From IMG/VR virus record IMGVR_UViG_3300029267_002119, positions 38,390 through 102,389 of that record: DNA of 64,000 bases, one strand, 5' to 3'. Of this stretch, positions 1 through 64,000 are shown piece after piece. Both the position numbers and the translations under genes were made by a program. The DNA comes from a virus. Position 1 is the stretch's first letter; each line of letters opens with the position of its first letter. The notes below the pieces were generated by a model. It saw only the letters and a program-made list of their open reading frames with translations. It was not told where the DNA came from and made no database searches.

Positions 1-304
1 GTAGTCCGGCGACACTTCCGCCAACATCCACAACCTCGACCAGGTTGCCGATGTTCGTGCCCGCGACCTTCTGCTCGGCGGCCGTCAGGCTCTCCGCCTT
101 GGTCAGGTCCACGCCGTCGATGTTCAGGAGCACCTGGTCGGCGTTGATGTAGGCGACCAGCTCCGGGTCGATCGTGATCTCGTAGGGCGCGTTCCAGTCG
201 GTCAGCTGGGCCTGGCCGCTCGCCGGGATCTTGGCATCGGGCGCAACCAAGCGCGTGAGCGCGAGGTCGCCTGCGGTCTGGTTCTTCGCGATGATGGTCG
301 TCAC
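1..304 (-). CDS. Distal-tail protein of unknown function, C-terminus cut by window edge
   Basis: The reading frame opens with GTG at 304, one base after the stop of the preceding fibre gene, and a GGAGG ribosome binding site lies about 7 bases upstream. The 101 codons seen are uninterrupted to the window edge, so the C-terminus lies outside. The protein begins MTTIIAKNQTAGDLAL and continues with ITIDPELVAYINADQVLLN and a later AEQKVAGTNIGNLVEVVDV stretch. I recognise no family. It is the last gene seen in the leftward fibre run, so a small tail or fibre-associated protein is the most likely role; that is inference from position only. Confidence 0.6.
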   Translation of the reverse strand, partial: MTTIIAKNQTAGDLALTRLVAPDAKIPASGQAQLTDWNAPYEITIDPELVAYINADQVLLNIDGVDLTKAESLTAAEQKVAGTNIGNLVEVVDVGGSVAGL

Positions 305-305
305 G

Positions 306-1151
306 CTACGCCCTCCACCGGACCTTCACCCACGCCTGGACCCCGGAGGTGGTGTTCCCCCCGGACTGGTTCCGCAGGGACAGCACGCTGTCGGAGGCGA
401 TGTCCACGTTCAGTGCGGTGCTCTTGCCAGACGCGGCCGAGGACGCCAGTGTAGCGACCGAGGCCCCATCGTCCATCACCTCGAAGGTTGCCGCATCCGT
501 GTCCGTCCTGGTGTAGCCCATTGCCACCACAGTTGCGTTGTGCGGCAAGAGGTACCCCGTAGCGCCTGCCCCGGTGACGGCCCCGATACCACGGTAGTAA
601 GCCCCGGCCGCTGTTCCGAAGAAGCCCGAGTTCGAGAAGGTGCACACCTTGGCCTCAACAGAGACCCACTTCGCGCGGGTGGCGTCGTAGCGCATCTCCA
701 TGTCGAGCGCGGTGTTGTAGTACTTGGAGCCGTCCGGCGAAGTCCCTGCCGGATCGGCAGCAAGCGGTCCGTAGTCCGGCCTGGTGTCGTTGTCGATCTT
801 CTGCCAGGCGGTCCCGTTGAAGATAGCCCAGTCGCCCACGGTCCACAGGCTGACACCGTCGAGGGTCGTGGTTCCGCCGACCGCGACGATGTAGTATTCG
901 CCCGGGGTGCCAACACCAGAAGCGAGCGCGGGAGTATTCGTAGAAGCGTCCCACGTGCCTTTGTAGGTGATGCCGCCAGCGCCGGGCGCCGGGCCAACGG
1001 TCCAGCCGCCCAGGCCGTCGCCCTTGAGGACATCGTTGAGCGCGGGAGATCCGCCGATCTCGGTGGTCGGGTCGATCAGGATGCCAGACGGCGAAGCAGG
1101 ATCGACTGGAGTGCCGAGCGTGCTGTAGCCGGGTCTGCCGAGACTGCTCAT
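306..1151 (-). CDS. Tail fibre-like protein
   Basis: Start ATG at 1151 overlaps the TGA of the preceding gene (ATGA), which I prefer to the longer frame beginning at 1184. The 281-residue product has a middle region built on YKGTWDASTNTPALASG, GEYYIVAVGGTTTLDG and WTVGDWAIFNGTAWQKID. This is the carbohydrate-binding-like repeat style common in phage tail fibres ('the GTWDASTNTP ... GDYYVVSVAG' type). The C-terminal third is Gly/Ala/Ser/Thr rich and looks like a beta-sandwich tip, ending in a strand-like VQAWVKVRWRA. Position in the fibre block supports a receptor-binding or tip role. No chaperone or peptidase motif was seen. Confidence 0.6.
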   Translation of the reverse strand: MSSLGRPGYSTLGTPVDPASPSGILIDPTTEIGGSPALNDVLKGDGLGGWTVGPAPGAGGITYKGTWDASTNTPALASGVGTPGEYYIVAVGGTTTLDGVSLWTVGDWAIFNGTAWQKIDNDTRPDYGPLAADPAGTSPDGSKYYNTALDMEMRYDATRAKWVSVEAKVCTFSNSGFFGTAAGAYYRGIGAVTGAGATGYLLPHNATVVAMGYTRTDTDAATFEVMDDGASVATLASSAASGKSTALNVDIASDSVLSLRNQSGGNTTSGVQAWVKVRWRA

Positions 1152-1687
1152 GCGAAGTTGACCCCCAGCTCGTAGAGGAACCAACGGCCCACCAGGGTGT
1201 CCGAGCCTGAGGCCGGATTCCTACTCACGATGAACTGCGCATCGTCACCCGGGCTCAGGCTCAGACCAGCGAGCGTCGTGGAGAACGACCAGCTCTGCGC
1301 CAGGTCGTTGGGCACAGCGAGGATCCCCAAGGCAACCGGACCTGACCACGCGCCAGCTCCCACCCGCGCGTGCAGGCGTACAACGACGTCACCGGCCACA
1401 GCGGGAGCGTCCCCGGCTCGGCCCGGCATCCTCACGACCATCGTCGTCACGCCGGACGGGATCTGGAGCGAGAACCCGGCGCCGGTCTCGCCGGAGTCCA
1501 CGAAGGCTCGAGCTAGCCCGGACGCCGAGTAAGGGGAGTCGGCGACCACCGGGGCGTTGGACGAGACCGGCCACGTGCCGCCGGGCACCTGGAGCATGTC
1601 CGCAACGAAGATGCGCTCATTGCCGTGCACGCCCTGGAGCGCGCCAACGGTGAAGCCCCCGGGGCCACGCTTGCCGATACCGCTCAC
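1148..1687 (-). CDS. Predicted beta-rich tail protein
   Basis: 179 residues, rich in Gly, Ala, Ser and Val with alternating hydrophobic strands such as DVVVRLHARVGAGAWSG and GRWFLYELGVNFA. Its stop overlaps the start of the next fibre-like gene by an ATGA junction, so the two are probably translationally coupled. I do not recognise a family. The composition fits a beta-sandwich domain of the kind found in tail-tip and fibre-tip proteins, and the location within the fibre block supports that. Confidence 0.5.
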   Translation of the reverse strand: MSGIGKRGPGGFTVGALQGVHGNERIFVADMLQVPGGTWPVSSNAPVVADSPYSASGLARAFVDSGETGAGFSLQIPSGVTTMVVRMPGRAGDAPAVAGDVVVRLHARVGAGAWSGPVALGILAVPNDLAQSWSFSTTLAGLSLSPGDDAQFIVSRNPASGSDTLVGRWFLYELGVNFA

Positions 1688-1701
1688 GGGTCCTCCTGAC
1701 G

Positions 1702-2019
1702 CTACCAGGCCCAGAAGCGGAAGGCGGCTCCCGGAGTCCCCTTGAGGTAGATGGCCTTCAGCCGCCGGAAGTCCTGCACCAGCGACTCACCAGCCTTCAC
1801 GCGTCCGTGGTCCGGTAGACCGCCGGTGTCTGGCGCGACGCGGAAGTAGATGTCGGATCCCGCGTCGTTCGCCAGCATGATCGAGTGGCTCGTGAACGGG
1901 TTGGTCGTGTCCAGATCCTCGAACACCAACACGTTGTCGGTGTAGGTGCCAGCGCCCTGGATCGTGGAGTCCACGAAGTAGTTGTAGGAGCGAATGCTCG
2001 TCTCGCCTGTGCCTGCCAT
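1702..2019 (-). CDS. Small distal-tail protein, unknown
   Basis: 105 residues, beginning MAGTGETSIRSYNYFVDS and ending in aromatic-rich AAFRFWAW. It lies 14 bases upstream of the next gene and 16 bases after the CIS-tube-like gene in a single leftward run. The predicted fold is beta-rich. No family is recognised; a structural role at the tail tip is inferred from context only. Confidence 0.5.
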   Translation of the reverse strand: MAGTGETSIRSYNYFVDSTIQGAGTYTDNVLVFEDLDTTNPFTSHSIMLANDAGSDIYFRVAPDTGGLPDHGRVKAGESLVQDFRRLKAIYLKGTPGAAFRFWAW

Positions 2020-2035
2020 TCAAGCCCCCTGGGAT

Positions 2036-2785
2036 CTACTGCCCCAGCACCCTATCGACGGTGCCCCTGTACTGGTAGTTGCGGCCGTCCTGCTCGAACG
2101 GAGTCCGGCCGATGTACTTGATCGACGACTGACCCCTGCCAGCTGACGAGTGCTGGACGATCTCGTCGAAGGTGAGTGAGACCTGGACCATGCGCGGGTG
2201 GCCGTTCGGGAACCAGGACTCGTAGGTGATCGGGGCGCTGCGGAGGACCACCAGGATCGCGTCGTCGGTGCCACCGAGCAGCGAGCCCTCGAGCACGAGC
2301 CAGAGCTTCTTGGGCGGGCTGGCTAACGAGTTGAGGCCGCTCGCCTGGGTCCCGTAGTCGGCCATCATGAACGAGCGCAGGCGCGAGAGCGCAGCTCGGA
2401 TGTCCACCGTGTATCGGTCGGACGGCATCATCCCGATGCGAGCTAACCCCTGGTTGATGCTGGCCTGCACGCTCAGGCCGCCGCGCTCCTCGCCCATGTC
2501 CAACTCGGCCGTGAACTGAGCCGTGAAGGTGATCTGTCGGCCGCTCCCGCCGATCCACTGAAGCAGCGGATGGCTCGCTCCCGGAACCTGCTTCTGGGCG
2601 TACTCGACGTTGTAGGTGTCGTCGAGCGATTCCGGCCAGTACTGGAAGACGAACGTCTCGTCGCTGATCGCGCCCGTCCTCTTGTTCCCGGCGATGCTCA
2701 CCATCTCCGGGAACATATAGGCCGCGCGCGGCTCGCCGTCGCGGAAGATGTCCTGCGTGTCGCTCAGGCGCGTGTTGATCGACAT
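2036..2785 (-). CDS. Baseplate/tube-adaptor protein resembling contractile injection system tube proteins (Afp7-like)
   Basis: 249 residues, ATG at 2785 with GGAG four bases upstream. The N-terminal part, with ETFVFQYWPESLDDTYNVEY, a GASHPLLQW stretch and GGSGRQITFTAQFTAEL, has the look of the N-terminal domain shared by LysM-carrying adaptor proteins of contractile injection systems (Afp7/Pvc7 type). In that family the domain joins the inner tube to the spike hub. The rest of the protein has PKKLWLVLEGSLLGG and a beta-rich C-terminus; no clear LysM repeat is visible. It may start its own transcription unit, because a terminator-like hairpin lies just upstream and a CATAAT -10-like element sits at 2806-2811, though no convincing -35 is visible. 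Confidence 0.4.
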   Translation of the reverse strand: MSINTRLSDTQDIFRDGEPRAAYMFPEMVSIAGNKRTGAISDETFVFQYWPESLDDTYNVEYAQKQVPGASHPLLQWIGGSGRQITFTAQFTAELDMGEERGGLSVQASINQGLARIGMMPSDRYTVDIRAALSRLRSFMMADYGTQASGLNSLASPPKKLWLVLEGSLLGGTDDAILVVLRSAPITYESWFPNGHPRMVQVSLTFDEIVQHSSAGRGQSSIKYIGRTPFEQDGRNYQYRGTVDRVLGQ

Positions 2786-2845
2786 AAGCCGAAGCTCCGT
2801 GCCCCATTATGCGCCCCAAGGCGGGAGAGCACCAGGACGCGCCCG

Positions 2846-2883
2846 AACAACAAGGGACGGCCCGAGTACCCCGCGAGCCGCCC
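2846..2883 (-). terminator. Intrinsic terminator-like hairpin in the 2786-2909 gap
   Basis: Read on the minus strand, GGGCGGCTCG pairs with CGGGCCGTCCC (about 10 pairs, one bulge, one wobble), followed by TTGTTGTT. It lies just after the stop of the 127-residue gene that ends at 2910. This is the longest gap in the tail run, so it may divide that run into two transcripts. Confidence 0.5.
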
Positions 2884-2909
2884 CAAGCTGTCCCAAGACG
2901 GGATGAGTC

Positions 2910-3293
2910 CTACCCTTCGGCCGCGCCCCCGGTCTCCGGGTCGCGGGCGAGGTCGCCCAGCCTGGTGACCGCGTCGTTGTTGATCGCGTAGCCGTCCTCG
3001 CCGCCCTTCGCCGCCTTGCAGATGACGGGCATCATGTAGCGGACCCCCTTCTTGAGGATCGGGTCGATGAGGCTGTCCGGCAGCCACGGGATGTCGGTCT
3101 CATCGATCACGTAGTCGAGGATCTGCTCGGCCGCCGCAGCCTTCTCTGCGCCGGTCATGCCCTCGACCGCCTCGACGATCTCCATCACCTTCGGGACGAT
3201 CTCGAAGAGATCGGTCCACTGCCAGCCGTCCTCGAACACCTCGAGCACGTCCTTGGCGTGCTGCTCCACCTGTTCGATCGTGAACTCTGCCAT
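2910..3293 (-). CDS. Hypothetical acidic helical protein
   Basis: 127 residues, ATG at 3293. The first two thirds are acidic and helical (VEQHAKDVLEVFEDGWQW, KVMEIVEAVEGMTGAEKAAA). A more hydrophobic segment follows with DIPWLPDSLIDPILKKGVRY. It is the third of three small genes (lipoprotein, glycine-zipper protein, this one) that sit together between the fibres and the tail tip. I do not recognise a family. A membrane or lysis role is possible from the neighbours but nothing here proves it. Confidence 0.5.
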   Translation of the reverse strand: MAEFTIEQVEQHAKDVLEVFEDGWQWTDLFEIVPKVMEIVEAVEGMTGAEKAAAAEQILDYVIDETDIPWLPDSLIDPILKKGVRYMMPVICKAAKGGEDGYAINNDAVTRLGDLARDPETGGAAEG

Positions 3294-3312
3294 CGTTCTG
3301 TCCTTGAGCCCG

Positions 3313-3834
3313 TCAGCTCTCAGAGGGTCCGGTGGCGGCGTCTCCAGCAGCGTCGAGAAAGGAATCGACCGCGCCCGCGATCCCTCCTCCCACGGCCCCG
3401 GCTGCGCCGCCGGTGAGGGCGTTGATCGCGCCGGACACGAGTCCGGCCGTGACGCCCTTGATGATGCTGATCGCGATGTCCTCGAGTGTGTCGAGGACGA
3501 GGTTCACGGTCTCCATCAGGAAGCTCGCGGCCTTGGCATCCGCGACAACCTTCGCGCCCAGGCCCAGCGTCTCCATCGCGCGGACCTTGGACTCGTAGAC
3601 CTGCGCCCACTGCCGGGCCTTCTCGGGATCCGTCTGCACGAGACACTTGACCTTGGCGTCGGCCGCGCCCTTGAACAGATCCTCCAGCTCGTCCTTGTGA
3701 GCTGCCTCGACGAACTCGCCGAACTTCGTCATGAAGTTGCCGCGAATCCGGTCGGCTGCCTCGACGAGCTTCGGCTCGGCGATGGCGATGACCTGCTCCT
3801 TCAGGTCGGGGGTCGGGGCGGACTCGTCGCTCAC
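3313..3834 (-). CDS. Hypothetical protein with C-terminal glycine-zipper hydrophobic segment
   Basis: 173 residues. The start is GTG at 3834, overlapping the TGA of the lipoprotein gene (GTGA). The N-terminal 110 residues are charged and helical. From about residue 118 the sequence becomes hydrophobic and glycine rich (DIAISIIKGVTAGLVSGAIN, then GGAAGAVGGGIAGAVDSFL), the pattern of glycine-zipper helices that insert into or oligomerise on membranes. Its coupling to a lipoprotein gene suggests a membrane-facing job such as lysis or superinfection control; this is inference. Confidence 0.5.
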   Translation of the reverse strand: MSDESAPTPDLKEQVIAIAEPKLVEAADRIRGNFMTKFGEFVEAAHKDELEDLFKGAADAKVKCLVQTDPEKARQWAQVYESKVRAMETLGLGAKVVADAKAASFLMETVNLVLDTLEDIAISIIKGVTAGLVSGAINALTGGAAGAVGGGIAGAVDSFLDAAGDAATGPSES

Positions 3835-4148
3835 TGGTCACCTCCGCCCTCGGCGGCCTTCTTCTCCTCGACGGCGCCTGTCAGACAGTCGTCGCAGAGA
3901 AGGATCGTGGCGTCCACGACGTCCAGCCGTCCCTCCTTCAGCTCGGGGATGATCGCTTCGGCCTCGACGGCCGCGTCCAGCGCCTCCGAGTAGCCGGGGC
4001 GGATGTCCTTCTCCAGGTTGTCCTTGATCTTCTCGATGGACTCGACGTAGCTGTCGATGCTCACCATCGTCACCGGATGACGATCGCAAGCACAGGCGCT
4101 CAAGAACAGAACGCCCACCAGCACCGTCATAGCGAGAACTCGTCTCAC
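3831..4148 (-). CDS. Small predicted lipoprotein
   Basis: 105 residues starting at GTG 4148 with GGAGGAGG a few bases upstream. It has a textbook lipoprotein signal: basic MRR, hydrophobic VLAMTVLVGVLF, then lipobox LSAC with the lipidated Cys at about residue 19. The mature part is short, acidic and helical (ESIEKIKDNLEKDIRPGYSE), with two more Cys near the C-terminus (LLCDDCL). Phage lipoproteins of this size are often outer-membrane spanins or superinfection-exclusion proteins. A spanin would imply a diderm host, but no embedded inner-spanin partner was found, so the role is open. Confidence 0.6.
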   Translation of the reverse strand: MRRVLAMTVLVGVLFLSACACDRHPVTMVSIDSYVESIEKIKDNLEKDIRPGYSEALDAAVEAEAIIPELKEGRLDVVDATILLCDDCLTGAVEEKKAAEGGGDQ

Positions 4149-4192
4149 GTCTTCCTCCTCCCACAGTGGGCTGATTGTTGGGGCCGAACAGC

Positions 4193-4795
4193 TTACCCTA
4201 CTGCCCAGCCGAGAATCCTAAACCGAGTGCCGCGCGCCAGCATCCCGGCGGCCTTGACCATACCGACAGCGCCCTGGGCAGGCACAACCAGCCTCTTCAC
4301 CGGCGTCTCGCCGTTGGTAAAGACCATCTCCCATTCGGCCTCGGGGGCAACCCACGTAGACCGGGCCTGTGAGCAGTTGACCTTGGTGCCATCTGGGATC
4401 CCAGGCGACGCGAGCTTGTACTCCAGCTCGGTGCCAGGCGGCCTCGCGATCGTCTGGCCCTGTGTGACCTCCTCGCCGTCGATGTAGTGCTTCGTCACAG
4501 GTTTGGGGGTCAGCTTGCCGTCCACGACCCAGTTCTCGGCGAAGACTACGCTCACGTGACCTGCGCAGTGCTTCATCTCAGCTGGGCATGGACAATCGTA
4601 GGCGATGTAGCCGACGATGTCCGGCCGGTGCTTGGCCCGACTCGCCCGAAGCGTCGTCGAATTCTCGTGCTTGCAGTCCGGGTTGGAGAGACCCTCGCAG
4701 CCAGGCGAGCAGTCACAGGGCGGCCAGCCGCCGGGCGTGTGGGTCTCGATCGAGGTCAAGGCGCCGTCTGCCAGGTATCCGAAGTAGTGCCTCAT
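4193..4795 (-). CDS. Cys-rich distal-tail protein
   Basis: 200 residues. Start ATG at 4795 forms an ATGA overlap with the preceding collagen-repeat fibre; the longer frame upstream is a shadow inside that fibre. The N-terminal 90 residues hold many Cys (PPCDCSPGCEGLSNPDCKH, YDCPCPAEMKHCAGH), probably metal- or disulfide-bound. The C-terminal half is beta-rich (KRLVVPAQGAVGMVKAAG). Coupling to the fibre gene suggests a fibre-tip or fibre-assembly protein. No family recognised. Confidence 0.55.
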   Translation of the reverse strand: MRHYFGYLADGALTSIETHTPGGWPPCDCSPGCEGLSNPDCKHENSTTLRASRAKHRPDIVGYIAYDCPCPAEMKHCAGHVSVVFAENWVVDGKLTPKPVTKHYIDGEEVTQGQTIARPPGTELEYKLASPGIPDGTKVNCSQARSTWVAPEAEWEMVFTNGETPVKRLVVPAQGAVGMVKAAGMLARGTRFRILGWAVG

Positions 4796-6657
4796 TCGCA
4801 GGCCCCCAACCATAGCTTGAAGTAGATGTTTTCGGCCGCGCCGATCAGGCGACCGTCGATCCGGCCCGTCGAGCCGGAGAAGCTGAGGTGGTCGATTCTG
4901 ATCTCTCTCCCCTGGTTGAACCCTCGCAATCCGGCGAGGCCGCCCCAGACGTGTCGGATCGAAGAGATCGACGGGGACACCGAGCTGAAATCGACCGTGA
5001 ACGACTTCGAGACCGTCGGGCCAGGGCCGACCCACAACGAATCCTTCTCGAACGGGTTGCAGTTCGTGAAGCCGTAGCCGGGGTCTCCCTGCGGCCCCGT
5101 TGGACCCGGGTTCGAGTCAGCCCCCTTCGGCCCCTTCGCGCCGATTACCGACACCTCGGCCACGCCCAGACCAGCGTCCGAGGCACCGCCGTAGACGAAG
5201 TTGAGCGTGTGGTAGTCGTTGCCAACCGGCGTTCCGTTGTTCTCGACCGATCTGAGCGAGCCCACCTTGCCGTCTGGGGCTGCGAGCAGCGCCTTGCCGG
5301 GCGTGGACTCGGTCGCATCGGGCACCGGCGGCAGCTCACCGTTCCGCTTGAGGAGCAGCCACCCATCGAAGATCGACCTGTCGGCGCGGTAGAAGGCCGG
5401 GAAGAGGAACCTGATCGAGCTGCCACCCGGCATCGAGTGAGCACCACCCGACACGGTGAAGAAGTTCAGGGTGTACCGACGGAACGGCGGATTGACGACG
5501 GGAATGGCCGGACCTCCAGGCGTCCCGCCTTGGAAGGCGGCTCCCAGCGTGGCGTTGTTCGCGTCGTCGATCTCGGCGATCTCGTACCACCTGTCGTCGC
5601 CAGGCGGACTCGTCGCCTTGACCAGGTCGCCCTCTTGGATGGAGGCGAACGGGTTGCCGGTCCCATCGACGGTGGTTGTGCCGTTGTAGAAGTTGATCGT
5701 CCCGGACACGTTGCCGGAGATGTCGGAGCCGGGGGCCGACTCCGTGAACACGAGACTGCCGTAAATCGGCTCCCGGCTGGTCGAGTCGACGACCCGCTGG
5801 CCGGTGCCTCCGTCCACGACGAAACACAGGTTGCGGAGCGTGTCGGTAGGGTCGGTGAGCGCGCCCTCGTCCGTCTCTGTTCCGCCGGGGACGACGTCGA
5901 TCAGAGGAGCGAACTCGCGATTCGTGGCCGCAAACGAACCGGACACATTCGTCGCTGTTCCGGCCACCCCCGTTACCAGGTTGCCGACGAGGAGACTGAG
6001 CCGGTAGCCGAGTCGGTCGGCCATCGACGGACCGACCAGATCGGCTTCGATACGATCGGCCAGGCTCGGGTGCGGCGCGGGCGTCGTGTGCGCCGACAGC
6101 CGCGCGTCGGTAACCTCGGCCCGCGTCGAGTTGCCGATCTCCAGGTCGGTGATCGCGTCGTCAGGCATGAATCCGACCACTTGCCCGTCGAACGCGATCG
6201 GCGGCTGACGCGTGTCCGGGAAGTCGTACGTGACCGTAAGGTCAGCGCCGACCTTGTCCACCTTGCAAATCAGCACCTCCTGTGGCCCGGAGGCGGTCGT
6301 CGCCCTCGTCAGGATCTTGGCCTGGGTCGCGATCTTGTCTCGGTAGTCCGCCCTTGCGATCACGTAGACCGGGAACACGGTGTGTCCGTTGAAGTTCAGG
6401 TCCACATCGTTGGCCGTGAAGAGGTCGACGTTCATCTTCCTGGTCTGGGAACCGACCGACAGCTTGGAGAAGTTGTGGTTCGGGTCGGTGGCCAGCACCA
6501 GGATGTCGGAGCCTGGCGTCGTCTGCGGGATGAAGCCCAGATACACACCTCGCGGAAGGGCGAGCGCGCGCACGTTGATGGCATCACCCGCGAACGGCTC
6601 CAAGAAGCGAGTCTTCACGAACTCTTCGGTGAAGTCGTATGTAGGGAAGCTCGCCAT
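4792..6657 (-). CDS. Tail fibre with collagen-like segment (paralogue 1)
   Basis: 621 residues. N-terminal about 100 residues carry LPRGVYLGFIPQTTPGSD and FNGHTVFPVYVIARADY, clearly related to the N-termini of the next two upstream fibres, so this is probably the shared tail-attachment domain. A mid-protein module with IQEGDLVKA and RWYEIAEID matches similar modules in the paralogues. Near residues 515-530 there is a short collagen-like run (KGPKGADSNPGPTGPQGDPG), followed by a unique C-terminal tip. Collagen-like GXY segments in phage fibres form trimeric stalks. The differing tips suggest three receptor specificities or positions. Confidence 0.75.
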   Translation of the reverse strand: MASFPTYDFTEEFVKTRFLEPFAGDAINVRALALPRGVYLGFIPQTTPGSDILVLATDPNHNFSKLSVGSQTRKMNVDLFTANDVDLNFNGHTVFPVYVIARADYRDKIATQAKILTRATTASGPQEVLICKVDKVGADLTVTYDFPDTRQPPIAFDGQVVGFMPDDAITDLEIGNSTRAEVTDARLSAHTTPAPHPSLADRIEADLVGPSMADRLGYRLSLLVGNLVTGVAGTATNVSGSFAATNREFAPLIDVVPGGTETDEGALTDPTDTLRNLCFVVDGGTGQRVVDSTSREPIYGSLVFTESAPGSDISGNVSGTINFYNGTTTVDGTGNPFASIQEGDLVKATSPPGDDRWYEIAEIDDANNATLGAAFQGGTPGGPAIPVVNPPFRRYTLNFFTVSGGAHSMPGGSSIRFLFPAFYRADRSIFDGWLLLKRNGELPPVPDATESTPGKALLAAPDGKVGSLRSVENNGTPVGNDYHTLNFVYGGASDAGLGVAEVSVIGAKGPKGADSNPGPTGPQGDPGYGFTNCNPFEKDSLWVGPGPTVSKSFTVDFSSVSPSISSIRHVWGGLAGLRGFNQGREIRIDHLSFSGSTGRIDGRLIGAAENIYFKLWLGACE

Positions 6658-8640
6658 TTACGACCCCGCCGATGACAAGAAGAGCTTCGCGCGCGTGTCG
6701 TTGCGCAGGGTGATCTCGATCCGGCCGGTGCCTGTTCCTACGCCGGTGATGTCGATGATCTCGATCTCGTCCGGCGTACTGGTCTCGAAGACGCCATCGT
6801 CATCCCACGAGGCGATGCCGCCGCACAAGGCCCTGATCGTGTGCCCCATCCCCGTCTGGAAGCTGTAGGTGTTCGGGCCACCCGAGTTGTAGCCGGAGCT
6901 GGGCAACCACCCGCTGAGTTCCCAGACGTTGATCTCGTCGAATCCAACACCATCCGGCCCGGTTGGTCCTGGGGCTCCCGGGATGCCGGGGTCGCCTGTT
7001 GGTCCAGTCGGTCCGATCTCGCCGACTGTGACCTCACCATCGCCGGTCTCGATGACCTGGCCGCCTCCGTCACGGAAGTTGATCGTGTGGAACGGTCCGC
7101 CAACCAGCGGTGCACCCGCGTTTTGGATATTGATCGCGCCCAGCTTCGCGCCAGACTGAGACAAGAGCACGCGGCCTCGCTGCGTCGTAGTCGCGTCGGG
7201 CAGCGGCGGCTTACCGCCCGGCATGTGGTGAATGAGCCGCTGATCGGCCATGCCTGTCTCGAGCGGCACAAAGGCGGGGAAGATGAACCGGATGGTGGTC
7301 GCCGCATCAGCCTCGGCATCGATCTCGAGCGTGCCCGAGATCTTCTTCAGCTCCAGCGTCCAGCGCCGCTTCGTCAGGCCGCCCGACGCGGCGTTTGGCC
7401 CCTGGTACTCGTCGACCAGCTCGATCAGCTCGTCAGAGAAGATCGTCCCGACCTCATAGTAGAGGCCGTCAACACCCATGATCGTGTCCCCAACCTCCAG
7501 CTCTCCGACCGCCTGGCCGTCCGTGATCGACACGGCCTTCTGGGCGTTCAGGAAGTTGTAGGTCCCGGTGAGCGTGGATTCCTCTGGGCCGGTCACGCGG
7601 CCGAAGATCACTCGCCGAGTGTCGTCATCGTCGAGGAGCCGGTATCCGGTCACCGCGTCAAGCACCACCGCGATGTTGCGTACGTCGTCGTTGGGCGACG
7701 AGACGGCCCCGCGCACACCCTCGGCGCCCTGGCCGTCGAGAGTGATCTCGGGCTTGTGGAGCCGGTTGACCTCGGAGAACGATCCCGAGACGTTGACCGA
7801 GGTATCGCCCGACTCGACCAGGTAGTCGTTGCTTCGTAGCGCCGCGAGGATGAAACCCAACCGACCGCCCATCGAGGGCGCGCTCTGGTCGGCAGCGAGT
7901 CGTTCGGAGAGCGTGTCGTAGACGGTCGAATCCAGCCCGATCCGAGCTGCGGCCATCTCGTTGACGATCTCGACGGCCGTCGCGAGGTCTTCGACAGATC
8001 CGGCGGGCATGAAGCCGAAGTCGACACCGTCGTAGGCCAGCGGCGCATCCCGCAGCATATCCAGGGAGTGCGTGTGGCCGGACGCCATCTGCACGACCCC
8101 GGCGACGACCGTGTGGGAGTGGCTGTCGTCGATCGAAGAAGTGCCGTTGAGGCTGGCGTCCAGCTCGACCGTGTGGGAGTGGCCGAAGTTCAGCACAAGC
8201 CGGTAGGAGATCGTCATCGCCCCGGCGTTCCCGGTCACGATGCAGACTAGCACCTCGTCGTGGGCCACTGGTCCAGCTGACCTGGTGATGATCTCGGCCG
8301 AGGTCGGCGCTGACCCGTCGGCTGTGTACGAGGCTCGCGCGATCACGTGAAGCGGGAAGTCGCCTGGAGGCTGACCCGTGAAGTCCAGGGAGATGTTCGA
8401 GTCCAGAGCGACTGTCAGTCCTCCCGGATCGTCCTGAGATGCTGTCTTGAGGAGCGAGAAGCCCTCGGCGGCGTCGGTCACCAGGTTGAGCACCGGCGAG
8501 GCCACGGTTGGCGTGAATCCGACGTAGACGCCTTTCGGCATCCCCCCGAACTTCTGAACGAGCGGCGCCGACTGCCACTCGTCGGAGTAGTTGAGTAGCG
8601 CGTTGCCCAGGGTGAAGAACTCGACGGGGTAGATCGCCAT
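6658..8640 (-). CDS. Tail fibre with collagen-like segment (paralogue 2)
   Basis: 660 residues. N-terminus shares FGGMPKGVYVGFTPTVASP and a TGQPPGDFPLHVIARASYT strand with the fibres on both sides. It then has His-rich HSHTVELDASL and SHSHTVVAGVVQM repeats that could bind metal, as in long tail fibres with HxH sites. An EVGDTIMGVDGLYYEVGTI module follows. The collagen-like run is GPTGPTGDPGIPGAPGPTGP at roughly residues 540-560. The C-terminal tip differs from the paralogues. The stop abuts the next fibre's start. Confidence 0.75.
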   Translation of the reverse strand: MAIYPVEFFTLGNALLNYSDEWQSAPLVQKFGGMPKGVYVGFTPTVASPVLNLVTDAAEGFSLLKTASQDDPGGLTVALDSNISLDFTGQPPGDFPLHVIARASYTADGSAPTSAEIITRSAGPVAHDEVLVCIVTGNAGAMTISYRLVLNFGHSHTVELDASLNGTSSIDDSHSHTVVAGVVQMASGHTHSLDMLRDAPLAYDGVDFGFMPAGSVEDLATAVEIVNEMAAARIGLDSTVYDTLSERLAADQSAPSMGGRLGFILAALRSNDYLVESGDTSVNVSGSFSEVNRLHKPEITLDGQGAEGVRGAVSSPNDDVRNIAVVLDAVTGYRLLDDDDTRRVIFGRVTGPEESTLTGTYNFLNAQKAVSITDGQAVGELEVGDTIMGVDGLYYEVGTIFSDELIELVDEYQGPNAASGGLTKRRWTLELKKISGTLEIDAEADAATTIRFIFPAFVPLETGMADQRLIHHMPGGKPPLPDATTTQRGRVLLSQSGAKLGAINIQNAGAPLVGGPFHTINFRDGGGQVIETGDGEVTVGEIGPTGPTGDPGIPGAPGPTGPDGVGFDEINVWELSGWLPSSGYNSGGPNTYSFQTGMGHTIRALCGGIASWDDDGVFETSTPDEIEIIDITGVGTGTGRIEITLRNDTRAKLFLSSAGS

Positions 8641-10835
8641 CAGTCAAGCCCCGCAGCGTTGAAGAGGAATCGGATACCGGCGACATCCGGGTTGCCGAGC
8701 GGCACATAGCCGGTCACCCGCAACGTCGTAGCCGAGATCTTCTCGAGCAGCTCGATCTGCCAGCGGTCGTCCCCATGGTCGTCGTTCGGGTTCCACTTCG
8801 AGAGCCCCGTCGTTCCGAACAAGATCTCCGAGATGCTGTGAGTGGCACTGAAGTCGTGCGTGTCGGTCCAGGTCGTCCCTGGCGTATACCCAAAGTAGCC
8901 CTGGGGTACGTTGAATGTCTCTACGATCGGATAGGTTCCAGGGTTGTCGCCGGACGATCGCTCGAAGCCGGGTCCCTGATCGCCCTTCGGACCAGTTGGT
9001 CCGACCGGCCCGCCAGATGCGTCTGGCCCTGTTGGCCCGGTCGGCCCTCGCTGCGTGATGTTGGCAACGCCGCTCCCGCCATCGGATGCGCCGTTGAAGT
9101 TGAGCGTGTGGTAGAAGCCGTCCGGCAGCGGGTTCCCCGTGTCCTGAATCTCGTTGATGGCCCCGGCCTTCCCATCACCCGCGTTGGCGGCTACCAGCGC
9201 GCGGCCTGAGATCACGGTCGTCGCGTCGATCACCGGCTCGGCGTCCGCGTTCCTGAAGAGGTACGGCAGGTAGTCGAACTGCGACGTCTCCATCGTGTCC
9301 CAGAGCGGGAAGAAGAACCGAAGCGTCGGGCCGCCGTCGAGCGCCAGGCCGGACTCGGCTCCGATGCCGGTGCGAACGTAGAAGGAGAGAGTGAACCGCC
9401 GCCTCAGCAATGTAGCCGACGAGCCGGGGGTGGCAGCTGGCGTCGAGATCTGGATCTCGTTGGTCACCGTGGTGTAGTTGGCCTGGACCAGCGAGGCCGC
9501 CTGGAGGTTGACCGTGACTCCGGTCATTGCCCCGGTCGTGTAATTGATCGTCCCGGGTGCGGTCAGCGCGGCGCTCGTGAGGTTCCCGGCCCCGTCGTCG
9601 ATGATGACGTCGGACCCTACACCGTCCACCACGACGTCGATCGAGACGGAGCCGGGGATGATCGCCGTTGGGTTCGAGAGCGGAGTCGTCGAGAGATCGT
9701 GCGGAGCGGGTGAGCCGCCGATCGTCGCGAGCAGCTCGCCTGTCACGGTCTGGGGAATCGCGGTCACCTCGTAGTAGTCATCGGCCGTATCTTGGACGAT
9801 GTCCCCAACCTCTACCTGGTTCGGGAAGTCGGTTCCAGCTCCGCTGACCCGATCGCTTGCGGCCACGAACGTGAGCGTGCCCGTGAGCACGACCTCGGAG
9901 AGCGTCAGCCGCCCGTAGGCCGCCACCTTGGCAGTGTTCTGGATCCGGCGCTCGGTCGAGGTATCGATAACCATGCAGACGTTGCGCTCCGAGTCAGACA
10001 GCGCACCCGGCGGCACCAGAACTGGGAGTGTTCCACCCGTGATCGCACCGTTGCGGTCCTCGGAGGCGAACCCGGGGATGTTCTCGACAGGCGAGGACGA
10101 TCGGTAGAGGGCCGAGAACGACCGGCTCACGTTGATACTGCCGGTAGGCGCAGACGGCAGCGTGATGTCCTCGCTGACAATCGTCCGCAGCTCTTTCCCC
10201 AGCCGCTCGGCGATGGCCGGACCAGTGGCGTCGGCGTCGAGCCGCTCACGCAGGGTCGGGTGCGTGAAGCCAGTCAGATCGGTTCTGGCGTTCTCGACCT
10301 CCTGCACCAGGGAGACGGCGGCGATGAGATCCTCGACCGACCCCGAGGGCATGAAGCCGTAGCCGAGAGGCGCCCCGGCGTAGGCGTAGGGGTTGCTCCT
10401 CTTGGCGGGCAGCGTCACGTCGATCGTGTTCGCGGCCGTGACCTCGCCGAGCAGCAGCTCGGTCGGATCAGTCGCGGCCCCGACCTTGGTGAAGACCTGG
10501 GCTGAGTGCGCCAGCCCCAGCGCCCCGTTGGCCTTGAGGACCACGTTCACCGGGTAGCTCGAGTGACCGGTGAAGTCAAGCGTGATCGACTCAGTGGTCA
10601 CGACATCGAGCGCGATCAGCGGATCGTCGGACGACGTGAGCCGAGCCTGAGAGACTCCGTAGGTCGGGTCCGGCGCGAGGGTCAGCACGTCGTTCTCGAA
10701 CGTGGGGATGAAGCCGTAGTAGACGCCTCTCGGGATCGCGAGGAATTTCCGGTTCGCGGCCTCCGAGACGTACTGCTCCCCGTACCGGAACTTCACGTTC
10801 TGCTTGTTGATCGTGCTCGTCGGGAAGACAGCCAC
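8640..10835 (-). CDS. Tail fibre with collagen-like segment (paralogue 3)
   Basis: 731 residues, the longest of three tandem fibres. GTG start at 10835 overlaps the TAG of the preceding gene. N-terminus has IPRGVYYGFIPTFENDV and TGHSSYPVNVVLKANG, matching the other two. In the middle it carries an extra copy of the decoration module found in the sheath (VIIDDGAGNLTSA, GTINYTTGAMTGVTVN). The collagen-like stretch is RGPTGPTGPDASGGPVGPTG and onward to about residue 630. A unique tip domain follows. Probably a trimeric receptor-binding fibre. Confidence 0.75.
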   Translation of the reverse strand: MAVFPTSTINKQNVKFRYGEQYVSEAANRKFLAIPRGVYYGFIPTFENDVLTLAPDPTYGVSQARLTSSDDPLIALDVVTTESITLDFTGHSSYPVNVVLKANGALGLAHSAQVFTKVGAATDPTELLLGEVTAANTIDVTLPAKRSNPYAYAGAPLGYGFMPSGSVEDLIAAVSLVQEVENARTDLTGFTHPTLRERLDADATGPAIAERLGKELRTIVSEDITLPSAPTGSINVSRSFSALYRSSSPVENIPGFASEDRNGAITGGTLPVLVPPGALSDSERNVCMVIDTSTERRIQNTAKVAAYGRLTLSEVVLTGTLTFVAASDRVSGAGTDFPNQVEVGDIVQDTADDYYEVTAIPQTVTGELLATIGGSPAPHDLSTTPLSNPTAIIPGSVSIDVVVDGVGSDVIIDDGAGNLTSAALTAPGTINYTTGAMTGVTVNLQAASLVQANYTTVTNEIQISTPAATPGSSATLLRRRFTLSFYVRTGIGAESGLALDGGPTLRFFFPLWDTMETSQFDYLPYLFRNADAEPVIDATTVISGRALVAANAGDGKAGAINEIQDTGNPLPDGFYHTLNFNGASDGGSGVANITQRGPTGPTGPDASGGPVGPTGPKGDQGPGFERSSGDNPGTYPIVETFNVPQGYFGYTPGTTWTDTHDFSATHSISEILFGTTGLSKWNPNDDHGDDRWQIELLEKISATTLRVTGYVPLGNPDVAGIRFLFNAAGLD

Positions 10836-11110
10836 TACAGCACCACCTCACCAACCCTCGCGTCTCCGCTCTCCACGCCCCTGGTGCCGGGACTGATCGT
10901 CGAGCCTGTGCCCTGTGCGAAGAACGTCGTCAGCTGGCCGGTGATCTTCTGCTCGTGAGCCACGATCGATGGATCCAGCGGTTCGATGAGCGGAATGTCG
11001 TACGACTGTCCGAACCAGCCGCCGGTAAAGACGAACGTGGGCTCGTCCTCCTCGCCTGAGGGCGGAGGTCCATCCCATCCGAAAGTGTAGACGCGCCTGA
11101 CCGTCGTCAC
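10835..11110 (-). CDS. Small fibre-operon protein, unknown
   Basis: 91 residues with VYTFGWDGPPPSGEEDEP and GGWFGQSYDIPLIEP. It overlaps both neighbours by one to four bases, so it is embedded in a translationally coupled set between a 155-residue protein and the largest fibre. No family recognised. It may be a fibre connector or chaperone by position. Confidence 0.5.
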   Translation of the reverse strand: MTTVRRVYTFGWDGPPPSGEEDEPTFVFTGGWFGQSYDIPLIEPLDPSIVAHEQKITGQLTTFFAQGTGSTISPGTRGVESGDARVGEVVL

Positions 11111-11574
11111 ACCGGGGTCCGCTCCGTGTCGTTGTCGATGTTGGTGAACAGGGCGCCCGTGTCCGCGTCATTGCGGTACTCGTAACGGTTACCCATCGTT
11201 CTGACGACCTTCCCGGCCGCAGCCGCGTTCGCGCGAGCCAGGGCTGTCTGGACGGTGACCGTCCCGTCCACGAGGTCGCCCAGCGCGATGAACGCGGCCC
11301 GAACGAACACCTCGGACGTCCGGTCGTACGTGGCAGAGACGATCGTGTGACCGGCGTCATCGTAGACGGTGTAGACGACCGTCACGAAGTCCTGGGCAGG
11401 CATGTTCTCCGTGTCGACCGTGTAGAGCCCGGTGGCGCGGTGGACGAGGTCCACGGTGGTCAGGAGTGCCCCGGCCACCGAGTAGATGTCCGCCTGCGGG
11501 TACTTCGAGGTGACCCCGTCCGGGAGCTGCAACGACAGCGGAAGCGTGTCGCCTTGTCGAATCAGGGTGCTCAT
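11107..11574 (-). CDS. Predicted beta-sandwich tail protein (BppU-like N-domain style)
   Basis: 155 residues. It opens MSTLIRQGDTLPLSLQLPDG and continues with ADIYSVAGALLTTVDLVH, GLYTVDTENMPAQDFVTVVY and VYDDAGHTIVSATYDRTSEV. This strand order resembles the Ig-like baseplate upper protein N-terminal domains that phages use to attach receptor-binding proteins. The resemblance is structural in style rather than a firm match. Operon position next to the fibres supports an attachment role. Confidence 0.45.
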   Translation of the reverse strand: MSTLIRQGDTLPLSLQLPDGVTSKYPQADIYSVAGALLTTVDLVHRATGLYTVDTENMPAQDFVTVVYTVYDDAGHTIVSATYDRTSEVFVRAAFIALGDLVDGTVTVQTALARANAAAAGKVVRTMGNRYEYRNDADTGALFTNIDNDTERTPV

Positions 11575-11584
11575 TCATCGCCTC

Positions 11585-11854
11585 CTAGTAGGGCGGCGTA
11601 TCTTCCGGCGGACCACCGCTGGCCGCGATGGCCCCCTTCTCCTTGGTCAGCTCATCCCCCCACACAAGGAGCATCTTGCCTTCCTTCTTGCGGACACCCA
11701 GGTCTGTGCCGGGCCACTCGTGGTTGCTCGCTCGCAGCACGATCTCCAGGCCCTCGTTGAACTTCCTCTCGGCCTCGGCCACTGCCCTGCCTCTCGTCTC
11801 CATGAGCAGCTTGACGTGGGCCTCTCCTAACTCGTCCAGTTCGATCTTCGGCAT
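11585..11854 (-). CDS. Small helical protein, unknown
   Basis: 89 residues beginning MPKIELDELGEAHVKLLMET, with a long helix (RAVAEAERKFNEGLEIVL) and a C-terminal GDELTKEKGAIAASGG tail. A 72-base gap (11855-11926) separates it from the upstream beta-rich protein; I see no clear promoter or terminator there. No family recognised. Confidence 0.5.
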   Translation of the reverse strand: MPKIELDELGEAHVKLLMETRGRAVAEAERKFNEGLEIVLRASNHEWPGTDLGVRKKEGKMLLVWGDELTKEKGAIAASGGPPEDTPPY

Positions 11855-11926
11855 TTGCTCTCCACCTCACCTAGCGTGCCAGAGAGCGAACTTACCACCA
11901 TTCACCGACCGAGTGCCTCTATCTTC

Positions 11927-13330
11927 CTAGACCCCGGAGATCCGGGAGACGATCCGCATGTTCATGTTGGGGTACGTGCCGGTCAGGTCGGCCCAGGCGT
12001 CCCAGTAGAACTGGTAGCTGCTGCCTGCCGGGGTTGTCGCGAGCTGCTCGTTGCCGTCATCCCCGTCGCCCTGGGTCATCGGCGACCACTCGTCGCCATC
12101 GACCGAGTACTCGCCGAAGATGTCCACCGGCCGCGAACTGGCATCTCTGACGTCGTAGTCGATCACGACGCGACCGTCCCACGGTTGCGCGACGCCAGTA
12201 ATCGAAGTCGTCGGCTGGAGGTTCGTGAACGTCCGCAGCGCGCCAAACCGCTCATCGGGCGGCATGACCCGATGGGAGAATGTCGTTCGGACGTTGATCT
12301 CCGACACGCCATCCCACGTAGCCAGCTGGGTGGTGGAGCTACTGTGAATCAGGATGTTCTGAACCTCGTTGACCCGTCGCCGGTCGTCCTGGTAGAGCGT
12401 GAAGCCGCCGTCCGAGATGCCCTGGATGGCCGAGGGTAGCAGGCTGGTCGTCACGTCCGTGAAGGCGAAGACTGGGAAGGCCGCCGCGTCCGTCTTGACG
12501 AGCTTCGAGCCAAGCGCGGCCGAGTAGAGGATGCACAACTCATCGACCCTGTTGACGAAGAGCAGCGCAGGTGGCGTGTCCGGTACGATCGTGAGCGATC
12601 CCAAGCTCGGGATGCCGGTAGCCGAGAGCTTGGTCCACGAGGGCGGGGCGGTTGGCGCTGTCGGCTGCCACGCGGTGTCGAGCTGGTAGAGGGACAGGGC
12701 TGTCCCAGGCTTCAGGACGTAGAGGTTGTTGTTCCAGAACGCGAACGAGCCGACGGGCACCTCTGGACCGTCGAGGTTGCCGTCGTCCCCGTCATCGAAG
12801 GCGGCCGACATCGTGTTGGTGATCGGGTTGTAGTAGGCGATCCCGCTCGCCGTGGCGTACCACATGACCTGTCGCCAGGCGATCGAGGCGCAGCCCTCCG
12901 AGACCGTGGGCTGCACAGGGGCGCCGAGTGCCACCGGCGCGTCCCACGTCGAGCCATCGGCCGTCCGCTTCACGATCAGACCATCCACGCTGGCGGAGTT
13001 CTGCCGCCACACGCTCATCACGAGGTAGTCTTGGACGACCTCCAGGCTGATCGGAACGACGGTTCCCGACACAGGAGGGAAAGCGGCCGATGGAACGTCG
13101 GACCACGAGCCGCTCTGGTATACCGCGACACGGGCCTCGCCTGACGAGTGGATGTAGAGCAGGTAGGGATCGCCGTTGTAGACGGCGATGTTGTTCCTGG
13201 TACGCCCCGGAAACACCGTCGTCGTGAGCGCTCCGGGAATCGCGATTCCAACGTCGGCCACGACGTTGTTGATGGTGTCGATCGTGACGACCGTGCTGGT
13301 GTCTCGCCTGAACGCTAGCGCCTTCGCCAT
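11927..13330 (-). CDS. Large beta-propeller-like tail protein
   Basis: 467 residues, beta-rich throughout, with repeated short blades such as NIAVYNGDPYLLYIHSSGEA, QDYLVMSVWRQN, RQVMWYATASGIAYYNP and GSFAFWNNNLYVLKPG at spacings of about 45-60 residues. That spacing fits a beta-propeller like those in phage tail spikes and lectin-like tip proteins. The C-terminal 100 residues (VVIDYDVRDASSRPVDIFGE, SYQFYWDAWADLTGTYPN) look like a separate beta-sandwich. Probable receptor-binding or baseplate-peripheral protein; enzymatic residues were not identified. Confidence 0.5.
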   Translation of the reverse strand: MAKALAFRRDTSTVVTIDTINNVVADVGIAIPGALTTTVFPGRTRNNIAVYNGDPYLLYIHSSGEARVAVYQSGSWSDVPSAAFPPVSGTVVPISLEVVQDYLVMSVWRQNSASVDGLIVKRTADGSTWDAPVALGAPVQPTVSEGCASIAWRQVMWYATASGIAYYNPITNTMSAAFDDGDDGNLDGPEVPVGSFAFWNNNLYVLKPGTALSLYQLDTAWQPTAPTAPPSWTKLSATGIPSLGSLTIVPDTPPALLFVNRVDELCILYSAALGSKLVKTDAAAFPVFAFTDVTTSLLPSAIQGISDGGFTLYQDDRRRVNEVQNILIHSSSTTQLATWDGVSEINVRTTFSHRVMPPDERFGALRTFTNLQPTTSITGVAQPWDGRVVIDYDVRDASSRPVDIFGEYSVDGDEWSPMTQGDGDDGNEQLATTPAGSSYQFYWDAWADLTGTYPNMNMRIVSRISGV

Positions 13331-13528
13331 CTAGCTCTTCCTCTCCGCGAGAGCGCCGAGCAGGTCAACTGCGCTCTCTTCGTAGAGCGTCTCGTAGATC
13401 ACCTTGCGCCTGAGCGCCTGGTATTCATCTTCGCTGAGATCGAGAATCGTCTTTGCGAGCCAGCTCGTTGACACGAATGGGGCAACTCGCTTGGCGTATT
13501 CCATCCTCGCCATCGTCAGCTCGCTCAT
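13331..13528 (-). CDS. Small tail protein following gpI
   Basis: 65 residues, MSELTMARMEYAKRVAPFVS onward, ending ALAERKS. The ATG at 13528 overlaps the stop of the gpI-like gene (ATGA), so coupling is likely; the longer frame upstream is a shadow of that gene. Helical and amphipathic. Unknown function. Confidence 0.5.
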   Translation of the reverse strand: MSELTMARMEYAKRVAPFVSTSWLAKTILDLSEDEYQALRRKVIYETLYEESAVDLLGALAERKS

Positions 13529-14454
13529 ACCGTGTCCGCCACGACAGCGCCGGTCCACGTCTGGCTGGCTGCGGTCAACATCGCGACGATTGGGCCATTC
13601 ATCCACATTCCGGCGGCGTGGTCGCCAGCCTCGATGCTCTGTGTCCACGTCTGACTCGACCCGCGTAGGCCGTCGAACACGATCCTGTCGATCTCCACGT
13701 AGATCGGCTTAAACCGCAGCAGCCGCTCGGCCAGACGCGCGGCCACATCGGGGTCGAAGTCCTGCGAAGGGTCATCTGTCGGATAGAAGATCAGCCGCAG
13801 GAAGTGGGACCGCTTCTCGTCCTTGACACCCAGGTACTTGGGCCACAGCGCGAAGCGGTCGTCGTACTCCGCGTCGAGGGGCACCACGTCGGTGACCTCG
13901 CTGTTGTAGTACGGGATAAACACGGTCGGGTCGACCGGGGTCAGTGCGGCGCTGGGGTCGGCGCTCTCGGCCCAGAGCGGAATGATCTCGACCAGGAGAT
14001 CCTCGAAGGCAGCGAGGATCGTGTAGCCCAGGTCGGTTCCCTTGTGCAGGAACAGCTGGGGAGCGTTGAGCACCTCCGAGCGCTGAAGCCGCTCGTTCTT
14101 CGTGGGATCGAGCGTGATCCCCACGTTGTAGGCCAGCATCGGCAGCTGGTCGATCGGACAGGTGACCGCGTCCCACAAGCTCGGGAAGATCGCCCACTTG
14201 GCGAGCAGCTCGTTCAGGAGCGGCTTGACGGCCTCAATGATCCCCCGGAGCGGCTCTGGAACGTCGCTGCCGAGCCCGTCCTCATCCCGCGTGTCGTCGG
14301 GGAGGATCCGCCAGGTGACCTCCTCGGCCCAGTCGCCTCGGCCGAACCCAGCATTGACCGAGTACGGGCCGCCGCCGGGGACGCTGAACAAGGCGCCGCC
14401 GTGCGGATGCCCGAAGGGGTTGTGGCCGTAACCGATTCTCGACGGCTTGCCCAT
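13525..14454 (-). CDS. Baseplate protein, P2 gpI-like (tail protein I family)
   Basis: 309 residues. The segment from about residue 90 (FPSLWDAVTCPIDQLPMLAY, then NVGITLDPTKNERLQRSEVL and LFLHKGTDLGYTILAAFEDL) has the signature of the phage tail protein I family: an LPxLAYxxG-type motif, a KR/ER turn, and a GT before a helix. In P2 this protein sits at the baseplate periphery and connects wedges to fibres. It lies three genes downstream of the gpJ-like gene, close to the P2 order W-J-I. The C-terminal part repeats SSQTWTQSIEAG and ASQTWTGAVVADTV, perhaps a fibre-docking tail. Confidence 0.7.
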   Translation of the reverse strand: MGKPSRIGYGHNPFGHPHGGALFSVPGGGPYSVNAGFGRGDWAEEVTWRILPDDTRDEDGLGSDVPEPLRGIIEAVKPLLNELLAKWAIFPSLWDAVTCPIDQLPMLAYNVGITLDPTKNERLQRSEVLNAPQLFLHKGTDLGYTILAAFEDLLVEIIPLWAESADPSAALTPVDPTVFIPYYNSEVTDVVPLDAEYDDRFALWPKYLGVKDEKRSHFLRLIFYPTDDPSQDFDPDVAARLAERLLRFKPIYVEIDRIVFDGLRGSSQTWTQSIEAGDHAAGMWMNGPIVAMLTAASQTWTGAVVADTV

Positions 14455-14456
14455 GA

Positions 14457-15440
14457 CTAGACGTTGATCCTCCGATGCGCCACGAAGACCTCACCAACCC
14501 CGGTTGGCGTCACGAGTGTGACAAAGCCGGTGCCGGTATCGAGGGTGTAGTCGTCAGGCTCGACCAGGATGGCACCGCCACGGAACAGGTCCACAGCGTC
14601 CAGCACAGGGGCGGTCACCAGCATGTCGAGCAGTGCCGTGGCCGGGGCTGGCTTGAGCACGAGCGTCGAGAGGTGCGAGTGTCCCAGCGTGAGCGAGATC
14701 GGGTCACGGGTCTCGCGCAGGAGCACGAAGCGCTCGCTGCCGTGCACCGTGGGGATGACGAGCGTGACGATCCCGGTTCCCAGGTTGATCGTGTAGTCGT
14801 CCGGTGCGGCGAGAAGCTGGCCGTTCCGGTAGACCTCCACCTTGATCAGGTCTGGGGCAGTGATGCCCGCATCGAGCGTCGAGACCCCGGCCGATGGCGG
14901 CTGGATGATCAGCGCTGGCTCGTGCTGGTGGATCGGCGTGATGGTGGAGGGAAACAGGCCGCCACCGAACAACTCCCCCTCCTGGCCGTCCTTGAGGCTC
15001 AGGCCATTCTGGAAGTAGAGCTTGTCGCCCACCCGGGCGCAGAACAGTCGAAGATCCGGCAGCCGAGAGCCCTCTAGGAAGATCCGGTTGCTCCGGTAGA
15101 GCGTCAGCTCCGTCCTGGCCCTGAGCGCGCGCGGGAGGAGGAAGAACAGCACCTCCCCGTCTTGCATCTCGACCGAGGCCCCGCCTGCGATGTAAGCCTT
15201 GAAGGCGTCGGAGAATCCGGTGACATCGATGTCCTCGGTCCAGTAGACCAGGCCATTCGGCGGCGCCCCGGCGACGTCCCAGCCGACCGAGCCAGTGGAG
15301 AGGAACTGGAGCTGACTGTTCTCGGCGTTGCTGTAACCGATGGAGTCCAAGGCCAGCGACCCGTCGCGGGACGTCTCGTAGTAGGGCTCCTCGAACTCCG
15401 AGGGAACCGGGATCGAAAGACGCGGGGTGAGATCGGCCAT
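14457..15440 (-). CDS. Baseplate-associated protein with duplicated beta module
   Basis: 327 residues between the gpJ-like and gpI-like genes. The C-terminal half holds two copies of a roughly 85-residue module: VEVYRNGQLLAAPDDYTINL with GTGIVTLVIPT, and VDLFRGGAILVEPDDYTLDT with GTGFVTLVTPT. Each is a short beta-sandwich with a shared PDDYT and GTGxVTLV signature, similar in layout to the decoration modules in the sheath. The N-terminal part is unique. A structural role at the baseplate edge is likely by position. Confidence 0.5.
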   Translation of the reverse strand: MADLTPRLSIPVPSEFEEPYYETSRDGSLALDSIGYSNAENSQLQFLSTGSVGWDVAGAPPNGLVYWTEDIDVTGFSDAFKAYIAGGASVEMQDGEVLFFLLPRALRARTELTLYRSNRIFLEGSRLPDLRLFCARVGDKLYFQNGLSLKDGQEGELFGGGLFPSTITPIHQHEPALIIQPPSAGVSTLDAGITAPDLIKVEVYRNGQLLAAPDDYTINLGTGIVTLVIPTVHGSERFVLLRETRDPISLTLGHSHLSTLVLKPAPATALLDMLVTAPVLDAVDLFRGGAILVEPDDYTLDTGTGFVTLVTPTGVGEVFVAHRRINV

Positions 15441-15450
15441 CTCGATTCTC

Positions 15451-17067
15451 CTACTGCACCGTGACCGCTGGGATCGCGCCCATCGTGATCACCTCGAAGT
15501 CCTCGATCTCCAGATCGCCGAAGCCGTTGACGCGGCCGAGCGACTCGGTATCGCCGGTGATAGCAGCATGGCTCCAGCTCACCCCGGTGATGCCGTTGAT
15601 CAGCTGGTAGATGTCGCTGATGCGAATCGACTCCCCGTAGGCCCTGCCCAGAAGCTCGTCCTCTAGCTGTGACCGTACCTCGGCAAGCACGGTCTCCTTC
15701 TGCTCCTGGCTGCTGTAGTCTTCGGTCGTCGTGATCGAGACCGTCAGATCGACCGAGAGGAGGTTGACCGACCCGTCGGTGACGTGGACCTTCGCCGTGC
15801 TGACCGCCTTCTCGTCGAGGAAGACTTCTAGCGCCTGGGCCAGCCCGACCGGAGCAGTCACGTAGCGCCCAACGTCGTCCTCCGCGAGGATCTGGGCCAG
15901 GATGATCTCCGCCTGCCCGTTCGACGCCAGGACCCGGTTCCAGTAGTTGTAGAGCCGGTCGATTGTGTCCTGTGGGACCCCCGCATTCGCCATCTCCTCG
16001 AGGATCGTGAGGGCCTCGGCGTCCTGCTCGACACTCCTGGGTGTGGTCGCGCGGCCGATCGCCACGCTGCCCCACGTCGGGTCGGAGAAGGAGTTGATCC
16101 ATCCGTCCAGGTCCACCTGGGTGACGGCTCGCTGGGCCGTCTGGAAGACCAGGGGCGCGTTCACCTTGATCGCGTCGATCGTCTCCCGGTCAGACCCGGG
16201 CGTGGAGGGCTCGTCGTGGACCAGGATCGGCTCGATCAGGGTCGTACCGGCCACGACCGGCTCCATGAAGGCCGTCACCGTGTTCGCGGCCACGGAACCG
16301 CCGGTACCGCTCGTCACAAAGAACTTGAAGCGCAGCTCGGCGTCCTTCAGTGGAATGTTTCCGGCCACACCATCGCCCATCACCGCGCGGGGCGGCGAGA
16401 AGCCGTACTGGAACTCGAACTGGTTGGTCTGCTCGAACTCCATGAAGCGGTTCTCGTCCCACTCGACAGCCGACACGAAGAGCTGCGGGCTGTCCTGAGC
16501 GATCGAGAACCCATCCGGGACGTTGGTGATCTGGAAGATCTGGGCGGGCTCGCCGGTGGAGACGAAGACCGACTCGAGCGACTCGCCCTGCCTGGCGTCG
16601 AACTCCTTGGGACCCGACTCCCCGACATCGAAGATGGTCTCGTCCACGACCTCGAAGATCAAGCCGCTCGGCCCCTGGAGCTTACGTCCCTTCTCGATCG
16701 TAAACCGGCTCGGGGCTGGGGCAGCTAACGTCATCGTGATCCGCACGGCAGGTGGAACGGCCGCCGCAGGCTTGTAGCCCAGCTGGCGGGCGATTGTGAC
16801 GGCCGCAGCTCGCAGACGCACGTCGCGCAGGTTGGTGTCGTCCGCCTGCCGGTCCCCGTACCAGTTCATCGTCGAGAGTCCGAAGGCGAACATCTCGATC
16901 AGCTCGATGCCCTTCTCGGACGCGACGATGTTGGAGGAAACTTCGGGGCCGAAGCGGAGCTGGAGGAACGAGATGATCTCGTCTCGGTTGGTCTCGAAGT
17001 CCTTGCCAAATAAACCCGATCTGACGAGATCCCGTGCGGTCGTACTCAGCGAAATGCCGTTGCTCAT
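15451..17067 (-). CDS. Baseplate wedge protein, gpJ/T4 gp6-like (Baseplate_J)
   Basis: 538 residues. The order of recognisable segments fits the Baseplate J family: an N-terminal helical region (SEKGIELIEMFAFGLSTMNW, YGDRQADDTNLRDVRLRAA) where the family has its early helix, then AARQLGY-like VTIARQLGYKPAAAVPP, a beta-rich centre, a conserved domain from about residue 320, and a C-terminal QLEDELLGRAYGESIRISDI stretch before the last domain. In T4 and P2 this protein forms the iris-like wedge ring. It is followed immediately, with a one-base overlap, from the gp25-like gene. Confidence 0.85.
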   Translation of the reverse strand: MSNGISLSTTARDLVRSGLFGKDFETNRDEIISFLQLRFGPEVSSNIVASEKGIELIEMFAFGLSTMNWYGDRQADDTNLRDVRLRAAAVTIARQLGYKPAAAVPPAVRITMTLAAPAPSRFTIEKGRKLQGPSGLIFEVVDETIFDVGESGPKEFDARQGESLESVFVSTGEPAQIFQITNVPDGFSIAQDSPQLFVSAVEWDENRFMEFEQTNQFEFQYGFSPPRAVMGDGVAGNIPLKDAELRFKFFVTSGTGGSVAANTVTAFMEPVVAGTTLIEPILVHDEPSTPGSDRETIDAIKVNAPLVFQTAQRAVTQVDLDGWINSFSDPTWGSVAIGRATTPRSVEQDAEALTILEEMANAGVPQDTIDRLYNYWNRVLASNGQAEIILAQILAEDDVGRYVTAPVGLAQALEVFLDEKAVSTAKVHVTDGSVNLLSVDLTVSITTTEDYSSQEQKETVLAEVRSQLEDELLGRAYGESIRISDIYQLINGITGVSWSHAAITGDTESLGRVNGFGDLEIEDFEVITMGAIPAVTVQ

Positions 17068-17447
17068 CAGCGCGCCCCCGCCGCGTCAAATGGAACCTGC
17101 GTCCGTCGAGCGTCGCCGATCGACCCACGCTGGCGCCAGATGACTTCGAGCACGATTCTACTCTCCTCGGTCCTAACGAGAATCTCGTCCACCACAACAC
17201 GGGGCTCCCACTGCTCGATCGCCCGCCGCGCCTCGACCTTCGCCCGGAGAGCCGTGGCCCGAGACACGTTGGAGAACAGGAGTCGCTTGAGCCCGGAGCC
17301 GAACAACGGCCGACGAACACGCTCACCGATCCCGGTCTTGAGGATCGTGTTGATCGACACTCCCAGGAGGTCGATGTCTGTGGCCGCCTCCGGGTAGCCT
17401 CGGGAGGTGAACCTGATTGGCCCGTAGAGCCCTTTGATCGTGGCCAT
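17067..17447 (-). CDS. Baseplate wedge protein gp25-like (GPW/gp25 family)
   Basis: 126 residues. It has the family hallmarks in order: a hydrophobic start, INTILKTGIGERVRRPLFGS followed by GLKRLLF, and AIEQWEPRVVVDEILV (the IxxWEPRV motif). Proteins of this family form the core wedge and nucleate sheath assembly, with a lysozyme-like fold lacking catalysis. One-base overlaps on both sides join it to the spike gene and the gpJ-like gene. Confidence 0.9.
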   Translation of the reverse strand: MATIKGLYGPIRFTSRGYPEAATDIDLLGVSINTILKTGIGERVRRPLFGSGLKRLLFSNVSRATALRAKVEARRAIEQWEPRVVVDEILVRTEESRIVLEVIWRQRGSIGDARRTQVPFDAAGAR

Positions 17448-18739
17448 CAGTTCCCCCTCAGCGCGTCGGTAGCCATGAGGTTCGGTATGACCGGCTGGAT
17501 CGGCTTGCCAGTCGGCGCACCGCTGAAGCCGAGCAGATGCGTGTGGTTCTCGGCCCAGACCAAGAACCGCTCATCGACGAGCCGGTACTTGACCCCGTTC
17601 GCGCCCACGAAGCAGGTCGAGGACCCGAGGGCCGAGATCAGCTCGACCCCTGCGCCAGTCACCCGCCACGGGCCTGTGGACGTGTGGATCGAGCCCCCAT
17701 CCTGCGACGTCTTGGCCCCGGCGAACGTCTCATTCGCGACCCCGCCGCCTGTGATCTGGGTCGGCGCTGACCCCGTGCTCTGCATCGTCAGACCGTTACC
17801 GGCGAGCGTCAGGAGACCGGCGGCCGTCACGGTCGCAGCCCCGCCAGCCGTGACGTTCGCGGTCGTTCCGGCCACCACGTTCACCAGCGCGGCTGCATTG
17901 ACGTTCACGCCGGTCGGACCCATGTTGACGATGTTCCCGTTCGCGTCCTGCACGTTGATCGAGGCAGGCGAGTCGAAGAACTCGGCCTTCTGCTGGCCGG
18001 TCGTCTGCACGGTGATCTTGCTGGGGTTCGTCTCGATCTTGATCGTGTTCCCGTTCGCGAGCTGGAGGACGATGTTGTCCTGGGCGTCGCTGATCTTGAT
18101 GAAGTGGTCGTTCGCGGACCTGTGCTCGATCGCCTCCTGGCCGGAGATGTCGATCCAACTGGACTGACGCCCCCCGAACGACGCGATAACGATCTGCTCC
18201 TCCCCGCTCTTGTCGGAGAGGGTCATCTGGTGGTGCTTCTCGGCCTCGGTTCCCGCCTCTCCCTGGGCGCCGGTCCAGACCTGGACCTTCTGCTCGCCAG
18301 CCTTGTCCTCGAACAGGAGTCCGAGACCCGCCTTCGTCTTGATACCGCGCTTCGTGGGCTCGCCGCCCTCGGTCGCGAACTCCTTCGGCACCTGGGCGCC
18401 GTTCGCGCCCTTGTCCTGGTCCCTGTTCCCCCACCAGGACCCGGAGAACCTCGGCACACGGAGGTCGCCGTAGTCGAACCAGACCCAGACCTTGTCGTCC
18501 TTGTTCGGGGGGAAGAAGATACCCTTGTCCGGCCCAGCGAAGTCCGAGCTGGGGTAGGCCCAGATACTCAGCTCACCCTTGCGGCCGGTCACCGACTCGC
18601 AGCTGACCCTGACTCGGCCCTGGCCCTGCGGATCCTCGTTGTCGACGACGGTCCCCTGATACTTCGAGTAGTGCCTGCCTGTGACGTACTCCAGGCCGCG
18701 ATCTCGGATGTTCTTCACGAATCGGAAGAAGGGACTCAT
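17447..18739 (-). CDS. Central spike protein, gpV/gp5/VgrG-like with beta-helix
   Basis: 430 residues. Residues about 20-110 form an OB-fold domain typical of gpV/gp5 (YSKYQGTVVDNEDPQGQGRV, ELSIWAYPSSDFAG, GIFFPPNKDDKVWVWFDYGD). The C-terminal half has the alternating hydrophobic repeats of a trimeric beta-helix needle (NGNTIKIETNPSKITVQTTG, NVNAAALVNVVAGTTANVTA, GGAATVTAAGLLTLAG). No lysozyme domain is present, unlike T4 gp5. It sits between the hub and gp25-like genes with one-base overlaps, the usual order. Confidence 0.85.
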   Translation of the reverse strand: MSPFFRFVKNIRDRGLEYVTGRHYSKYQGTVVDNEDPQGQGRVRVSCESVTGRKGELSIWAYPSSDFAGPDKGIFFPPNKDDKVWVWFDYGDLRVPRFSGSWWGNRDQDKGANGAQVPKEFATEGGEPTKRGIKTKAGLGLLFEDKAGEQKVQVWTGAQGEAGTEAEKHHQMTLSDKSGEEQIVIASFGGRQSSWIDISGQEAIEHRSANDHFIKISDAQDNIVLQLANGNTIKIETNPSKITVQTTGQQKAEFFDSPASINVQDANGNIVNMGPTGVNVNAAALVNVVAGTTANVTAGGAATVTAAGLLTLAGNGLTMQSTGSAPTQITGGGVANETFAGAKTSQDGGSIHTSTGPWRVTGAGVELISALGSSTCFVGANGVKYRLVDERFLVWAENHTHLLGFSGAPTGKPIQPVIPNLMATDALRGN

Positions 18740-20259
18740 CAGCTGTCGACCCTTTCCTGCGGCTCCGGGTCTACAGCCTCGCCCCCGCCCTCCCTCGTGG
18801 GAGGATCCTGCCCGCCCGTGATCGGAACCTTCCCTGTTCCGGTGTTCTTGTCACCGCTCGAGGACTCTCGTTTCAGCTTCAGATCAGTGGAGTAGCCGTC
18901 CATCCCGATCCGGTGCGTCACCTCGATGATCCGGTAGGCACCGCTGAACGTCTCGCTACCGCACAGCACGCGCACGATCATCATCGGCACCAGATCCGGG
19001 TGACCGAGGACCGTGGCCGTTGCCTCCGTGTTCATCCAGGTGTTCCCGTCCCGGACAGGCTTTTTGGCGTGCTCATCGCGGTTCGGGATAGCATTAGAGT
19101 TTGATTTGTGCGTACCGACCGTGTTCCCCGTCATGGCCGGATTCGGGGTAACCGCTGTCCCCTGCTGATCTACCTGGTAGGTGGTTCCATCTGCGTTCCT
19201 CGCACCGGCCGCATTCAGCTGGCCGGTGTGCTCCTCGTCCGCCATGTCTAGTGGATCGAGCACCAGTGTAGTGACCTCTCCCGTATCCGGGTCGGCGTAC
19301 GAGTGCGTCATGCCTCGACCGGCCGGAGTCGAGAACAAGGTCTCCAGCGCCCTCGTCGAGAACGCCTCCATCGGGATGTCGCGGTCGTTCTCGGGCGCCT
19401 GCATGAACAGCAGGTTGTAGGACGCGTCCACCTTCTTGATCGTGTTCATGTCGCCCACGATCACCTTGTCACCGAGCACGAAGAACGAGCAGCGGTTCGT
19501 ATCGCACAGCTCCTTGAAGAAGAGCCAGTCACTAGAGTTCTGCTCGAGTACCTCCGGCTCCTCCTTGTTGAGCGGCCTCTGTTGGCGGAGCGGCGAGTCA
19601 GCGCCGACCTGCGATACATCCAGCTCCAGGTTGGTCTTCCTGGCGAGGTGTTCGAGAACGGCTAGATCGGTAGCGAACGTCCCGTTCTCCTCAGCCCTAG
19701 CAGCAGCTCCCGAGTTCCTCGCGTAGCTTGTCTTCGCCTGCCTGGCAATTCCGCTGCCGCTGAGGAGGTCCGTGCCGTGGATTGTCACCCGAATGTCGGT
19801 GCCCGACATATCGAGACCCGGCTTCGTGATCATGAAGATGTGCTTGTCGCTGGTGAGCTTCTTCGCGGTGGGCGTGCTCGGCAGCCAGCCCCACTCGATC
19901 ACCATGACGCCGTTCCTCTGGATCGCGCGGTCATCGACGATCTTGACCGCGTCGGCGAACGGCGGCTCGAGCGTCACCGTCGCCTCGGCGAAGCCGCCGC
20001 CCTCGAGCCTGATCTCGATCGATGGGGAAAAGCTCCGCAGCCAACTGCTGTAGTCGAACTCGAGCGTGATGTCACCGCTGCTCGTCTGGCCCTTGGACTC
20101 CTCAATGGGCTGACGCTCGTTGTTGCCAACCTGCTCGCCATCGACGTTGACGTTCCCCTCGAGCTGCTCCACGGTGAGGAACTTCAACGTGAAGAACGGC
20201 GCGAAGAAGTCACCTGTACCTTCGGCGCCGGAAAGCGGGTTGTAGCGCCCGTCGCCCAC
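18739..20259 (-). CDS. Baseplate hub protein, gpD/T4 gp27-like
   Basis: 506 residues. The N-terminal beta-barrel region (FFTLKFLTVEQLEGNVNVDG, ATVTLEPPFADAVKIVDD) and the middle SDWLFFKELCDTNRCSFFVL, a common hub-protein element where a cysteine- or aromatic-rich helix follows a short loop, match the phage late control D / gp27 group. The region with MIVRVLCGSETFSGAYRIIE and THRIGMDGYSTDLKLKRES is the usual final domain, where hubs end with a strand pair then a disordered tail. The last 40 residues are Gly/Pro/Glu rich and probably disordered. The neighbours (tape measure upstream, spike downstream) agree. Confidence 0.75.
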   Translation of the reverse strand: MGDGRYNPLSGAEGTGDFFAPFFTLKFLTVEQLEGNVNVDGEQVGNNERQPIEESKGQTSSGDITLEFDYSSWLRSFSPSIEIRLEGGGFAEATVTLEPPFADAVKIVDDRAIQRNGVMVIEWGWLPSTPTAKKLTSDKHIFMITKPGLDMSGTDIRVTIHGTDLLSGSGIARQAKTSYARNSGAAARAEENGTFATDLAVLEHLARKTNLELDVSQVGADSPLRQQRPLNKEEPEVLEQNSSDWLFFKELCDTNRCSFFVLGDKVIVGDMNTIKKVDASYNLLFMQAPENDRDIPMEAFSTRALETLFSTPAGRGMTHSYADPDTGEVTTLVLDPLDMADEEHTGQLNAAGARNADGTTYQVDQQGTAVTPNPAMTGNTVGTHKSNSNAIPNRDEHAKKPVRDGNTWMNTEATATVLGHPDLVPMMIVRVLCGSETFSGAYRIIEVTHRIGMDGYSTDLKLKRESSSGDKNTGTGKVPITGGQDPPTREGGGEAVDPEPQERVDS

Positions 20260-20567
20260 TAGAGGAAGCCCCTCTCACTGAGACTGAGCCTGGTCGGAAC
20301 CTGGATACGGAGGCCGGGAAGGAAGTCGTTCGGCCAGAGCCGCATGTCGTTGCGGAGCATGATGAGGTGGCCGGTCGCGTCGTCGCCCAGCTCCTCGTCA
20401 GCCAGGCTGTCTGGGCGGTCGAGGTAGTGGACGACGTACTCGTGGTCGTCCGAGTGAGGGTTGAGGGCCGGTGGGCGCGTCTTGTCCCACCAGATCACCT
20501 CCTCGTACTTGACGAGCGTCGAAAAACGCAGCGGACCCTTTGGGTTTCGTCTGATCGGACTCGCCAT
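20259..20567 (-). CDS. Small baseplate protein, probably LysM-like (gpX/XkdP position)
   Basis: 102 residues between tape measure and hub genes, overlapping both by one base. The C-terminal part, LRNDMRLWPNDFLPGLRIQV followed by PTRL, looks like the end of a LysM-like fold (a 'GxxLxIP' turn). In P2-, Mu- and SPO1-like myoviruses a LysM or tail-X protein lies here and caps the tube at the hub. The match is weak at the N-terminus. Confidence 0.5.
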   Translation of the reverse strand: MASPIRRNPKGPLRFSTLVKYEEVIWWDKTRPPALNPHSDDHEYVVHYLDRPDSLADEELGDDATGHLIMLRNDMRLWPNDFLPGLRIQVPTRLSLSERGFL

Positions 20568-23500
20568 TACATCTGCGCCTCCTCAACAGACGCCTTCCGA
20601 GCCATGTGCTCATCGATGCCGTTGCCGACGCCCCGGAACACGACGCGCACCTTCTGATCGCCGCCGCCGCGCCCCTCGAGCTTCCTAACCAGCGCGGCCC
20701 ACGCCTCAGCTGGGATGCCGCCCGCGCCCGCGCCCTTGCCCGCGCTATCCGCGACCTCGCCCGGGGCCTTGCCCTTCATGGCAGCTTCCAGGCCACGGCG
20801 CTTGGCCTCGGCAAATCTCGTGATCCCCTCGTCCAGCTCGATCTCGCCCTTGGCGACCGACGATGCGATGTCGCTCAGGGACTTCTCCATGTGCGACCTG
20901 AGGCGGCGCTCGGCCTCGCGCATACCGGACGCGCTGAGAGCGGTACCCTTCTCGGCCAGCTCTCGGAGAGCCTGCTCCGTGTGGCTCTTCGCCCGGCGGC
21001 GGAACTCGGCGGCCTCGCCGAAGTTCTCGTTGTTCTCCTTGCGCTTCCGCCTGTTCAGCTCCAACTCGGCGCGCGAATTGGCCACTTCCGTTTCGGCGAT
21101 GACCTTCTGGTCGTCCATGAACTTCAGCGCCGACTGGTGGGCGTCGTCTAGACCCTCCTTCATACCGGCCACACCCGACGTCACGGCCTTCTGCTCGGCC
21201 GCAATTCGCTGCTGCGTGGTCTCCCAGTCGGCGCCCAGCCCGGATATTCTGGCTTGCTCGTCGGCGGCGGCCGTCAGGGACGCGGCCATGTCCCTACCGA
21301 AGCCTACGGCACTGGACCGCACGCCACGGATAGCGGTAAGCGCCTCCAGCGCCATGTCCGACGCCCCGCGTGGTCCGTAGTTGTATGCGTAGTCCAATAG
21401 CTTCTCAACAGCGGTGAGCGCTCCGCTAAGGATGCCGTTTTCTCCCAGCAGCATGTCGGAGATGGCCTTCGCGGCAGTGAGCCCGGCCACCTTGATCGCC
21501 GCCCAGCCCTTCTCCCAGCTTCCACTGAAGGCATCGACAACGAACTGTCCGACACCTTTGATCGCCACGATCGCGTTGGAGATCTTCTCGAACGAGCTGA
21601 GAGCGATCTGCGCGACCGACACCCACATGCCGCCCATGTGCTCGAGCAGGAACTTGCCCACGGTGATGCCGAGGCTCTTGATCTCGAAGAACGAGACCTT
21701 GAAGCTGAGTCCGATCCCCCCAATGATGTCGCTCAGGCCGTGCTCCCAGATGTCGCCTAGCTCCGGGAAGAACTTCTCAGCAAGCCAGCTGGGGATGCCA
21801 AGCAGGATGTTGTCGAGGAAGGTACCGAGAGTGACGATGGCCGTCTCCACAGCGCCTTGGAAGATGTCCAGCCCGGACGCCTCGGGATCGGAGAGCACCT
21901 TGCTCATGCGATCCATCCCGTCCATCACCGCGTCGATCCCGGAGACGATCAGCCCGATCGGTCCCAGGATCTTGAGGAGCCTGGGGCCAATCGCTCGCAA
22001 CGCCCCGGCGAGCTTGGGGAACCGGCCGAACAACTTGCCGATCGCATTCAGCTTGCCGATGGCCCCCGTAGCACCACCAGCCACGCCCAGCAGCGTGCCG
22101 AACGCTGTCCCCAGGAGCAGGACGCCTTTGCCGACAGTACCCAGGATCGGCGCAAGGGCCTGACCCCACTCGCGCATCCGCTCGCTCTCGATGAAGTCCT
22201 TGATCGTCAAGCTGAGACTGGCGAGCGTGTCCTTCGCCCCACCGAAGGCGTCCTTCAGCACGTCGATCAGTCCGGTCTGCGTGAGGAACGCGATGCCGAG
22301 CTGCTTGACGTTGAACCACATCTTCTGTAGTTCCTTCGTCGTGTCGAGCATTCCAGACGTCAGCTCGTCGAACGACTGGACTCCGGCAGCAGTCCCGAGC
22401 GCGCGACGCCGTTCGGCTTCCTCCTGCTCGCGCACCATCGCGTTGTAGTCCTCGGTGTGCTCGATCGCTCGCATGAGTTCTGCGGGCAGCTCGTCACGGA
22501 GCTGCTCCATGAACCTGTCACGGAGGAACTGGGACGGGATCGAGTCGATGTGACCGCGCAGGGATGTGACGAACCCGAGCGTGTCCGTCTGCGCCTGACG
22601 CATCAGTGCGCCGCTCTGGTCGAGCGAGATCCCGGTCTCCATCATTGCCATCTGGAGCGGGTCGAAGCTGTCGCTGAGACCGAGGAACACGCGCCGCTGC
22701 GTCTGCGACGCCCTGGCGAAGCGCTCGAACGTGCGCTGGGCGGCCTGGACAGCCTCGGCCATCGTCTTGCCGAACGCCTTGGCGTAGACACCGGCCGTCT
22801 GGGAGACGCTCTTCACGATCCCAGCGCCGGAGCCGACCACGGCCTTGCCGAACGAGACTGTGGCGTCCATTGCGCCCTCGATCACGCCCGGGAGCTGCTC
22901 CATCATCCCCGGCATTCGGAACGCCGACTGGAACTTGGTGGCATCGTCCAGCGCCCCGACCATCGAGCCACCGAACGTCCGCATAGCGGAATCGGCCTTC
23001 GCGATCTCCTGACCAGACACACCATATAGGTCGTTGAGCGCGATGAACGCCTGCTGCTGGTCCTCGGACAGCTCGGTGAGAGAGACACCGGCCGCCGCCA
23101 AGCCCTGGGTCATCCGGGTGACTTCGCCAATGCTGAACTGTGTCGTACCGACCAGCTGAAGCATGTCGCTGCGAAGCTCGAACGCGGCCTCGCGCCCCTC
23201 GCCGAATCCTGCCGCCATCTTCCGTGACGAGTCCTCCAGTTCGAGGAACGTGTCCCGTTCCCGGCCGAGGAATTCCAGGTTCTCGACGTCCTGCACGAAA
23301 CCAGAGATCGCCTGGCCGCTCTCCTTCAGCTCCCGGGCGAGTGCGGAGAACGCGGGATGGACCTTCGTGGCCGTACTGAGAAGCTCCCTGAATGAGCCGA
23401 CCGTCTTCCCGGCCCCGAGCGCAACGCGCTCGAGCGCGTCCATGTTCTCCCACGTCACCGAGGTGAACCGGCCCTGCTCATCCCGGACCTGGCTCATCCA

Positions 23501-23812
23501 CCGGGGCAACCCCTGAAGGTCGGTACCAACCAGGCCCAGCGCCTTGCTGAGGAGACCGGCCGACGCGGTAAACCTGTTGAAGGCCAGCCCTGTCTCGGTG
23601 ATCTTGATGGTCAGATCCTCGCCACCCTCGGCCGCCTCGTCCATCGCCGGAGCGACGGACCCGCCGACTAACGCGTGGTCGAGTCCCCCAGCCGCCTTCG
23701 TCGCCGCCTCGGTCGACGAGGCCAACGACACCAGCGCCGCGTCAACCGATTTGATCGGCTTCGTCGCGTGATCGACAACTGTGAGGCCGATTCCGAGGTT
23801 ATAGAGTTCCAC
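20567..23812 (-). CDS. Tape measure protein
   Basis: 1081 residues, the longest protein in the window. It is mostly helical, with long Ala/Glu/Lys/Arg-rich stretches (MAEAVQAAQRTFERFARASQ; AEFRRRAKSHTEQALRELAE) and a hydrophobic glycine-rich zone around residues 555-640 (GKGVLLLGTAFGTLLGVAGG, KILGPIGLIVSGIDAVMDG), as found in tape measure proteins that insert into the host membrane. It sits directly after the frameshifted assembly chaperone and before the hub genes, the universal tail order. Length predicts a tail of roughly 160 nm if the usual 1.5 angstrom per residue holds. Confidence 0.85.
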   Translation of the reverse strand: MELYNLGIGLTVVDHATKPIKSVDAALVSLASSTEAATKAAGGLDHALVGGSVAPAMDEAAEGGEDLTIKITETGLAFNRFTASAGLLSKALGLVGTDLQGLPRWMSQVRDEQGRFTSVTWENMDALERVALGAGKTVGSFRELLSTATKVHPAFSALARELKESGQAISGFVQDVENLEFLGRERDTFLELEDSSRKMAAGFGEGREAAFELRSDMLQLVGTTQFSIGEVTRMTQGLAAAGVSLTELSEDQQQAFIALNDLYGVSGQEIAKADSAMRTFGGSMVGALDDATKFQSAFRMPGMMEQLPGVIEGAMDATVSFGKAVVGSGAGIVKSVSQTAGVYAKAFGKTMAEAVQAAQRTFERFARASQTQRRVFLGLSDSFDPLQMAMMETGISLDQSGALMRQAQTDTLGFVTSLRGHIDSIPSQFLRDRFMEQLRDELPAELMRAIEHTEDYNAMVREQEEAERRRALGTAAGVQSFDELTSGMLDTTKELQKMWFNVKQLGIAFLTQTGLIDVLKDAFGGAKDTLASLSLTIKDFIESERMREWGQALAPILGTVGKGVLLLGTAFGTLLGVAGGATGAIGKLNAIGKLFGRFPKLAGALRAIGPRLLKILGPIGLIVSGIDAVMDGMDRMSKVLSDPEASGLDIFQGAVETAIVTLGTFLDNILLGIPSWLAEKFFPELGDIWEHGLSDIIGGIGLSFKVSFFEIKSLGITVGKFLLEHMGGMWVSVAQIALSSFEKISNAIVAIKGVGQFVVDAFSGSWEKGWAAIKVAGLTAAKAISDMLLGENGILSGALTAVEKLLDYAYNYGPRGASDMALEALTAIRGVRSSAVGFGRDMAASLTAAADEQARISGLGADWETTQQRIAAEQKAVTSGVAGMKEGLDDAHQSALKFMDDQKVIAETEVANSRAELELNRRKRKENNENFGEAAEFRRRAKSHTEQALRELAEKGTALSASGMREAERRLRSHMEKSLSDIASSVAKGEIELDEGITRFAEAKRRGLEAAMKGKAPGEVADSAGKGAGAGGIPAEAWAALVRKLEGRGGGDQKVRVVFRGVGNGIDEHMARKASVEEAQM

Positions 23813-24148
23813 TTAGACTCCCCAGGCAGCTCCAGCAGATGGCCTCTCTGCGACCGGCTGAGAGGCGTGAGGGCTCAGACCAGTCGAGTATGTCACCTGG
23901 CGCTGAGTCCCACCGCCGCCACCCGTCTTCCGCGTTCGGACGATCTCCTCTCGTATTTTCACCAACCGATGCCTTCGTGACGAGGGCATACTCATCACGG
24001 CGTCGTACGGCTGATTGTAGGCTTCCATGAGGAACACGATGTCGTGCTCCAGATTCGCCCGGGAACCAAGAGGTAGGAACGCATGGAAGCGCGGTCCTAC
24101 AACCAGTTCAGCCCCTCGGCCGTAACAGGCTCGGCTCCCGTGTTCGAG
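23813..24148 (-). CDS. Tail assembly chaperone, -1 frameshift extension (gpT-like part)
   Basis: This frame has no stop from the slippery site at 24148-24154 to 23813. It would add 111 residues to the chaperone, giving about 394 in total. Conserved-looking parts are RFHAFLPLGSRANLEHDIVF and LMEAYNQPYDAVMSMPSSRR, followed by HRLVKIREEI and a Gly-rich tail. The 'MPSSRRHRL' motif before a helix is typical of the second half of tail assembly chaperones. It could also be translated alone from GTG at 24037 (GGAG eight bases upstream) or ATG at 24028. Its place just before the tape measure gene is that of lambda gpGT. Confidence 0.65.
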   Translation of the reverse strand, partial: LEHGSRACYGRGAELVVGPRFHAFLPLGSRANLEHDIVFLMEAYNQPYDAVMSMPSSRRHRLVKIREEIVRTRKTGGGGGTQRQVTYSTGLSPHASQPVAERPSAGAAWGV

Positions 24149-24996
24149 AAAAAAGCCTGCCCCAGGTCGAGCGGGAACTCGAACTCGCAGTTGCAGAGGC
24201 GGCCCTGGCAGCTGACCTGGACGCTCGTGTCCACGTCGGCCTCCATCGCGTTGTAGACCTCGCGGAGATGGTTCCGGTCGTCCTTCGGGAGCGCCTTCAC
24301 CAGATCCAGGTCTCGCTTCGGATCGCCGAGCGTGATCATCTGCTTCTGCTTCTGTGGTGGCTGACCGTCAGCCCCAGGAACTTCTGTCTCGACCTCGAGC
24401 TGCTCGAGCCTGGCGAGGATCGCGTAGGACCGCAGATCCTTCTGGTTCAGGCTCAGGCCCGTGAGCTTCTCCTCGTGGCTGGCCGTCAGCACGCGCACGA
24501 TCGCCTTCCGGCCGGACCGGCGGAGCACGACCTCGACGCGGCGCTTCGACACCCGATCCTCGGGGACCTCGGTCATCTCGATCGTCCGCAGGTCGAGCTG
24601 CTTGTTCTTGTTCAGGTGGCCGCAGCGCGGGCACGTCCGCTCGAACTTGTAGACGTCACCGCAGGAGCAGCGGCGGAGGAAGATCCGCATCGCCAGCCGG
24701 TCCGACGACGTGATCGGCAGACCCGCCTTCAGGTCGTCACCGATGATCGCCTTGATCTTCTCAGGATCGGTCTCGTTGCCGATCTTCTCGCAGCAGGCCG
24801 AGAGGAGCATGGTTGTCCGCTCGTGAACAGGCAGCTCGTCATCGTCCATGATGTCTTCCTCCGTGCCGGTCATCTCACGGAGGACGATGGTCTTGTGGAC
24901 CTTGCCCTGCTCGTCCACGTAACCGCAGGGGAGTTGGTACTGCCCCCTACCACGCCCAAATACTTCAACACCCGGTACGTCTACGATCCCCGGCAC
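24097..24996 (-). CDS. Tail assembly chaperone, zero-frame product (T4 gp26-like family, zinc ribbon)
   Basis: 299 residues from GTG at 24996, which has AGGAGG five bases upstream; the long frame further upstream is a shadow of the endonuclease gene. After a short N-terminus the protein has VHKTIVLREMTGTEEDIMDD, a TTMLLSACCEKIG helix, SDRLAMRIFLRRCSCGDVYK and CPRCGHLNKNKQLDL. This layout resembles the T4 baseplate/gp26 family, including a CxC...CxxC zinc ribbon. The order tube, chaperone, tape measure and the frameshift near its 3' end identify it as the gpG counterpart. The first 18 codons are duplicated, with changed codons, 1.4 kb upstream beyond a homing endonuclease gene. Confidence 0.7.
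   Translation of the reverse strand: MPGIVDVPGVEVFGRGRGQYQLPCGYVDEQGKVHKTIVLREMTGTEEDIMDDDELPVHERTTMLLSACCEKIGNETDPEKIKAIIGDDLKAGLPITSSDRLAMRIFLRRCSCGDVYKFERTCPRCGHLNKNKQLDLRTIEMTEVPEDRVSKRRVEVVLRRSGRKAIVRVLTASHEEKLTGLSLNQKDLRSYAILARLEQLEVETEVPGADGQPPQKQKQMITLGDPKRDLDLVKALPKDDRNHLREVYNAMEADVDTSVQVSCQGRLCNCEFEFPLDLGQAFFSNTGAEPVTAEGLNWL
24148..24154 (-). promoter_or_regulatory. Programmed -1 frameshift slippery site, T TTT TTC
   Basis: Read on the minus strand in the chaperone frame, GCT TTT TTC holds the heptamer T TTT TTC, a canonical X XXY YYZ slippery site. It occurs at codons 282-283, 16 codons before the zero-frame stop. After a -1 shift the frame stays open for 111 codons up to the tape measure gene. 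I see no obvious strong downstream pseudoknot by eye. Confidence 0.65.
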
Positions 24997-25976
24997 GCTT
25001 TCCTCCTGACCACGCCTCGCTTGCGTAACTCGTCGTAGACGGTGCCCAACGGAACACCGATCTTCTCTGACACCTCGTTCAGCGACAGCCCCTTCCTGTA
25101 GAGCTGTTCCGCTTTGTTTCTCTTCGATGGTGCGAAGCTGGAGTTGAGCAGCTTGGCTTCGGACACACCGCGAACCACACCGGCGATGTGGAGCACACGC
25201 AGCACACTCGACTTCGCACGCCCGACCTCGCGTCCAACCTCGATCGCCGACATGCCGCTCTCGTAGAGCTTGATGATCTGCTTGCGCACCGCCCGATTCA
25301 TGCGCGTGCGGAACCTGTGATCGACTAGCGTCTCCGGTCGTAGGTCCAAGATCCCGCGCCTCTTCAGCTGGGCCTTGCGCCACAGCTTCAATCTGATCTC
25401 TGAATGCCTCTCCCGAAAGCGCTCGATCTTCTCGGCACCCTCCGGGGAGAGCCAGCCTTTGACCTCGATCAAGTAGTCGATCTCGCCACCGCTGTTGTAG
25501 ATCCAGAAGTCCGGCAGGTAGTCGTCGAACTGCTCGACCTCGTAGTCCCAGTTGAACCTGCGCGCATCGAGCCAGGCGGCGGTCTTCGCCTCCCACGAAG
25601 ATCGGAAGAAGAACACGCGACCCAGCCGATCGCGGAAGGTGAAGCCGCGACACCTGTCTCGTCCGCGAACATCGACACCCTCTTCGAGCAGCACGCGCTT
25701 GATCGGGCTCGCCGAGCACTCGAACCACTCGGCCAACCAGTTGACCGACTCCCCGGCCTCGTAGCGACTGACAATCTCGGCCCGCGCGCTCGGATCATCC
25801 GCGAACAGATGCCGCTTGCGTGCCGGATGACGGCGCGTGCGCCCCAGCTCGCGACGGACGAGCCAGACGGACAACCCAGTCGCAGCCGAGACCTCATCCA
25901 GCGTAGCTCCGGCCTTGTATCGACAGCGCACCTCGGCACGCTTCGCCGCAGACACGTTGGTCCTCGGGCGTCCCAT
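24981..25976 (-). CDS. Homing endonuclease, PD-(D/E)XK type flanked by helix-turn-helix repeats
   Basis: 331 residues from ATG at 25976 (GGAGG four to five bases upstream; a GTG at 26009 has no such site). Two helix-turn-helix repeats come first (RYKAGATLDEVSAATGLSVW; RYEAGESVNWLAEWFECSAS). The nuclease core follows: FRSSWEAKTAAWL, then YLPDFWIYNSGG and DYLIEVKGWLSPEG, giving the E...D...ExK pattern of PD-(D/E)XK nucleases related to Vsr/EDxHD homing enzymes. Two more helix-turn-helix repeats end the protein (LYESGMSAIEVGREVGRAKS; LYRKGLSLNEVSEKIGVPLG). Its stop overlaps the chaperone start by 16 bases. GC is lower than in neighbours by eye, which suggests recent arrival. Confidence 0.7.
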   Translation of the reverse strand: MGRPRTNVSAAKRAEVRCRYKAGATLDEVSAATGLSVWLVRRELGRTRRHPARKRHLFADDPSARAEIVSRYEAGESVNWLAEWFECSASPIKRVLLEEGVDVRGRDRCRGFTFRDRLGRVFFFRSSWEAKTAAWLDARRFNWDYEVEQFDDYLPDFWIYNSGGEIDYLIEVKGWLSPEGAEKIERFRERHSEIRLKLWRKAQLKRRGILDLRPETLVDHRFRTRMNRAVRKQIIKLYESGMSAIEVGREVGRAKSSVLRVLHIAGVVRGVSEAKLLNSSFAPSKRNKAEQLYRKGLSLNEVSEKIGVPLGTVYDELRKRGVVRRKACRGS

Positions 25977-26009
25977 ACTACCTCCGCGTTTCCGCAGACA
26001 TAGTAGCAC

Positions 26010-26345
26010 TTAGTCGCCCCCTCCCAAAGAAGCGAGCTGCTCCTCGGTCACAGCCTGCGTCGCTCGGAGCTTCACCGGACCGGGGTCCGTGGCATCCCAG
26101 ATGACCTCGATCCGCTGGAACCCGTCATCTCGGTTGGCGCCCTGCTCGGCGACCAGCGCCAGCGCTTCGGGCGACAGGTGGAAGCGAAAGCCGGGGTAGT
26201 CCTGGTCCCACTCCCCAGACGGTAGCGAGCTAGCGTCCGGGCCGAACTCGCCCGGCGTGAACGTGAGCACGTACTGCGGCCGATAGGGAATCTCGTAGGC
26301 GCGGAGCACGATGTCGCCGTTGTCGTCCCGGGCGTAGTCCTTCAT
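26010..26345 (-). CDS. Unknown 111-residue protein inside the chaperone insertion
   Basis: ATG at 26345 overlaps the TGA of the interrupted chaperone start, so ribosomes finishing that 19-residue peptide could reinitiate here. The product begins MKDYARDDNGDIVLRAYEIP and has QYVLTFTPGEFGPDASSLPS and RIEVIWDATDPGPVKLRATQ. No family recognised. It does not resemble the chaperone. It may be a passenger of the mobile insertion or a displaced tail gene; the sequence alone cannot decide. Confidence 0.5.
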   Translation of the reverse strand: MKDYARDDNGDIVLRAYEIPYRPQYVLTFTPGEFGPDASSLPSGEWDQDYPGFRFHLSPEALALVAEQGANRDDGFQRIEVIWDATDPGPVKLRATQAVTEEQLASLGGGD

Positions 26346-26401
26346 CGCCCACGGCCCTTGCCGAACACCTCTACCCCCGGAACATCAACAATTCCTGGCA
26401 C
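26342..26401 (-). pseudogene. Orphaned first exon-like end of the chaperone gene (19 codons)
   Basis: GTG at 26401 directly follows the TAA of the upstream gene and has AAGGAGG seven bases upstream, so it looks like the original start of the chaperone gene. The frame encodes VPGIVDVPGVEVFGKGRGR and then hits TGA, which overlaps the ATG of the next gene. The same peptide, with K changed to R, restarts at 24996 in front of the complete chaperone gene. This copy therefore marks the left junction of the insertion. Confidence 0.7.
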
Positions 26402-26887
26402 TTATGCCTCCTTCTCGAGCGCGTACCTCACCAAGCGCTCGAACCTCTCTGGACTCTCGGCCAGCACCTTGAGACCGTCTGCGACGGTCCATCCCCAACG
26501 CTGGCAGAAGACGAACAGCTCGTCGTAGACCCCGGTCGGGAGAGCGACCCGAACGATGGTCGTGCCGTCCCCTCCGTTGCCCCTGTGGGCCACGTAGGAG
26601 CGCAGGAGAGCCTCGATCACGGCGGAGATGGTCCCGTGGCCCTCCTCCTTGATTTTGGCCTCCAGAGCGCCCCGGAGGACGTGGGAGAGCTGCATGTTGG
26701 TACGTCGACCAGACGGGTGCACACGCGCGGGCGCGGGCAGGCGCCTGTCCCCGTCGAGCCACTCCAGCACGACCTGGCGGATGACCTCACTCTGGGAGCG
26801 GCCGGTCTCCTCGCAGTAGGACGCGAGCGTGTCGTCTAAGTCCTCTGGAATGACAAAGTTGAGACGGGGCTTCAAGCTGGCTTCCAT
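26402..26887 (-). CDS. Double ribbon-helix-helix protein
   Basis: 161 residues from ATG at 26887, with GAGGAGG eight bases upstream; a start at 26926 is possible but less well supported. The first domain (LKPRLNFVIPEDLDDTLASY, then CEETGRSQSEVIRQVVLEWL) is a typical CopG/Arc ribbon-helix-helix: one strand, two helices with a turn. A second, looser copy follows at about residues 60-100 (RRTNMQLSHVLRGALEAKIK, HGTISAVIEALLRSYVAHRG). Such proteins bind operators as dimers. Finding one between the tube gene and the chaperone gene is unusual; it may regulate the late operon or belong to the homing insertion. Confidence 0.6.
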   Translation of the reverse strand: MEASLKPRLNFVIPEDLDDTLASYCEETGRSQSEVIRQVVLEWLDGDRRLPAPARVHPSGRRTNMQLSHVLRGALEAKIKEEGHGTISAVIEALLRSYVAHRGNGGDGTTIVRVALPTGVYDELFVFCQRWGWTVADGLKVLAESPERFERLVRYALEKEA

Positions 26888-26947
26888 GAGGAAGACCTCC
26901 TCACTTGAGGAGGCATTCTGCCTCACGCAGCTGGACGGCGCAACCCC

Positions 26948-27475
26948 CTAGACCTGGGGCACGGGAAGCGGCAGGACCGTGACCCGCTGAACGGAGAGAG
27001 TCAGCTCCTCCATCACGACCTCGGAACCCGAGGCGTCCAGGTCGGTCGCGGGCTTCCACGTAGTGGGAATGGCGTCCCGCATCCAGAGCATCCGCTGTGG
27101 AATGACCTTCTGGTTCCTCGTCTGCACGACGATGAAGCTCCGCCGGGGCGCGACGCGGCCCCAGACGACCTGCATGAACCAGAGGTACATATCAAGGTTC
27201 GTGTTGAAGACCGCGAACCGGAGCGTGCAGTCGCCGCCGGTAACGTAGCCCTGCGGCACCCGGTGCACGTACGGCCAGTTCCCCTCGCGGATGTCCTTCA
27301 CGTCCATCGTCATCTCGGGGATCGAGATCGACTGGAAGCCGATGTAGCTCCCGTTGTTGATGGCGGACTGGGCGGACTTCAGTGGGAACGCGGTGGGGAA
27401 GACGCCAGCGACGGGGACGTCGAGCAGCGCGAAGTTGTGACTCAAGAGCGGGTCTGAGTTCACCGATCTGGCCAT
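26948..27475 (-). CDS. Tail tube protein (paralogue A, gp19-like)
   Basis: 175 residues with the layout of T4 gp19-type tube proteins: MARSVNSDPLLSHNFALLDV at the start, a central SIPEMTMDVKDIREGNWPYV loop, GDCTLRFAVFNTNLDMYLWF, an IPTTWKPATDLDASGSEVVM stretch and the closing EELTLSVQRVTVL strand. The 'D..G.E..MEELTL..E/Q.V' ending is the family signature. A second tube-like gene at 28671-29156 shares the same start and end motifs. The tube is the inner conduit for DNA, assembled on the hub inside the sheath. Confidence 0.75.
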   Translation of the reverse strand: MARSVNSDPLLSHNFALLDVPVAGVFPTAFPLKSAQSAINNGSYIGFQSISIPEMTMDVKDIREGNWPYVHRVPQGYVTGGDCTLRFAVFNTNLDMYLWFMQVVWGRVAPRRSFIVVQTRNQKVIPQRMLWMRDAIPTTWKPATDLDASGSEVVMEELTLSVQRVTVLPLPVPQV

Positions 27476-27484
27476 GCGCCCATC

Positions 27485-28315
27485 CTACCGCGTCTTGAGC
27501 TTCCGCCGCTTCCTCTTCTTCGGCCGAATGCCCAGGCCGGAGTAGACCTTCCGCTTGAGGTGTTCAGGCGCTCCGGCCAGTTGGCCCTCGACCCACGCCT
27601 TCCCCTTCGGGTTCTCTAGCGGTTTGGCGAGAATCTTCGAGGCCATCCGGTGCATCTTCGGCTCGATCTCGGTACGAAACTCGGCGCTGCCCGTGTCGTA
27701 CGTCCCCTTGTTCTCGATCTCGTAGTAGCGATGGCCGAACTTCTTCTTGTAGGTCTGACCAGCCTTCGCGACCGCCTGATGCGAGGCGACCACGTCCGCA
27801 TCCGGGACGGTCCGGCCGCGCGCCTGGTTGCGCTCGCGAGCCACTTCGATCGGTGTGACCACCATCACCATCGAGCAGTCGTAGCCGAGGTCTTCGAGCG
27901 CCTTCTTGCCTTTCAGGATGTAGGTGGGGTTCTTGGCCGTGCCATCGACGATCACGCCGAGTCGCCCACGCGCGAAGTGCGCGCGCTGATTCATCATCGT
28001 GTACCACGAGCGGTCGTGCAGCTCCTTCCCGATCGATGGGAACTTCGGGTTGTCGGTCGGCACCTCGAAGGCCGTCTTGAGATCGAGGCCCTTCTGCTTG
28101 ACGCGCCAAGCGTAGATCTCATCCACGCTCAGGGTCTTGAGCCCGAAGGCTCCGCCGAGCTGGCTGCCGAGCTTCCCGAACATCGTTCCGGCAGTCCACG
28201 ATTTGCCGGATCCCATGCCGCCGCCCAGAAAGATCGCTTTCAGGATATGCGGATCGAAGATGCCCTCGTGCAGAAGGCGGGCGTCAGATGGAACGACCCG
28301 CTCGAACAGACTCAC
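27485..28315 (-). CDS. P-loop ATPase/kinase, zeta-toxin-like
   Basis: 276 residues from GTG at 28315; upstream frame is a shadow. A Walker A motif, GGGMGSGKS, lies near residue 33, followed by VDEIYAWRVKQKGLDLKTAF. Further on are LGVIVDGTAKNPTYI, where D may act as Walker B, and VVTPIEVARERNQARGRTVP, an Arg-rich lid. This order resembles zeta-toxin/UNAG-kinase or polynucleotide kinase-like P-loop enzymes. The C-terminus is very basic (RPKKRKRRKLKTR). It lies between the two tube paralogues, where no enzyme is expected. Substrate unknown; it could be a packaged host-take-over kinase. Confidence 0.55.
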   Translation of the reverse strand: MSLFERVVPSDARLLHEGIFDPHILKAIFLGGGMGSGKSWTAGTMFGKLGSQLGGAFGLKTLSVDEIYAWRVKQKGLDLKTAFEVPTDNPKFPSIGKELHDRSWYTMMNQRAHFARGRLGVIVDGTAKNPTYILKGKKALEDLGYDCSMVMVVTPIEVARERNQARGRTVPDADVVASHQAVAKAGQTYKKKFGHRYYEIENKGTYDTGSAEFRTEIEPKMHRMASKILAKPLENPKGKAWVEGQLAGAPEHLKRKVYSGLGIRPKKRKRRKLKTR

Positions 28316-28320
28316 GACGC

Positions 28321-28629
28321 CTAGTACTTGTCGTCCTGGGCGTCGGCGCACGCCTCGGCCGCCTTTGCGGCGGCTTTGAGCGCGGAAACGAGGGCGTCGT
28401 ACTTGGGCTTCATCTTTCCCAGCTCGTCGCCCTTCGCGAAGCGCTTCTTCTCCTTCCACATCCGATCGCACGTGGTCGCCGCATCCTCGAGCGCGTACTG
28501 GAGGTCGCGCTTGTTGAGGTAGCGGCGGGGCATCATGCCCATCATCTCGTGCAGCGGGTTCCGGCCGTCGTCCTGATCGCCCTGCTCTTCCTGCTCGGTC
28601 AGGCCCGCCAGCTTGTCGAAGTGGCTCAT
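28321..28629 (-). CDS. Small helical protein between tube genes
   Basis: 102 residues from ATG at 28629 (AGAGG about seven bases upstream). It has GLTEQEEQGDQDDGRNPLHE, then EDAATTCDRMWKEKKRFAKG and an Ala-rich helix near the end (SALKAAAKAAEACADAQ). It precedes the kinase-like gene by five bases. No family recognised. Chaperone or regulator are both possible. Confidence 0.5.
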   Translation of the reverse strand: MSHFDKLAGLTEQEEQGDQDDGRNPLHEMMGMMPRRYLNKRDLQYALEDAATTCDRMWKEKKRFAKGDELGKMKPKYDALVSALKAAAKAAEACADAQDDKY

Positions 28630-28670
28630 CACGTCCTCTTTCTGGTGTCTGGTCTGCGCTGACCTCGACG

Positions 28671-29156
28671 CTACGCCGAGATGATCTCCACCTCCAGCTC
28701 CTCGACGGTGAGGGTCAGCTCTTGGAGAGCGACCTCGGAGCCGGTGGCGTCCTTGTCCGCCATCGGCTTCACCGTGGAGGGCCAGCACTCGCGCAGGCGC
28801 ATGATCCGGGAAGGCGACCCGTCGATCCCGAACTCGTCGGTGATGTGGAACTCCATGATCATCAGGTCGGAGCGGTAGGTGTCCGCCGCGCCGTTGATCA
28901 CGTCGATGAGCCACTTGTAGAAGTCGCTCTCGCGCTGGACGGTGCCCTTCATCAGCTGGCACTCGCCCACCGTCTGGATGCCCGGGTACTTCCGGGTCCA
29001 GCGGTACACGCCCTCGCGGTACTCCGCCGGGTCGATGCTGACCTCGGGCGTCGAGACGGTCGAGAACCCGGCGACGGGATCGAGATGCCCCCCGGCCGGA
29101 TCGACCACGTGAAACCTGTAGTTCAAATACGGATCAGTGGACGCTGCACGAGCCAT
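28671..29156 (-). CDS. Tail tube protein (paralogue B, gp19-like)
   Basis: 161 residues. The start (MARAASTDPYLNYRFHVVD), the centre (STPEVSIDPAEYREGVYRWT, with TVGECQLMKG) and the ending (KDATGSEVALQELTLTVEEL) align with tube protein A and with the T4 gp19 family. It directly follows the sheath gene in reading order, as in most myoviruses, so this copy is more likely the main tube subunit and A the tail-end or distal-tube variant. That assignment is inference. Confidence 0.8.
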   Translation of the reverse strand: MARAASTDPYLNYRFHVVDPAGGHLDPVAGFSTVSTPEVSIDPAEYREGVYRWTRKYPGIQTVGECQLMKGTVQRESDFYKWLIDVINGAADTYRSDLMIMEFHITDEFGIDGSPSRIMRLRECWPSTVKPMADKDATGSEVALQELTLTVEELEVEIISA

Positions 29157-29185
29157 GTCAGTCTCCTATCTCGTCTGCCCGACCC

Positions 29186-31966
29186 CTACGAGGTCTGCGT
29201 GCCGACCGGCTGCTGGAGGGTGAAGGTGATGAACTCCGCCGGGGTGCCGGGGTTGAATCCGATGTCGATGATCGCCTTGCCCTCCGCCACGGTCGAGGCG
29301 TTGTTGTTCGTGGCGTTGCACGTCACGAAGAACGCCTCGTCCTCGTTCTGGCCTGCGAAGTAGCCGAGCCGGAAGAGGCTGCCGTAGTAGCCCTTCAGCG
29401 CGGTCTCGATCTTCGCCCAGAGCGGCGGGCCGTTGTTCTCGAACACCGCCCACTGGAGGTTCAGGCTGGTCGCGTACATCAGGAAGTTGTGCAGCGTGCG
29501 CGCGTTGATGTAGCGCCAGCGCGTCTCGCGCGAGAGGCTGCGCACTCCCCAGACGGCGATCCCGGTCGCGTCGCTGGAGATGATCGGATTGATCCGCGAC
29601 TGGTAGAGGTTGTCCCGGTCCGACTTCTCCAGCACGAACTCGGCGGCGACGACGCCAACCGCGTTGAGCGCGCCGTCTTCGACACCGCCCGGAGCCTTCC
29701 CGACGTTCTTGGTGTTCGCCGTGCGTGCGTAGACGCCCGCCACGAGCGGAGTGATCGGCACCAGCTCGACCCGATCGGTGAGCGGGTTGACGAAGTAGAC
29801 GTTGGGGTAGTACATCGCCCCGATCTTCTCGTCCCACGCCTGGTCCACCTGGATGTACTTGATCGCCTCGCTCACGGTCGTCCCGTTGGCGTAGCCCATG
29901 ATCAGGTAGCGCAGGTCGGGCCGGTTCTTGGCGAACTGCACCATGTCGAACTGGACGAACTCCGAACCCTCGAAGTCGGGCACCACGACGTTGAGCGGCT
30001 CCTCGACCAGATCCAGGGCGTAGATGCCCTGCTTGCTGGATTCGAGCGCGGCGGCCGAGATGTCCGCGCGGGTGACGGCAGAGCCGTTGACGCCGCCGGA
30101 CATCTGCCACTCGACGTCGCTCGCGAGGCCGGTGTAGTTGCCCAGGATGTCGGTGCCCGCCGTGGGTGCGCTGTCCCAGGTGATGTCGTAGGCGCCAGTG
30201 TCGTAGTCGATCGTGTTGGTCCCGGCCGCGTCCACATCCCCGACCAGGTTGCCGAGGCCGTCGTCGGTCGCGACCTGGCCCGACTGGTAGTCGGCGTCGA
30301 TCGTGGTGGCTGCCCTCGGAGCCAGCAGCGTGGTGAGCGCCACGGCGCCGGTGACGTAGTCGGCCGACCCGGCCGCGCCCGCGACACCGCCCAGCTCGGT
30401 CAGATCCCCGGCCACGTCGCCGTTCACGATCCCGAGCGGCACGTAGTCCACCAGGATGTTGGTGCCGCTCTGCGGCGGAGTCGAGGTCGTGAAGTCGATC
30501 AGGCCGCTCTGGGTAGGCGCCGTGACGCTGTCCACCAGGTCGATCGCGTTCGTGCCCGCGCCGATCGCGCCCGCGAGAGCCACCGCCTGGGCCATGTTGT
30601 CGGTGGCCGCCGCCTTGGTGATGATGTCCGACTCATCGTAGGTCACCGTCACCGGGGAGCCACCGGCGAGGCCGCCGCCGAGCGAGCCGAGCGTCTGCCC
30701 GGTCATGGCGCCGGTGGTGTAGTCGATGGTCCCGGTGCCGCCCTGGAAGACGAGCGGGTTGATGAGGTTCCCAGCGCCGTCGTCGAGGATGACCTGGGCA
30801 CCGTCGTCCACAGTCGTCACCGCGATGGCCAGCGTGCCAGGGTGAACCGGAGTGGACGGGGTGACGCCTGGAATCGGCGTGGAGGCGAGGTCGTAGATCT
30901 GGCCGGGCGTGGCCGCGCCGATGGGCACCCACGGCGATCCGCCAGCCGGTACCGCGTAGCGGATACGGAAGACGGTGTTCTCCCGGTGGACCGGAGCGGT
31001 CAGCGCACCGGCCGCGATCTGGAAGGCCGTGTCGATGCCGTTGACCGTGCCGACCGCGAACGGACCACTGCCGAGGTTGTCGACCTGGTCGCCGACCTTG
31101 GCGTAGAACATCCGCAGGCTGCCGTCGAGCACCGGCGTCGTCGGCAGGGTGATCGCGAAGGTCGTCACGATCCCGTCGATCGCCGGTGTCGGCGTCTGCG
31201 CCTCGTCGTCCACCTGGGCGTCGGCCGCGACGATCCGCAGCGTGTTGTCCAGGCAGGCGCCCTGGGCGAGCGTCCCGGAGAAGTTGGTGTCGATGCCGTT
31301 GACCGAGCCACCGGCCACCAGCACCTCGTCCTCCTCGTAGGAGGGGATCAGCCCGCTGGGCGTGCCGCCCGCGCCCTCGGTGATCTCCACCAGCTGAGAC
31401 GGCTTCCGGGGATCGGTCAGGACGGTGGTGACGTAGTCGGCCGCGTCCGGGTCGGTGAACTGGACCGCCTCGTAGGTCTCCTCGGAGACGAGGATCGACG
31501 CGTCGTACTCCGAAGGACGGAGGACGAGCAGGTCGAACTTCTCCCACTGCTCGGCACCGGCCGTCCGATCGAGGAAGTTGCGGTTCCCTCGGATGTGGAT
31601 CCGGGTGTCGTTGCCCCAGGTCCCCTCCCCCTTCATGGTGAAGGTCCACTTGGTGGGACCGGGCGTCGGGTCGATGTCCGCCCACGCCGAGATGGCGTCG
31701 GACGGGACCACGCGGACGATGTAGGCCCGCTGGCCACCGTTCCCGAAGAAGCCCTGGATCCCGATCGGGACCAGACCTAACGACGAGATCGGTCCGAAGA
31801 CACGCTCGAACTCGACGGTCGAGCGAACCTCGACTGGCGTATTGCTCGGACCCTCGTCGGTCCAGCCGACGAACCCGGCCTTCGCGGGAGAGATGCCCTC
31901 GGGGGCACGGGACGGCTCCTTCTCGAAGCCGTAGACACCTGGGCTGAGGATTTCGAGTTGGGCCAC
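29186..31966 (-). CDS. Tail sheath protein with large inserted beta modules
   Basis: 926 residues against about 660 in T4 gp18. The ends are typical: SPGVYGFEKEPSRAPEGISP and VEFERVFGPISSLGLVP at the N-terminus, and DATGIAVWGVRSLSRETRWR, YINARTLHNFLMYATSLNLQ and GFNPGTPAEFITFTLQQPVG at the C-terminus, which form the contractile core. Between about residues 215 and 615 lie inserted modules: two with SVNGIDTNF or TVNGIDTAF (about 221 and 308), and others with ILDDGAGNL / GTIDYTTGAM (about 393-420), LIDFTTS, ADYVTGAV and DDGLGNL / TIDYDTGAY (about 568-593). These probably protrude from the tail surface. GTG start at 31966 with TTAGGAG upstream. Confidence 0.9.
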   Translation of the reverse strand: MAQLEILSPGVYGFEKEPSRAPEGISPAKAGFVGWTDEGPSNTPVEVRSTVEFERVFGPISSLGLVPIGIQGFFGNGGQRAYIVRVVPSDAISAWADIDPTPGPTKWTFTMKGEGTWGNDTRIHIRGNRNFLDRTAGAEQWEKFDLLVLRPSEYDASILVSEETYEAVQFTDPDAADYVTTVLTDPRKPSQLVEITEGAGGTPSGLIPSYEEDEVLVAGGSVNGIDTNFSGTLAQGACLDNTLRIVAADAQVDDEAQTPTPAIDGIVTTFAITLPTTPVLDGSLRMFYAKVGDQVDNLGSGPFAVGTVNGIDTAFQIAAGALTAPVHRENTVFRIRYAVPAGGSPWVPIGAATPGQIYDLASTPIPGVTPSTPVHPGTLAIAVTTVDDGAQVILDDGAGNLINPLVFQGGTGTIDYTTGAMTGQTLGSLGGGLAGGSPVTVTYDESDIITKAAATDNMAQAVALAGAIGAGTNAIDLVDSVTAPTQSGLIDFTTSTPPQSGTNILVDYVPLGIVNGDVAGDLTELGGVAGAAGSADYVTGAVALTTLLAPRAATTIDADYQSGQVATDDGLGNLVGDVDAAGTNTIDYDTGAYDITWDSAPTAGTDILGNYTGLASDVEWQMSGGVNGSAVTRADISAAALESSKQGIYALDLVEEPLNVVVPDFEGSEFVQFDMVQFAKNRPDLRYLIMGYANGTTVSEAIKYIQVDQAWDEKIGAMYYPNVYFVNPLTDRVELVPITPLVAGVYARTANTKNVGKAPGGVEDGALNAVGVVAAEFVLEKSDRDNLYQSRINPIISSDATGIAVWGVRSLSRETRWRYINARTLHNFLMYATSLNLQWAVFENNGPPLWAKIETALKGYYGSLFRLGYFAGQNEDEAFFVTCNATNNNASTVAEGKAIIDIGFNPGTPAEFITFTLQQPVGTQTS

Positions 31967-32009
31967 GGCGCTCTCCTAAGCTCTCTTGGCTGATTGCGGA
32001 CCGAGCACC

Positions 32010-32330
32010 CTACTTGGGCTCGTCGTCGTCGGTGATCACGATGGGGGTGTCGTCCGGCCTGGCCGCCCTGGTCGGCCGGGCCGGTGAGGTCTTCTTGGGA
32101 GCTGGTGCGGGCTTCGGCTTGACCACGGTCGCCTGCTTCGTCGCGCGGAGGGCGTTGGCCTCGCGATCGGACAGCTTGCGGAGGCGCTTCGCGCGCAGGC
32201 CGCGCACGACTCCCTTGTTGGAGGGGCTGGCCTCGAAGATCTGGCCGGGACGGTGCGCCTTCGTCACGCCTCCGGGAAAGTCCACCATCCACGGACCGCG
32301 CCCGGTGACCTGGTAGTACTGAGTCCTCAT
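32010..32330 (-). CDS. Small basic protein before the sheath gene
   Basis: 106 residues. The first half (MRTQYYQVTGRGPWMVDFPG) is compact; the second is Lys/Ala/Pro rich (KPKPAPAPKKTSPARPTRAA) and then acidic (ITDDDEPK). It overlaps the upstream neck gene by four bases. Similar small proteins with a low-complexity tail precede sheath genes in other myoviruses, but I recognise no family. Confidence 0.5.
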   Translation of the reverse strand: MRTQYYQVTGRGPWMVDFPGGVTKAHRPGQIFEASPSNKGVVRGLRAKRLRKLSDREANALRATKQATVVKPKPAPAPKKTSPARPTRAARPDDTPIVITDDDEPK

Positions 32331-33130
32331 TCGTCTCTCCCTATGGCGGTCACCCGCTTGATCGGCTGGCCATCACCGTAGAGGCCGCCGCCTCCCGGAT
32401 CAGGTCCAGGGTTGTTCGGATCGACCGGCTCGATTGGATCAGGCTGCGTCCCTCCGACGAATCCCGGAACGACCTTGGGCACCTTGTCGAGCGTCAGCTC
32501 CCCTTCGACGCGAAGCGACACACTGTACCCGCACACCCGATCGACGAGCGAGTTGATCTCCGTGAGATCCGCTGTCCCCTCCTGAAACGTGTGGTAAGTG
32601 CGCTCGACCCCGAGCCCATCCACCACCGTCACATCACCGTAGAGAGGATACCGAACCATGACCATCTGGAGAAGCACCTGGGCGACGGTCCGATGGCGGC
32701 TCCAGCACTCGATCGTGTAGGTGAAGTCGTAGGGCCACTCCTTCTCCTTGATCTCGTAGTGAGACCAGCCCAGGTCGGGGCCGACCGAGATCGGAGTGGC
32801 TCCCTCGGCGGGAAGGCGGTACGACAGCGTCGGCGACCAGACGCGCTGCTGAGACGGGGTTGCGTCGTCGCGAATGACCAGGACGCATGGCAGCTCCCAC
32901 TCCTGGTCGGTGGGCTCGGACTGCTTGAACCCGACTAACGCGCGCTCGATCTTGATCGGCGCGTCGTTGCTGTTCTCAGGCTCGACGAAGACGCCCTCGA
33001 GCGGAAGGTAGTACTGGTTCTTCTCTGGATCGAGCTGGGCGCCGAGACCTTCGACCACGCCCTGATCGAAGTCGATCAGGTCGATGTGGCCGGTCCGTTC
33101 TCCGAACTCGAGCGACGGCATGGGACACAT
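32327..33130 (-). CDS. Neck/tail-terminator-like protein
   Basis: 267 residues; start is either ATG 33130 or ATG 33121, neither with a good ribosome site. Segments include GVFVEPENSNDAPIKIERAL, DLGWSHYEIKEKEWPYDFTY and TVAQVLLQMVMVRYPLYGDV, then a Gly/Pro-rich C-terminal tail. Position between the neck genes and the sheath fits the tail terminator (T4 gp15) or a completion protein. The assignment rests mostly on position. Confidence 0.4.
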   Translation of the reverse strand: MCPMPSLEFGERTGHIDLIDFDQGVVEGLGAQLDPEKNQYYLPLEGVFVEPENSNDAPIKIERALVGFKQSEPTDQEWELPCVLVIRDDATPSQQRVWSPTLSYRLPAEGATPISVGPDLGWSHYEIKEKEWPYDFTYTIECWSRHRTVAQVLLQMVMVRYPLYGDVTVVDGLGVERTYHTFQEGTADLTEINSLVDRVCGYSVSLRVEGELTLDKVPKVVPGFVGGTQPDPIEPVDPNNPGPDPGGGGLYGDGQPIKRVTAIGRDE

Positions 33131-33161
33131 TCTACGGCGGAGGGCCGCTGGCCGCCATAAA

Positions 33162-33920
33162 CTACAGCCAGCTCTCGTCCCGCCGTTTCTCCAGGCGTTT
33201 CCTGAGATCCTCGGTCAGTTTGTCCACCTCGTCCAGCCGACCACCGGCCAGCGCTTCTCTGATCTCTCGGCCAGCAGCCGCGACCCATCTCGGGGCCTGG
33301 TTCTTCGCCGCCCTAGCCGTCTTCAGCCAGTGCGGAACACGGGGGAAACCGCCCAGGCCGTGCTCCAGGCGCATCTGGAGAAACACGAGGTCGATGAAGA
33401 CCTTCCCGTTGATCGACGGCTTCACGCCATCGGTCACTGTTGCGCCGAGCTTCGTGATCTTGCTCACGAGGTCAGCGTAGACCTCGCGCAGACGACGGCG
33501 ATGGCCGTCCATCTCGGCAGGCGAAGCAGGCCGAACCTCCGCCTCAGCTGGGATACCGCCCGAGATCGGCGGGAGCGTGTCCACGGTCCATGGGTTGTGC
33601 TTCGCCATCTCGATCGCAATCGGGTTCGAGCCACCGATCTTGATCTGGGTGCTCTCGGCCGGAACCGTGGTCAGCTTCGTTCGTGAAAGACCCGCGATGG
33701 CCCACTCGTCCTTCTTGTCGTTCTCGAGGAACTTGATCGCGTCACGGTAGAGGTCGAGCCACTTCTCTCCCTTCGGGATTCTCTCCTGTACGTCCTCCTG
33801 AATGCCCTTGGCGATGGCCCGACCGGCAGCTGTGGCCGCAGCTCGCGCGCGCTTGTGCACGTCCCGCCGGAAGGTCTTGGGGATCCCGCCAGTCGTCGTA
33901 ATCTTTATGAACTTAGCCAC
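33162..33920 (-). CDS. Neck protein, HK97 gp10-like style
   Basis: 252 residues from GTG 33920, which abuts the upstream TAA. It starts with a strand and a long basic helix (RRDVHKRARAAATAAGRAIA, KGIQEDVQERIP), the layout of HK97 gp10-type head-tail joining proteins. Later it has QMRLEHGLGGFPRVPHWLKT and a C-terminal helix pair. Position between the connector genes and sheath agrees. It is longer than usual for that family. Confidence 0.4.
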   Translation of the reverse strand: MAKFIKITTTGGIPKTFRRDVHKRARAAATAAGRAIAKGIQEDVQERIPKGEKWLDLYRDAIKFLENDKKDEWAIAGLSRTKLTTVPAESTQIKIGGSNPIAIEMAKHNPWTVDTLPPISGGIPAEAEVRPASPAEMDGHRRRLREVYADLVSKITKLGATVTDGVKPSINGKVFIDLVFLQMRLEHGLGGFPRVPHWLKTARAAKNQAPRWVAAAGREIREALAGGRLDEVDKLTEDLRKRLEKRRDESWL

Positions 33921-34706
33921 TTACGCTCTCGGCGGCGGCGAGTCCGGCGAGAGGTCCCCCGGCGTCGTGTCACCCGTCGACCCGTCAGGCGGCGACTCCG
34001 AGAGCTTCCTCTCGGCGAGCTTGCGCTGCGGCTCGTACTTGGAGGACTTCACGAGGATGAGCTTGTAGGAGACGAAGAATCCATCGCCGCCGAAGCGGCC
34101 CTCGGTGTCACGATCGACATCCTCCACGTCCATGTACATATCGAGCAGCTTGGTGAACCGGACGATGTCGCCGGGGCGCGGCTGGAGATCCCACTCGCGC
34201 TCGCACAACACTCGGGCGAGGAAGTACTCGCACCGGCGGACGTAGATCACGCCGCGCTCGTCCGGCTCCTGCTCGTGCTCGACGTTGTCCACTCGGCCGC
34301 GAACGAGGATCGGCTGCAAGTACGGCCAATCCGGCTGGATCTCTCGGCGGGCCGAGTCGAGCCTGCTCTTGATGATTACGCGCTCTCCATAGAGCGCATA
34401 GCCCGCGTGCTTCTTCCTCGCGAACGGGTCGTCAGGCTCGGTCTCCGGCGTTGCGATCTTGCTGCGGTGACCGGCGTTCGACAGCGGATGGTCGCCGTCG
34501 ATCCGCCTGTTCTGGTCCTCGAGCACGTAGTAGTAGGCGTTCATGCCGCGAAGCCGTGTGAGCTGCCGCGAGATGAAGTCCGCGTACGCCTTGTTGCGCG
34601 GGCCAATGAACGTGTCTGGAACACCGGCCGTGCCCTTGGTACCAGCGAGGTTCTTGAACTGGCCGTACTCGTAGGAGGGAGGAGTGGGGGGTCGCACGTC
34701 AGCCAC
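33921..34706 (-). CDS. Neck protein, unknown family (T4 gp14 position)
   Basis: 261 residues from GTG at 34706, overlapping the upstream stop by eight bases. Features: FIGPRNKAYADFISRQLTRL, YYYVLEDQNRRIDGDHPLSN, REWDLQPRPGDIVRFTKLLD and GFFVSYKLILVKSSKYEPQR, then a disordered Ser/Pro/Asp-rich tail. By order (connector, this, gp10-like, terminator-like, sheath) it fits a head-closure or neck protein such as T4 gp14. I do not claim a sequence match. Confidence 0.4.
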   Translation of the reverse strand: MADVRPPTPPSYEYGQFKNLAGTKGTAGVPDTFIGPRNKAYADFISRQLTRLRGMNAYYYVLEDQNRRIDGDHPLSNAGHRSKIATPETEPDDPFARKKHAGYALYGERVIIKSRLDSARREIQPDWPYLQPILVRGRVDNVEHEQEPDERGVIYVRRCEYFLARVLCEREWDLQPRPGDIVRFTKLLDMYMDVEDVDRDTEGRFGGDGFFVSYKLILVKSSKYEPQRKLAERKLSESPPDGSTGDTTPGDLSPDSPPPRA

Positions 34707-35157
34707 GGTTCACCTCCCACCAGTTCCGAGAGAACCTCTCGGGCGCATCCTCGTAGAGCCCCTTGGCCCAGCCCCGCACCTTCCTGACCTTGACCGAGAA
34801 CTTGACGATCGGCGGAGGCCGCTTCCCGCCGCGACGTTTCCTATGCCGGAGCGGCTGCCGTTCGCGCACGAACATCTCGCGCTCGCGCTGCTTCCCCGCG
34901 TTCGTCAGCTGGACACGGCTCTCGTCCTGGGCATTCGTCTTGATCCGGGCCTCAGAGCCATCTCGCCTGGGACCGGCAGTGAGCAGGCCCCACGTAACGA
35001 CGTTGAACGCCTTGACGAAGTCGTCCTCAGTCGGGTCATTGCCGGACGCTTCGCGCATGATGTGCGAGTAGATCCCCGAGATCACCAGCGGCGGCAGACT
35101 ATCGGGATCACGGATCGCGACGTAGGGATCGAACTTCTCTTGAGGCTCTTTGGCCAT
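34699..35157 (-). CDS. Small basic neck-module protein
   Basis: 152 residues. The first half is acidic to neutral (FDPYVAIRDPDSLPPLVISG, IMREASGNDPTEDDFVKAFN). The second half is strongly basic (RQPLRHRKRRGGKRPPPIVK), which suggests nucleic acid or capsid contact. It lies three bases after the connector-like gene. No family recognised. Confidence 0.5.
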   Translation of the reverse strand: MAKEPQEKFDPYVAIRDPDSLPPLVISGIYSHIMREASGNDPTEDDFVKAFNVVTWGLLTAGPRRDGSEARIKTNAQDESRVQLTNAGKQREREMFVRERQPLRHRKRRGGKRPPPIVKFSVKVRKVRGWAKGLYEDAPERFSRNWWEVNRG

Positions 35158-35160
35158 CGG

Positions 35161-35997
35161 CTACCCGGTGATGATCGGAACGGCGCGTTTCCAGTTGAGG
35201 ATGTCCTGGTTGAGCTTCTCCATGACGGTCTCGGCGTTGGACATCAGGTCGGTGCCGTTCATCGTCCGATCGCCAGCGATCGACGGCCACGAGTCCACAG
35301 TCATGCGAATGTTCCCCAGCGTACCCATCGCCTCGGCCAGGAGCTTCCGCCTGAAGAAGCCCGTCTCCTGCGGATCGAGTACGCGCGTGTCGATGTTCCA
35401 CGACCAGACGGTCACGAGCGCCTGGTCCAGCCCAGAGTTGACGGACGCGGGAGGCGGCATGATCTCGAGCGTGCGCGTCTCCTTCGTCCACTCCCAGTCC
35501 CGGTCGGTCGAGAAGATCCGGCCGATCTCTTCGAGGTACTGGAGCCGCTGCACCAGGTCGGAGTAGGGTAGCGGCGCGACGTTCGGGTTCGTCCACTGGC
35601 CGAACAGGAGCGAGAAGTACGTGTAGCTGAACTGGTCCGCGTCGAGCGTCGGGAGCTGGTAGTTCGGGTAGTCGATGCGGATCACCTCGATGATGTCGGG
35701 CGGCAGCAGGTAGGAGGTCTGCCCGTTGGCGAGAGGGATCTGGAGCACCTTGCGGAAGCCGACTCGCTCGCAGTACCAGCGCTTCGTCTCCTCCATGCAG
35801 TCGTCGTAGTGGGTCTCGCCGGGCGGGAACGGCTGGCCGGTGAGCGGGTCGAGATCGCCGGGCGAGGTCAACTCGATGTCCACGATCCCGCCGCCGAGCT
35901 TACGGAGCACCCAGCGCCAGTGCTCGGGCTCGCTCTTGCCCTGGCCGGAGATCGCCGGGAGGTCGTCGGGAACGGGGGGCTCTGGAGCTTGGGTCAT
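35161..35997 (-). CDS. Head-tail connector-like protein (neck module, first gene)
   Basis: 278 residues. The central motif, VLQIPLANGQTSYLLPPDII followed by EVIRIDYPNYQLPTLDA, matches the 'strand, Y-x-LPxDxxxV' element found in many phage adaptor/stopper proteins. Near the C-terminus is a helix with FFRRKLLAEAMGTLGNIRMT. It is the first gene of the leftward neck-tail run, transcribed divergently from a rightward cassette. ATG at 35997 with CAGGAG upstream, and a TTAGGAT -10-like element about 25 bases before it. Confidence 0.5.
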   Translation of the reverse strand: MTQAPEPPVPDDLPAISGQGKSEPEHWRWVLRKLGGGIVDIELTSPGDLDPLTGQPFPPGETHYDDCMEETKRWYCERVGFRKVLQIPLANGQTSYLLPPDIIEVIRIDYPNYQLPTLDADQFSYTYFSLLFGQWTNPNVAPLPYSDLVQRLQYLEEIGRIFSTDRDWEWTKETRTLEIMPPPASVNSGLDQALVTVWSWNIDTRVLDPQETGFFRRKLLAEAMGTLGNIRMTVDSWPSIAGDRTMNGTDLMSNAETVMEKLNQDILNWKRAVPIITG

Positions 35998-36069
35998 GGG
36001 TTGCTCCTGGGGTCCGCTTCCATCCTAACTTGCGGTGGAGGGCCGGGCTACAGCGCTACTTAGGGGAAC

Positions 36070-36113
36070 GGTGTGAGAATGGCGGGCGAGATTGTTGAGA
36101 GGGATGAAAGGAG
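36070..36113 (+). promoter_or_regulatory. Repeated 44-base 5' leader, copy 1
   Basis: GGTGTGAGAA, a 12-base spacer, then TTGTTGAGAGGG and a purine-rich AAAGGAG ribosome site, ending four bases before ATG 36118. The same arrangement with identical spacing is at 52702-52745 before another rightward operon. The divergent gap 35998-36117 holds this leader plus a CCGGGCTACAGC element (36042-36054) that resembles the CTGGGTAGAAC promoter motif loosely. Confidence 0.6.
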
Positions 36114-36117
36114 CCTC

Positions 36118-36402
36118 ATGACCGACCCTGACCTGATCGAGATCCGCGACCTGTGCCGCGACCTGGCCGACGATCGCACCGGCCCCGACTGCCATGGCCT
36201 CGTCTTCCGCATCAACAAGTGGCTGCACGTGGACATCAGGACCAGGACCAACTCCTCCGGGCTCCGCCTCTGCACCGCTGGCCGCGCCGCCGCGCGCAAC
36301 CGCGACCGCTCGTTCAAGCTGACCGGCCGCACGTCGGTGGCGACCCGGATCGCCAAGTGCGCCCGGAGGATCACCGAGGAGACCCGTGCCCAGTCCAACT
36401 GA
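36118..36402 (+). CDS. Small basic protein, first gene of rightward cassette
   Basis: 94 residues from ATG 36118 with AAAGGAG four bases upstream. It begins MTDPDLIEIRDLCRDLADDR and becomes basic (GRAAARNRDRSFKLTGRTSV, ATRIAKCARRITEET). Its end overlaps the next gene's start by 17 bases. Function unknown. Probably early-expressed, judging from the leader and the absence of structural neighbours. Confidence 0.55.
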   Translation: MTDPDLIEIRDLCRDLADDRTGPDCHGLVFRINKWLHVDIRTRTNSSGLRLCTAGRAAARNRDRSFKLTGRTSVATRIAKCARRITEETRAQSN

Positions 36403-37042
36403 CCGCGACGTCTTGAAGACCATCCGGGCGGCCCGCAAGTGGGTCGCTCACTACAAGCCGTTCCACAAGGAGCCGTCGTGCGCCAAGAAGCTGCGCTCGT
36501 GGCGGCGCAAGCTGAAGTTCGCGCTGGCCGAGGCCGACGCCCGCCAGCTCGACGTGCCGCCCGATCCCTACGCGCCACCTCCCCCGCCGCCGCCCCCTCC
36601 CACCGAGGAGGAGGTCCGGGCGAAGCACCTGGCGGAGCTGCGATGCGACCGTTTCCTGGCCGACTGGTCGGTCTGCAAGGGGACGACCGCCTGGGCCGCG
36701 TGGGGCGGCTCCGGCTGGTCGGCCGTCACGATCATCACCCCGGCCCGCGTCTGGGCCACGGCGAAGCGCGTGGATGCGCGGTCAGGCGAGCCCGTGACCG
36801 AGAAGACGGCCCACGTGCGAATGGACCGTCTCGTCCGCCGAGACGCCGCCCTGAAGGGCAAGGACAAGCCGACCCTGCTTCCGAGCGAGGTCTTCCCCCA
36901 GGAGGATGACGACGGGGAGCAGGAACCGGCCGAGCCCGAGGCGACCGAGACCAGGCCCCCAGAGATCGTCGATGCCGTTCGCAAGCGGCTGCCGAAGCTG
37001 ATGGACCTGGTCGGCGATGACGCGACCATCGACGACTGGTAG
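36386..37042 (+). CDS. Unknown protein with polyproline linker
   Basis: 218 residues from GTG 36386. A basic helical N-terminus (RAARKWVAHYKPFHKEPSCA, KKLRSWRRKLKF) is joined by a run of about nine prolines to a domain with RCDRFLADWSVCKGTTAWAA and TIITPARVWATAKRVDARSG. The end is acidic. No family recognised. The stop at 37042 lies two bases before a copy of the promoter motif. Confidence 0.55.
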   Translation: MPSPTDRDVLKTIRAARKWVAHYKPFHKEPSCAKKLRSWRRKLKFALAEADARQLDVPPDPYAPPPPPPPPPTEEEVRAKHLAELRCDRFLADWSVCKGTTAWAAWGGSGWSAVTIITPARVWATAKRVDARSGEPVTEKTAHVRMDRLVRRDAALKGKDKPTLLPSEVFPQEDDDGEQEPAEPEATETRPPEIVDAVRKRLPKLMDLVGDDATIDDW

Positions 37043-37044
37043 AG

Positions 37045-37055
37045 CTGGGTAGAAC
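37045..37055 (+). promoter_or_regulatory. CTGGGTAGAAC promoter-like motif, leaderless geometry
   Basis: TAGAAC ends at 37055 and ATG 37062 follows after exactly six bases, with no ribosome site between. If TAGAAC is the -10 element, transcription would begin at or next to the A of the ATG. Confidence 0.6.
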
Positions 37056-37061
37056 AGTGGC

Positions 37062-37994
37062 ATGAGAGAACTAGAGGTCGGCGACGAGGTCTTCTGGTAC
37101 GACGACAAGGACGAGCGACGGCGAGGTCGGGTCTGTGACAGCGACGGCGAGCTGGTTGTCCGGCCCTACGATGTGCTCGGTCGGCTCCAGCTCGAGGAGC
37201 ACGTAGCACTCAGCCCGACCAGGATGAGGCTCGCTTCTGGCGTTGATCAGCTGGCGGAGCTGGCTCCGATCGTCATGCACCTGTCCCACCTGATCGAGTG
37301 CTACGAGGGCGGCCGGGGACACCCCAAGGCGACCTACTGCGGCGACTGGAAGATCAACACCGAGCACAAGCCGTGGTCGCTTCACAGCCCAAAGGCCGAG
37401 GTCGATCCGCTCCGTGTGCATCAGCGCGGATTCTGCTCCGATGATCCGTGGAAGAAGCTGATCGAGGACACCGCACTGGCCTTGGACTACAGCGACCGCA
37501 GCGAGCCGCTCAAGGACCGCGAGCTACCCGACGAAGCCTACGAGAGCGCGGCCGAGCTGAAGCTGTGCCCACGCTGCTTCCGCGCGGCCGTGATGGAGCG
37601 CACCTGGCCGCTCGAGCCGGGTCGCCTCTCCGAGGAGGAGCTGAAGAGGTTCGTGCTCGGCTTCCTCGACGGCAGCGTCTACTCGGACCGGCACATTCCG
37701 TCCTGGGAGGCCGTGGCCGCCGCCGAAACCGAGGAAGAGGCCCAGCGGGCCGCCGAGCGGTGGGGCCGCGACTGCTCGATGGTCTTCATGTGCCTGATGC
37801 TGTCCCCGCCCCCACCGCCGGACTACGCGGAGAAGATCGCGATCGTGTGGGAGTGGTTCGAGAAGCGCGGCCCGCGCTCGATCAACGGTATGCCCGGGTT
37901 CTTCTCCCACCACTTCATGCACCGCGATGACTGGAAGCGGGCTGCGCCCGCGATCGAGCGCGAGCTGAAGCGGAGGCGGGAGTTCGAGATCTAG
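37062..37994 (+). CDS. Unknown protein with Cys motifs, probably leaderless
   Basis: 310 residues. The N-terminal 40 residues (VGDEVFWYDDKDERRRGRVC) resemble a small SH3-like barrel. Cys/His pairs follow (HLSHLIECYEGGRGHPKATY with CGDW; ELKLCPRCFRAAVMER), so metal binding is likely. The C-terminal part is helical with MFMCLMLSPPPPPDYAEKIA-type segments. The gene ends in a four-base overlap with the convergent zinc-ribbon gene. No family recognised. Confidence 0.55.
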   Translation: MRELEVGDEVFWYDDKDERRRGRVCDSDGELVVRPYDVLGRLQLEEHVALSPTRMRLASGVDQLAELAPIVMHLSHLIECYEGGRGHPKATYCGDWKINTEHKPWSLHSPKAEVDPLRVHQRGFCSDDPWKKLIEDTALALDYSDRSEPLKDRELPDEAYESAAELKLCPRCFRAAVMERTWPLEPGRLSEEELKRFVLGFLDGSVYSDRHIPSWEAVAAAETEEEAQRAAERWGRDCSMVFMCLMLSPPPPPDYAEKIAIVWEWFEKRGPRSINGMPGFFSHHFMHRDDWKRAAPAIERELKRRREFEI

Positions 37995-38743
37995 GTGACA
38001 CCATGAGCGATATGAGAGTCTGGATGCCGCTGTACGCGCAGGCGCCATCTGCTCAAGATCGACAACACCTCTCGGGAATCGGACGACGTGAATCTGCTTC
38101 CACATCCCGAACAATCCAACGACGTGCGCTGGACAGCAGACTGAGCGGCAACTCTCTCTGGAATCGGCCGACCGCATCGTCCGCATCTAAGCAGCCACTT
38201 CTCGCGATCAGGATGAGTTGCGCGCGCCAGACTCGCCGCCTTGACGTCGGCCGATAATGGAATCATCCCCTCCGGGGTAGATCGTAAGGAGAGCCGTCCA
38301 GCCGGACTCTCTGAGAGCCAGCCGTCATCGACGGCGTCATCGACGGCGGTGTCTACCTCGAAGCGGAGATTGTTCGGACACTCATAGCAAACCTCACCGC
38401 CACCATCGAACTGGCACCACCGGCCCGACAGCGCGTTGCACAACTCGCTGAAGGTCATCGATCCCCACAGCTCAAGCGTTCGGAAGATGGCCTGTCGGAT
38501 AGCAAGCTCTCGCTGACGGAGGTAGCCATCATCCACCCCGTGATCGCCGGGTCGCAGTTCAAGCGTGTACCGGCAGTGCGGAAACCTAAAACACCCCCAG
38601 AATGCCTTACCATCGCGTCTCCTGTAGCGAACGACCATCCCAGCATCACCACAGCTGGCGCATACCGGAGGAACAACGCCCTCCTTAGTCTCCGTGCTTG
38701 ATTCGCACCCAACCAGCGCGTGCCGGAAGCGATTCTCCAACAT
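37991..38743 (-). CDS. Zinc-ribbon protein (topoisomerase-type C4 finger)
   Basis: 250 residues from ATG 38743, with GAGGAAG upstream; the gene begins inside the 3' end of the CoiA-like gene. VCASCGDAGMVVRYRRRDGK and then FWGCFRFPHCRYT form the C4 zinc ribbon seen at the C-termini of type I topoisomerases (CxxC ... GxFxxC..xP.C). A second C4 site lies near the C-terminus (LRCGRCGRPIPER; DCSGCGSRF). The middle has an AIRQAIFRTLELWGSMTFSE helix region, perhaps a winged helix. Likely DNA-binding partner of the CoiA-like nuclease. Confidence 0.6.
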   Translation of the reverse strand: MLENRFRHALVGCESSTETKEGVVPPVCASCGDAGMVVRYRRRDGKAFWGCFRFPHCRYTLELRPGDHGVDDGYLRQRELAIRQAIFRTLELWGSMTFSELCNALSGRWCQFDGGGEVCYECPNNLRFEVDTAVDDAVDDGWLSESPAGRLSLRSTPEGMIPLSADVKAASLARATHPDREKWLLRCGRCGRPIPERVAAQSAVQRTSLDCSGCGSRFTSSDSREVLSILSRWRLRVQRHPDSHIAHGVT

Positions 38744-39281
38744 CGTCTTCCTCGTAGAACGAGACGAGACCGACTTCACCGCACTTGCGGTTGCACCACT
38801 CGCGGTTGCGAGGCGTATCCGCCCTCTTCCCAAGCCACCACCGGACGTCGATACCCTGCTCGGCGTAGTCATTAGTACGCTCCTCCAGCTCCCCTTGCGT
38901 GATCGACGCGAGCTGGACTTCGTGCGCCTGCCACCACCCGGTCGACCATATGCACATGACGTCGGCCACCCGCTTGCGATCCTCGATCGCGTACTCCAGC
39001 AGGATGTCTGGTAGGAAATCGGCATATGAACGGCGAAGCAGGGAAACTACAACCTGTTTCGCGATCAGGTGGTCCAACGACTCTGGGTGAAACCTGTAGT
39101 CAGAGGAACACGTTCGCGCCAGATGGGCGAAGTGTGGCCGAATGATCTGGCCGCACTTGAGTACCATGTCTCCGCCACAGAGTTGGCACATCACATCCCG
39201 ACGATCGAGCCTTTGCGGCTCATCGATCTGCGTCAGATCCAAGCGCTTTCCAGAACTACGGCTCTTGGCTACGAATGGCAT
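38685..39281 (-). CDS. CoiA-like nuclease
   Basis: 198 residues from ATG 39281. A CxxC finger (MCQLCGGDMVLKCGQIIRPH, then FAHL) is followed by ESLDHLIAKQVVVSLL, then YAIEDRKRVADVMCIWSTGW and AHEVQLASITQGELEERTND, Y..QGIDVRWWLG. This order, with the HFAH, the ExxxH..K helix and a D...ExQ core followed by RT..Y...G....W, is that of CoiA-family competence proteins, which carry a restriction-type nuclease core. In competent bacteria CoiA acts in recombination of incoming DNA. A phage copy could process DNA or attack the host. GC is lower here than in the structural genes by eye. Confidence 0.7.
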   Translation of the reverse strand: MPFVAKSRSSGKRLDLTQIDEPQRLDRRDVMCQLCGGDMVLKCGQIIRPHFAHLARTCSSDYRFHPESLDHLIAKQVVVSLLRRSYADFLPDILLEYAIEDRKRVADVMCIWSTGWWQAHEVQLASITQGELEERTNDYAEQGIDVRWWLGKRADTPRNREWCNRKCGEVGLVSFYEEDDVGESLPARAGWVRIKHGD

Positions 39282-39301
39282 GTCGAGCTGCCCGCTTTCA
39301 T
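39269..39301 (-). other. Ten-codon leaderless upstream ORF over the CoiA start
   Basis: ATG at 39301 lies exactly six bases after TAGAAC of the promoter motif. It encodes MKAGSSTCHS and stops at TAG 39269-39271, just past the CoiA ATG at 39281 in another frame. The CoiA ATG has no good ribosome site, so translation could depend on coupling to this short frame. Alternatively it is a by-product of promoter spacing. Confidence 0.4.
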
Positions 39302-39307
39302 CGGTCA

Positions 39308-39318
39308 GTTCTACCCCG
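39308..39318 (-). promoter_or_regulatory. CGGGGTAGAAC promoter-like motif before the CoiA gene
   Basis: Minus-strand copy of the shared motif. TAGAAC (39313-39308) is followed after six bases by ATG 39301, and the CoiA ATG is 26 bases downstream of it. With the plus-strand copy at 39370-39380 it forms a divergent promoter pair. Confidence 0.55.
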
Positions 39319-39369
39319 GTCTTCCGACACCTCGCCGGTTTTCTCGGCCTGCACTGAGCGTCCGAAGTG

Positions 39370-39380
39370 CTGGGTAGAAC
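39370..39380 (+). promoter_or_regulatory. CTGGGTAGAAC promoter-like motif with short leader
   Basis: TAGAAC ends 20 bases before ATG 39401. Unlike the leaderless copies, an AAGGAG ribosome site lies between, so this transcript would carry a short leader of about 14 bases. Confidence 0.55.
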
Positions 39381-39400
39381 AGTCTCAAGGAGCGATCTCT

Positions 39401-39859
39401 ATGACTAAGGACGAGGCGATCGATCTCATGCTGGTATTGACCAAGGACAAACCTCAATCGGGACAGACGAATTGGAACGGACTGCGCACCCGCGTCGCCA
39501 AGTTCGTGGAAATCATCAATACCGGCAACTGCGAGATGGCGGCCGATGACGATGGTCTCACGATCGCCATGCGAAAACAGAACAACGGCCGTCTGATCTG
39601 GTCCATCAAGTTCCTCTGCAACTGCCCGTCAACACAAGGCAGAGTCGTTCTACAATTCGCCCCCGACACCTGGCTCTATGACCACAAGGCAAAGCGCGCG
39701 CTCCAAGCTCTCGGACTATGCGACCCAAAGCCGCCCTCACCTAAAGAGCTGTGTCGTAGGCGCCGAGCAAGGGAAGTGCGCGTGCACGAGGGGCGCGCCC
39801 GGGGCTCTAACAAGCCCTCATCGCCGCCGCCCGCTTCGGAGTCACCTTCCGCGCCCTGA
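39401..39859 (+). CDS. Unknown protein, single rightward gene
   Basis: 152 residues from ATG 39401 (AAGGAG about eight bases upstream). It starts MTKDEAIDLMLVLTKDKPQS and has a compact region with TNWNGLRTRVAKFVEIINTG and GRLIWSIKFLCNCPSTQGRV. A basic, Ser/Pro-rich tail (ELCRRRRAREVRVHEGRARG) follows. The 3' end overlaps the convergent endonuclease gene by 53 bases. No family recognised. Confidence 0.5.
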   Translation: MTKDEAIDLMLVLTKDKPQSGQTNWNGLRTRVAKFVEIINTGNCEMAADDDGLTIAMRKQNNGRLIWSIKFLCNCPSTQGRVVLQFAPDTWLYDHKAKRALQALGLCDPKPPSPKELCRRRRAREVRVHEGRARGSNKPSSPPPASESPSAP

Positions 39860-40913
39860 ACCCAGGGACCTTCACGTGGCGGCCGGTCTTGCCCTTGCGG
39901 ATGTTGGCCAGGCACTCGGGCGTGACCACGTTGCCCAGCTCGTCGGCGAGCTTACGAGCTGAGAGTAGCTTGTCGTCCCTGAACCGTTCTTTGACGAACC
40001 TGATCTGCTCGTCCGTCAGCTTCGTGTTCCTCCGGCCGCCGCGCGCCTTCTTCGAGATCCGGCGGCGGGTCTCCGGGTTCTGCATGTTGCTGGTGCGGGT
40101 CGTGTCCTTCAGGTGAGCTGGGTTCACGCAGGCGCGGTTCGCGCAGGTGTGGGCGACGTCGTTCTCAGCCATCTTGCCGTTGGCGATCAGGTAGGAGACC
40201 AGGTGGGCGCCCCGGACCCGGCCGCAGATGTTGAAGGCGCCGTAGCCCGAGCTGTCCTTCGCGGCCTGCCACTCCCAGCAGTCGTCGGGTCCGGCCTTGG
40301 CGACCTTCTTCCAGAAGCGCCTGGTTGTCTTCTCATCTGCCTCGATCGGACTGCTCCTGCCGCGTCTCCTCTTCCCGCGATCCGATCGCGCCTTCTTCGG
40401 CACCACTGGTACGTCCTGCCGCTGCCAGGTCCGTCCCAGCTTGATGTCCGACAGGTGAGGCTGGCTGACGCCGAACTCCTCGGCCAGTGCCCGTTGGGAC
40501 TCCCCCGCTTCCAGCCGGGCGCGGATCTCGTCCACCTTCGCCCAGTCGAGTTTGGCGCGACCGTTCTTCTCCCCACTCTGGTCCGCGAATCGGCCGCGCT
40601 CAACCATGTCGGCCGAGTTGTCAGCTGGCGTGCCGAGAACCAGGTGTCGTGGGTTCACGCAGGCCGGGTCGTCGCATGTGTGCCGCACGAGCGCGCCGTC
40701 CGGGATCTGACCGTTCGCCTGTACATAGGCCACCCGGTGGGCGAGCAGAGAGCGGTTGTCCAGCCTGAAGACGCCATAGCCGCGCGCGTTCTTGCTCGCC
40801 GTCCACAGGACGCAGGCGTCTGGAGCGGCAAGCCGGTCTACGGCCGAGGGCTCGATCTTCTGGTTCCATCGCTCCAGGTCGCGCGGCGAGAACTTGGGGT
40901 AGTTGGTGGGCAC
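39807..40913 (-). CDS. Homing endonuclease with two HNH domains
   Basis: 368 residues from GTG 40913, which has GGAGG six bases upstream; a GTG at 40958 has no such site. It is built of two HNH-plus-helix-turn-helix units. Unit 1: CVLWTASKNARGYGVFRLDN, LVRHTCDDPACVNPRHLVLG, then a LDWAKVDEIRARLEAGESQR helix-turn-helix. Unit 2: CWEWQAAKDSSGYGAFNICG, VAHTCANRACVNPAHLKDTT, then LTDEQIRFVKERFRDDKLLS. Both keep the H...N..H catalytic pattern (HTC..xxC.NPxHL). It sits after the capsid terminator. Probably a free-standing homing enzyme; the internal duplication is unusual. Confidence 0.8.
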   Translation of the reverse strand: MPTNYPKFSPRDLERWNQKIEPSAVDRLAAPDACVLWTASKNARGYGVFRLDNRSLLAHRVAYVQANGQIPDGALVRHTCDDPACVNPRHLVLGTPADNSADMVERGRFADQSGEKNGRAKLDWAKVDEIRARLEAGESQRALAEEFGVSQPHLSDIKLGRTWQRQDVPVVPKKARSDRGKRRRGRSSPIEADEKTTRRFWKKVAKAGPDDCWEWQAAKDSSGYGAFNICGRVRGAHLVSYLIANGKMAENDVAHTCANRACVNPAHLKDTTRTSNMQNPETRRRISKKARGGRRNTKLTDEQIRFVKERFRDDKLLSARKLADELGNVVTPECLANIRKGKTGRHVKVPGFRARKVTPKRAAAMRAC

Positions 40914-40965
40914 AGCGAACCTCCACCAACTAATATAGATCGGCGCTCGACGCTTCACAAGCAGA

Positions 40966-40993
40966 AGGGGCGACGGCCGAAACCGTCGCCCCT
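40966..40993 (-). terminator. Hairpin terminator after the capsid gene
   Basis: A perfect 11-base stem, AGGGGCGACGG and its complement, closes a six-base loop. On the minus strand it is followed by a partly T-rich TCTGCTT. It lies 48 bases after the major capsid stop and would separate the head operon from the endonuclease gene. The remaining bases of 40914-41040 show nothing clear. Confidence 0.75.
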
Positions 40994-41040
40994 CCGTTGA
41001 ACGTGCGACCTATAAGATCGCCGATCGAACCGTCTTCGGC

Positions 41041-42474
41041 CTAGAGGAGATTGTCGATCTCCACCCTGGCGAAGAATTCGGCGCGGGTCAGGGTGATCTT
41101 GTGCCTGGTCCTGACCGCCCGCCGGAGGCTCAAATCGTTGGGATCGATGAAGTTCGGCGTGATCTCCATCGGGATGTACGGGCTGTAGATCAGGCCCGTG
41201 TCGAGGATGCTCGGCCCCTGGTATCCCATGAGGATCTGGTTGGCCGGGAAGAGCGGATCGACGAAGATCAGCCACTTCCTCTTGAGGACGCCCTGCTTGA
41301 GGATCCCGCCCTGGTAGACGTGACCCTCCTCGACGGCCGAGAAGCCGTCGATGTTGTCGAGCAGGCTCGCCACCTCGGAGCTGGTGATCGCCCAGTTGCA
41401 GGGAGCCCGCTGCGTGCGACGGTGCACGATGTGGCTCGCCCGCGACATGCGGATCACGAGGCTCTTCAGGTGGTCGGGATCGTTGACGCCCGAGGGCGTG
41501 GCCCGGTCCCACTTGACGACCGCGATGGGCTCGACCGCGTTGAGCGCCGTTCCGGCGATCTCACGGTCGATCTCCGCCGTCATCTCGTCCGACATCTGCG
41601 CGACCAGGTCGGCGTCGATGTCCCTGCCCCACAGAGCGCGGAGGTCGTCGGCCGCCTCGACGCTCGCCAGGCTCTTGAGCTTCCGGCTCTCGGCCTCGAT
41701 GCTCTGGAGCTGGATGTCGAGCTGGACCTCGGGGATCCGAGCGTTCAGCTCGTTGTCGTAGCGGTACTCGACCAGGATGACGTCGTTCAGCGCCGGAGCG
41801 GTGCCGAACGTGAGCGACATCTGGCCCGACGCGTAGTTGACCGTGCCGCTGCCGCCCGCCATCGGGGTGCCCGCCACGACCGTGAACGCGCCAGCGCCGT
41901 TGTCGGTCGCGTTGACGACGCCGTTGACCTTCACGACGACGGTGGACTGGCGAGGACGCGGCCACGCCAGGTTCCGGGAGAAGACGGTGGTCCCGCCGTC
42001 GCCCGTCCCGAACCGCTCGCCGTCGATGAAGTTCGAGCTGTACCACTTCGACAGAACCTTGTTCATCTCGGTCCCGGCGGCGACGGAGCCCTTGTCCGAC
42101 GCGTAGCGGGGCCGGTAGAACGCGATGCCGCCGATCGGGCCGGTCATCGGCTGAACGGACGCGATCTGCGTCGCGACCAGGCGGATCGCGGTCCGGCGGA
42201 TGACGGGCAGGACGTACTTCATGAACGGCCCGACCGAGAGAGCGCGAGTCTCCTCGTTGAGCCGCTTGAGGTGACGCACCTCCTGCTCGATCATCAGGGC
42301 GCAGAGGCCCCGAACGTAGTTGACGTGGGAGGGCGCGTAGCCCGGCCCCATCTCCTCGTTGAGACCCCGGAGCATCTTGTGCCACTTGCGCACGTACCGG
42401 CTGACGGCCGGTTCGTCCGCGATGGCAGTCGAGTCTCCGAGGTTCTCGGCTAACATGCCTCGAGCCGTGAACAT
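41041..42474 (-). CDS. Major capsid protein
   Basis: 477 residues from ATG 42474 with GAGGAGG upstream. The layout fits T4 gp23-like/HK97-fold capsid proteins: helical start with CALMIEQEVRHLKRLNEETR, FMKYVLPVIRRTAIRLVATQ, then MTGPIGGIAFYRPRYASDKG, and a C-terminal region with LLDNIDGFSAVEEGHVYQGG, KRKWLIFVDPLFPANQILMG and YSPYIPMEI, the familiar 'GV..D.Y..N....GYKG....G..Y.PY.P' style. About residues 155-250 hold an inserted beta module (STVVVKVNGVVNATDNGAGA; GSGTVNYASGQMSLTFGTAP) related to those in the sheath. It directly follows the protease-scaffold gene. Confidence 0.85.
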   Translation of the reverse strand: MFTARGMLAENLGDSTAIADEPAVSRYVRKWHKMLRGLNEEMGPGYAPSHVNYVRGLCALMIEQEVRHLKRLNEETRALSVGPFMKYVLPVIRRTAIRLVATQIASVQPMTGPIGGIAFYRPRYASDKGSVAAGTEMNKVLSKWYSSNFIDGERFGTGDGGTTVFSRNLAWPRPRQSTVVVKVNGVVNATDNGAGAFTVVAGTPMAGGSGTVNYASGQMSLTFGTAPALNDVILVEYRYDNELNARIPEVQLDIQLQSIEAESRKLKSLASVEAADDLRALWGRDIDADLVAQMSDEMTAEIDREIAGTALNAVEPIAVVKWDRATPSGVNDPDHLKSLVIRMSRASHIVHRRTQRAPCNWAITSSEVASLLDNIDGFSAVEEGHVYQGGILKQGVLKRKWLIFVDPLFPANQILMGYQGPSILDTGLIYSPYIPMEITPNFIDPNDLSLRRAVRTRHKITLTRAEFFARVEIDNLL

Positions 42475-42488
42475 CGGCTACCTCCTCA

Positions 42489-45320
42489 TCAAGCTCGCCG
42501 GGTCCTCCCGGCCAAGCGCTGCTGCTCGGTCAAGGACGTTCCCAGGTACTCCAGGTCCCGGGAAGCATCGTCCCCACCGACGAAACCTTGGTTCTCGCTC
42601 GCCTCGAACGCGCGTCGCTCGTCCTCGGTGATGTGCTCGCGACCGGCACTCATGGACCGGCGCACCCGCTCCATCGGGCCGCCCGGCTCCTGCGCTCGAC
42701 GCTCGGTCTCGGAAGCGCGAGCATCGATCTCCTTGATGGACGTCAGCTCGTCGTTCTTCACGTCCTCCATGATCGCGTCGCGGTGCGGGTGACCGACCGT
42801 GCGGTCGCTCGCGTAGGCCAGGAGCTTCGCGCGGGTGCCTGCGGTGACCGCCCGCTCCAGCATGTCGGCCTGCTCCTCGATACGGGCACGGGCCGCACCG
42901 ATCTCCTCGTCCTTGCTCTCGATGGCCGAGGTCAGCTGGGACTCCAGAGCCTCGAACCGCTTGGTGACCTCGGCGCGGTAGCGCTTCTCGCGTGCCTCCG
43001 CCTGGGCAAGCGCGATCTCGGCGTCGCTCGCTCGCTCCTCCGCGAGCCGGATCGCAGCCTCGGCCTCCTCGTTCGCTTCGTTCTTCGCCGACATCTGGGC
43101 TTCCTCGATCGAGGTCAGCGCAGACTCGACTCGCGTCTTCAGCTCCTCGGCGTTCTTGCACGCGGAGAGGTCGCCGATCAGGTCGCGGACGTTCTCGCGG
43201 TCCTCGCGACCGCCGATCATCTGCTCGACGTAGAGCTGGAAGGCCAGCTCGCGCGTCTTCTCCTCGACGCGGACGACGCGCAGCTCGGCATCGCGGGCCT
43301 TCTTCTCCTGCTCGTCCGCTGCCTGGGACAGCTCCTCGATCTTGGCGTCCTTCTCGTCCAAGACCTTCTTCTCGTCCGGCGACGGGGCATAGGGGTTGAC
43401 CATCTCGGCGATCTTCTTGAGGGCCAGCTTGGCGCCAGCCGTCTCGGGGTCGCTCGCGAAGTCGCTGCGGACGTCCTCCTCGACCTTCGTGCGCATCTCG
43501 GCCAGCGCGCGGACGAGCTTGGCCGCGAAGTCCTCGCGCAGCTCGTCGATCGCCTTCTTGTAGATCTCCTCCTTCTGGGACTCGACCTCGCCGTTGACCC
43601 GGTCGTCGGCGTCCTCGGCCGCCGTCTCCGAGGCCACGCGCATCGCGTGCTGCTCGATCACGCGAACCGCGTCGGGGAAGTGCTGCCGCAGCACCGTCTC
43701 GTTGACCTCCTCGGGGTTGACCACGAGCTTGCCGGTGGGCTTGCCCTCGCCGTCCACGTCCTCGGAGATCACGGACGGGTAGGCGTCGTGGCAGGCCGGA
43801 TCGGCCACGAAGTCCCACGTGTTGAGCTTGAAGTCCTCGCCGACCACGTCCCAGCCCTGGGGGCCGGTGGACGTGGAACCCATGCCCCGGCTGGACATGC
43901 CGATGGCCGCACCCCGCCGCAGGAACGCGGCGAGGTTGCGACCCGCGTCGGCCTCCTCAACGACCTCGAACTTGCCGTTGATCGTGCCATCGTCCTCGAT
44001 CCAGAGACCTCGGACGATGCAGCCACCCTCCCGGATCCGGCTGTTGTGGCTGACGGTGAAGTCGCCCAGCAGGAACCGACCGTCGCCGTCCAGCTCGAAC
44101 CCGGCGTAGTCGCCGGTTCCGATGGGCGTGACGATAAACCCGGTCCTGAGCGCGTCCTTCCGCTGCTCGCGCAGCTCGGCCTTCTTGCGCTCCAGACGGG
44201 TCGGGATCTGCTCCACGTCGCCCCAGATGGTGAGCGTGTGGTAGTCGTCGCTGTAGCCCTGCACCTTGCGCGTGGAGAGCACGGCCTGGAAGCCGAGCGA
44301 CTTGGCGATCCGGTGCGCGACCTGTGCGTAGTCGGCGCGCTTCTGGGTGATGTAGAAGCAGTTGTGCTGGAGATGCCCGTCGGTGTCGATCAGACCGGCG
44401 AGGAACTGGAGACGGGTCTCGCGGCTCCCGCGCACGATCTGATCGGGAACGCGCATGTCCGGCCCGACGAGATCGCGCACAGCGCGGAGCAGGCGGTTGT
44501 CCTGCCCCTTGTCAGTGGACAGGTAGAGCGTGACGGCCTCGGTCCCCGTGGTCTTGGGAACCTCGTTGACGCGAACCTCCCACTTGGCGGCGATGTCCTC
44601 GCACATCTCCCGGATCTCCGGGTCGATGGTCGTGATCGCCACAGCGCGCACAGCCGACAGACCCATCGTCTCGGGCGCGACGAAGTTGATCTTCGTCTTG
44701 GAACCATCACCGAACCAGGCGCCCAGGAAGTAGGGATCGACGCTGGGCGGCTCGGCCTCGTCCTCGAACCGCTCGACGCCGGTGCTGAACAGCTTGTAGC
44801 GGCTCTTGTAGTAGATGCTCTTGTCGAGGTAGTCCTCGACCGGGATGTCCACGACCTCGCCGTTGGACGTGTGGACCAGCGTCAGGACGTGCTTGTCGTT
44901 GCAGACCCACGGATCGCCCTTCTTGGGGTCAACCCGGTAGAGCGGGCCGGTGCCAGCGGTCGTCGCCAGCACCGTCCGCGCCTTGCCATCCGGTCCCATG
45001 AGGCGGTCGCCGGTGACGATCTCCTCGACCGGGAGCACGCGACCGTCGGCCATGAGAACCGGAGTCCCCAGGCCGAGGCACTTGCCATCACCGGGATGAT
45101 CGACTGCCCCGATGACGGACCCCTGCTCGATCCGGGGCCGGAGTCTTCCGATCTCCCTCTCCATGACCGAGCGGGGGTAGACGCGGTTGTTCGCCGTGGG
45201 CTTGTCGACGTGGCCGATCTTGCCCTCGACAACGAGCTTGCCGCCGTCCTTCCCCTCGAGGATCTGCATCTTCATGGGAGGACCGTAGTGGTCGACCAGC
45301 ACGCGCCTGTTTGTCGTCAT
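42489..45320 (-). CDS. Prohead protease fused to scaffold, interrupted by an intein
   Basis: 943 residues before splicing, 597 after. The N-terminal extein (MKMQILEGKDGGKLVVEGKI, PTANNRVYPRSVMEREI, GAVDHPGDGK) and the part after the intein (SRIREGGCIVRGLWIEDDGT, AIGMSSRGMGSTSTG, DFVADPACHDAYP) match the T4 gp21/herpes-type prohead protease: the DHP His and GMSSRG Ser are the likely catalytic pair. From about extein residue 230 the protein is a long charged coiled coil (KEEIYKKAIDELREDFAAKL; AREKRYRAEVTKRFEALESQ), typical of a scaffold. Protease and scaffold are usually separate genes in T4. It lies between an acidic protein and the capsid gene. Confidence 0.85.
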   Translation of the reverse strand: MTTNRRVLVDHYGPPMKMQILEGKDGGKLVVEGKIGHVDKPTANNRVYPRSVMEREIGRLRPRIEQGSVIGAVDHPGDGKCLGLGTPVLMADGRVLPVEEIVTGDRLMGPDGKARTVLATTAGTGPLYRVDPKKGDPWVCNDKHVLTLVHTSNGEVVDIPVEDYLDKSIYYKSRYKLFSTGVERFEDEAEPPSVDPYFLGAWFGDGSKTKINFVAPETMGLSAVRAVAITTIDPEIREMCEDIAAKWEVRVNEVPKTTGTEAVTLYLSTDKGQDNRLLRAVRDLVGPDMRVPDQIVRGSRETRLQFLAGLIDTDGHLQHNCFYITQKRADYAQVAHRIAKSLGFQAVLSTRKVQGYSDDYHTLTIWGDVEQIPTRLERKKAELREQRKDALRTGFIVTPIGTGDYAGFELDGDGRFLLGDFTVSHNSRIREGGCIVRGLWIEDDGTINGKFEVVEEADAGRNLAAFLRRGAAIGMSSRGMGSTSTGPQGWDVVGEDFKLNTWDFVADPACHDAYPSVISEDVDGEGKPTGKLVVNPEEVNETVLRQHFPDAVRVIEQHAMRVASETAAEDADDRVNGEVESQKEEIYKKAIDELREDFAAKLVRALAEMRTKVEEDVRSDFASDPETAGAKLALKKIAEMVNPYAPSPDEKKVLDEKDAKIEELSQAADEQEKKARDAELRVVRVEEKTRELAFQLYVEQMIGGREDRENVRDLIGDLSACKNAEELKTRVESALTSIEEAQMSAKNEANEEAEAAIRLAEERASDAEIALAQAEAREKRYRAEVTKRFEALESQLTSAIESKDEEIGAARARIEEQADMLERAVTAGTRAKLLAYASDRTVGHPHRDAIMEDVKNDELTSIKEIDARASETERRAQEPGGPMERVRRSMSAGREHITEDERRAFEASENQGFVGGDDASRDLEYLGTSLTEQQRLAGRTRRA
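44043..45080 (-). mobile_element. Intein with LAGLIDADG endonuclease in the prohead protease
   Basis: 346 residues, protease residues 81-426. It begins with Cys1 (CLGLGTPVLMADGRVLPVEE, block A), has a block B-like VCNDKHVLTLVH, two LAGLIDADG-type motifs (YFLGAWFGDGSK and FLAGLIDTDGHL), and ends GRFLLGDFTVSHN before Ser+1. All residues needed for splicing are present (Cys1, block B His, His-Asn, Ser+1). Insertion is directly after DHPGDGK, next to the catalytic His. It should splice and could home through its endonuclease domain. Confidence 0.9.
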
Positions 45321-45373
45321 CGGTATCTCCGTAAGGCTAGATGTTGAGCGAGTAGGTTACCAGGTCAGCTGGA

Positions 45374-46624
45374 CTACTCGATCCCCTTCATCGCCTCCAT
45401 CGCATCGTCGAGGTCCGCCGCCAGGGCGCGCAGGTCGTCGGCCGCGTCGTTGATGTCCGCCTCTCCCTCGACGATCCGCTGGGCGACGGCCGCCGAGTCC
45501 TCGGCGATCGACTCGAGGTGCCGACCCATCGCCACGCGCGGGTCGTCCTCCTTGTCCTCCTCCTCGATCGACTCGTCGCTGCTGACCTCCTCCGCGATCC
45601 GCTCGTAGAAGGTGGTCGCCGTCTCGAAGACGCTCCTGAGCCCGTCGACCAGCTCCTCGGCGGCGGAGTCGTCGCTCTGGACGGCCTCGCGCAGGTCGTT
45701 GAGGTGCTGCACCAGCTCGGAGATCGGGCTGCCCTGGGGCTCCACGTCGGCTGCCATCTTCTTGCCGGTGATCCGGGCCTTGACGTCCTTGGAGGTCACG
45801 CCCATCTGAGCCTTGAGCCGCTTCTTGAGGGCCTTCCGGCGCCTCGGGCTCGCGCTCCGCATCAGCTTGCGGAACTGGGCGCGGGACGCGGCACCGGCCT
45901 TGAACTCGTGGCCGCCGATCATCATCCGGCCGCGCTTCGCGGCCTTGAAGGTCGACCGCTTCATCTTCCCGCGCTTGGCCAGGCGACTCTTCGTCCGGCG
46001 GGCCTTGCGGAGGGCGCGGAGACCCATCGTCCGCTTGGTCTCGTCGAGGATCCCGTCCGTGAGGTACTCGAACGCCTCGATCACTCCGACCAGGTCGTCG
46101 TAGTTGGGCCTGTCGTCGTCCTCGGTCATGGTCTGGAGATGATCGTAGAACAGGCCGAGCAGATCGGCAGCGGCCTCCATCCTGGGGTCGTCGATCTCGT
46201 CTTCGTCCTCCTCGATCTCTTCGTCCTCCTCGTCCTCGTCGATCTCGTCCAGGGCATCGTTCGCCACGAGGGCCTCGACGAAGATGTCCGTGAACTCCTC
46301 GCTCTCGAGGGCGTCGTCGACCTGGTCCTCGTCCAGATCGAGCGACTCCATGAACTCGCCGACGATCTCGAAGAACTCGTCCTCGTCGATCTCGTACTCG
46401 TCCTCGTCCTCGGCGCGAACCTCGATCTCGGTACGGCCGGTCTCCTCGTCGTACTCGCGCGCCTCGGTCTGTTCCTCCTTGCCCTCGTCCTCGTCCTCGT
46501 CGTCGTCATCCCCGTCGCCCTTGCTGGACGGGCAAGTGTCGGCCTCAGCGAGAAGGTGACCCATTCCGAGAGCCTGAAGATCCTCCTCGATCGAAGTCTG
46601 GGGTCCTTGGTCTCCCAGCATCAT
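45374..46624 (-). CDS. Charge-segmented head protein, unknown
   Basis: 416 residues from ATG 46624 (GAAGGAG seven bases upstream; the longer frame is not needed). Residues about 35-180 are extremely acidic (KGDGDDDDEDEDEGKEEQTE, IDEDEEDEEIEEDEDEIDD). Residues about 220-300 are extremely basic (RALRKARRTKSRLAKRGKMK, RRRKALKKRLKAQMG). The C-terminal third is acidic and helical. It precedes the protease-scaffold gene, so an internal core or scaffold-like head protein is likely. The acidic and basic blocks could pair, or bind DNA and capsid respectively. Confidence 0.55.
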   Translation of the reverse strand: MMLGDQGPQTSIEEDLQALGMGHLLAEADTCPSSKGDGDDDDEDEDEGKEEQTEAREYDEETGRTEIEVRAEDEDEYEIDEDEFFEIVGEFMESLDLDEDQVDDALESEEFTDIFVEALVANDALDEIDEDEEDEEIEEDEDEIDDPRMEAAADLLGLFYDHLQTMTEDDDRPNYDDLVGVIEAFEYLTDGILDETKRTMGLRALRKARRTKSRLAKRGKMKRSTFKAAKRGRMMIGGHEFKAGAASRAQFRKLMRSASPRRRKALKKRLKAQMGVTSKDVKARITGKKMAADVEPQGSPISELVQHLNDLREAVQSDDSAAEELVDGLRSVFETATTFYERIAEEVSSDESIEEEDKEDDPRVAMGRHLESIAEDSAAVAQRIVEGEADINDAADDLRALAADLDDAMEAMKGIE

Positions 46625-46628
46625 GGTC

Positions 46629-47462
46629 CTACTCCTTCGTTGCGTTCGCGGTGTCTTGCTCGGCCAGGCTCGCGAGGAACTTGGCACCCATCAGAAGGTG
46701 GCTCGCCATGCCGGACACGCCCTCGTAGACGCCTGCCAGCTCGGCTTCGTCGTCACGGCTCGCGGCACCGAGCGCCTGAATGGCGTACTTCATGTCTGCC
46801 GCAATGTCCCGGGCCGCTTCCACGATCTCCTTCGTGGCGCGCTCCCCGGGGATCTGCTGCACGACCTCCGCCACGGTCCTCGCGGCCGTCGTCAGCGCCT
46901 CTCGGAGATCGTCGATACTCCCCGGCAGGTCGTTCGCGCGAGGAGCAGGGATCTCGATCTGCGCGTCCTCGCCGACTCCCTCGCGCACGACCTTGTGCCA
47001 CCAGGCGTCCCGCTGGATGGAACGCTTGGACACTTCGGTCGCGACCTGCTCGCCGAGATCGCCTTTGTAGTTGAGCGCGTTGGCAATGCCCGCAACAAGC
47101 GGGGTCGCAGCGTCGTAGTCGTCCGCCAGGATCAGGTCGACGGCCGCCTTGGCTGTCTCCATGACCTCGGCACCGACATCCCCCACCTTGTCGGGGATGT
47201 CGAACACCTCCACCTCGCCCAACTCGATCTTGCCGTCCTCCTCCTCGACCCGGACGCGCATCAGGATGTCGTTCTTCTCGATGAGCGCGTGGTGCGGGTA
47301 CGTGGCAAGGAGCTGCGCCGGTCCGGCAGCCCAGTCGGGGCTGGCTAACGCCTCGGCGATCCGCTCCCGCCGGACCTCGAGCGACCCATCCCGCAGACGC
47401 GAGAGGACGTCGTCGGCCTGCCTCACGTTGCGCAGGAGACTGATGATGGCTGCGTCGTTCAC
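46629..47462 (-). CDS. Helical head-module protein, unknown
   Basis: 277 residues from GTG 47462 with AGGAAGGGAG upstream. It begins with AAIISLLRNVRQADDVLSRL and has VEVFDIPDKVGDVGAEVMET and long Ala/Glu helices (EALTTAARTVAEVVQQIPGE, TKEIVEAARDIAADMKYAIQ). Between portal and acidic head protein. No family recognised. The 62-base gap upstream (47463-47524) may hold a promoter but nothing convincing is seen. Confidence 0.5.
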   Translation of the reverse strand: MNDAAIISLLRNVRQADDVLSRLRDGSLEVRRERIAEALASPDWAAGPAQLLATYPHHALIEKNDILMRVRVEEEDGKIELGEVEVFDIPDKVGDVGAEVMETAKAAVDLILADDYDAATPLVAGIANALNYKGDLGEQVATEVSKRSIQRDAWWHKVVREGVGEDAQIEIPAPRANDLPGSIDDLREALTTAARTVAEVVQQIPGERATKEIVEAARDIAADMKYAIQALGAASRDDEAELAGVYEGVSGMASHLLMGAKFLASLAEQDTANATKE

Positions 47463-47524
47463 GACAGGCGCTCCCTTCCTAACTTTCTACGGTCTACATC
47501 TATCCTGCGCAACTAGGTTTGCGC

Positions 47525-49426
47525 CTACCGGCCGTGGAATCTTCGGGACATCGAGAGCAGCTCCTTCCGGGAGAACTTCCCCCCAGGCGGTACAGCGATG
47601 CCGCCGCCGTTGGTTCGCCGGAGTAGGCCGCGCACGTCCTCGAAGAACGCACGGCGCTCCCGATCGCGCCTGGCGAAGCCCGGATCATCCTTTGTCAGCT
47701 GGCCGAGCTTGTCCATGATCTCGGCGTGCCGCCGGTTCGACTCCCTGTACTTCCACTCCTCGAGCCGCCGCTCATAGTCCCACCGCTTCATCTCCTCCGG
47801 CGTCGCCTTCTTCGACTTCCCGACCGCAGGAGCCCTGGGCTTCGGCGCAGGCTTGGGCGCAGGCTTCGGCTTGGGAGTCCCCTCTTCCTCCTCGCCCTCC
47901 TTCTCCTCGGGCGCGGGTTCCTCGGGCTCTTCCTCCCCGCCAGGTGGCGGAGCCTCCGGCGGACCTCCCTGGGCACCGCCCATCGCATAGCTGGGCAGGT
48001 CGCCGGACTGCTCTTCTTCGGAGTCCTTCTTCTGCTGCTTCTCGATCTCCTTGATCTCCTCCTCCGAGAACTTGAGGATCTTCTCCTGAATCCAGCGGGT
48101 ACTGACCCACGGCTGGATCCGGCTCGCATAGTCGGCCGCCGCATTGAGGGTCTCGTAGGCCGACAGCTCCCAGATCCCCGAAGGAATGGTCATCTCGATC
48201 GTGAACTCGGGCTTCCAGGGATCGCGCACGCCTCGCGCGGCCAGGTGCGTGCGGATGATCCGCTCCCAGCCGATCTTCAGCTCGCGCTGGAGGTTCAAGG
48301 TCACCCTGGCCGCCCGCACGTCGTCGTTCGAGAGGATCGACTTCGACGGCGGAGCCTCGTCCTTGCCGAGGTAGGCGCGCGGGACCTTCAGCGTCGCATG
48401 GAGCATCTGCTTGAAGTACTCCACGTCATCGACAGCCTGGTAGTCGGGACCGGAGAGGACGTCCACCCGGGCCAGCTCGCGGCCCTCGCGAACGGCGATG
48501 AAGAAGTCCTCGTCTCTCGCCAGCGGGTTGTAGCGGAGATCCAGGCGACCGGAGCGGGGGTTGACCATCCGCTTCTTCTTGAGGTCCCTCTTCGCCTTCT
48601 GGAGGAACGACCCGACCTGATCGGATGGCACGTCCGTCGTGTCGATGTAGTAGGCGTAGCGAGCTGGCGCGCGTGTGAGCTTGTAGATCAGCACGCTGTC
48701 CTCGAGCATCACCAGGCGCTTCCAGATCCAACGGGCGCCCTCGGCGACGGAGACGCCGTAGGGAATGCGCCGCCGCGTCGCGCGCAGTCGGAAGTGGGCG
48801 ACCTGCCAGTCCTCGAACAGGGCGAGGCTCCTGGGGATCTCGACATTGCCTGCGAGCATCCGCCGCAGCTCTTGGCTGTTCGCGGTGAACTGGCCGGTCA
48901 CGTCCTGTACGAAGCCGATCAGGCCGCCGTCAAGCCGCTCGACGCGCCTCATCGTGGGCACGGGGAGCGTGTTGGTCCCGACGACGCCGTTCTCGGTGAT
49001 GAGCAGCTCGAGATAGTCGTTGCCCATCATCCCGAGACCGTACGCCTGCGGCCAGATCTCATCCTCGACCCGCAGCGTCCGATGCATCAGGTCGTCGCCC
49101 AGGCCCTTGATCGCACTGTCCTCCGACTGGACCCAGATGCATCGGCCGTCCTTGACCGAGGGCTGAGTCGCGTCATTAGCGAAGTAGTGGAAGGCCGAGT
49201 TGATGTCTGGGTACTCCTCCATCGCCTCGTAGTCGGCGAACCGATCCATGAGGGACTGGGAGACGGTGAGCAGGCCGCCGATGTCCTCGCGTCCCCAGAC
49301 CGTGAACATGCTGGGCACGTGATGCCGCATCGCCGCGACCGAGGGCGAGTCGGCTTTGGCGCGCTCCGCTTGAGGAGCGCCGAACACGTTTCGGAGCGCC
49401 TTGACCGCCCTATCGCGGAGGGCCAT
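47525..49426 (-). CDS. Portal protein, T4 gp20-like
   Basis: 633 residues. The N-terminal part has YEAMEEYPDINSAFHYFAND, a typical portal start, then GLGMMGNDYLELLITENGVV, RRIPYGVSVAEGARWIWKRL and VLIYKLTRAPARYAYYIDTT. This last block and VPSDQVGSFLQKAKRDLKKK are the gp20 core, followed by EDFFIAVREGRELARVDVLS and HATLKVPRAYLGKDEAPPSK. The C-terminal about 130 residues are a Pro/Glu/Lys-rich linker plus a helical tail, longer than T4 gp20 (524 residues). It forms the dodecameric DNA entry ring. The start overlaps the preceding Hint gene by 17 bases. Confidence 0.85.
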   Translation of the reverse strand: MALRDRAVKALRNVFGAPQAERAKADSPSVAAMRHHVPSMFTVWGREDIGGLLTVSQSLMDRFADYEAMEEYPDINSAFHYFANDATQPSVKDGRCIWVQSEDSAIKGLGDDLMHRTLRVEDEIWPQAYGLGMMGNDYLELLITENGVVGTNTLPVPTMRRVERLDGGLIGFVQDVTGQFTANSQELRRMLAGNVEIPRSLALFEDWQVAHFRLRATRRRIPYGVSVAEGARWIWKRLVMLEDSVLIYKLTRAPARYAYYIDTTDVPSDQVGSFLQKAKRDLKKKRMVNPRSGRLDLRYNPLARDEDFFIAVREGRELARVDVLSGPDYQAVDDVEYFKQMLHATLKVPRAYLGKDEAPPSKSILSNDDVRAARVTLNLQRELKIGWERIIRTHLAARGVRDPWKPEFTIEMTIPSGIWELSAYETLNAAADYASRIQPWVSTRWIQEKILKFSEEEIKEIEKQQKKDSEEEQSGDLPSYAMGGAQGGPPEAPPPGGEEEPEEPAPEEKEGEEEEGTPKPKPAPKPAPKPRAPAVGKSKKATPEEMKRWDYERRLEEWKYRESNRRHAEIMDKLGQLTKDDPGFARRDRERRAFFEDVRGLLRRTNGGGIAVPPGGKFSRKELLSMSRRFHGR

Positions 49427-50147
49427 CTAGTCCTCCAGTCTCCTCGCCGACCCCCAAGAAGACCTCGGTCGCCGCAACGCTCGAGCAGTCTTGTGGAAGG
49501 ACGTCGTATACATCTTCCTCTTCGATCCAGGGTTCGCAACCGGCGACCTTGTGGTTGCCTGGCATGATCTTCCTCTGGAGATCGAGAAGACGATTGAGCT
49601 TGCTGCGGTTCCCCGGCCGTGGGGTCCCGTCGATGTAGAGATTCTTGGGGTGGCAGTTGTCAGGATTGCCGTCCTTGTGCTTCACCCGAAGCCCAGGAAC
49701 GAGAGCGTCGCCAGAGGCCCATTCATACACCATTCGAGCGACGCTCCGCCATCTTTTCCGGTCGCTGGCGCACGCCGATCGCTTCCAATGATCGCCCACC
49801 TGCTTGAAGGTCGGATAGCCACCTTGCTTGATACGACCGAGGTAGAGGGGGAGCAGGCTCGTGCCCGGCTTGAGGTCTATCGCCTGAACGGTCTCAACGC
49901 CCTTCGGTTCGCTCTTGGTGAATACCAGGAAGCGCTGGTCGGCGCTGACCCGCAAGCTGCGGCCGTTGTCGAGGACGACGCGATACGTCTGAGCGCGGCA
50001 CGGTGTCGGCGGAATGTAGATCCGGCCGCCCGCGATCTTCGCCCCGTTCCAGGCGAAGACGTGAACAGCCTTGTCGGTGTTGGCGATGCGAGTGACGGTT
50101 TGCGGGCCGGTGAGGGTGTGGATAACCGTGTCGCCCGCAATGCTCAC
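49410..50147 (-). CDS. Free-standing degenerate Hint protein with HNH domain (Hint 2)
   Basis: 245 residues. GTG 50147 overlaps the TGA of Hint 1 (GTGA), so the protein begins MSIAGDTVIHTLTG: residue 2 aligns with intein Cys1 but is Ser. Block B reads RVSADQRFLVF, where the expected TxxH has become SADQ, so the key His is Gln. An HNH-type insert lies at about 150-172 (LRVKHKDGNPDNCHPKNLYI). The C-terminal block reads EDVYDVLPQDCSSVAATEVF and LGV, with GV in place of the final His-Asn. It therefore should not splice. The HNH domain may still cut DNA. Confidence 0.75.
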   Translation of the reverse strand: MSIAGDTVIHTLTGPQTVTRIANTDKAVHVFAWNGAKIAGGRIYIPPTPCRAQTYRVVLDNGRSLRVSADQRFLVFTKSEPKGVETVQAIDLKPGTSLLPLYLGRIKQGGYPTFKQVGDHWKRSACASDRKRWRSVARMVYEWASGDALVPGLRVKHKDGNPDNCHPKNLYIDGTPRPGNRSKLNRLLDLQRKIMPGNHKVAGCEPWIEEEDVYDVLPQDCSSVAATEVFLGVGEETGGLDGPPR

Positions 50148-50629
50148 TTCGCATCCTTGCCGCAGACGACGATACCCTCGCAAACGAAGTTGCCCGTCGT
50201 GGTGGTGATGTCGAACACACGCGCTTTTCCAGCTGGGACAGGGTCGCCCGCGACCGCCACGCGATTGGCCCTGTTGGCGGTGAACATGAACTGGCCGGGA
50301 ATGCCCGCTCCGGCAGACGGACTAACGAGCTTGTCGCCCGTCCTCAGGTCCCTGGCTTCGATGAGGCCAACCGTCGTGAGCACCTTGTGGTTCGGCGTGC
50401 ATCGGAGCTTGTGCATGTTGAAGAGGGTCACCTCCACGATCTCGGCCTCGGTACTGGCCATCCGTGGGTACTGCGCCACAACCTTGACGATCCTGTCCTT
50501 CTTCTTGTGGTAGGCGAGAACCTCGGGCTGCTCCCCGGTCTTGGCGAGCTTCTCGATCGACGTTGGCATGATGATCGAACCATCGGCCGCGTAGATGAGC
50601 GCTCCTTCTGCCAGACCGTACGGGACCAC
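50144..50629 (-). CDS. Free-standing degenerate Hint protein (Hint 1)
   Basis: 161 residues. GTG 50629 overlaps the TAG of the preceding gene (TAGTG) and has GAAGGGGAAG upstream, a good independent start. The protein opens MVPYGLAEGALIYAADGSII; by comparison with CFAKGTxVxMADG-type inteins, Cys1 is Gly5. Block B, RCTPNHKVLTTVGLIEA, is intact (TxxH). The C-terminal block, KARVFDITTTTGNFVCEGIV then VCGKDAK, has Cys-Gly where His-Asn should be. No endonuclease domain is present. So the fold is kept, but both splice junctions are lost, which argues for a new use of the Hint domain or a relic under decay. Confidence 0.75.
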   Translation of the reverse strand: MVPYGLAEGALIYAADGSIIMPTSIEKLAKTGEQPEVLAYHKKKDRIVKVVAQYPRMASTEAEIVEVTLFNMHKLRCTPNHKVLTTVGLIEARDLRTGDKLVSPSAGAGIPGQFMFTANRANRVAVAGDPVPAGKARVFDITTTTGNFVCEGIVVCGKDAK

Positions 50630-51183
50630 TACTTCCCCTTCGCGTGCCTGTGGGCGCGGGCTTCGTCCTTCGTCGGGAGCTTGAAGGACGGAAGTGCGGC
50701 GAGCTTCACGACATCGGCGATGGACATACCGATCCCCTCGCGCCGGTTCAGGGTCTTGCTGTAGTCGAGCTGGCACGTCGTCGCCGTCTTGATGCCAGCC
50801 TTCTTCAGCTTCTTGAGCAACAGGTCGACGTAGCCGCCCCTCTTGATCGAGGTTGCGGATGGCGTGGAGACGCGCGTGTGGAAGACCTCGCCACCTGCCT
50901 TGCCGGACCAGGTACCCTCGCGCCGGGTCCAGACTAGGCCGCGCTTGTGGAGCTGGGCGAGCGCCTTCTCTACCTTCTTCTTGCCCTCCGCCGCCTTCAC
51001 GGTGACGCCCTGCTTGCGCATGGTCTTGATGACTGAACCCGCCGCCTTTCCGCCGATAAACCGGCCCGTGCCACTCACGCTGGGCGTCGCCCGCGCAGCC
51101 CTGAGCACCTGGCGCTGGAACTCGGAAAGGTCGGGCGGGTCGTCGTAGCCGCCGCCTTCGACGATGCGATCGTAGAAACTCAC
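50629..51183 (-). CDS. Basic protein of the head module, unknown
   Basis: 184 residues from GTG 51183, overlapping the upstream TGA (GTGA) with GGAGG upstream; the frame to 51252 is unnecessary. It has FQRQVLRAARATPSVSGTGR, a winged-helix-like basic stretch (KKKVEKALAQLHKRGLVWTR) and a Lys-rich end. Its last base is shared with the Hint 1 start. Possibly DNA-binding; no family recognised. Confidence 0.5.
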   Translation of the reverse strand: MSFYDRIVEGGGYDDPPDLSEFQRQVLRAARATPSVSGTGRFIGGKAAGSVIKTMRKQGVTVKAAEGKKKVEKALAQLHKRGLVWTRREGTWSGKAGGEVFHTRVSTPSATSIKRGGYVDLLLKKLKKAGIKTATTCQLDYSKTLNRREGIGMSIADVVKLAALPSFKLPTKDEARAHRHAKGK

Positions 51184-51542
51184 GACTGTCCTCCAATTGC
51201 GGTCTTGAGCCGGTTGCGGAAGATGTTCAGCGAGCGGTAGAACCACGGCCACAGCATCTCAAGCCGTTTCTCGAGATCCTCATCCGATATCTCCGTGTCG
51301 GCGCTGACCTTCTTCCTGAGGTCCCTCACGAAGTCATCGGCCACTCGCTGGGCCAGGAGCTTGTCGCCTGAGAGGACCGGCGAGAGATCGAAGTCGATCG
51401 CGGCCTCGCGGATCATCTCGTCGACCAGCTCGGCCTCGGGCGTCTCCGGCGGCGGCGGCCCCATCGCCTTGCGGCGAATGTAGACCATCCGCTTCCTGAT
51501 CTCTGGCCGCCGGGCCATCGTCTCGTCGAGCGGCTCCCCCAT
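51180..51542 (-). CDS. Small helical head-module protein
   Basis: 120 residues from ATG 51542, which overlaps the upstream TGA (TGATG); longer frame is a shadow. Features: MARRPEIRKRMVYIRRKAMG, then acidic helices with AELVDEMIREAAIDFDLSPV and LEKRLEMLWPWFYRSLNIFR. Located in a chain of coupled small genes upstream of the Hint genes. Function unknown. Confidence 0.5.
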   Translation of the reverse strand: MGEPLDETMARRPEIRKRMVYIRRKAMGPPPPETPEAELVDEMIREAAIDFDLSPVLSGDKLLAQRVADDFVRDLRKKVSADTEISDEDLEKRLEMLWPWFYRSLNIFRNRLKTAIGGQS

Positions 51543-52066
51543 CACTTCACCTTCTTGACGGGTGGCACGGTACGGACGATCTTCCAGAGCCTCTTGCTGT
51601 AGCCGGTCTTCTTCCAGGCAGCCCGCTCCGCCATTCGCTCGGCGCTCGCCTTCACCTTCACCGGCTTCTTCACGAATCCGTTGGTGAAGACCACGGTCCA
51701 CTCGCCCGTGCGCGCAGCGCGCTGCACGCGCGAGCGCATCCCCAGCTCAGTGTAGGAGAACTTGTCGCGCTCCCCAGGGAGCATTGGAAAGCGCGGGTTC
51801 GGCATCGCCTCCCTGAGCCAGCTGAGTAGCTCCTCCCGGAAGTGGCGTCCGCCCAGGCCCTTCTTCGACTTCACCCGCTTGCGCGGCGGCAGCTCCTTCT
51901 TCGACGCCTGCTGGACCTTCTTGGTGAGCGCCTCGACCTTGTCCAAGAGCGCTGGATCGCCGCCCGAATCGATCCACGCCTGCATCGCGTCCTTGAGCTG
52001 CTGGGACATCTTCTCCCACGGGAGTGTCTTCAGCGGCCGACGCTTCAGCACCACGGTCGTCGTCAC
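51542..52066 (-). CDS. Basic head-module protein, unknown
   Basis: 174 residues, strongly basic. The N-terminus (LKRRPLKTLPWEKMSQQLKD) leads to a helix with ALLDKVEALTKKVQQASKKE and a C-terminal EWTVVFTNGFVKKPVKVKAS region. The last 20 residues are Lys/Arg rich. Could be a DNA-binding head protein. No family recognised. Confidence 0.5.
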   Translation of the reverse strand: MTTTVVLKRRPLKTLPWEKMSQQLKDAMQAWIDSGGDPALLDKVEALTKKVQQASKKELPPRKRVKSKKGLGGRHFREELLSWLREAMPNPRFPMLPGERDKFSYTELGMRSRVQRAARTGEWTVVFTNGFVKKPVKVKASAERMAERAAWKKTGYSKRLWKIVRTVPPVKKVK

Positions 52067-52109
52067 CAGATCATCTCCAAGCAGCGAGGATAGCAGATTG
52101 GCCCGATCG

Positions 52110-52595
52110 CTACGCCTCTCCGGCCTCCTCGGGCCGGGGCTGGTTGCGGTACTCCTCCCAGTTGTCCGGCTTCTTCCCTCCGTACTGGATCGCCAGCTTC
52201 TCCTCGATGAGCACCTCGTTGACGGTCTTCAACGGCTCGTCCGATGCGACACGGCCTAGCGCGGAGACCGCATCGTCAGGGAGGTGGACGTCGGCGATCC
52301 ACCTGCCGAAGTTGCCGGTCTTGTAGGTGCGGATCATGCACTCGCGGCCCTGGACCAACTCGATCACACGGTCCTTGGACTCTGCCGCGACAGCTCGCTC
52401 GGCCTCCTTCTGCTCGGGCGTGCCCCGACGCGGCCTCATCTCGGGCGCGTCCACCCTCGCGAGCCGGAGCCGCTCGACCCGGTAGTTACCGAACCCGCAG
52501 TCGATGTGCGCTTCGACGGTGTCACCGTCGATCACTCGGGTGACCACCGCCCGATAGTGCCACAGCCGTGAGTCGGACAGACGTAAGTCCAGCAT
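52110..52595 (-). CDS. Staphylococcal-nuclease-like (SNase) protein
   Basis: 161 residues if ATG 52595 is used (GGGGG about eight bases upstream); ATG 52610 is an alternative. The core AVVTRVIDGDTVEAHIDCGF, then VERLRLARVDAPEMRPRRGT, KEAERAVAAESKDRVIELVQ and the later GRWIADVHLPD strand follow the SNase fold order (VxDGDTV, LRLxxxDxPE, RGR/GRxxAxV). The first Asp and the DAPE are present. The catalytic Arg pair of true SNase is partly preserved (RLRLARVDAPE; GRW). May degrade host nucleic acid or be a structural SNase relative. Confidence 0.75.
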   Translation of the reverse strand: MLDLRLSDSRLWHYRAVVTRVIDGDTVEAHIDCGFGNYRVERLRLARVDAPEMRPRRGTPEQKEAERAVAAESKDRVIELVQGRECMIRTYKTGNFGRWIADVHLPDDAVSALGRVASDEPLKTVNEVLIEEKLAIQYGGKKPDNWEEYRNQPRPEEAGEA

Positions 52596-52679
52596 TGTCG
52601 TAACCCCCATGGCCTCGTAGGACCCAGACATCCTACGGCTAGAGGGCATTCCTGGCGAGCACAAGTCCATTCGCGCGAG

Positions 52680-52690
52680 CTGGGTAGAAC
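52680..52690 (+). promoter_or_regulatory. CTGGGTAGAAC promoter-like motif
   Basis: TAGAAC ends at 52690, 11 bases before the repeated 44-base leader that precedes the 52753 gene. Predicted transcription start near 52697. Confidence 0.55.
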
Positions 52691-52701
52691 CTTCAAAGAG
52701 A

Positions 52702-52745
52702 GGTGTGAGAACCAGACGCCTGGTTGTTGAGAGGGGTGGAAGGAG
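52702..52745 (+). promoter_or_regulatory. Repeated 44-base 5' leader, copy 2
   Basis: GGTGTGAGAA, 12-base spacer, then TTGTTGAGAGGG and GGAAGGAG, with the same spacing as copy 1 at 36070-36113. The spacer here forms a small hairpin (AACCAG/CTGGTT around ACGC). The 10-base box is identical and the 22-base box differs at two positions. Confidence 0.65.
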
Positions 52746-52752
52746 TCACACA

Positions 52753-53769
52753 GTGGCACTCAGCAAGAAGACGATCAACAAGCACAACCTGAAGCGCGCC
52801 GAGGTGTTCGCGAAGCACGGCCTCGGCGACCACGACGTCGCCTTCGCACACCCCGAGTTCATCGGCTACGAGGACGACGGCGACGACTGCATCCTCTGCG
52901 AGCACAAGAACATCAAGTGGCTCTTCGCGATCCACTTCGAGGCGCCCGACACGCCGACCGCGCTCGGCAAGGTCGCGACCGGCCTCGTGCGAACCGAGGA
53001 GGTCACCCTCTCCCCGGTCGGGTCCAAGTGCATCACCGACTGGCTGGACGCGGTGCCGGAGTCGGCCGAGAAGCTCGAGGCCCTCAAGCGCTGGGACAAG
53101 GAGATGTCCAAGTGCAAGGCCGCGATGAAGGTGAAGGTCTGCGAAGACCTCTGCCTGGAGCTGCTGGAGACGCGCGGTCTCTCGGTCGAGGAGGACAAGA
53201 CGGCGCGCCAGACGGTCTACGCGCTCTTCCACAAGACCGGCTACAAGGCACGGTCGGTCCTCTCCTGGTACGACCGCAAGGCACTCTCGAAGAACGCCTA
53301 CAAGGTGCTCGACGGCACCTGCGTGCGGAAGACCGCGCAGGAGTGGATCAAGCGGCTCGAGCCGGTGCTCGACAAGCAGGCCGAGCTGGACGCCCAGAAG
53401 GCCAGCGAGCCGGAGCCCGAGACGGTCAAGATGGGCGAGCCCACCCAGCCGGTCCCCGACGACGACCTGGCCGAGCTGGCGGCCGACGACGCCGAACTGA
53501 TCAACCGCTCCCGGAAGGCGTGGGACGCTGGCGCGAGCAAGCTCGACGACTACGAGCGCAACGCGATCAAGGACATCGCCGCGAAGGTCGTCAAGTTCGG
53601 CTCGTTCGCGCCGGGCGGCAAGCAGCGCGGCTTCTTCGAGAAGCTCGTCAACAAGCTGGAGAAGGCCGCAAACGGGACCACCGAGGAGCCCGCGACGGTC
53701 GGCGCCTCGGCCATCCCCGGCGACCCGGACTACGTGAGCGCGAGCGGAATCTCTGGGGCGCGCTACTAA
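52753..53769 (+). CDS. Unknown protein with Cys cluster, head of rightward cassette 2
   Basis: 338 residues from GTG 52753, with GGAAGGAG about eight bases upstream. N-terminus: KTINKHNLKRAEVFAKHGLG, then HPEFIGYEDDGDDCILCEHK (a CxxCxH metal site) and SKCITDWLDAVPESAEKLEA. The middle is basic and helical; from about residue 205 it is acidic and linker-like (EPEPETVKMGEPTQPVPDDD), and the C-terminus has a small helical domain (AIKDIAAKVVKFGSFAPGGK). The second domain resembles short DNA-associated phage domains in style only. Function unknown, probably early. Confidence 0.55.
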   Translation: MALSKKTINKHNLKRAEVFAKHGLGDHDVAFAHPEFIGYEDDGDDCILCEHKNIKWLFAIHFEAPDTPTALGKVATGLVRTEEVTLSPVGSKCITDWLDAVPESAEKLEALKRWDKEMSKCKAAMKVKVCEDLCLELLETRGLSVEEDKTARQTVYALFHKTGYKARSVLSWYDRKALSKNAYKVLDGTCVRKTAQEWIKRLEPVLDKQAELDAQKASEPEPETVKMGEPTQPVPDDDLAELAADDAELINRSRKAWDAGASKLDDYERNAIKDIAAKVVKFGSFAPGGKQRGFFEKLVNKLEKAANGTTEEPATVGASAIPGDPDYVSASGISGARY

Positions 53770-53942
53770 TGGCCGCTCCGCTCCGCAGGGTCGTGCGACA
53801 GTCGAACGACAAGCCGAACGGCGAGTCGGTCATGAGCCAGTTCCGCGTCGAGTACCTGGAGTGCGGTCACTACACGCTGGTCGACGCGAGCAAACCGATC
53901 GCGAGACGGCGACGCTGCAAGCGGTGCACGGAGAAGAAGTGA
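53769..53942 (+). CDS. Small zinc-finger-like protein
   Basis: 57 residues. ATG 53769 shares a base with the preceding TAA (TAATG). The end, VEYLECGHYTLVDASKPIAR then RRRCKRCTEKK, forms a C-x-H...CxxC site. Overlaps the next gene by a GTGA junction. Probably a small metal-binding nucleic-acid protein; no family recognised. Confidence 0.6.
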   Translation: MAAPLRRVVRQSNDKPNGESVMSQFRVEYLECGHYTLVDASKPIARRRRCKRCTEKK

Positions 53943-54772
53943 CCTACCAGCGGCGATACGTTCCGGTCCCGGACGGGCACAACACCCCGCTCACCAAGGA
54001 GGAGTTCCTGTCCCACGTCGCGAGTCTCGGCACCGACCTGTCCCTCGCGCGGTATCGCTACGAGCACACCATCTGCGAAGGGCTGGAGCCCAGGAATTGC
54101 CTCGACGAAGAGGAGGAAAGGCTCTGGCAGCTGGCACACGAGTCGGCGAAGAAGTTGTGCGACCGCCACGACATGAGCGCGGTCGAGAAGCTGGCCGAGG
54201 TTGCGAAGAAGACCGAGGCCGAGGCAAAGGCCGACGCCGAGCGCGAGGTCGTCTTCTCCCTGGCCGTGGACAAGATCATCGAGGGCTACTCCTCACCAGT
54301 CGGCAAGTTCGCGCGAGAGCAGCCTGCGCACGAAGTCGTCCGGCTCGCCATGGCGTTGCTGGAGTACGCGGGGTGCGAAGAGCAAGTACTGCCCATCCTG
54401 AAGCTGCTGCACAAGGCGCGCGAGGAGAGCCATCACTACGCCTCGCCGCACGACGCGCCCGTCTGGGCGTGCCCCCGATGCGAGGGCGAGGGGCACATGG
54501 GCGGCAGGCCCTACGCGAAGGACGTGTGCAAGCTGTGCGGTGGATGGGGCTACGTGCTCGCCAATGCCGACACCGACTACGACAGCTCGCACGACGGCGA
54601 CGAGATCGACCTGACATACGAGGGCCGCCAGGCGATCAACAGGGGTGAGACCTGGACACCCGAAGACGAGGCCATCGCCTCCGGCTACGACTCAATCGAG
54701 GAAGCGAAGGAAGACGGCTGGCGCGAGCCGGACTGGTTCAAGACGCCCGAGGCCGAAGAGAAGGCAGCGTGA
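53939..54772 (+). CDS. Protein with DnaJ-type half zinc finger
   Basis: 277 residues from GTG 53939 (GTGA overlap). The first 140 residues are helical and acidic (EEERLWQLAHESAKKLCDRH; KKTEAEAKADAEREVVFSLA). Around residue 180 is CPRCEGEGHMGGRPYAKDVC then KLCGGWGYV, i.e. CxxCxGxG ... CxxCGGxG, the DnaJ cysteine-rich repeat. No J-domain is present. Such single repeats occur in small phage and Tsi/BSD2-like proteins that bind unfolded proteins. The C-terminus has a QAINRGETWTPEDEAIASGY acidic tail. Confidence 0.6.
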   Translation: MTYQRRYVPVPDGHNTPLTKEEFLSHVASLGTDLSLARYRYEHTICEGLEPRNCLDEEEERLWQLAHESAKKLCDRHDMSAVEKLAEVAKKTEAEAKADAEREVVFSLAVDKIIEGYSSPVGKFAREQPAHEVVRLAMALLEYAGCEEQVLPILKLLHKAREESHHYASPHDAPVWACPRCEGEGHMGGRPYAKDVCKLCGGWGYVLANADTDYDSSHDGDEIDLTYEGRQAINRGETWTPEDEAIASGYDSIEEAKEDGWREPDWFKTPEAEEKAA

Positions 54773-55587
54773 CCGAAGAGACCACCGAGACCACCAAGGC
54801 TGACGAGAAGCCGGAGATCACTCTGGCCACCCGCACGCGCGGCCTGCGCACGTTCCAGTACTATGGCCTGCGCCACAGGTGGGAGTGGAGGCTCTCCAGT
54901 AAGACCCGCGACCTCGTCGCCGCGATGCGCGGGGCCTGGGGAAGTGAGGTCGACATCGTGACGATGCTCGGGGCCGAGCCGCGCGCGCCCTACCAGGACT
55001 GGCAGCGCTACGACGCCCAGTTCGAGGTCGTGGACCTCGGCCGAAACAAGGTGAAGGCCGAGGAGATTCTCGAGGAGCTGAAGAAGGAGGCGCAAGCTGA
55101 GAAGGCGCTTCGCGAGCACGCGGCCCGCGACCTCGTGAAGGAAATCCGGGACTCGGTGGAAGCCTTCGCCCAGCGCTGCAAGGAGCACCAGGAGGGGATC
55201 GCGCGCTCGATCACCAAGAACGGGATCGTCTACACAGCGAAGCACAAGGACATCCGACGTGCGGCCATCGTCGACTTCCAACGCGAGTGGGCCGAGGGGC
55301 TGGCCGAAAGGGAGGGCGCTCTGATCGGCCACATTCGGACCGCGCGAACCGAGGCCAAGAGGGAACTGCTCAACGGCAAGACCAAGGGAGACACGAGCTG
55401 GAACGCGAACGAGGTCGAACACGCCATCGCGCGAGCCAAGGGCGACGCCCTAGTCCAGTGGAAGAACAAGCTCACCGAGTGGATCAAGTCGTGGACGGCC
55501 TGGGAGGAGGCCAAGAAGAAGATCGCAGATCGCAAGCTCCATGTGCTGGCCACCAAGATCACCGAGAAGACCGGCAAGATCAGCTGA
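54769..55587 (+). CDS. Coiled-coil protein, unknown
   Basis: 272 residues from GTG 54769 (GTGA overlap). The N-terminus, ITLATRTRGLRTFQYYGLRH then WEWRLSSKTRDLV, is a compact domain; from residue 95 it is a long coiled coil (KAEEILEELKKEAQAEKALR; AFAQRCKEHQEGIARSITKN). Last in the four-gene coupled set. No family recognised. Confidence 0.5.
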   Translation: MTEETTETTKADEKPEITLATRTRGLRTFQYYGLRHRWEWRLSSKTRDLVAAMRGAWGSEVDIVTMLGAEPRAPYQDWQRYDAQFEVVDLGRNKVKAEEILEELKKEAQAEKALREHAARDLVKEIRDSVEAFAQRCKEHQEGIARSITKNGIVYTAKHKDIRRAAIVDFQREWAEGLAEREGALIGHIRTARTEAKRELLNGKTKGDTSWNANEVEHAIARAKGDALVQWKNKLTEWIKSWTAWEEAKKKIADRKLHVLATKITEKTGKIS

Positions 55588-55590
55588 GGC

Positions 55591-55601
55591 CGGGGTAGAA
55601 C
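55591..55601 (+). promoter_or_regulatory. CGGGGTAGAAC promoter-like motif, leaderless geometry
   Basis: TAGAAC ends at 55601 and ATG 55608 follows after exactly six bases with no ribosome site. Confidence 0.6.
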
Positions 55602-55607
55602 GATCGC

Positions 55608-56000
55608 ATGGCGAAGGACAAGAACTGGAGCAAGGCCAACGAGTTCGAGGCGTGCCCCTGCCCGGCGCCAGGCTGTGACGGCAAGCTGGTCGCGCTCTAC
55701 AACGTCACCATGTCGGCGCCCTACCCCTGGGAGGGCGTCGGCTTCACGAAGTCCTCGATCAAGACCTCCCGCGTGCAGATCGTGGCCGCCTCCTGGGAGC
55801 TGGCCCAGCCGTTCTGTCCGAGCTGCGGCTGGCGATCGAAGGACACGCGGGAGAGCGCCAAGAGCGAGGCGATCCTGCGCCTCATGCGAGCGCTCATCCT
55901 GAAGGGCGTCAGCGCAGCCGAGATCCAGGCGATCGTCGGCGACTCGACCAGCACGATCGATGTGCTGGCCGCGACGCACCCTGATCCGAGCGAGAGCTAG
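55608..56000 (+). CDS. Zinc-binding protein with helix-turn-helix-like end, probably leaderless
   Basis: 130 residues. CPCPAPGCDGKLVAL and PFCPSCGWRSKDT supply a four-Cys zinc site. The C-terminal ILRLMRALILKGVSAAEIQA and IVGDSTSTIDVLA looks like a helix-turn-helix. It may be a small transcription factor. Its TAG lies in GCTAGC and overlaps the stop of the convergent NUDIX gene. Confidence 0.55.
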   Translation: MAKDKNWSKANEFEACPCPAPGCDGKLVALYNVTMSAPYPWEGVGFTKSSIKTSRVQIVAASWELAQPFCPSCGWRSKDTRESAKSEAILRLMRALILKGVSAAEIQAIVGDSTSTIDVLAATHPDPSES

Positions 56001-57460
56001 CTGCCGCCGTAGAGCTTCCAGATCGGGTAGCTCTTGTAGCTGGTCTGCTTCTTCGGCGGCGGCCACTGCTTCAGCGGCGTGTGCTTCTGCGACTGCTTCG
56101 TGGCCGGTGTAATCACGATCCGGCTCGGGCCGATCGGTTTGCCCGATGGCTTGCCGACCGGCATCGTCTTCGGCTTGGGCGTCCGCAGCGCCGAGATCGG
56201 CAGCGGCTTCTTCGCCTCGCCGGTCGGCTTCCACATCCGCCTGATCACCGGGAAGAGCTTCGTGACGACCTCCTCCATCCGATAGCTGCGCTTGAACGCG
56301 TCGCGCAGCGATACCCACTCGGAGCGGGCCATCTCGTGATCGGTGCCAGACCCCGGCGAGCCGCCGGTGTGCTTCATCACGTAGTAGTGGGTCTCATTCT
56401 CCCAGGAGAAGAACATCCCCTTGATCTCCTCAGCCTGGGACTCGATGAACTTGGCCTCCTTGGGGTACTGCTCCTTCATCAGCTTCAGGATGAGCGGAAG
56501 GTCGTACTTGCCACGGTCACCGAACTTGCTCTTGGTAACGTGCGCCTGGTTGTTCGCGACCTTCGCACGAACACCGCTCTCCTCCTTGACCTCGCGAGCC
56601 GCCCCCTTGTGCAGGCTCTCGCCAATGTCGAGACCACCCTTCGGGAACACCCAGTAGGTGCCGTACTTGGGCGCGACCTGGCAGGCCAGCACCGGCAGAT
56701 CCCAGAGATCGGGACCCTCGAACGTCTTGAAGACGATGCCACCGGCCGCCGTACGCGGGATGTGCGACATCTTCTTCTTGAAGCCGCTCACCAGATCTCG
56801 GAGCTTCTGCTGCTCGGGCGTGAGCTTCGGCTTCGGCTTCGGGAGCCGCTTCGATGCCTTCTTGCCGCCGCCCACGCCCCACCAGCCGGTCTGCTGGAGT
56901 TTGTCCTCGTCTCCCCAGCTGGCTCCCGCGAACGGGTCGGCCGAGAGCGCCTTCCCCATCGACTTCGAGACCGACTTCGCCTTCTCCTTCTCCTTCGACT
57001 TCCGGCCCTTCTTGCGGTAGTGACGAACGCCTAACTTGAGCAGGAGCTTCATCCGCTCCTTGTCCGTACCGACCCATGCGGCCGTGTGCGGGAGATCTCC
57101 CTTGCGGCCAGATCGCTGGAGGTGGTGCTCGAGATTCGAGTCGCTGATGTAGACCCGATCGAGCGCCCAGCGGCCGATCTCAACCTCCACATGGCTCGGG
57201 ACGCGGAGCTTCTTCGGCCTGGGCTTGCCTGTACCGCCACCGAACTTGCCGCCTGCCTGCATCCAGTCCTTCCAGGTGACGCCCTCGGGCTTGACGCCCT
57301 TCTTGAGCATCTCCTTGGTGATCTTGATGGGCTTGGCGGACTTCTTCTCGCGCCTGGCCGATGTCTTGTGACGCGGAGCCGTCTTGAGCGGACGGCGGCG
57401 GCCGGAGCGGCCCATCCTGCCTCGACGGGCCTCGAGCAGCAGTGCGGTCAGCGTGGTCAT
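55997..57460 (-). CDS. NUDIX-domain protein with basic N-terminal region
   Basis: 487 residues. The NUDIX box, GGLDIGESLHKGAAREVKEE then SGV, at about 275-297 keeps the GX5EX7REUXEEXGU pattern in full, preceded by TAAGGIVFKTFEGPDLWDLP and YWVFPKGG. Residues 1-170 are very basic, with KEMLKKGVKPEGVTWKDWMQ and VYISDSNLEHHLQRSGRKGD; the C-terminal 100 residues are Lys/Pro rich. A NUDIX hydrolase of this size and charge may bind nucleic acid (capping/decapping or ADP-ribose related). Substrate cannot be read from sequence. It opens the leftward run after the convergent cassette. Confidence 0.75.
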   Translation of the reverse strand: MTTLTALLLEARRGRMGRSGRRRPLKTAPRHKTSARREKKSAKPIKITKEMLKKGVKPEGVTWKDWMQAGGKFGGGTGKPRPKKLRVPSHVEVEIGRWALDRVYISDSNLEHHLQRSGRKGDLPHTAAWVGTDKERMKLLLKLGVRHYRKKGRKSKEKEKAKSVSKSMGKALSADPFAGASWGDEDKLQQTGWWGVGGGKKASKRLPKPKPKLTPEQQKLRDLVSGFKKKMSHIPRTAAGGIVFKTFEGPDLWDLPVLACQVAPKYGTYWVFPKGGLDIGESLHKGAAREVKEESGVRAKVANNQAHVTKSKFGDRGKYDLPLILKLMKEQYPKEAKFIESQAEEIKGMFFSWENETHYYVMKHTGGSPGSGTDHEMARSEWVSLRDAFKRSYRMEEVVTKLFPVIRRMWKPTGEAKKPLPISALRTPKPKTMPVGKPSGKPIGPSRIVITPATKQSQKHTPLKQWPPPKKQTSYKSYPIWKLYGGS

Positions 57461-57500
57461 GACCGCGATTCTAACGATCAGCGGGCGCGCGTGCGATCGT

Positions 57501-58022
57501 CTAGCCCCAGCGCTTCTTGAGGTGCTTGTTCATCTCGTGCTCGATTGACGTCTTCAGCAGACGTCCCACGCCGCTCCCTTCCCACTTGGAGCCACGACGG
57601 GTGCGAAGGAGACGGCCGTTCAGATCGGCAGCGATCTGGGCGTGAGTCCACCCCTTCTTCTTCCCCTTCAGGATCCACTTCATGACGTCCTGCTCCTCCT
57701 TGGCGCGCACGACGCGCTCGCCGTGTCGACGCCAACCGAAGGGCAGGGTTCCGAAGGGCACGACGCCCTCGGGCCAGGGCTTCTCGGCGTGGGCCTGAGT
57801 GGGAGGCGAACAGGTCTCCTCGGCCTTGGGCTCCTCGGGTACGCCCTCGCTGCTCGCCACGTGGTGCTCGTCCGACCCAGCAACCACGAAGTTCTCAGGT
57901 AGATGGGGGACCATCGGCAGGATCGTGCCAAGGCGCAAGCGGAGATCGTGGCACACGGTGTCGTCCGGCAGGTGGAGCAGGATCAACTCCATCTCGTCTG
58001 CGTCGAGCCTCACGAAAGGCAT
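57501..58022 (-). CDS. Protein with serine-recombinase-like helix-turn-helix end
   Basis: 173 residues from ATG 58022 with AGGAGG upstream. The C-terminal part, GWTHAQIAADLNGRLLRTRR, then GSKWEGSGVGRLLK, resembles the 'recombinase' DNA-binding domain of large serine recombinases (G.s...IA..LN..g..TRRG..W....V..iL). No catalytic Ser domain is present. The N-terminus is acidic. Probably a DNA-binding regulator or a recombinase remnant. Confidence 0.5.
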   Translation of the reverse strand: MPFVRLDADEMELILLHLPDDTVCHDLRLRLGTILPMVPHLPENFVVAGSDEHHVASSEGVPEEPKAEETCSPPTQAHAEKPWPEGVVPFGTLPFGWRRHGERVVRAKEEQDVMKWILKGKKKGWTHAQIAADLNGRLLRTRRGSKWEGSGVGRLLKTSIEHEMNKHLKKRWG

Positions 58023-58043
58023 GGGTAACCACCTCCTGATGTG

Positions 58044-58054
58044 GTTCTACCCAG
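58044..58054 (-). promoter_or_regulatory. CTGGGTAGAAC promoter-like motif with leader
   Basis: Minus-strand copy. TAGAAC is followed after 21 bases by ATG 58022, with AGGAGG between. The TAG within the motif also serves as the stop of the 69-residue gene upstream. Confidence 0.55.
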
Positions 58055-58256
58055 CGTTTCCGTGCTCCTTGGACTCGATCTGCATCATCGCCCGGAGAAC
58101 AGGCGAGGAGCGCCGCACGGGGTCCAGGCCATCGCGTAGGATCCTGAGCGCGACGATCCTGGTCTTGGCATCCCCGTGAGCGAAGACCTCGTCCCGGAAG
58201 AACTGGGGCGTCTTCTCGTGAAGGTCCGTCAGGGCGATCAGGTAGTCCGGCAGCAT
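58047..58256 (-). CDS. Small protein, unknown
   Basis: 69 residues from ATG 58256 with CAGGAG upstream. It has YLIALTDLHEKTPQFFRDEV and ALRILRDGLDPVRRSSPVLR. Its stop codon TAG forms part of the promoter motif of the next gene. The upstream gap (58257-58334) carries a GGGTAGGAAC element close to the shared promoter motif and an opposite-strand TTGGGCTACAAT; neither is firm. Confidence 0.5.
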   Translation of the reverse strand: MLPDYLIALTDLHEKTPQFFRDEVFAHGDAKTRIVALRILRDGLDPVRRSSPVLRAMMQIESKEHGNAG

Positions 58257-58334
58257 GGCTCTCCTGTTCCTACCCTAGACGTCCGACATCTAGTACGCTC
58301 GTCGCACGATCGCAAGTTGGGCTACAATGGGAGC

Positions 58335-58679
58335 TTACGACTTCTCCTCGTCAGATAATCCACGACGCGGCCACGGTCGCCGGAGCGCTTCGAGGATCGA
58401 ATCCCGGTCAGCCAGGAGACCCTCGTGCTCCGGCTCCGGCCCGGGTTCCGGCCCGAAGGCTGGAGACGGCTCCCTGGGATGCTCCTTGTGGATTGGCCGA
58501 GCTGCGGCCTCGTACTCCTCCCACGTGTAGCTTCTCTGGTGGATCACGCGTAAGAACTCGATGTAGATCGACCCCCGCCGCTTCTTCCTGTACTTCTCCC
58601 AGATGCGCGTGCACTGCTCGTTGACGGCGTACTCGCCGTAGGCCCGCCGCGCGATGAGTTCCTTCTCCCGATCTGTCAT
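58335..58679 (-). CDS. Small protein, unknown
   Basis: 114 residues. Helical N-terminus (DREKELIARRAYGEYAVNEQ; CTRIWEKYRKKRRGSIYIEF), then a Pro/Glu-rich linker. Start overlaps the preceding stop (ATGA). No family recognised. Confidence 0.5.
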   Translation of the reverse strand: MTDREKELIARRAYGEYAVNEQCTRIWEKYRKKRRGSIYIEFLRVIHQRSYTWEEYEAAARPIHKEHPREPSPAFGPEPGPEPEHEGLLADRDSILEALRRPWPRRGLSDEEKS

Positions 58680-59032
58680 CCCAGGGGGTCGATCCCGACC
58701 TCGCCGAAGCGTGTGCCGACGAACCCGTCGCTTCCGCGCGTGAGCGCCTCTCGCTCCTCGCGCCTGAGGAGATCGCCAAGACGATCCACGACGCTCGCAT
58801 CGGGGTCCGGGATGATGGTGAGGCCAATCTGGAGGTAGATCTCGCCACTCCGCTCGTCAGCCGATCCGCACTGCAAGTAGACCTCGCCCTCCGGCTTGAC
58901 CTCCGAACCGAACAGCATTCGCACCAGCTCGCGGATGGTGGCGCTCGGCGAGAACGACTTCGGCTTTAGCCTTGGCTCCGGTCGCGTCGGAACTAGGTGC
59001 CTGCGCTTCGCCTTCTTCCTACGAGCCATCAA
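58676..59032 (-). CDS. Small basic-to-beta protein, unknown
   Basis: 118 residues. N-terminus is basic (MARRKKAKRRHLVPTRPEPR); the rest has VKPEGEVYLQCGSADERSGE and IYLQIGLTIIPDPDAS. The start (59032 or 59029) overlaps the upstream gene by up to 14 bases. No family recognised. Confidence 0.5.
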   Translation of the reverse strand: MMARRKKAKRRHLVPTRPEPRLKPKSFSPSATIRELVRMLFGSEVKPEGEVYLQCGSADERSGEIYLQIGLTIIPDPDASVVDRLGDLLRREEREALTRGSDGFVGTRFGEVGIDPLG

Positions 59033-59471
59033 GGAAGATCGCCTTCAGGGCCTTGCCCACGTCTTCCTGGGCAGCGCTGACCTGCTGCTGCGCCGCGAGG
59101 ACCGACCCCTGCGCCCGCTTCACGAGCCCGAGGATGCGGAAGGTGGGGCGCAGCGCAGGCGCTCGCTCAACGGCTGACCGGAATTCGCGGATGGCCGCTC
59201 GATCTCCCTGGCTGAGGTTCTTCCACCTGGTTAGACGATCGACCTCGTCCCAGACAACCATCCAGTCGCCAGGCGGCAGCTCCCTCGCTTCCTCCTGCTG
59301 CCGACCTACAGCCGCCATCGCGGAGAACATGGCGCGCTTCTCCCGCTTGCGCTCCTCCTCGCTCCATCCCATCGGCGGCTCGGCATCAAGCTGATATGCG
59401 TTTTGGAAGACGAGCAGCAGCCTCTCCCAGGTGATCAGCGGTAGCCCGATCGTGACAGCCTCGGCGGTCAC
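59019..59471 (-). CDS. Helical protein, unknown
   Basis: 150 residues from GTG 59471 (GTGA overlap); a longer frame upstream is a shadow. Features: IGLPLITWERLLLVFQNAYQ, EERKREKRAMFSAMAAVGRQ and a long C-terminal helix. Member of a tightly coupled chain. Function unknown. Confidence 0.5.
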   Translation of the reverse strand: MTAEAVTIGLPLITWERLLLVFQNAYQLDAEPPMGWSEEERKREKRAMFSAMAAVGRQQEEARELPPGDWMVVWDEVDRLTRWKNLSQGDRAAIREFRSAVERAPALRPTFRILGLVKRAQGSVLAAQQQVSAAQEDVGKALKAIFLDGS

Positions 59472-60136
59472 GCGTCGCCTTCCAGCCCAGCCAGCTGGGC
59501 CTTGATCGCCTTCATGTACCAGAGATTCTGGATCTCGTCGTCGGTGATCTTTCGGACCTGCTCCGGGTCCTTGATCGGCCCCCAGAACGAGCCGCAGCCG
59601 AAGATGAGCTTGCCGAGAGCGGGCACGAAGATCGCCGGGTTGCCGTGCCCAGCGCACACGTGAAGCTGACCCGTCTCGTCGTCATAGCTGATGCCGACGC
59701 TGATCGGCAGATCGCCGATGAGGATGCCGAAGTAGGTCTTGCCCTCGTACTCGTCGCCGCATGGCCGGACGCTGACGAACGTGCCCGGCTTGCGCCAGTT
59801 GAGCCTGTTCTCTTCGAGCCACTCGAGCAGGCCCGATCCACGGACGTCGGTGATCTCGATCGGGTACTTGAGCTTGGACGGCGGCAGACGGCCGATCTCG
59901 ATCAGATCCTCGGCCATGCCGTCGAGGCCCTCGCTGTCCGCCAGCCTCTCGCAGAGCGCACGGTGCTCCTCCTCGACTTGTCGTAGTCGGGCGAGGCTAG
60001 CCTTCAGCAGCTCGCGCGGCGAGAGCTTCTCCTCGGAGAAGACCTCGTCCTCCGCTTGGCACAGAGGACACCGCTCATCCTTCGTCGGCTCCTCGCATCC
60101 CTCGCTCGCACAGGTACGCATCTCGCCCCCAGACAT
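59468..60136 (-). CDS. Cys-motif protein, unknown
   Basis: 222 residues from ATG 60136 with AGGAGG upstream. CASEGCEEPTKDERCPLCQA gives a likely zinc site at the N-terminus, followed by a coiled coil (LKASLARLRQVEEEHRALCE) and a beta-rich domain (TYFGILIGDLPISVGISYDD). Its expression may start at the promoter motif at 60171-60181. No family recognised. Confidence 0.5.
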   Translation of the reverse strand: MSGGEMRTCASEGCEEPTKDERCPLCQAEDEVFSEEKLSPRELLKASLARLRQVEEEHRALCERLADSEGLDGMAEDLIEIGRLPPSKLKYPIEITDVRGSGLLEWLEENRLNWRKPGTFVSVRPCGDEYEGKTYFGILIGDLPISVGISYDDETGQLHVCAGHGNPAIFVPALGKLIFGCGSFWGPIKDPEQVRKITDDEIQNLWYMKAIKAQLAGLEGDA

Positions 60137-60164
60137 CGGACCTCCTGATCTGACGCTCGCTCAT
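60075..60164 (-). other. 29-codon leaderless upstream ORF
   Basis: ATG 60164 lies six bases after TAGAAC. The frame encodes MSERQIRRSDVWGRDAYLCE and nine more residues, ending at TGA 60075, and overlaps the 60136 gene in another frame. It may be a translated leader, or a chance result of the promoter spacing. Confidence 0.35.
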
Positions 60165-60556
60165 GGTGACGTTCTACCCAGCTCTCCGAGCAGATCTACG
60201 GCCGAGTCGATCTCCGTACGGAGCCTGCGTATCTCCGCGCGCAGTTCGTCGCTTTCGACCTTCGCTGTCGGCTTCCAGTGGGTGCCGCAGTCGGCACAGA
60301 CCTCGTCCTCACTACTGACTCCTCCAGGCCCGGTGACGATCACGTGCTGCTGAATCACGTTCATCGCCCCGATGACCGCGCTGTTGCCAGCGAGTAGAGA
60401 GCCGGGCGGAGCTGCGGCCTCCCGACGACGTTGCTCGATCCTCTTCTTCCGCTCCTCCAGCGAGTCGCGCAGCATCATGAGCGCGCGCATGGACACGCGC
60501 GAGCCACAGGACGGGCACGGCGGGCCGGGCGTGAGCGGAACAAGAGGATCGTTCAG
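60161..60556 (-). CDS. Zinc-ribbon coiled-coil protein, likely CTG start
   Basis: 131 residues if translation begins at CTG 60556, which overlaps the MazG stop (CTGA) and has GGGGAGGGAG upstream. The reason to extend beyond the in-frame GTG 60496 is PPCPSCGSRVSM: its CPSC would pair with VCADCGTHW downstream to form a C4 zinc ribbon. Between them is a helix with SLEERKKRIEQRRREAAAP. Starting at GTG 60496 would lose half of the site. No other start codon exists in that stretch. Confidence 0.5.
   Translation of the reverse strand: MNDPLVPLTPGPPCPSCGSRVSMRALMMLRDSLEERKKRIEQRRREAAAPPGSLLAGNSAVIGAMNVIQQHVIVTGPGGVSSEDEVCADCGTHWKPTAKVESDELRAEIRRLRTEIDSAVDLLGELGRTSP
60171..60181 (-). promoter_or_regulatory. 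CTGGGTAGAAC promoter-like motif
   Basis: Minus-strand copy overlapping the end of the 60161-60556 gene. ATG 60164 follows TAGAAC after six bases; the supported gene start 60136, with its own AGGAGG, is 28 bases further. Confidence 0.55.
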
Positions 60557-60903
60557 CGATCGTCTCCCTCCCCGTGCAGGACGCCGCGCTCCTTCCGGGA
60601 TGCCAGCTTGGCGACGTTGCCCTCGAGCACGTCGTTGACCTTGAAGCCCAGCTCGGTGCAGGTCTCCGAGAAATACCAGGCGATGTCGCCCAGCTCCTTC
60701 GCGAACCGCTGGTCACCCTTGATCGAGGCGAGCGTCTTCCCGCCGCGCAGGGTCTTCTTGACCTTCTCGGCCAGCTCGCCCAGCTCGCCCATCATGCCGA
60801 ACATCGTGTAGACGATCCTGGCCTCCTCCTGCGAGATCGGCTGGACCGTTTCCACGTAGATCGCGGTCGTCCTGGTCTTCTCCTGATAGGCGTTGCCGTC
60901 CAT
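60553..60903 (-). CDS. MazG-like nucleotide pyrophosphohydrolase
   Basis: 116 residues. MMGELGELAEKVKKTLRGGK and KELGDIAWYFSETCTELGF carry the all-alpha NTP pyrophosphohydrolase signature (ExxEL/ExxE then ExGD). Such phage enzymes cleave NTPs to NMPs or may lower (p)ppGpp and keep host metabolism favourable. Coupled to the next gene through a CTGA junction. Confidence 0.75.
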   Translation of the reverse strand: MDGNAYQEKTRTTAIYVETVQPISQEEARIVYTMFGMMGELGELAEKVKKTLRGGKTLASIKGDQRFAKELGDIAWYFSETCTELGFKVNDVLEGNVAKLASRKERGVLHGEGDDR

Positions 60904-60905
60904 AC

Positions 60906-61370
60906 TCAGTCCTCTACTGGTGTCAGCGCACCCAGCGCGTCGATCGCGTCCAGGTGCTCGGTGAGTCCGATCTTGAGAATGCGCTCCAGCTCGTCCGCGA
61001 ACTCGTCACGGTACCGCCTGGCGAAGAAGCGGAAAGCGTCGAGCGTAGCCTCCATGCACCGCTGTAGGTGCGGGATCGACCGCCTCTGGATCTCCTCCAC
61101 ACTGAGATCCACGTGCGCGTAGCGCGGCCTCGTCGGGTGGTAGCCGCCGCGCACACGATGGGTCTTCGGCTCGGCCGCGAGCCTCATCGTGTGGAGAGCT
61201 GTTCGCACCGTGGCCGCGTTCCACTGGACATCGTCGTAGCCCAGCTCCCGGCCGCGCACGCCGAGGTAGCCGCCGATGCCATCGAACACGGCCGCGAGCT
61301 TCTTCCAGCTCACGCCGCGTGCGACACACTTGTCGAAGAGTCCCTGTAGGCCGACGATACGGTCTTCCAC
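60906..61370 (-). CDS. Unknown protein, probably leaderless
   Basis: 154 residues from GTG 61370, exactly six bases after the promoter motif's TAGAAC and with no ribosome site. It has LQGLFDKCVARGVSWKKLAA and THRVRGGYHPTRPRYAHVDL, and a C-terminal helical part (FRFFARRYRDEFADELERIL). No family recognised. It is followed after two bases by the MazG-like gene. Confidence 0.55.
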   Translation of the reverse strand: MEDRIVGLQGLFDKCVARGVSWKKLAAVFDGIGGYLGVRGRELGYDDVQWNAATVRTALHTMRLAAEPKTHRVRGGYHPTRPRYAHVDLSVEEIQRRSIPHLQRCMEATLDAFRFFARRYRDEFADELERILKIGLTEHLDAIDALGALTPVED

Positions 61371-61376
61371 ACCGAG

Positions 61377-61387
61377 GTTCTACCCAG
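61377..61387 (-). promoter_or_regulatory. CTGGGTAGAAC promoter-like motif, leaderless geometry
   Basis: TAGAAC (61382-61377) is followed after six bases by GTG 61370. The cluster of genes to about 59.0 kb may be read from here. Confidence 0.6.
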
Positions 61388-61407
61388 CTCGCCAGACACC
61401 CGAGCCA

Positions 61408-61424
61408 CGTCGAGCATCTCGACG
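61408..61424. repeat. Short inverted repeat between transcription units
   Basis: CGTCGAG and CTCGACG around a three-base loop, in the 61388-61446 gap after the large fusion gene and before the promoter motif. No T-run follows, so it is at best a weak terminator or a protein-binding site. Confidence 0.35.
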
Positions 61425-61446
61425 CGGTTGGTGAGTTCTAAACGAC

Positions 61447-64000
61447 TTACGGGCGCGGCGTCTTCAGCTTCCGCCGCTTCGCGGGCGGCGGCAGCGCTTC
61501 CCCCGGGTCTTCGACGGGAGCAGTCCCCACGCCCGTGCGCGAGGAGCCCTGGGCAGGCGAGCTGTAGCGGTGAGGGAAGTCCACAGCCTCGGCCGTCAGG
61601 AACGCCCCGGCTGCCCACCCGCGCCAGTACTCGGCCGCGTCGCTGTGCCCCTCCTCGTCATCCTTCTCGGCCCAGTCGCGCGCGCGGAGCGCGAGACGAT
61701 GAGTGCTCTTGCTGCCCGGGTCGTCGCCCTTGCCCTTCTTGGCCGTCAGGAACGAACCGACAGCCCACCCGCGCCAATACTCGGCCGCGTCGTCGTGACC
61801 GTCCCTGGCATCGATCCTGGCGCGCCTCCTGGCGAGCAGCGCCAGCGGATGCACCCATTTGCTGCCCCCTCCGGTCTTGCTGCCCTCGGCCTCGCAGAGC
61901 GCGCAGCAGACGCCCAGGGTCACCACCTCGCGCCGCTCGAGCACCGACGAGAGGCCATCGCCGAACAGCTCCTCGTCCTCGCGCAGGTCCACGCGCTTGT
62001 CGGGCGCCATGAACGTACGGAAGCGGTCCATGATGTCCTTCGTGAGCTTGTAGCGACTCTGGATCTTGTGCCCCTTGCCGATGTAGGCCGCGAAGATCTC
62101 GGCGAAGTCCTCGTAGCGCTTCGTCGCCCCGTAGGAGCTGGGGAAGTCGCCGTGCTTCTTCCCCTTCTCGGTTGGCTTCTTCGCGAGCCCGAAGTACCAG
62201 GCGTAGGTCTTCCTGCGCGCGCGAGGGATCTCCCGATAGTAGTAGTGGTGTCCCATCTCGTGGACCATCGTGGTCATGATCTTGGCCGGAGTCTGCTTCG
62301 CGCCGATCGTGTTCACGAAGATCTCGACGATCTTCGTCTTCATGTCGTAGTTTCCCAGCGCCGTGCCGGTGCGGAGGTGCATCGTCACGTTCGGCAGCAT
62401 GAAGCCGAAGCCGCGCTTCTTGAGCAGGTCCATCGAGTCCTTGCAGGCCGTCGCGTAGCGGTCCCAGGTCTCCTGGTCCACGCCCAGGTCGTTGAACAGC
62501 ATGATGCCATTCACCTTCGCCTGCTTGGGGCCAGGCTCGCCGACTGCCCACGGCTTCATCTTGGGCTTCTTCCCGGCCTTCGCGATCTGCACGTGGTGCT
62601 CGGGAGGCTTCTTACCCTTGGTCTTCTCCGACTTCATCGAAGCCAGCGCGCCAGCGAGGGTCGCGCCGTCGCCCCGGTAGCGATAGTGCGGCTTCGGTTG
62701 TCCCTGGAGCTTGACCGTGAACGAGCCATCCGGGCGAAGCCGGATCTTGAACCGGCCACCGCTCTTGAACGAGTAGTCGAATCCCTTCCCAAGCGTCGTC
62801 GAGTGCTTGTCGACCTTGAGCGGCTTGCCAGCGAGCTTGCTGGCGGCTTCCTCCACGTCCTTGAGGAATGCCTTGGACCCCTTGGGCTTCTTCGCCTTCT
62901 TCTTCGCCTTCTTCTTGGTCGCCTTGTAGTCCTCGGTCACGGTCGCACCGAGCGGCACCCGATACTTCTCGTGGCCCCACAGCTCCAGGTCGGTCACCTT
63001 CCAGCTCCCTTCGGGCCTGTGGCCCTTGTAGGCCGGTTCGCCCGGGTTGATGTAGGCCAGCGTCGCGTGCGCCTTGAACTGTTCGGCGTAGCCCTTCTTC
63101 TTGTCTTCGTTTGGTCCATACGTGTGCGCGATCGGAACACCGGCCTGCTCGGCCGCCTTGCGGATAGCCGCGTGCAGATCGTTGAGGCTCGCCTTCTCGG
63201 GCCAGGCGTTGCCGATCATGTGCGGGATCGTCTGGCCGTTGTTGTTCGTGAACTCGCCGTAGCCGCCCATCCGCATCAGGAAGGGCTCGTGCTTCCGAGC
63301 GACCTTGCCGACCACATCGACCAGCTTCCCGTAGTCAGCTGGCGAGAGATCACCGGCGTAGAGCACCGTGAAGTGCGGGACCGAGTCGTCCTCCTCGCTC
63401 TTGTCCGGGAAGTAGCGAGCCAGGTTCGACGGCACCGGCAGGAAGACGCCGCAGGACATCGTGCCGTCCTTGTTGACCTCGCGCCCCTCTCGAAGAGGCG
63501 CGTAGACGTCCAGACCAGACAACCGCTCGATCTTGCCGCGCATGGCCAGCCTACTGGCCGCCTTGACGACGGTTCCTCGCGCTCGACCGATCTTCCTGGC
63601 CAGCGCGGTCGCGCTGATGGTGTTCCCTCCGGTCAGCGCGTTCACCTCGGCCAGCACCAGATCCGCAGTCGTCTCCTTCCCCTCGACGACCGGCCCAGAC
63701 CCCTTCCACGAGACGCCGAGCTTGGCGAGCTTGGTCTGGCGAATGTCGGCCTTGCGCGACTGGTAGCCCCACATCCCCGGCTCGCCCAGCCCGCCGCCGT
63801 GCACGTACAGCTCCCAGACGCGGTTCGCCGTCGCCTGATCGCCCTTCGCCAGCGCGGCCTTGATCTGCTCGGCCGCCTGGGCCGCGTTCTTGGGCATCTT
63901 GACGCTGGCCGCAGCCTTCTTCTTCGCGACCAGCTTCTTCTTGGAGACCTTCCGTCGGCCCTTGGTGAAGTCGGCACCCTCATCGAGGACCCCGACAACA
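61447..64000 (-). CDS. 2H-phosphoesterase and zincin metalloprotease fusion, N-terminus outside window
   Basis: The frame is open from 64000; the ATG at 63897 need not be the start, since about 34 coding-like residues (VGVLDEGADFTKGRR, then a Lys-rich stretch) precede it. Numbering from that ATG: a winged-helix-like segment at 90-130 (TISATALARKIGRARGTVVK); a 2H phosphoesterase domain with PHFTVLY (His175, Thr177) and KAHATLAYI (His277, Thr279); Lys-rich linkers; a zincin domain with TTMVHEMGHHYYYRE (HExxH at 546-550) and a later RYEDFAEIFAAYI helix; and a C-terminal duplication (GHDDAAEYWRGWAVGSFLTA; GHSDAAEYWRGWAAGAFLTA). Possibly injected or virion-borne. Exact substrates unknown. Confidence 0.7.
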   Translation of the reverse strand, partial: VVGVLDEGADFTKGRRKVSKKKLVAKKKAAASVKMPKNAAQAAEQIKAALAKGDQATANRVWELYVHGGGLGEPGMWGYQSRKADIRQTKLAKLGVSWKGSGPVVEGKETTADLVLAEVNALTGGNTISATALARKIGRARGTVVKAASRLAMRGKIERLSGLDVYAPLREGREVNKDGTMSCGVFLPVPSNLARYFPDKSEEDDSVPHFTVLYAGDLSPADYGKLVDVVGKVARKHEPFLMRMGGYGEFTNNNGQTIPHMIGNAWPEKASLNDLHAAIRKAAEQAGVPIAHTYGPNEDKKKGYAEQFKAHATLAYINPGEPAYKGHRPEGSWKVTDLELWGHEKYRVPLGATVTEDYKATKKKAKKKAKKPKGSKAFLKDVEEAASKLAGKPLKVDKHSTTLGKGFDYSFKSGGRFKIRLRPDGSFTVKLQGQPKPHYRYRGDGATLAGALASMKSEKTKGKKPPEHHVQIAKAGKKPKMKPWAVGEPGPKQAKVNGIMLFNDLGVDQETWDRYATACKDSMDLLKKRGFGFMLPNVTMHLRTGTALGNYDMKTKIVEIFVNTIGAKQTPAKIMTTMVHEMGHHYYYREIPRARRKTYAWYFGLAKKPTEKGKKHGDFPSSYGATKRYEDFAEIFAAYIGKGHKIQSRYKLTKDIMDRFRTFMAPDKRVDLREDEELFGDGLSSVLERREVVTLGVCCALCEAEGSKTGGGSKWVHPLALLARRRARIDARDGHDDAAEYWRGWAVGSFLTAKKGKGDDPGSKSTHRLALRARDWAEKDDEEGHSDAAEYWRGWAAGAFLTAEAVDFPHRYSSPAQGSSRTGVGTAPVEDPGEALPPPAKRRKLKTPRP

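Follow-up and report, generated by a model that had tools for sequence, protein, structure and literature searches.

This locus raises the question of why the beginning of a single tail gene is present twice, and why the two copies spell nearly the same peptide in different codons. It lies in a 64,000-nucleotide stretch of a virus record (IMG/VR IMGVR_UViG_3300029267_002119, positions 38,390–102,389), which is referred to as the window and whose relevant features are listed in Table 1. The copies are about 1.4 kb apart, one on each side of a PD-(D/E)XK endonuclease gene and a small open reading frame (ORF).

Table 1. Features of the tail gene locus and of the tail tube gene (positions in the window)
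Feature	Position	Strand	Evidence or remark
Full tail gene opened by copy 2, 299 codons	24097..24996	-	PF12322/PHROG 150 baseplate hub-like; upstream of tape measure gene
Inserted element, 1405 bp including recoded copy	24949..26353	-	Alignment with L003/L004
Copy 2, recoded codons 1–16	24949..24996	-	Of the 15 codons after the start, 13 silently different; Lys to Arg at codon 15
PD-(D/E)XK endonuclease, 331 aa	24981..25976	-	Helix-turn-helix domains flank nuclease core; profile, alignment, structure model
Catalytic candidates E129, D156, E171, K173	Endonuclease residues
AGGAGG, ribosome-binding site of copy 2, within endonuclease gene	25002..25007	-	Sequence
Small ORF, 111 aa	26010..26345	-	No known family; found only with the window insertion
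Copy 1 reading frame VPGIVDVPGVEVFGKGRGR, GTG to TGA, 19 codons	26342..26401	-	TGA overlaps small-ORF ATG (ATGA)
Copy 1, native codons 1–16 of tail gene, left 5' of insertion	26354..26401	-	11/16 codons equal those of empty-site relative L003
AAGGAGG, native ribosome-binding site, now preceding shortened copy 1	26407..26413	-	Sequence; L003 has AAGGAGG at the equivalent place
Tail tube gene, empty site for the L017/L018 element	28671..29156	-	Comparison with element-bearing relatives
Four silent differences, window versus L014 (99.9% identical), within 19 bases	29112..29130	-	Tube element target

Duplicated tail gene start and its empty sites

Copy 1 (GTG CCA GGA ATT GTT GAT GTT CCG GGG GTA GAG GTG TTC GGC AAG GGC CGT GGG CGA TGA) directly follows the TAA of an upstream ribbon-helix-helix gene; the initial annotation had described a ribosome-binding site after the upstream stop and a 19-codon frame ending in TGA, and the sequence reads exactly so. 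Copy 2 (GTG CCG GGG ATC GTA GAC GTA CCG GGT GTT GAA GTA TTT GGG CGT GGT AGG GGG CAG TAC) opens the full-length gene, as had also been proposed; a functional replacement end thus stands beside a remnant. Copy 2 shares its first 16 bases with the endonuclease gene; the TAG stop of the latter lies across codons 5 and 6. The earlier count of 15 of 18 codons different, 14 of them silently and one by a Lys to Arg exchange, was obtained again. The duplication is real, but its extent had been overstated: by comparison with empty-site relatives only codons 1–16 are truly duplicated, since codons 17–18 of copy 2 (AGG GGG) are already native-like and copy 1 departs there. Unlike an intein or intron, the insert is not one that is removed from protein or RNA; with a stop in the upstream frame and a separate start and ribosome-binding site for copy 2, the gene needs no splicing. 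The 102-kb record was scanned for same-strand peptides repeated at most 3.5 kb apart in recoded DNA, and it held no second case comparable to this one (benchmark: 14 consecutive identical residues, of whose codons 12/14 differ, with the second copy opening an ORF).

The tail gene had been called a tail assembly chaperone. Its place just upstream of the tape measure gene is that of such chaperones, and on position this identity is plausible; the profile matches do not bear it out, as the gene matches PF12322 (T4 baseplate protein) at 24.3 bits against a cut-off of 24.5 and PHROG 150 (baseplate hub), and a chaperone family only at E = 0.087. The tail protein had zero relatives in the phage isolate collection.

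L003 and L004, two viral contigs of different sample origin, share the same neighbourhood at 87–89% DNA identity, and in both the tail gene is single and uninterrupted; it is likewise uninterrupted in a more distant relative (L011). As predicted from the window, the endonuclease-free relatives continue from GTGCCAGGG... directly into QY.LPCG codons and contain a single copy, and none of the relatives found combines both copies with absence of the endonuclease, the arrangement that had been named as counting against a homing insertion. The start of the L003/L004 gene is resembled by copy 1 and not by copy 2: copy 1 agrees with L003 at the usual rate for this gene pair, whereas copy 2 shares 4 of its first 15 codons with L003, versus 8–15 per 15 in the remainder of the gene. 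Because copy 2 follows the native sequence again from codon 17, the insertion point is placed directly after codon 16 (GGCAAGGGC^AGGGGGCAG in an uninterrupted gene), which gives the insert its length of 1405 bp. The small ORF is absent from L003/L004, including their whole records, and searches found no informative relative; a 14-residue match in L009 was taken as chance. Its overlap with the truncated start suggests that it uses a captured translation signal.

The putative endonuclease

In profile searches the window endonuclease matched several PHROGs of endonucleases or resolvases, as well as helix-turn-helix domains. P155, D156, F157, K173, and G174 are invariant across an alignment of 27 sequences, and all of them lie outside the pattern used for the search, as does the conserved PDF...(E/D)xKG motif as a whole; E129 was part of that pattern. 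In the predicted structure (mean pLDDT 85, about 96 in the core), helical domains stand on either side of a mixed alpha/beta core, which holds the conserved Glu, PD, and (D/E)xK residues of the PD-(D/E)XK family. Among solved structures the best matches were TnsA (probability 0.97–1.00), T7 endonuclease I, and their PD-(D/E)XK relatives; the catalytic domain of I-Bth0305I ranked lower. The E-values are weak for the whole model (best 0.0065), as expected for a multidomain query. The predicted core fold is like that of these three enzymes, whereas the domain order, with flanking helix-turn-helix domains, differs. No sequence relationship to solved homing endonucleases was detected. The phage isolate collection held no relatives of the window endonuclease and five weak matches to the endonuclease at the tail tube gene described below; a BcepSauron match was rejected as a nuclease, since it covers the helix-turn-helix repeats only.

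Recurrence at the tail tube gene and in other phages

A second element of the same design is present in L003 and L004, the relatives that have the empty tail gene site. Here (L017/L018) an endonuclease 34% identical to that of the window has inserted where the tail tube gene begins. The native tube start ATG GCT CGT GCA GCG TCC (MARAAS) continues in frame into this endonuclease, and the stop of the latter overlaps the new tube gene start ATG GCC CGC GCT GCA AGT ACA, so that 5/5 shared codons after the ATG are changed, including serine TCC to AGT. The tube gene site is empty in the window, L187, L188, L191, and L014.

At the target of this tube element, the window differs from its near-identical relative L014 by a tight group of silent changes. 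Clustering of 4 of the 10 window–L014 differences in 19 bases occurred in 0 of 200,000 random placements, and a second cluster, of three differences at 32046–32072, some non-silent, shows that differences can also group where there is no element target. Three of the four differences give the window CCG TAT TTG, as in the endonuclease-bearing phages, where L014 has CCT TAC CTG; the outgroups L188 and L191 have TAC CTG. The window's tube gene may therefore be a hybrid from partial copying off a carrier, and incomplete homing possibly left the group at 29112–29130 as a resistance patch.

Screening with a degenerate DNA pattern built on the nuclease core retrieved 115 viral stretches with 98 distinct ORFs, which were searched for a peptide present on both flanks of the endonuclease, and each candidate was then read individually. 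Three further clear cases emerged: a gene starting MRIFVFGSN with 6/8 codons changed (L067), a tube gene starting MARAVDTDL with 6/8 changed (L102/L123/L158), and a tube gene starting MARAIDT with 5/6 changed (L068). The repeat is more diverged in L073 and L086/L135, which involve the same FVFGSN gene family, and in L073 the divergence includes amino acids. A similar arrangement at an FVFGSN-like gene in L195 has a third-position G+C of 59% in the first 28 codons and 86% thereafter; a native remnant was looked for at this locus, and none was recognised. The apparent mirror form, with the 3' end of the upstream gene replaced and the displaced native end fused to the endonuclease, is seen in L088/L116/L149 and L179. 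The closest relative of the window endonuclease (35% identity) sits after the sheath gene of L151, where the last 15 sheath codons share 3/12 same-residue codons with L187, versus roughly 50–95% in upstream blocks. These candidate 3'-end cases (L088, L179, and L151) are weaker. In an automatic duplication scan, 6 of 89 reached a score of at least 40 versus 1.0 expected; since this is only a modest excess over chance, the weaker cases rest on anatomy. Given this recurrence, at the tube gene and at other loci, a one-off accident in the window appears unlikely.

A looser example comes from the cultured Agrobacterium phage OLIVR4, whose endonuclease is 49% identical to that of L067 and sits at the very start of a gene. 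Its reading frame opens with the native ATG GCT GAC (MAD) of that gene, which runs without interruption in the relatives Milano and 7-7-1, where the endonuclease is absent; empty target sites in close relatives are thus available for this element as well as for that of the window (L003/L004). The new start and scattered codons up to about codon 66 differ from Milano and 7-7-1. At codons 46–58, around FVFGSN, 12/13 codons differ from both phages, and these two agree with each other at nearly all of the codons; the amino acids change here too, which is why the example is looser. RMF-like segments flanking the OLIVR4 endonuclease were rejected as a duplication because both are native in Milano and 7-7-1, and only the recoded stretch is counted.

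Other candidates were set aside: L108 (methyltransferase-like) and L164 (an antisense endonuclease with two copies of a 40-residue end) are too tangled to count, and matches in L138, L141, and L172 look like paralogous genes, inteins, or HNH genes. In genome contigs the pattern gave two archaeal matches, L180 and L181, and no clear duplicated gene end was found in L181. L086/L135 carry an extra remnant, IFVFGSN plus stop, flanked by the native start and the endonuclease, a pattern that two successive invasions of the gene start would leave.

A group I intron and an endonuclease encoded next to it can home collaboratively, as is known from psbA and F-CphI of cyanophage S-PM2. L068 and L102/L158 resemble this system in having a group I intron (RF00028 in Rfam; 87.6 bits in L068, 75.1 bits in L158) that starts near or directly after ...TDxYH, the recoded exon, and an endonuclease gene located outside it; they differ in that a recoded exon start is also present. 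The intron lies at 1797–2073 in L068 and 1181–1457 in L158, and L102 has the same sequence as L158 there, so the intron is common to both. By eye, L151 also has a group I intron after VARAVETDPYH. No intron was seen beside the recoded start of the window and L017 elements (the Rfam search covered L068, L158, and L017).

Insertions of other kinds were noticed in the same set of phages. An intein interrupts the P-loop of a kinase-like gene in L003/L004 (about 880–2916; GGMG^C...HN^SGKS) and is absent from the window; an HNH gene accompanies it on the other strand. In the G002 record, an intein-like insertion at 106782–108117 (CLRGDSQIW...VVHN) corresponds to an empty site in the window's phage at about window position 48677, and an HNH gene at 39367–40168 interrupts a gene that the window's phage has intact. 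At about 96601–99131 of the G002 record, a GTCGGAACCACAACCCGTTCCGATGGGACCGCGAG repeat array lies beside a possible TnpB/Cas12-like gene, possibly a phage-borne CRISPR; this place is occupied by HNH genes in the window's phage.

Probable homing with a recoded replacement end and its alternatives

The empty sites, the second element of the same design, and the further cases support the homing insertion proposed in the initial annotation as the probable origin of the duplication. We consider it quite probable that the insert is a homing element of the free-standing type, which repairs the gene it breaks by bringing a recoded replacement for the gene end. The endonuclease would recognise the first tail gene codons in element-free phages and cut them during mixed infection, and repair off the carrier would copy in the element plus its own codons 1–16, which keep the protein, bring their own ribosome-binding site, and differ at nearly every codon. 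Recoding would hide the target from the enzyme; it would also remove homology, so that any repair event restoring the gene would have to bring in the endonuclease too. The first gene of the element would now be served, via the ATGA overlap, by the native start and ribosome-binding site that the insertion displaced. These arrangements lead us to infer cleavage, immunity, and homing, and also that selection caused the recoding.

The alternative that weighs most holds that copy 2 is an ordinary gene start captured from a distant homologue, whose differences are neutral, old divergence, the element still being able to home. We regard this as possible, if on the whole improbable. The L011 gene uses other codons for an almost identical peptide, which shows that silent sites can saturate under a conserved peptide; the amino acid divergence in L073 and a third-position G+C of 40% in copy 2, versus 89% in the remainder of the tail gene, also speak for a foreign end. 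Against this, copy 1 is low as well (53%), so that low G+C alone is no mark of foreign origin, and a peptide-level pattern run against 2.9 million viral contigs turned up no donor whose native start resembles copy 2. The differing codons, moreover, exceed what random choice would give. Pooled over the five clear cases, 35/41 same-residue codons differ between the copies, where 28.4/41 are expected from the codon usage of each phage (P = 0.0075) and 28.8/41 from uniform codon choice (P = 0.018), in a pool in which L068 and L102 are related, the small cases are individually non-significant, and the excess comes mainly from the window (13/14 differ; P = 0.008 by codon usage, 0.036 by uniform choice). 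Active avoidance of the native codons is thereby moderately favoured.

It is unlikely that an ordinary free-standing endonuclease gene landed at the gene start by chance, the repeated peptide being a by-product with no role in immunity or spread: T4 free-standing homing genes do often overlap their neighbours and use their signals (PMC2988022), but this layout recurs at three genes that are unrelated to one another and involves different endonuclease family members, and in several cases the endonuclease stop overlaps or abuts the new start. That copy 1 is a leader peptide or attenuator regulating the downstream genes, its likeness kept for translation, would fit its strong ribosome-binding site and coupling to the small ORF; we reject this as highly improbable, since the relatives have no such leader, copy 1 simply equals their gene start, and the counterpart remnant in L017 is fused in frame to the endonuclease instead. 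An assembly or strain-mixture artefact was also rejected and is least credible of all. All sequences are metagenome assemblies, yet an independent 275-kb contig is 100% identical to the window's phage across 101,866 bp and a third contig, L014, has 10 mismatches in 9,851 bp and an identical left junction, so that three separate contigs agree at this junction and two over the entire element; as independent contigs share the duplication, it is not an assembly accident. L003 and L004 in turn concur on the empty tail gene site and on the tube element.

A homing element with its own replacement end has its nearest natural counterpart in the mobile ORFs (mORFs) of fungal mitochondria, found for example in atp6 of Allomyces macrogynus and in atp6, atp9, cox2, and nad3 of Glomus (PMC3630166). 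These likewise place an endonuclease ORF in a gene and supply a replacement gene end, leaving the native end duplicated, with DNA 64–81% identical and the protein largely kept; their authors explain the replacement ends by transfer from another species (PMC3630166). The mORFs replace 3' ends and encode LAGLIDADG or GIY-YIG enzymes in mitochondria, none of which applies to the window element, whereas the clear phage cases (window, L017, L067, L068, and L102) involve 5' ends with start codon and ribosome-binding site and PD-(D/E)XK enzymes. Engineered home-and-rescue drives (HomeR, PMC7968924; cleave-and-rescue) are alike in combining a homing nuclease on an essential gene with a recoded gene piece, which in HomeR rescues carriers and keeps the copied element inseparable from rescue (PMC7968924). 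HomeR uses Cas9 in insects and recodes a 3' end, whereas the window element appears to be natural and acts at a 5' end.

Among phages, the seg and mob genes of T4-like phages are also intron-less, lie between or within genes, and use neighbouring transcription and translation signals, but the known T4-like free-standing endonucleases insert beside their target or split a gene (PMC2988022). That review and a survey of phage nuclease genes gave no mention of duplicated or recoded target gene ends under the terms searched, and a limited search of open-licence full texts found no published phage precedent for a homing element with a recoded end.

Beyond the window, we lean, with little more than even confidence, toward natural home-and-rescue drives being a widespread but unrecognised phage class: PD-(D/E)XK elements at the ends of conserved, often essential genes, in whose replacement ends selection would have driven synonymous codons to maximal difference, so that immunity, rescue, and co-inheritance are combined. 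If so, evolution would have reached the recoded-rescue principle that is used in engineered gene drives, and homing genes could reside safely in essential coding sequence without an intron or intein. Partial copying of a replacement end into an element-free phage, as may have happened in the window's tube gene, would create resistance, and short patches of silent differences in phage genes can be footprints of homing and not of drift. The invasion of essential genes by selfish genes becomes directly testable in phages, including the cultured OLIVR4, Milano, and 7-7-1.
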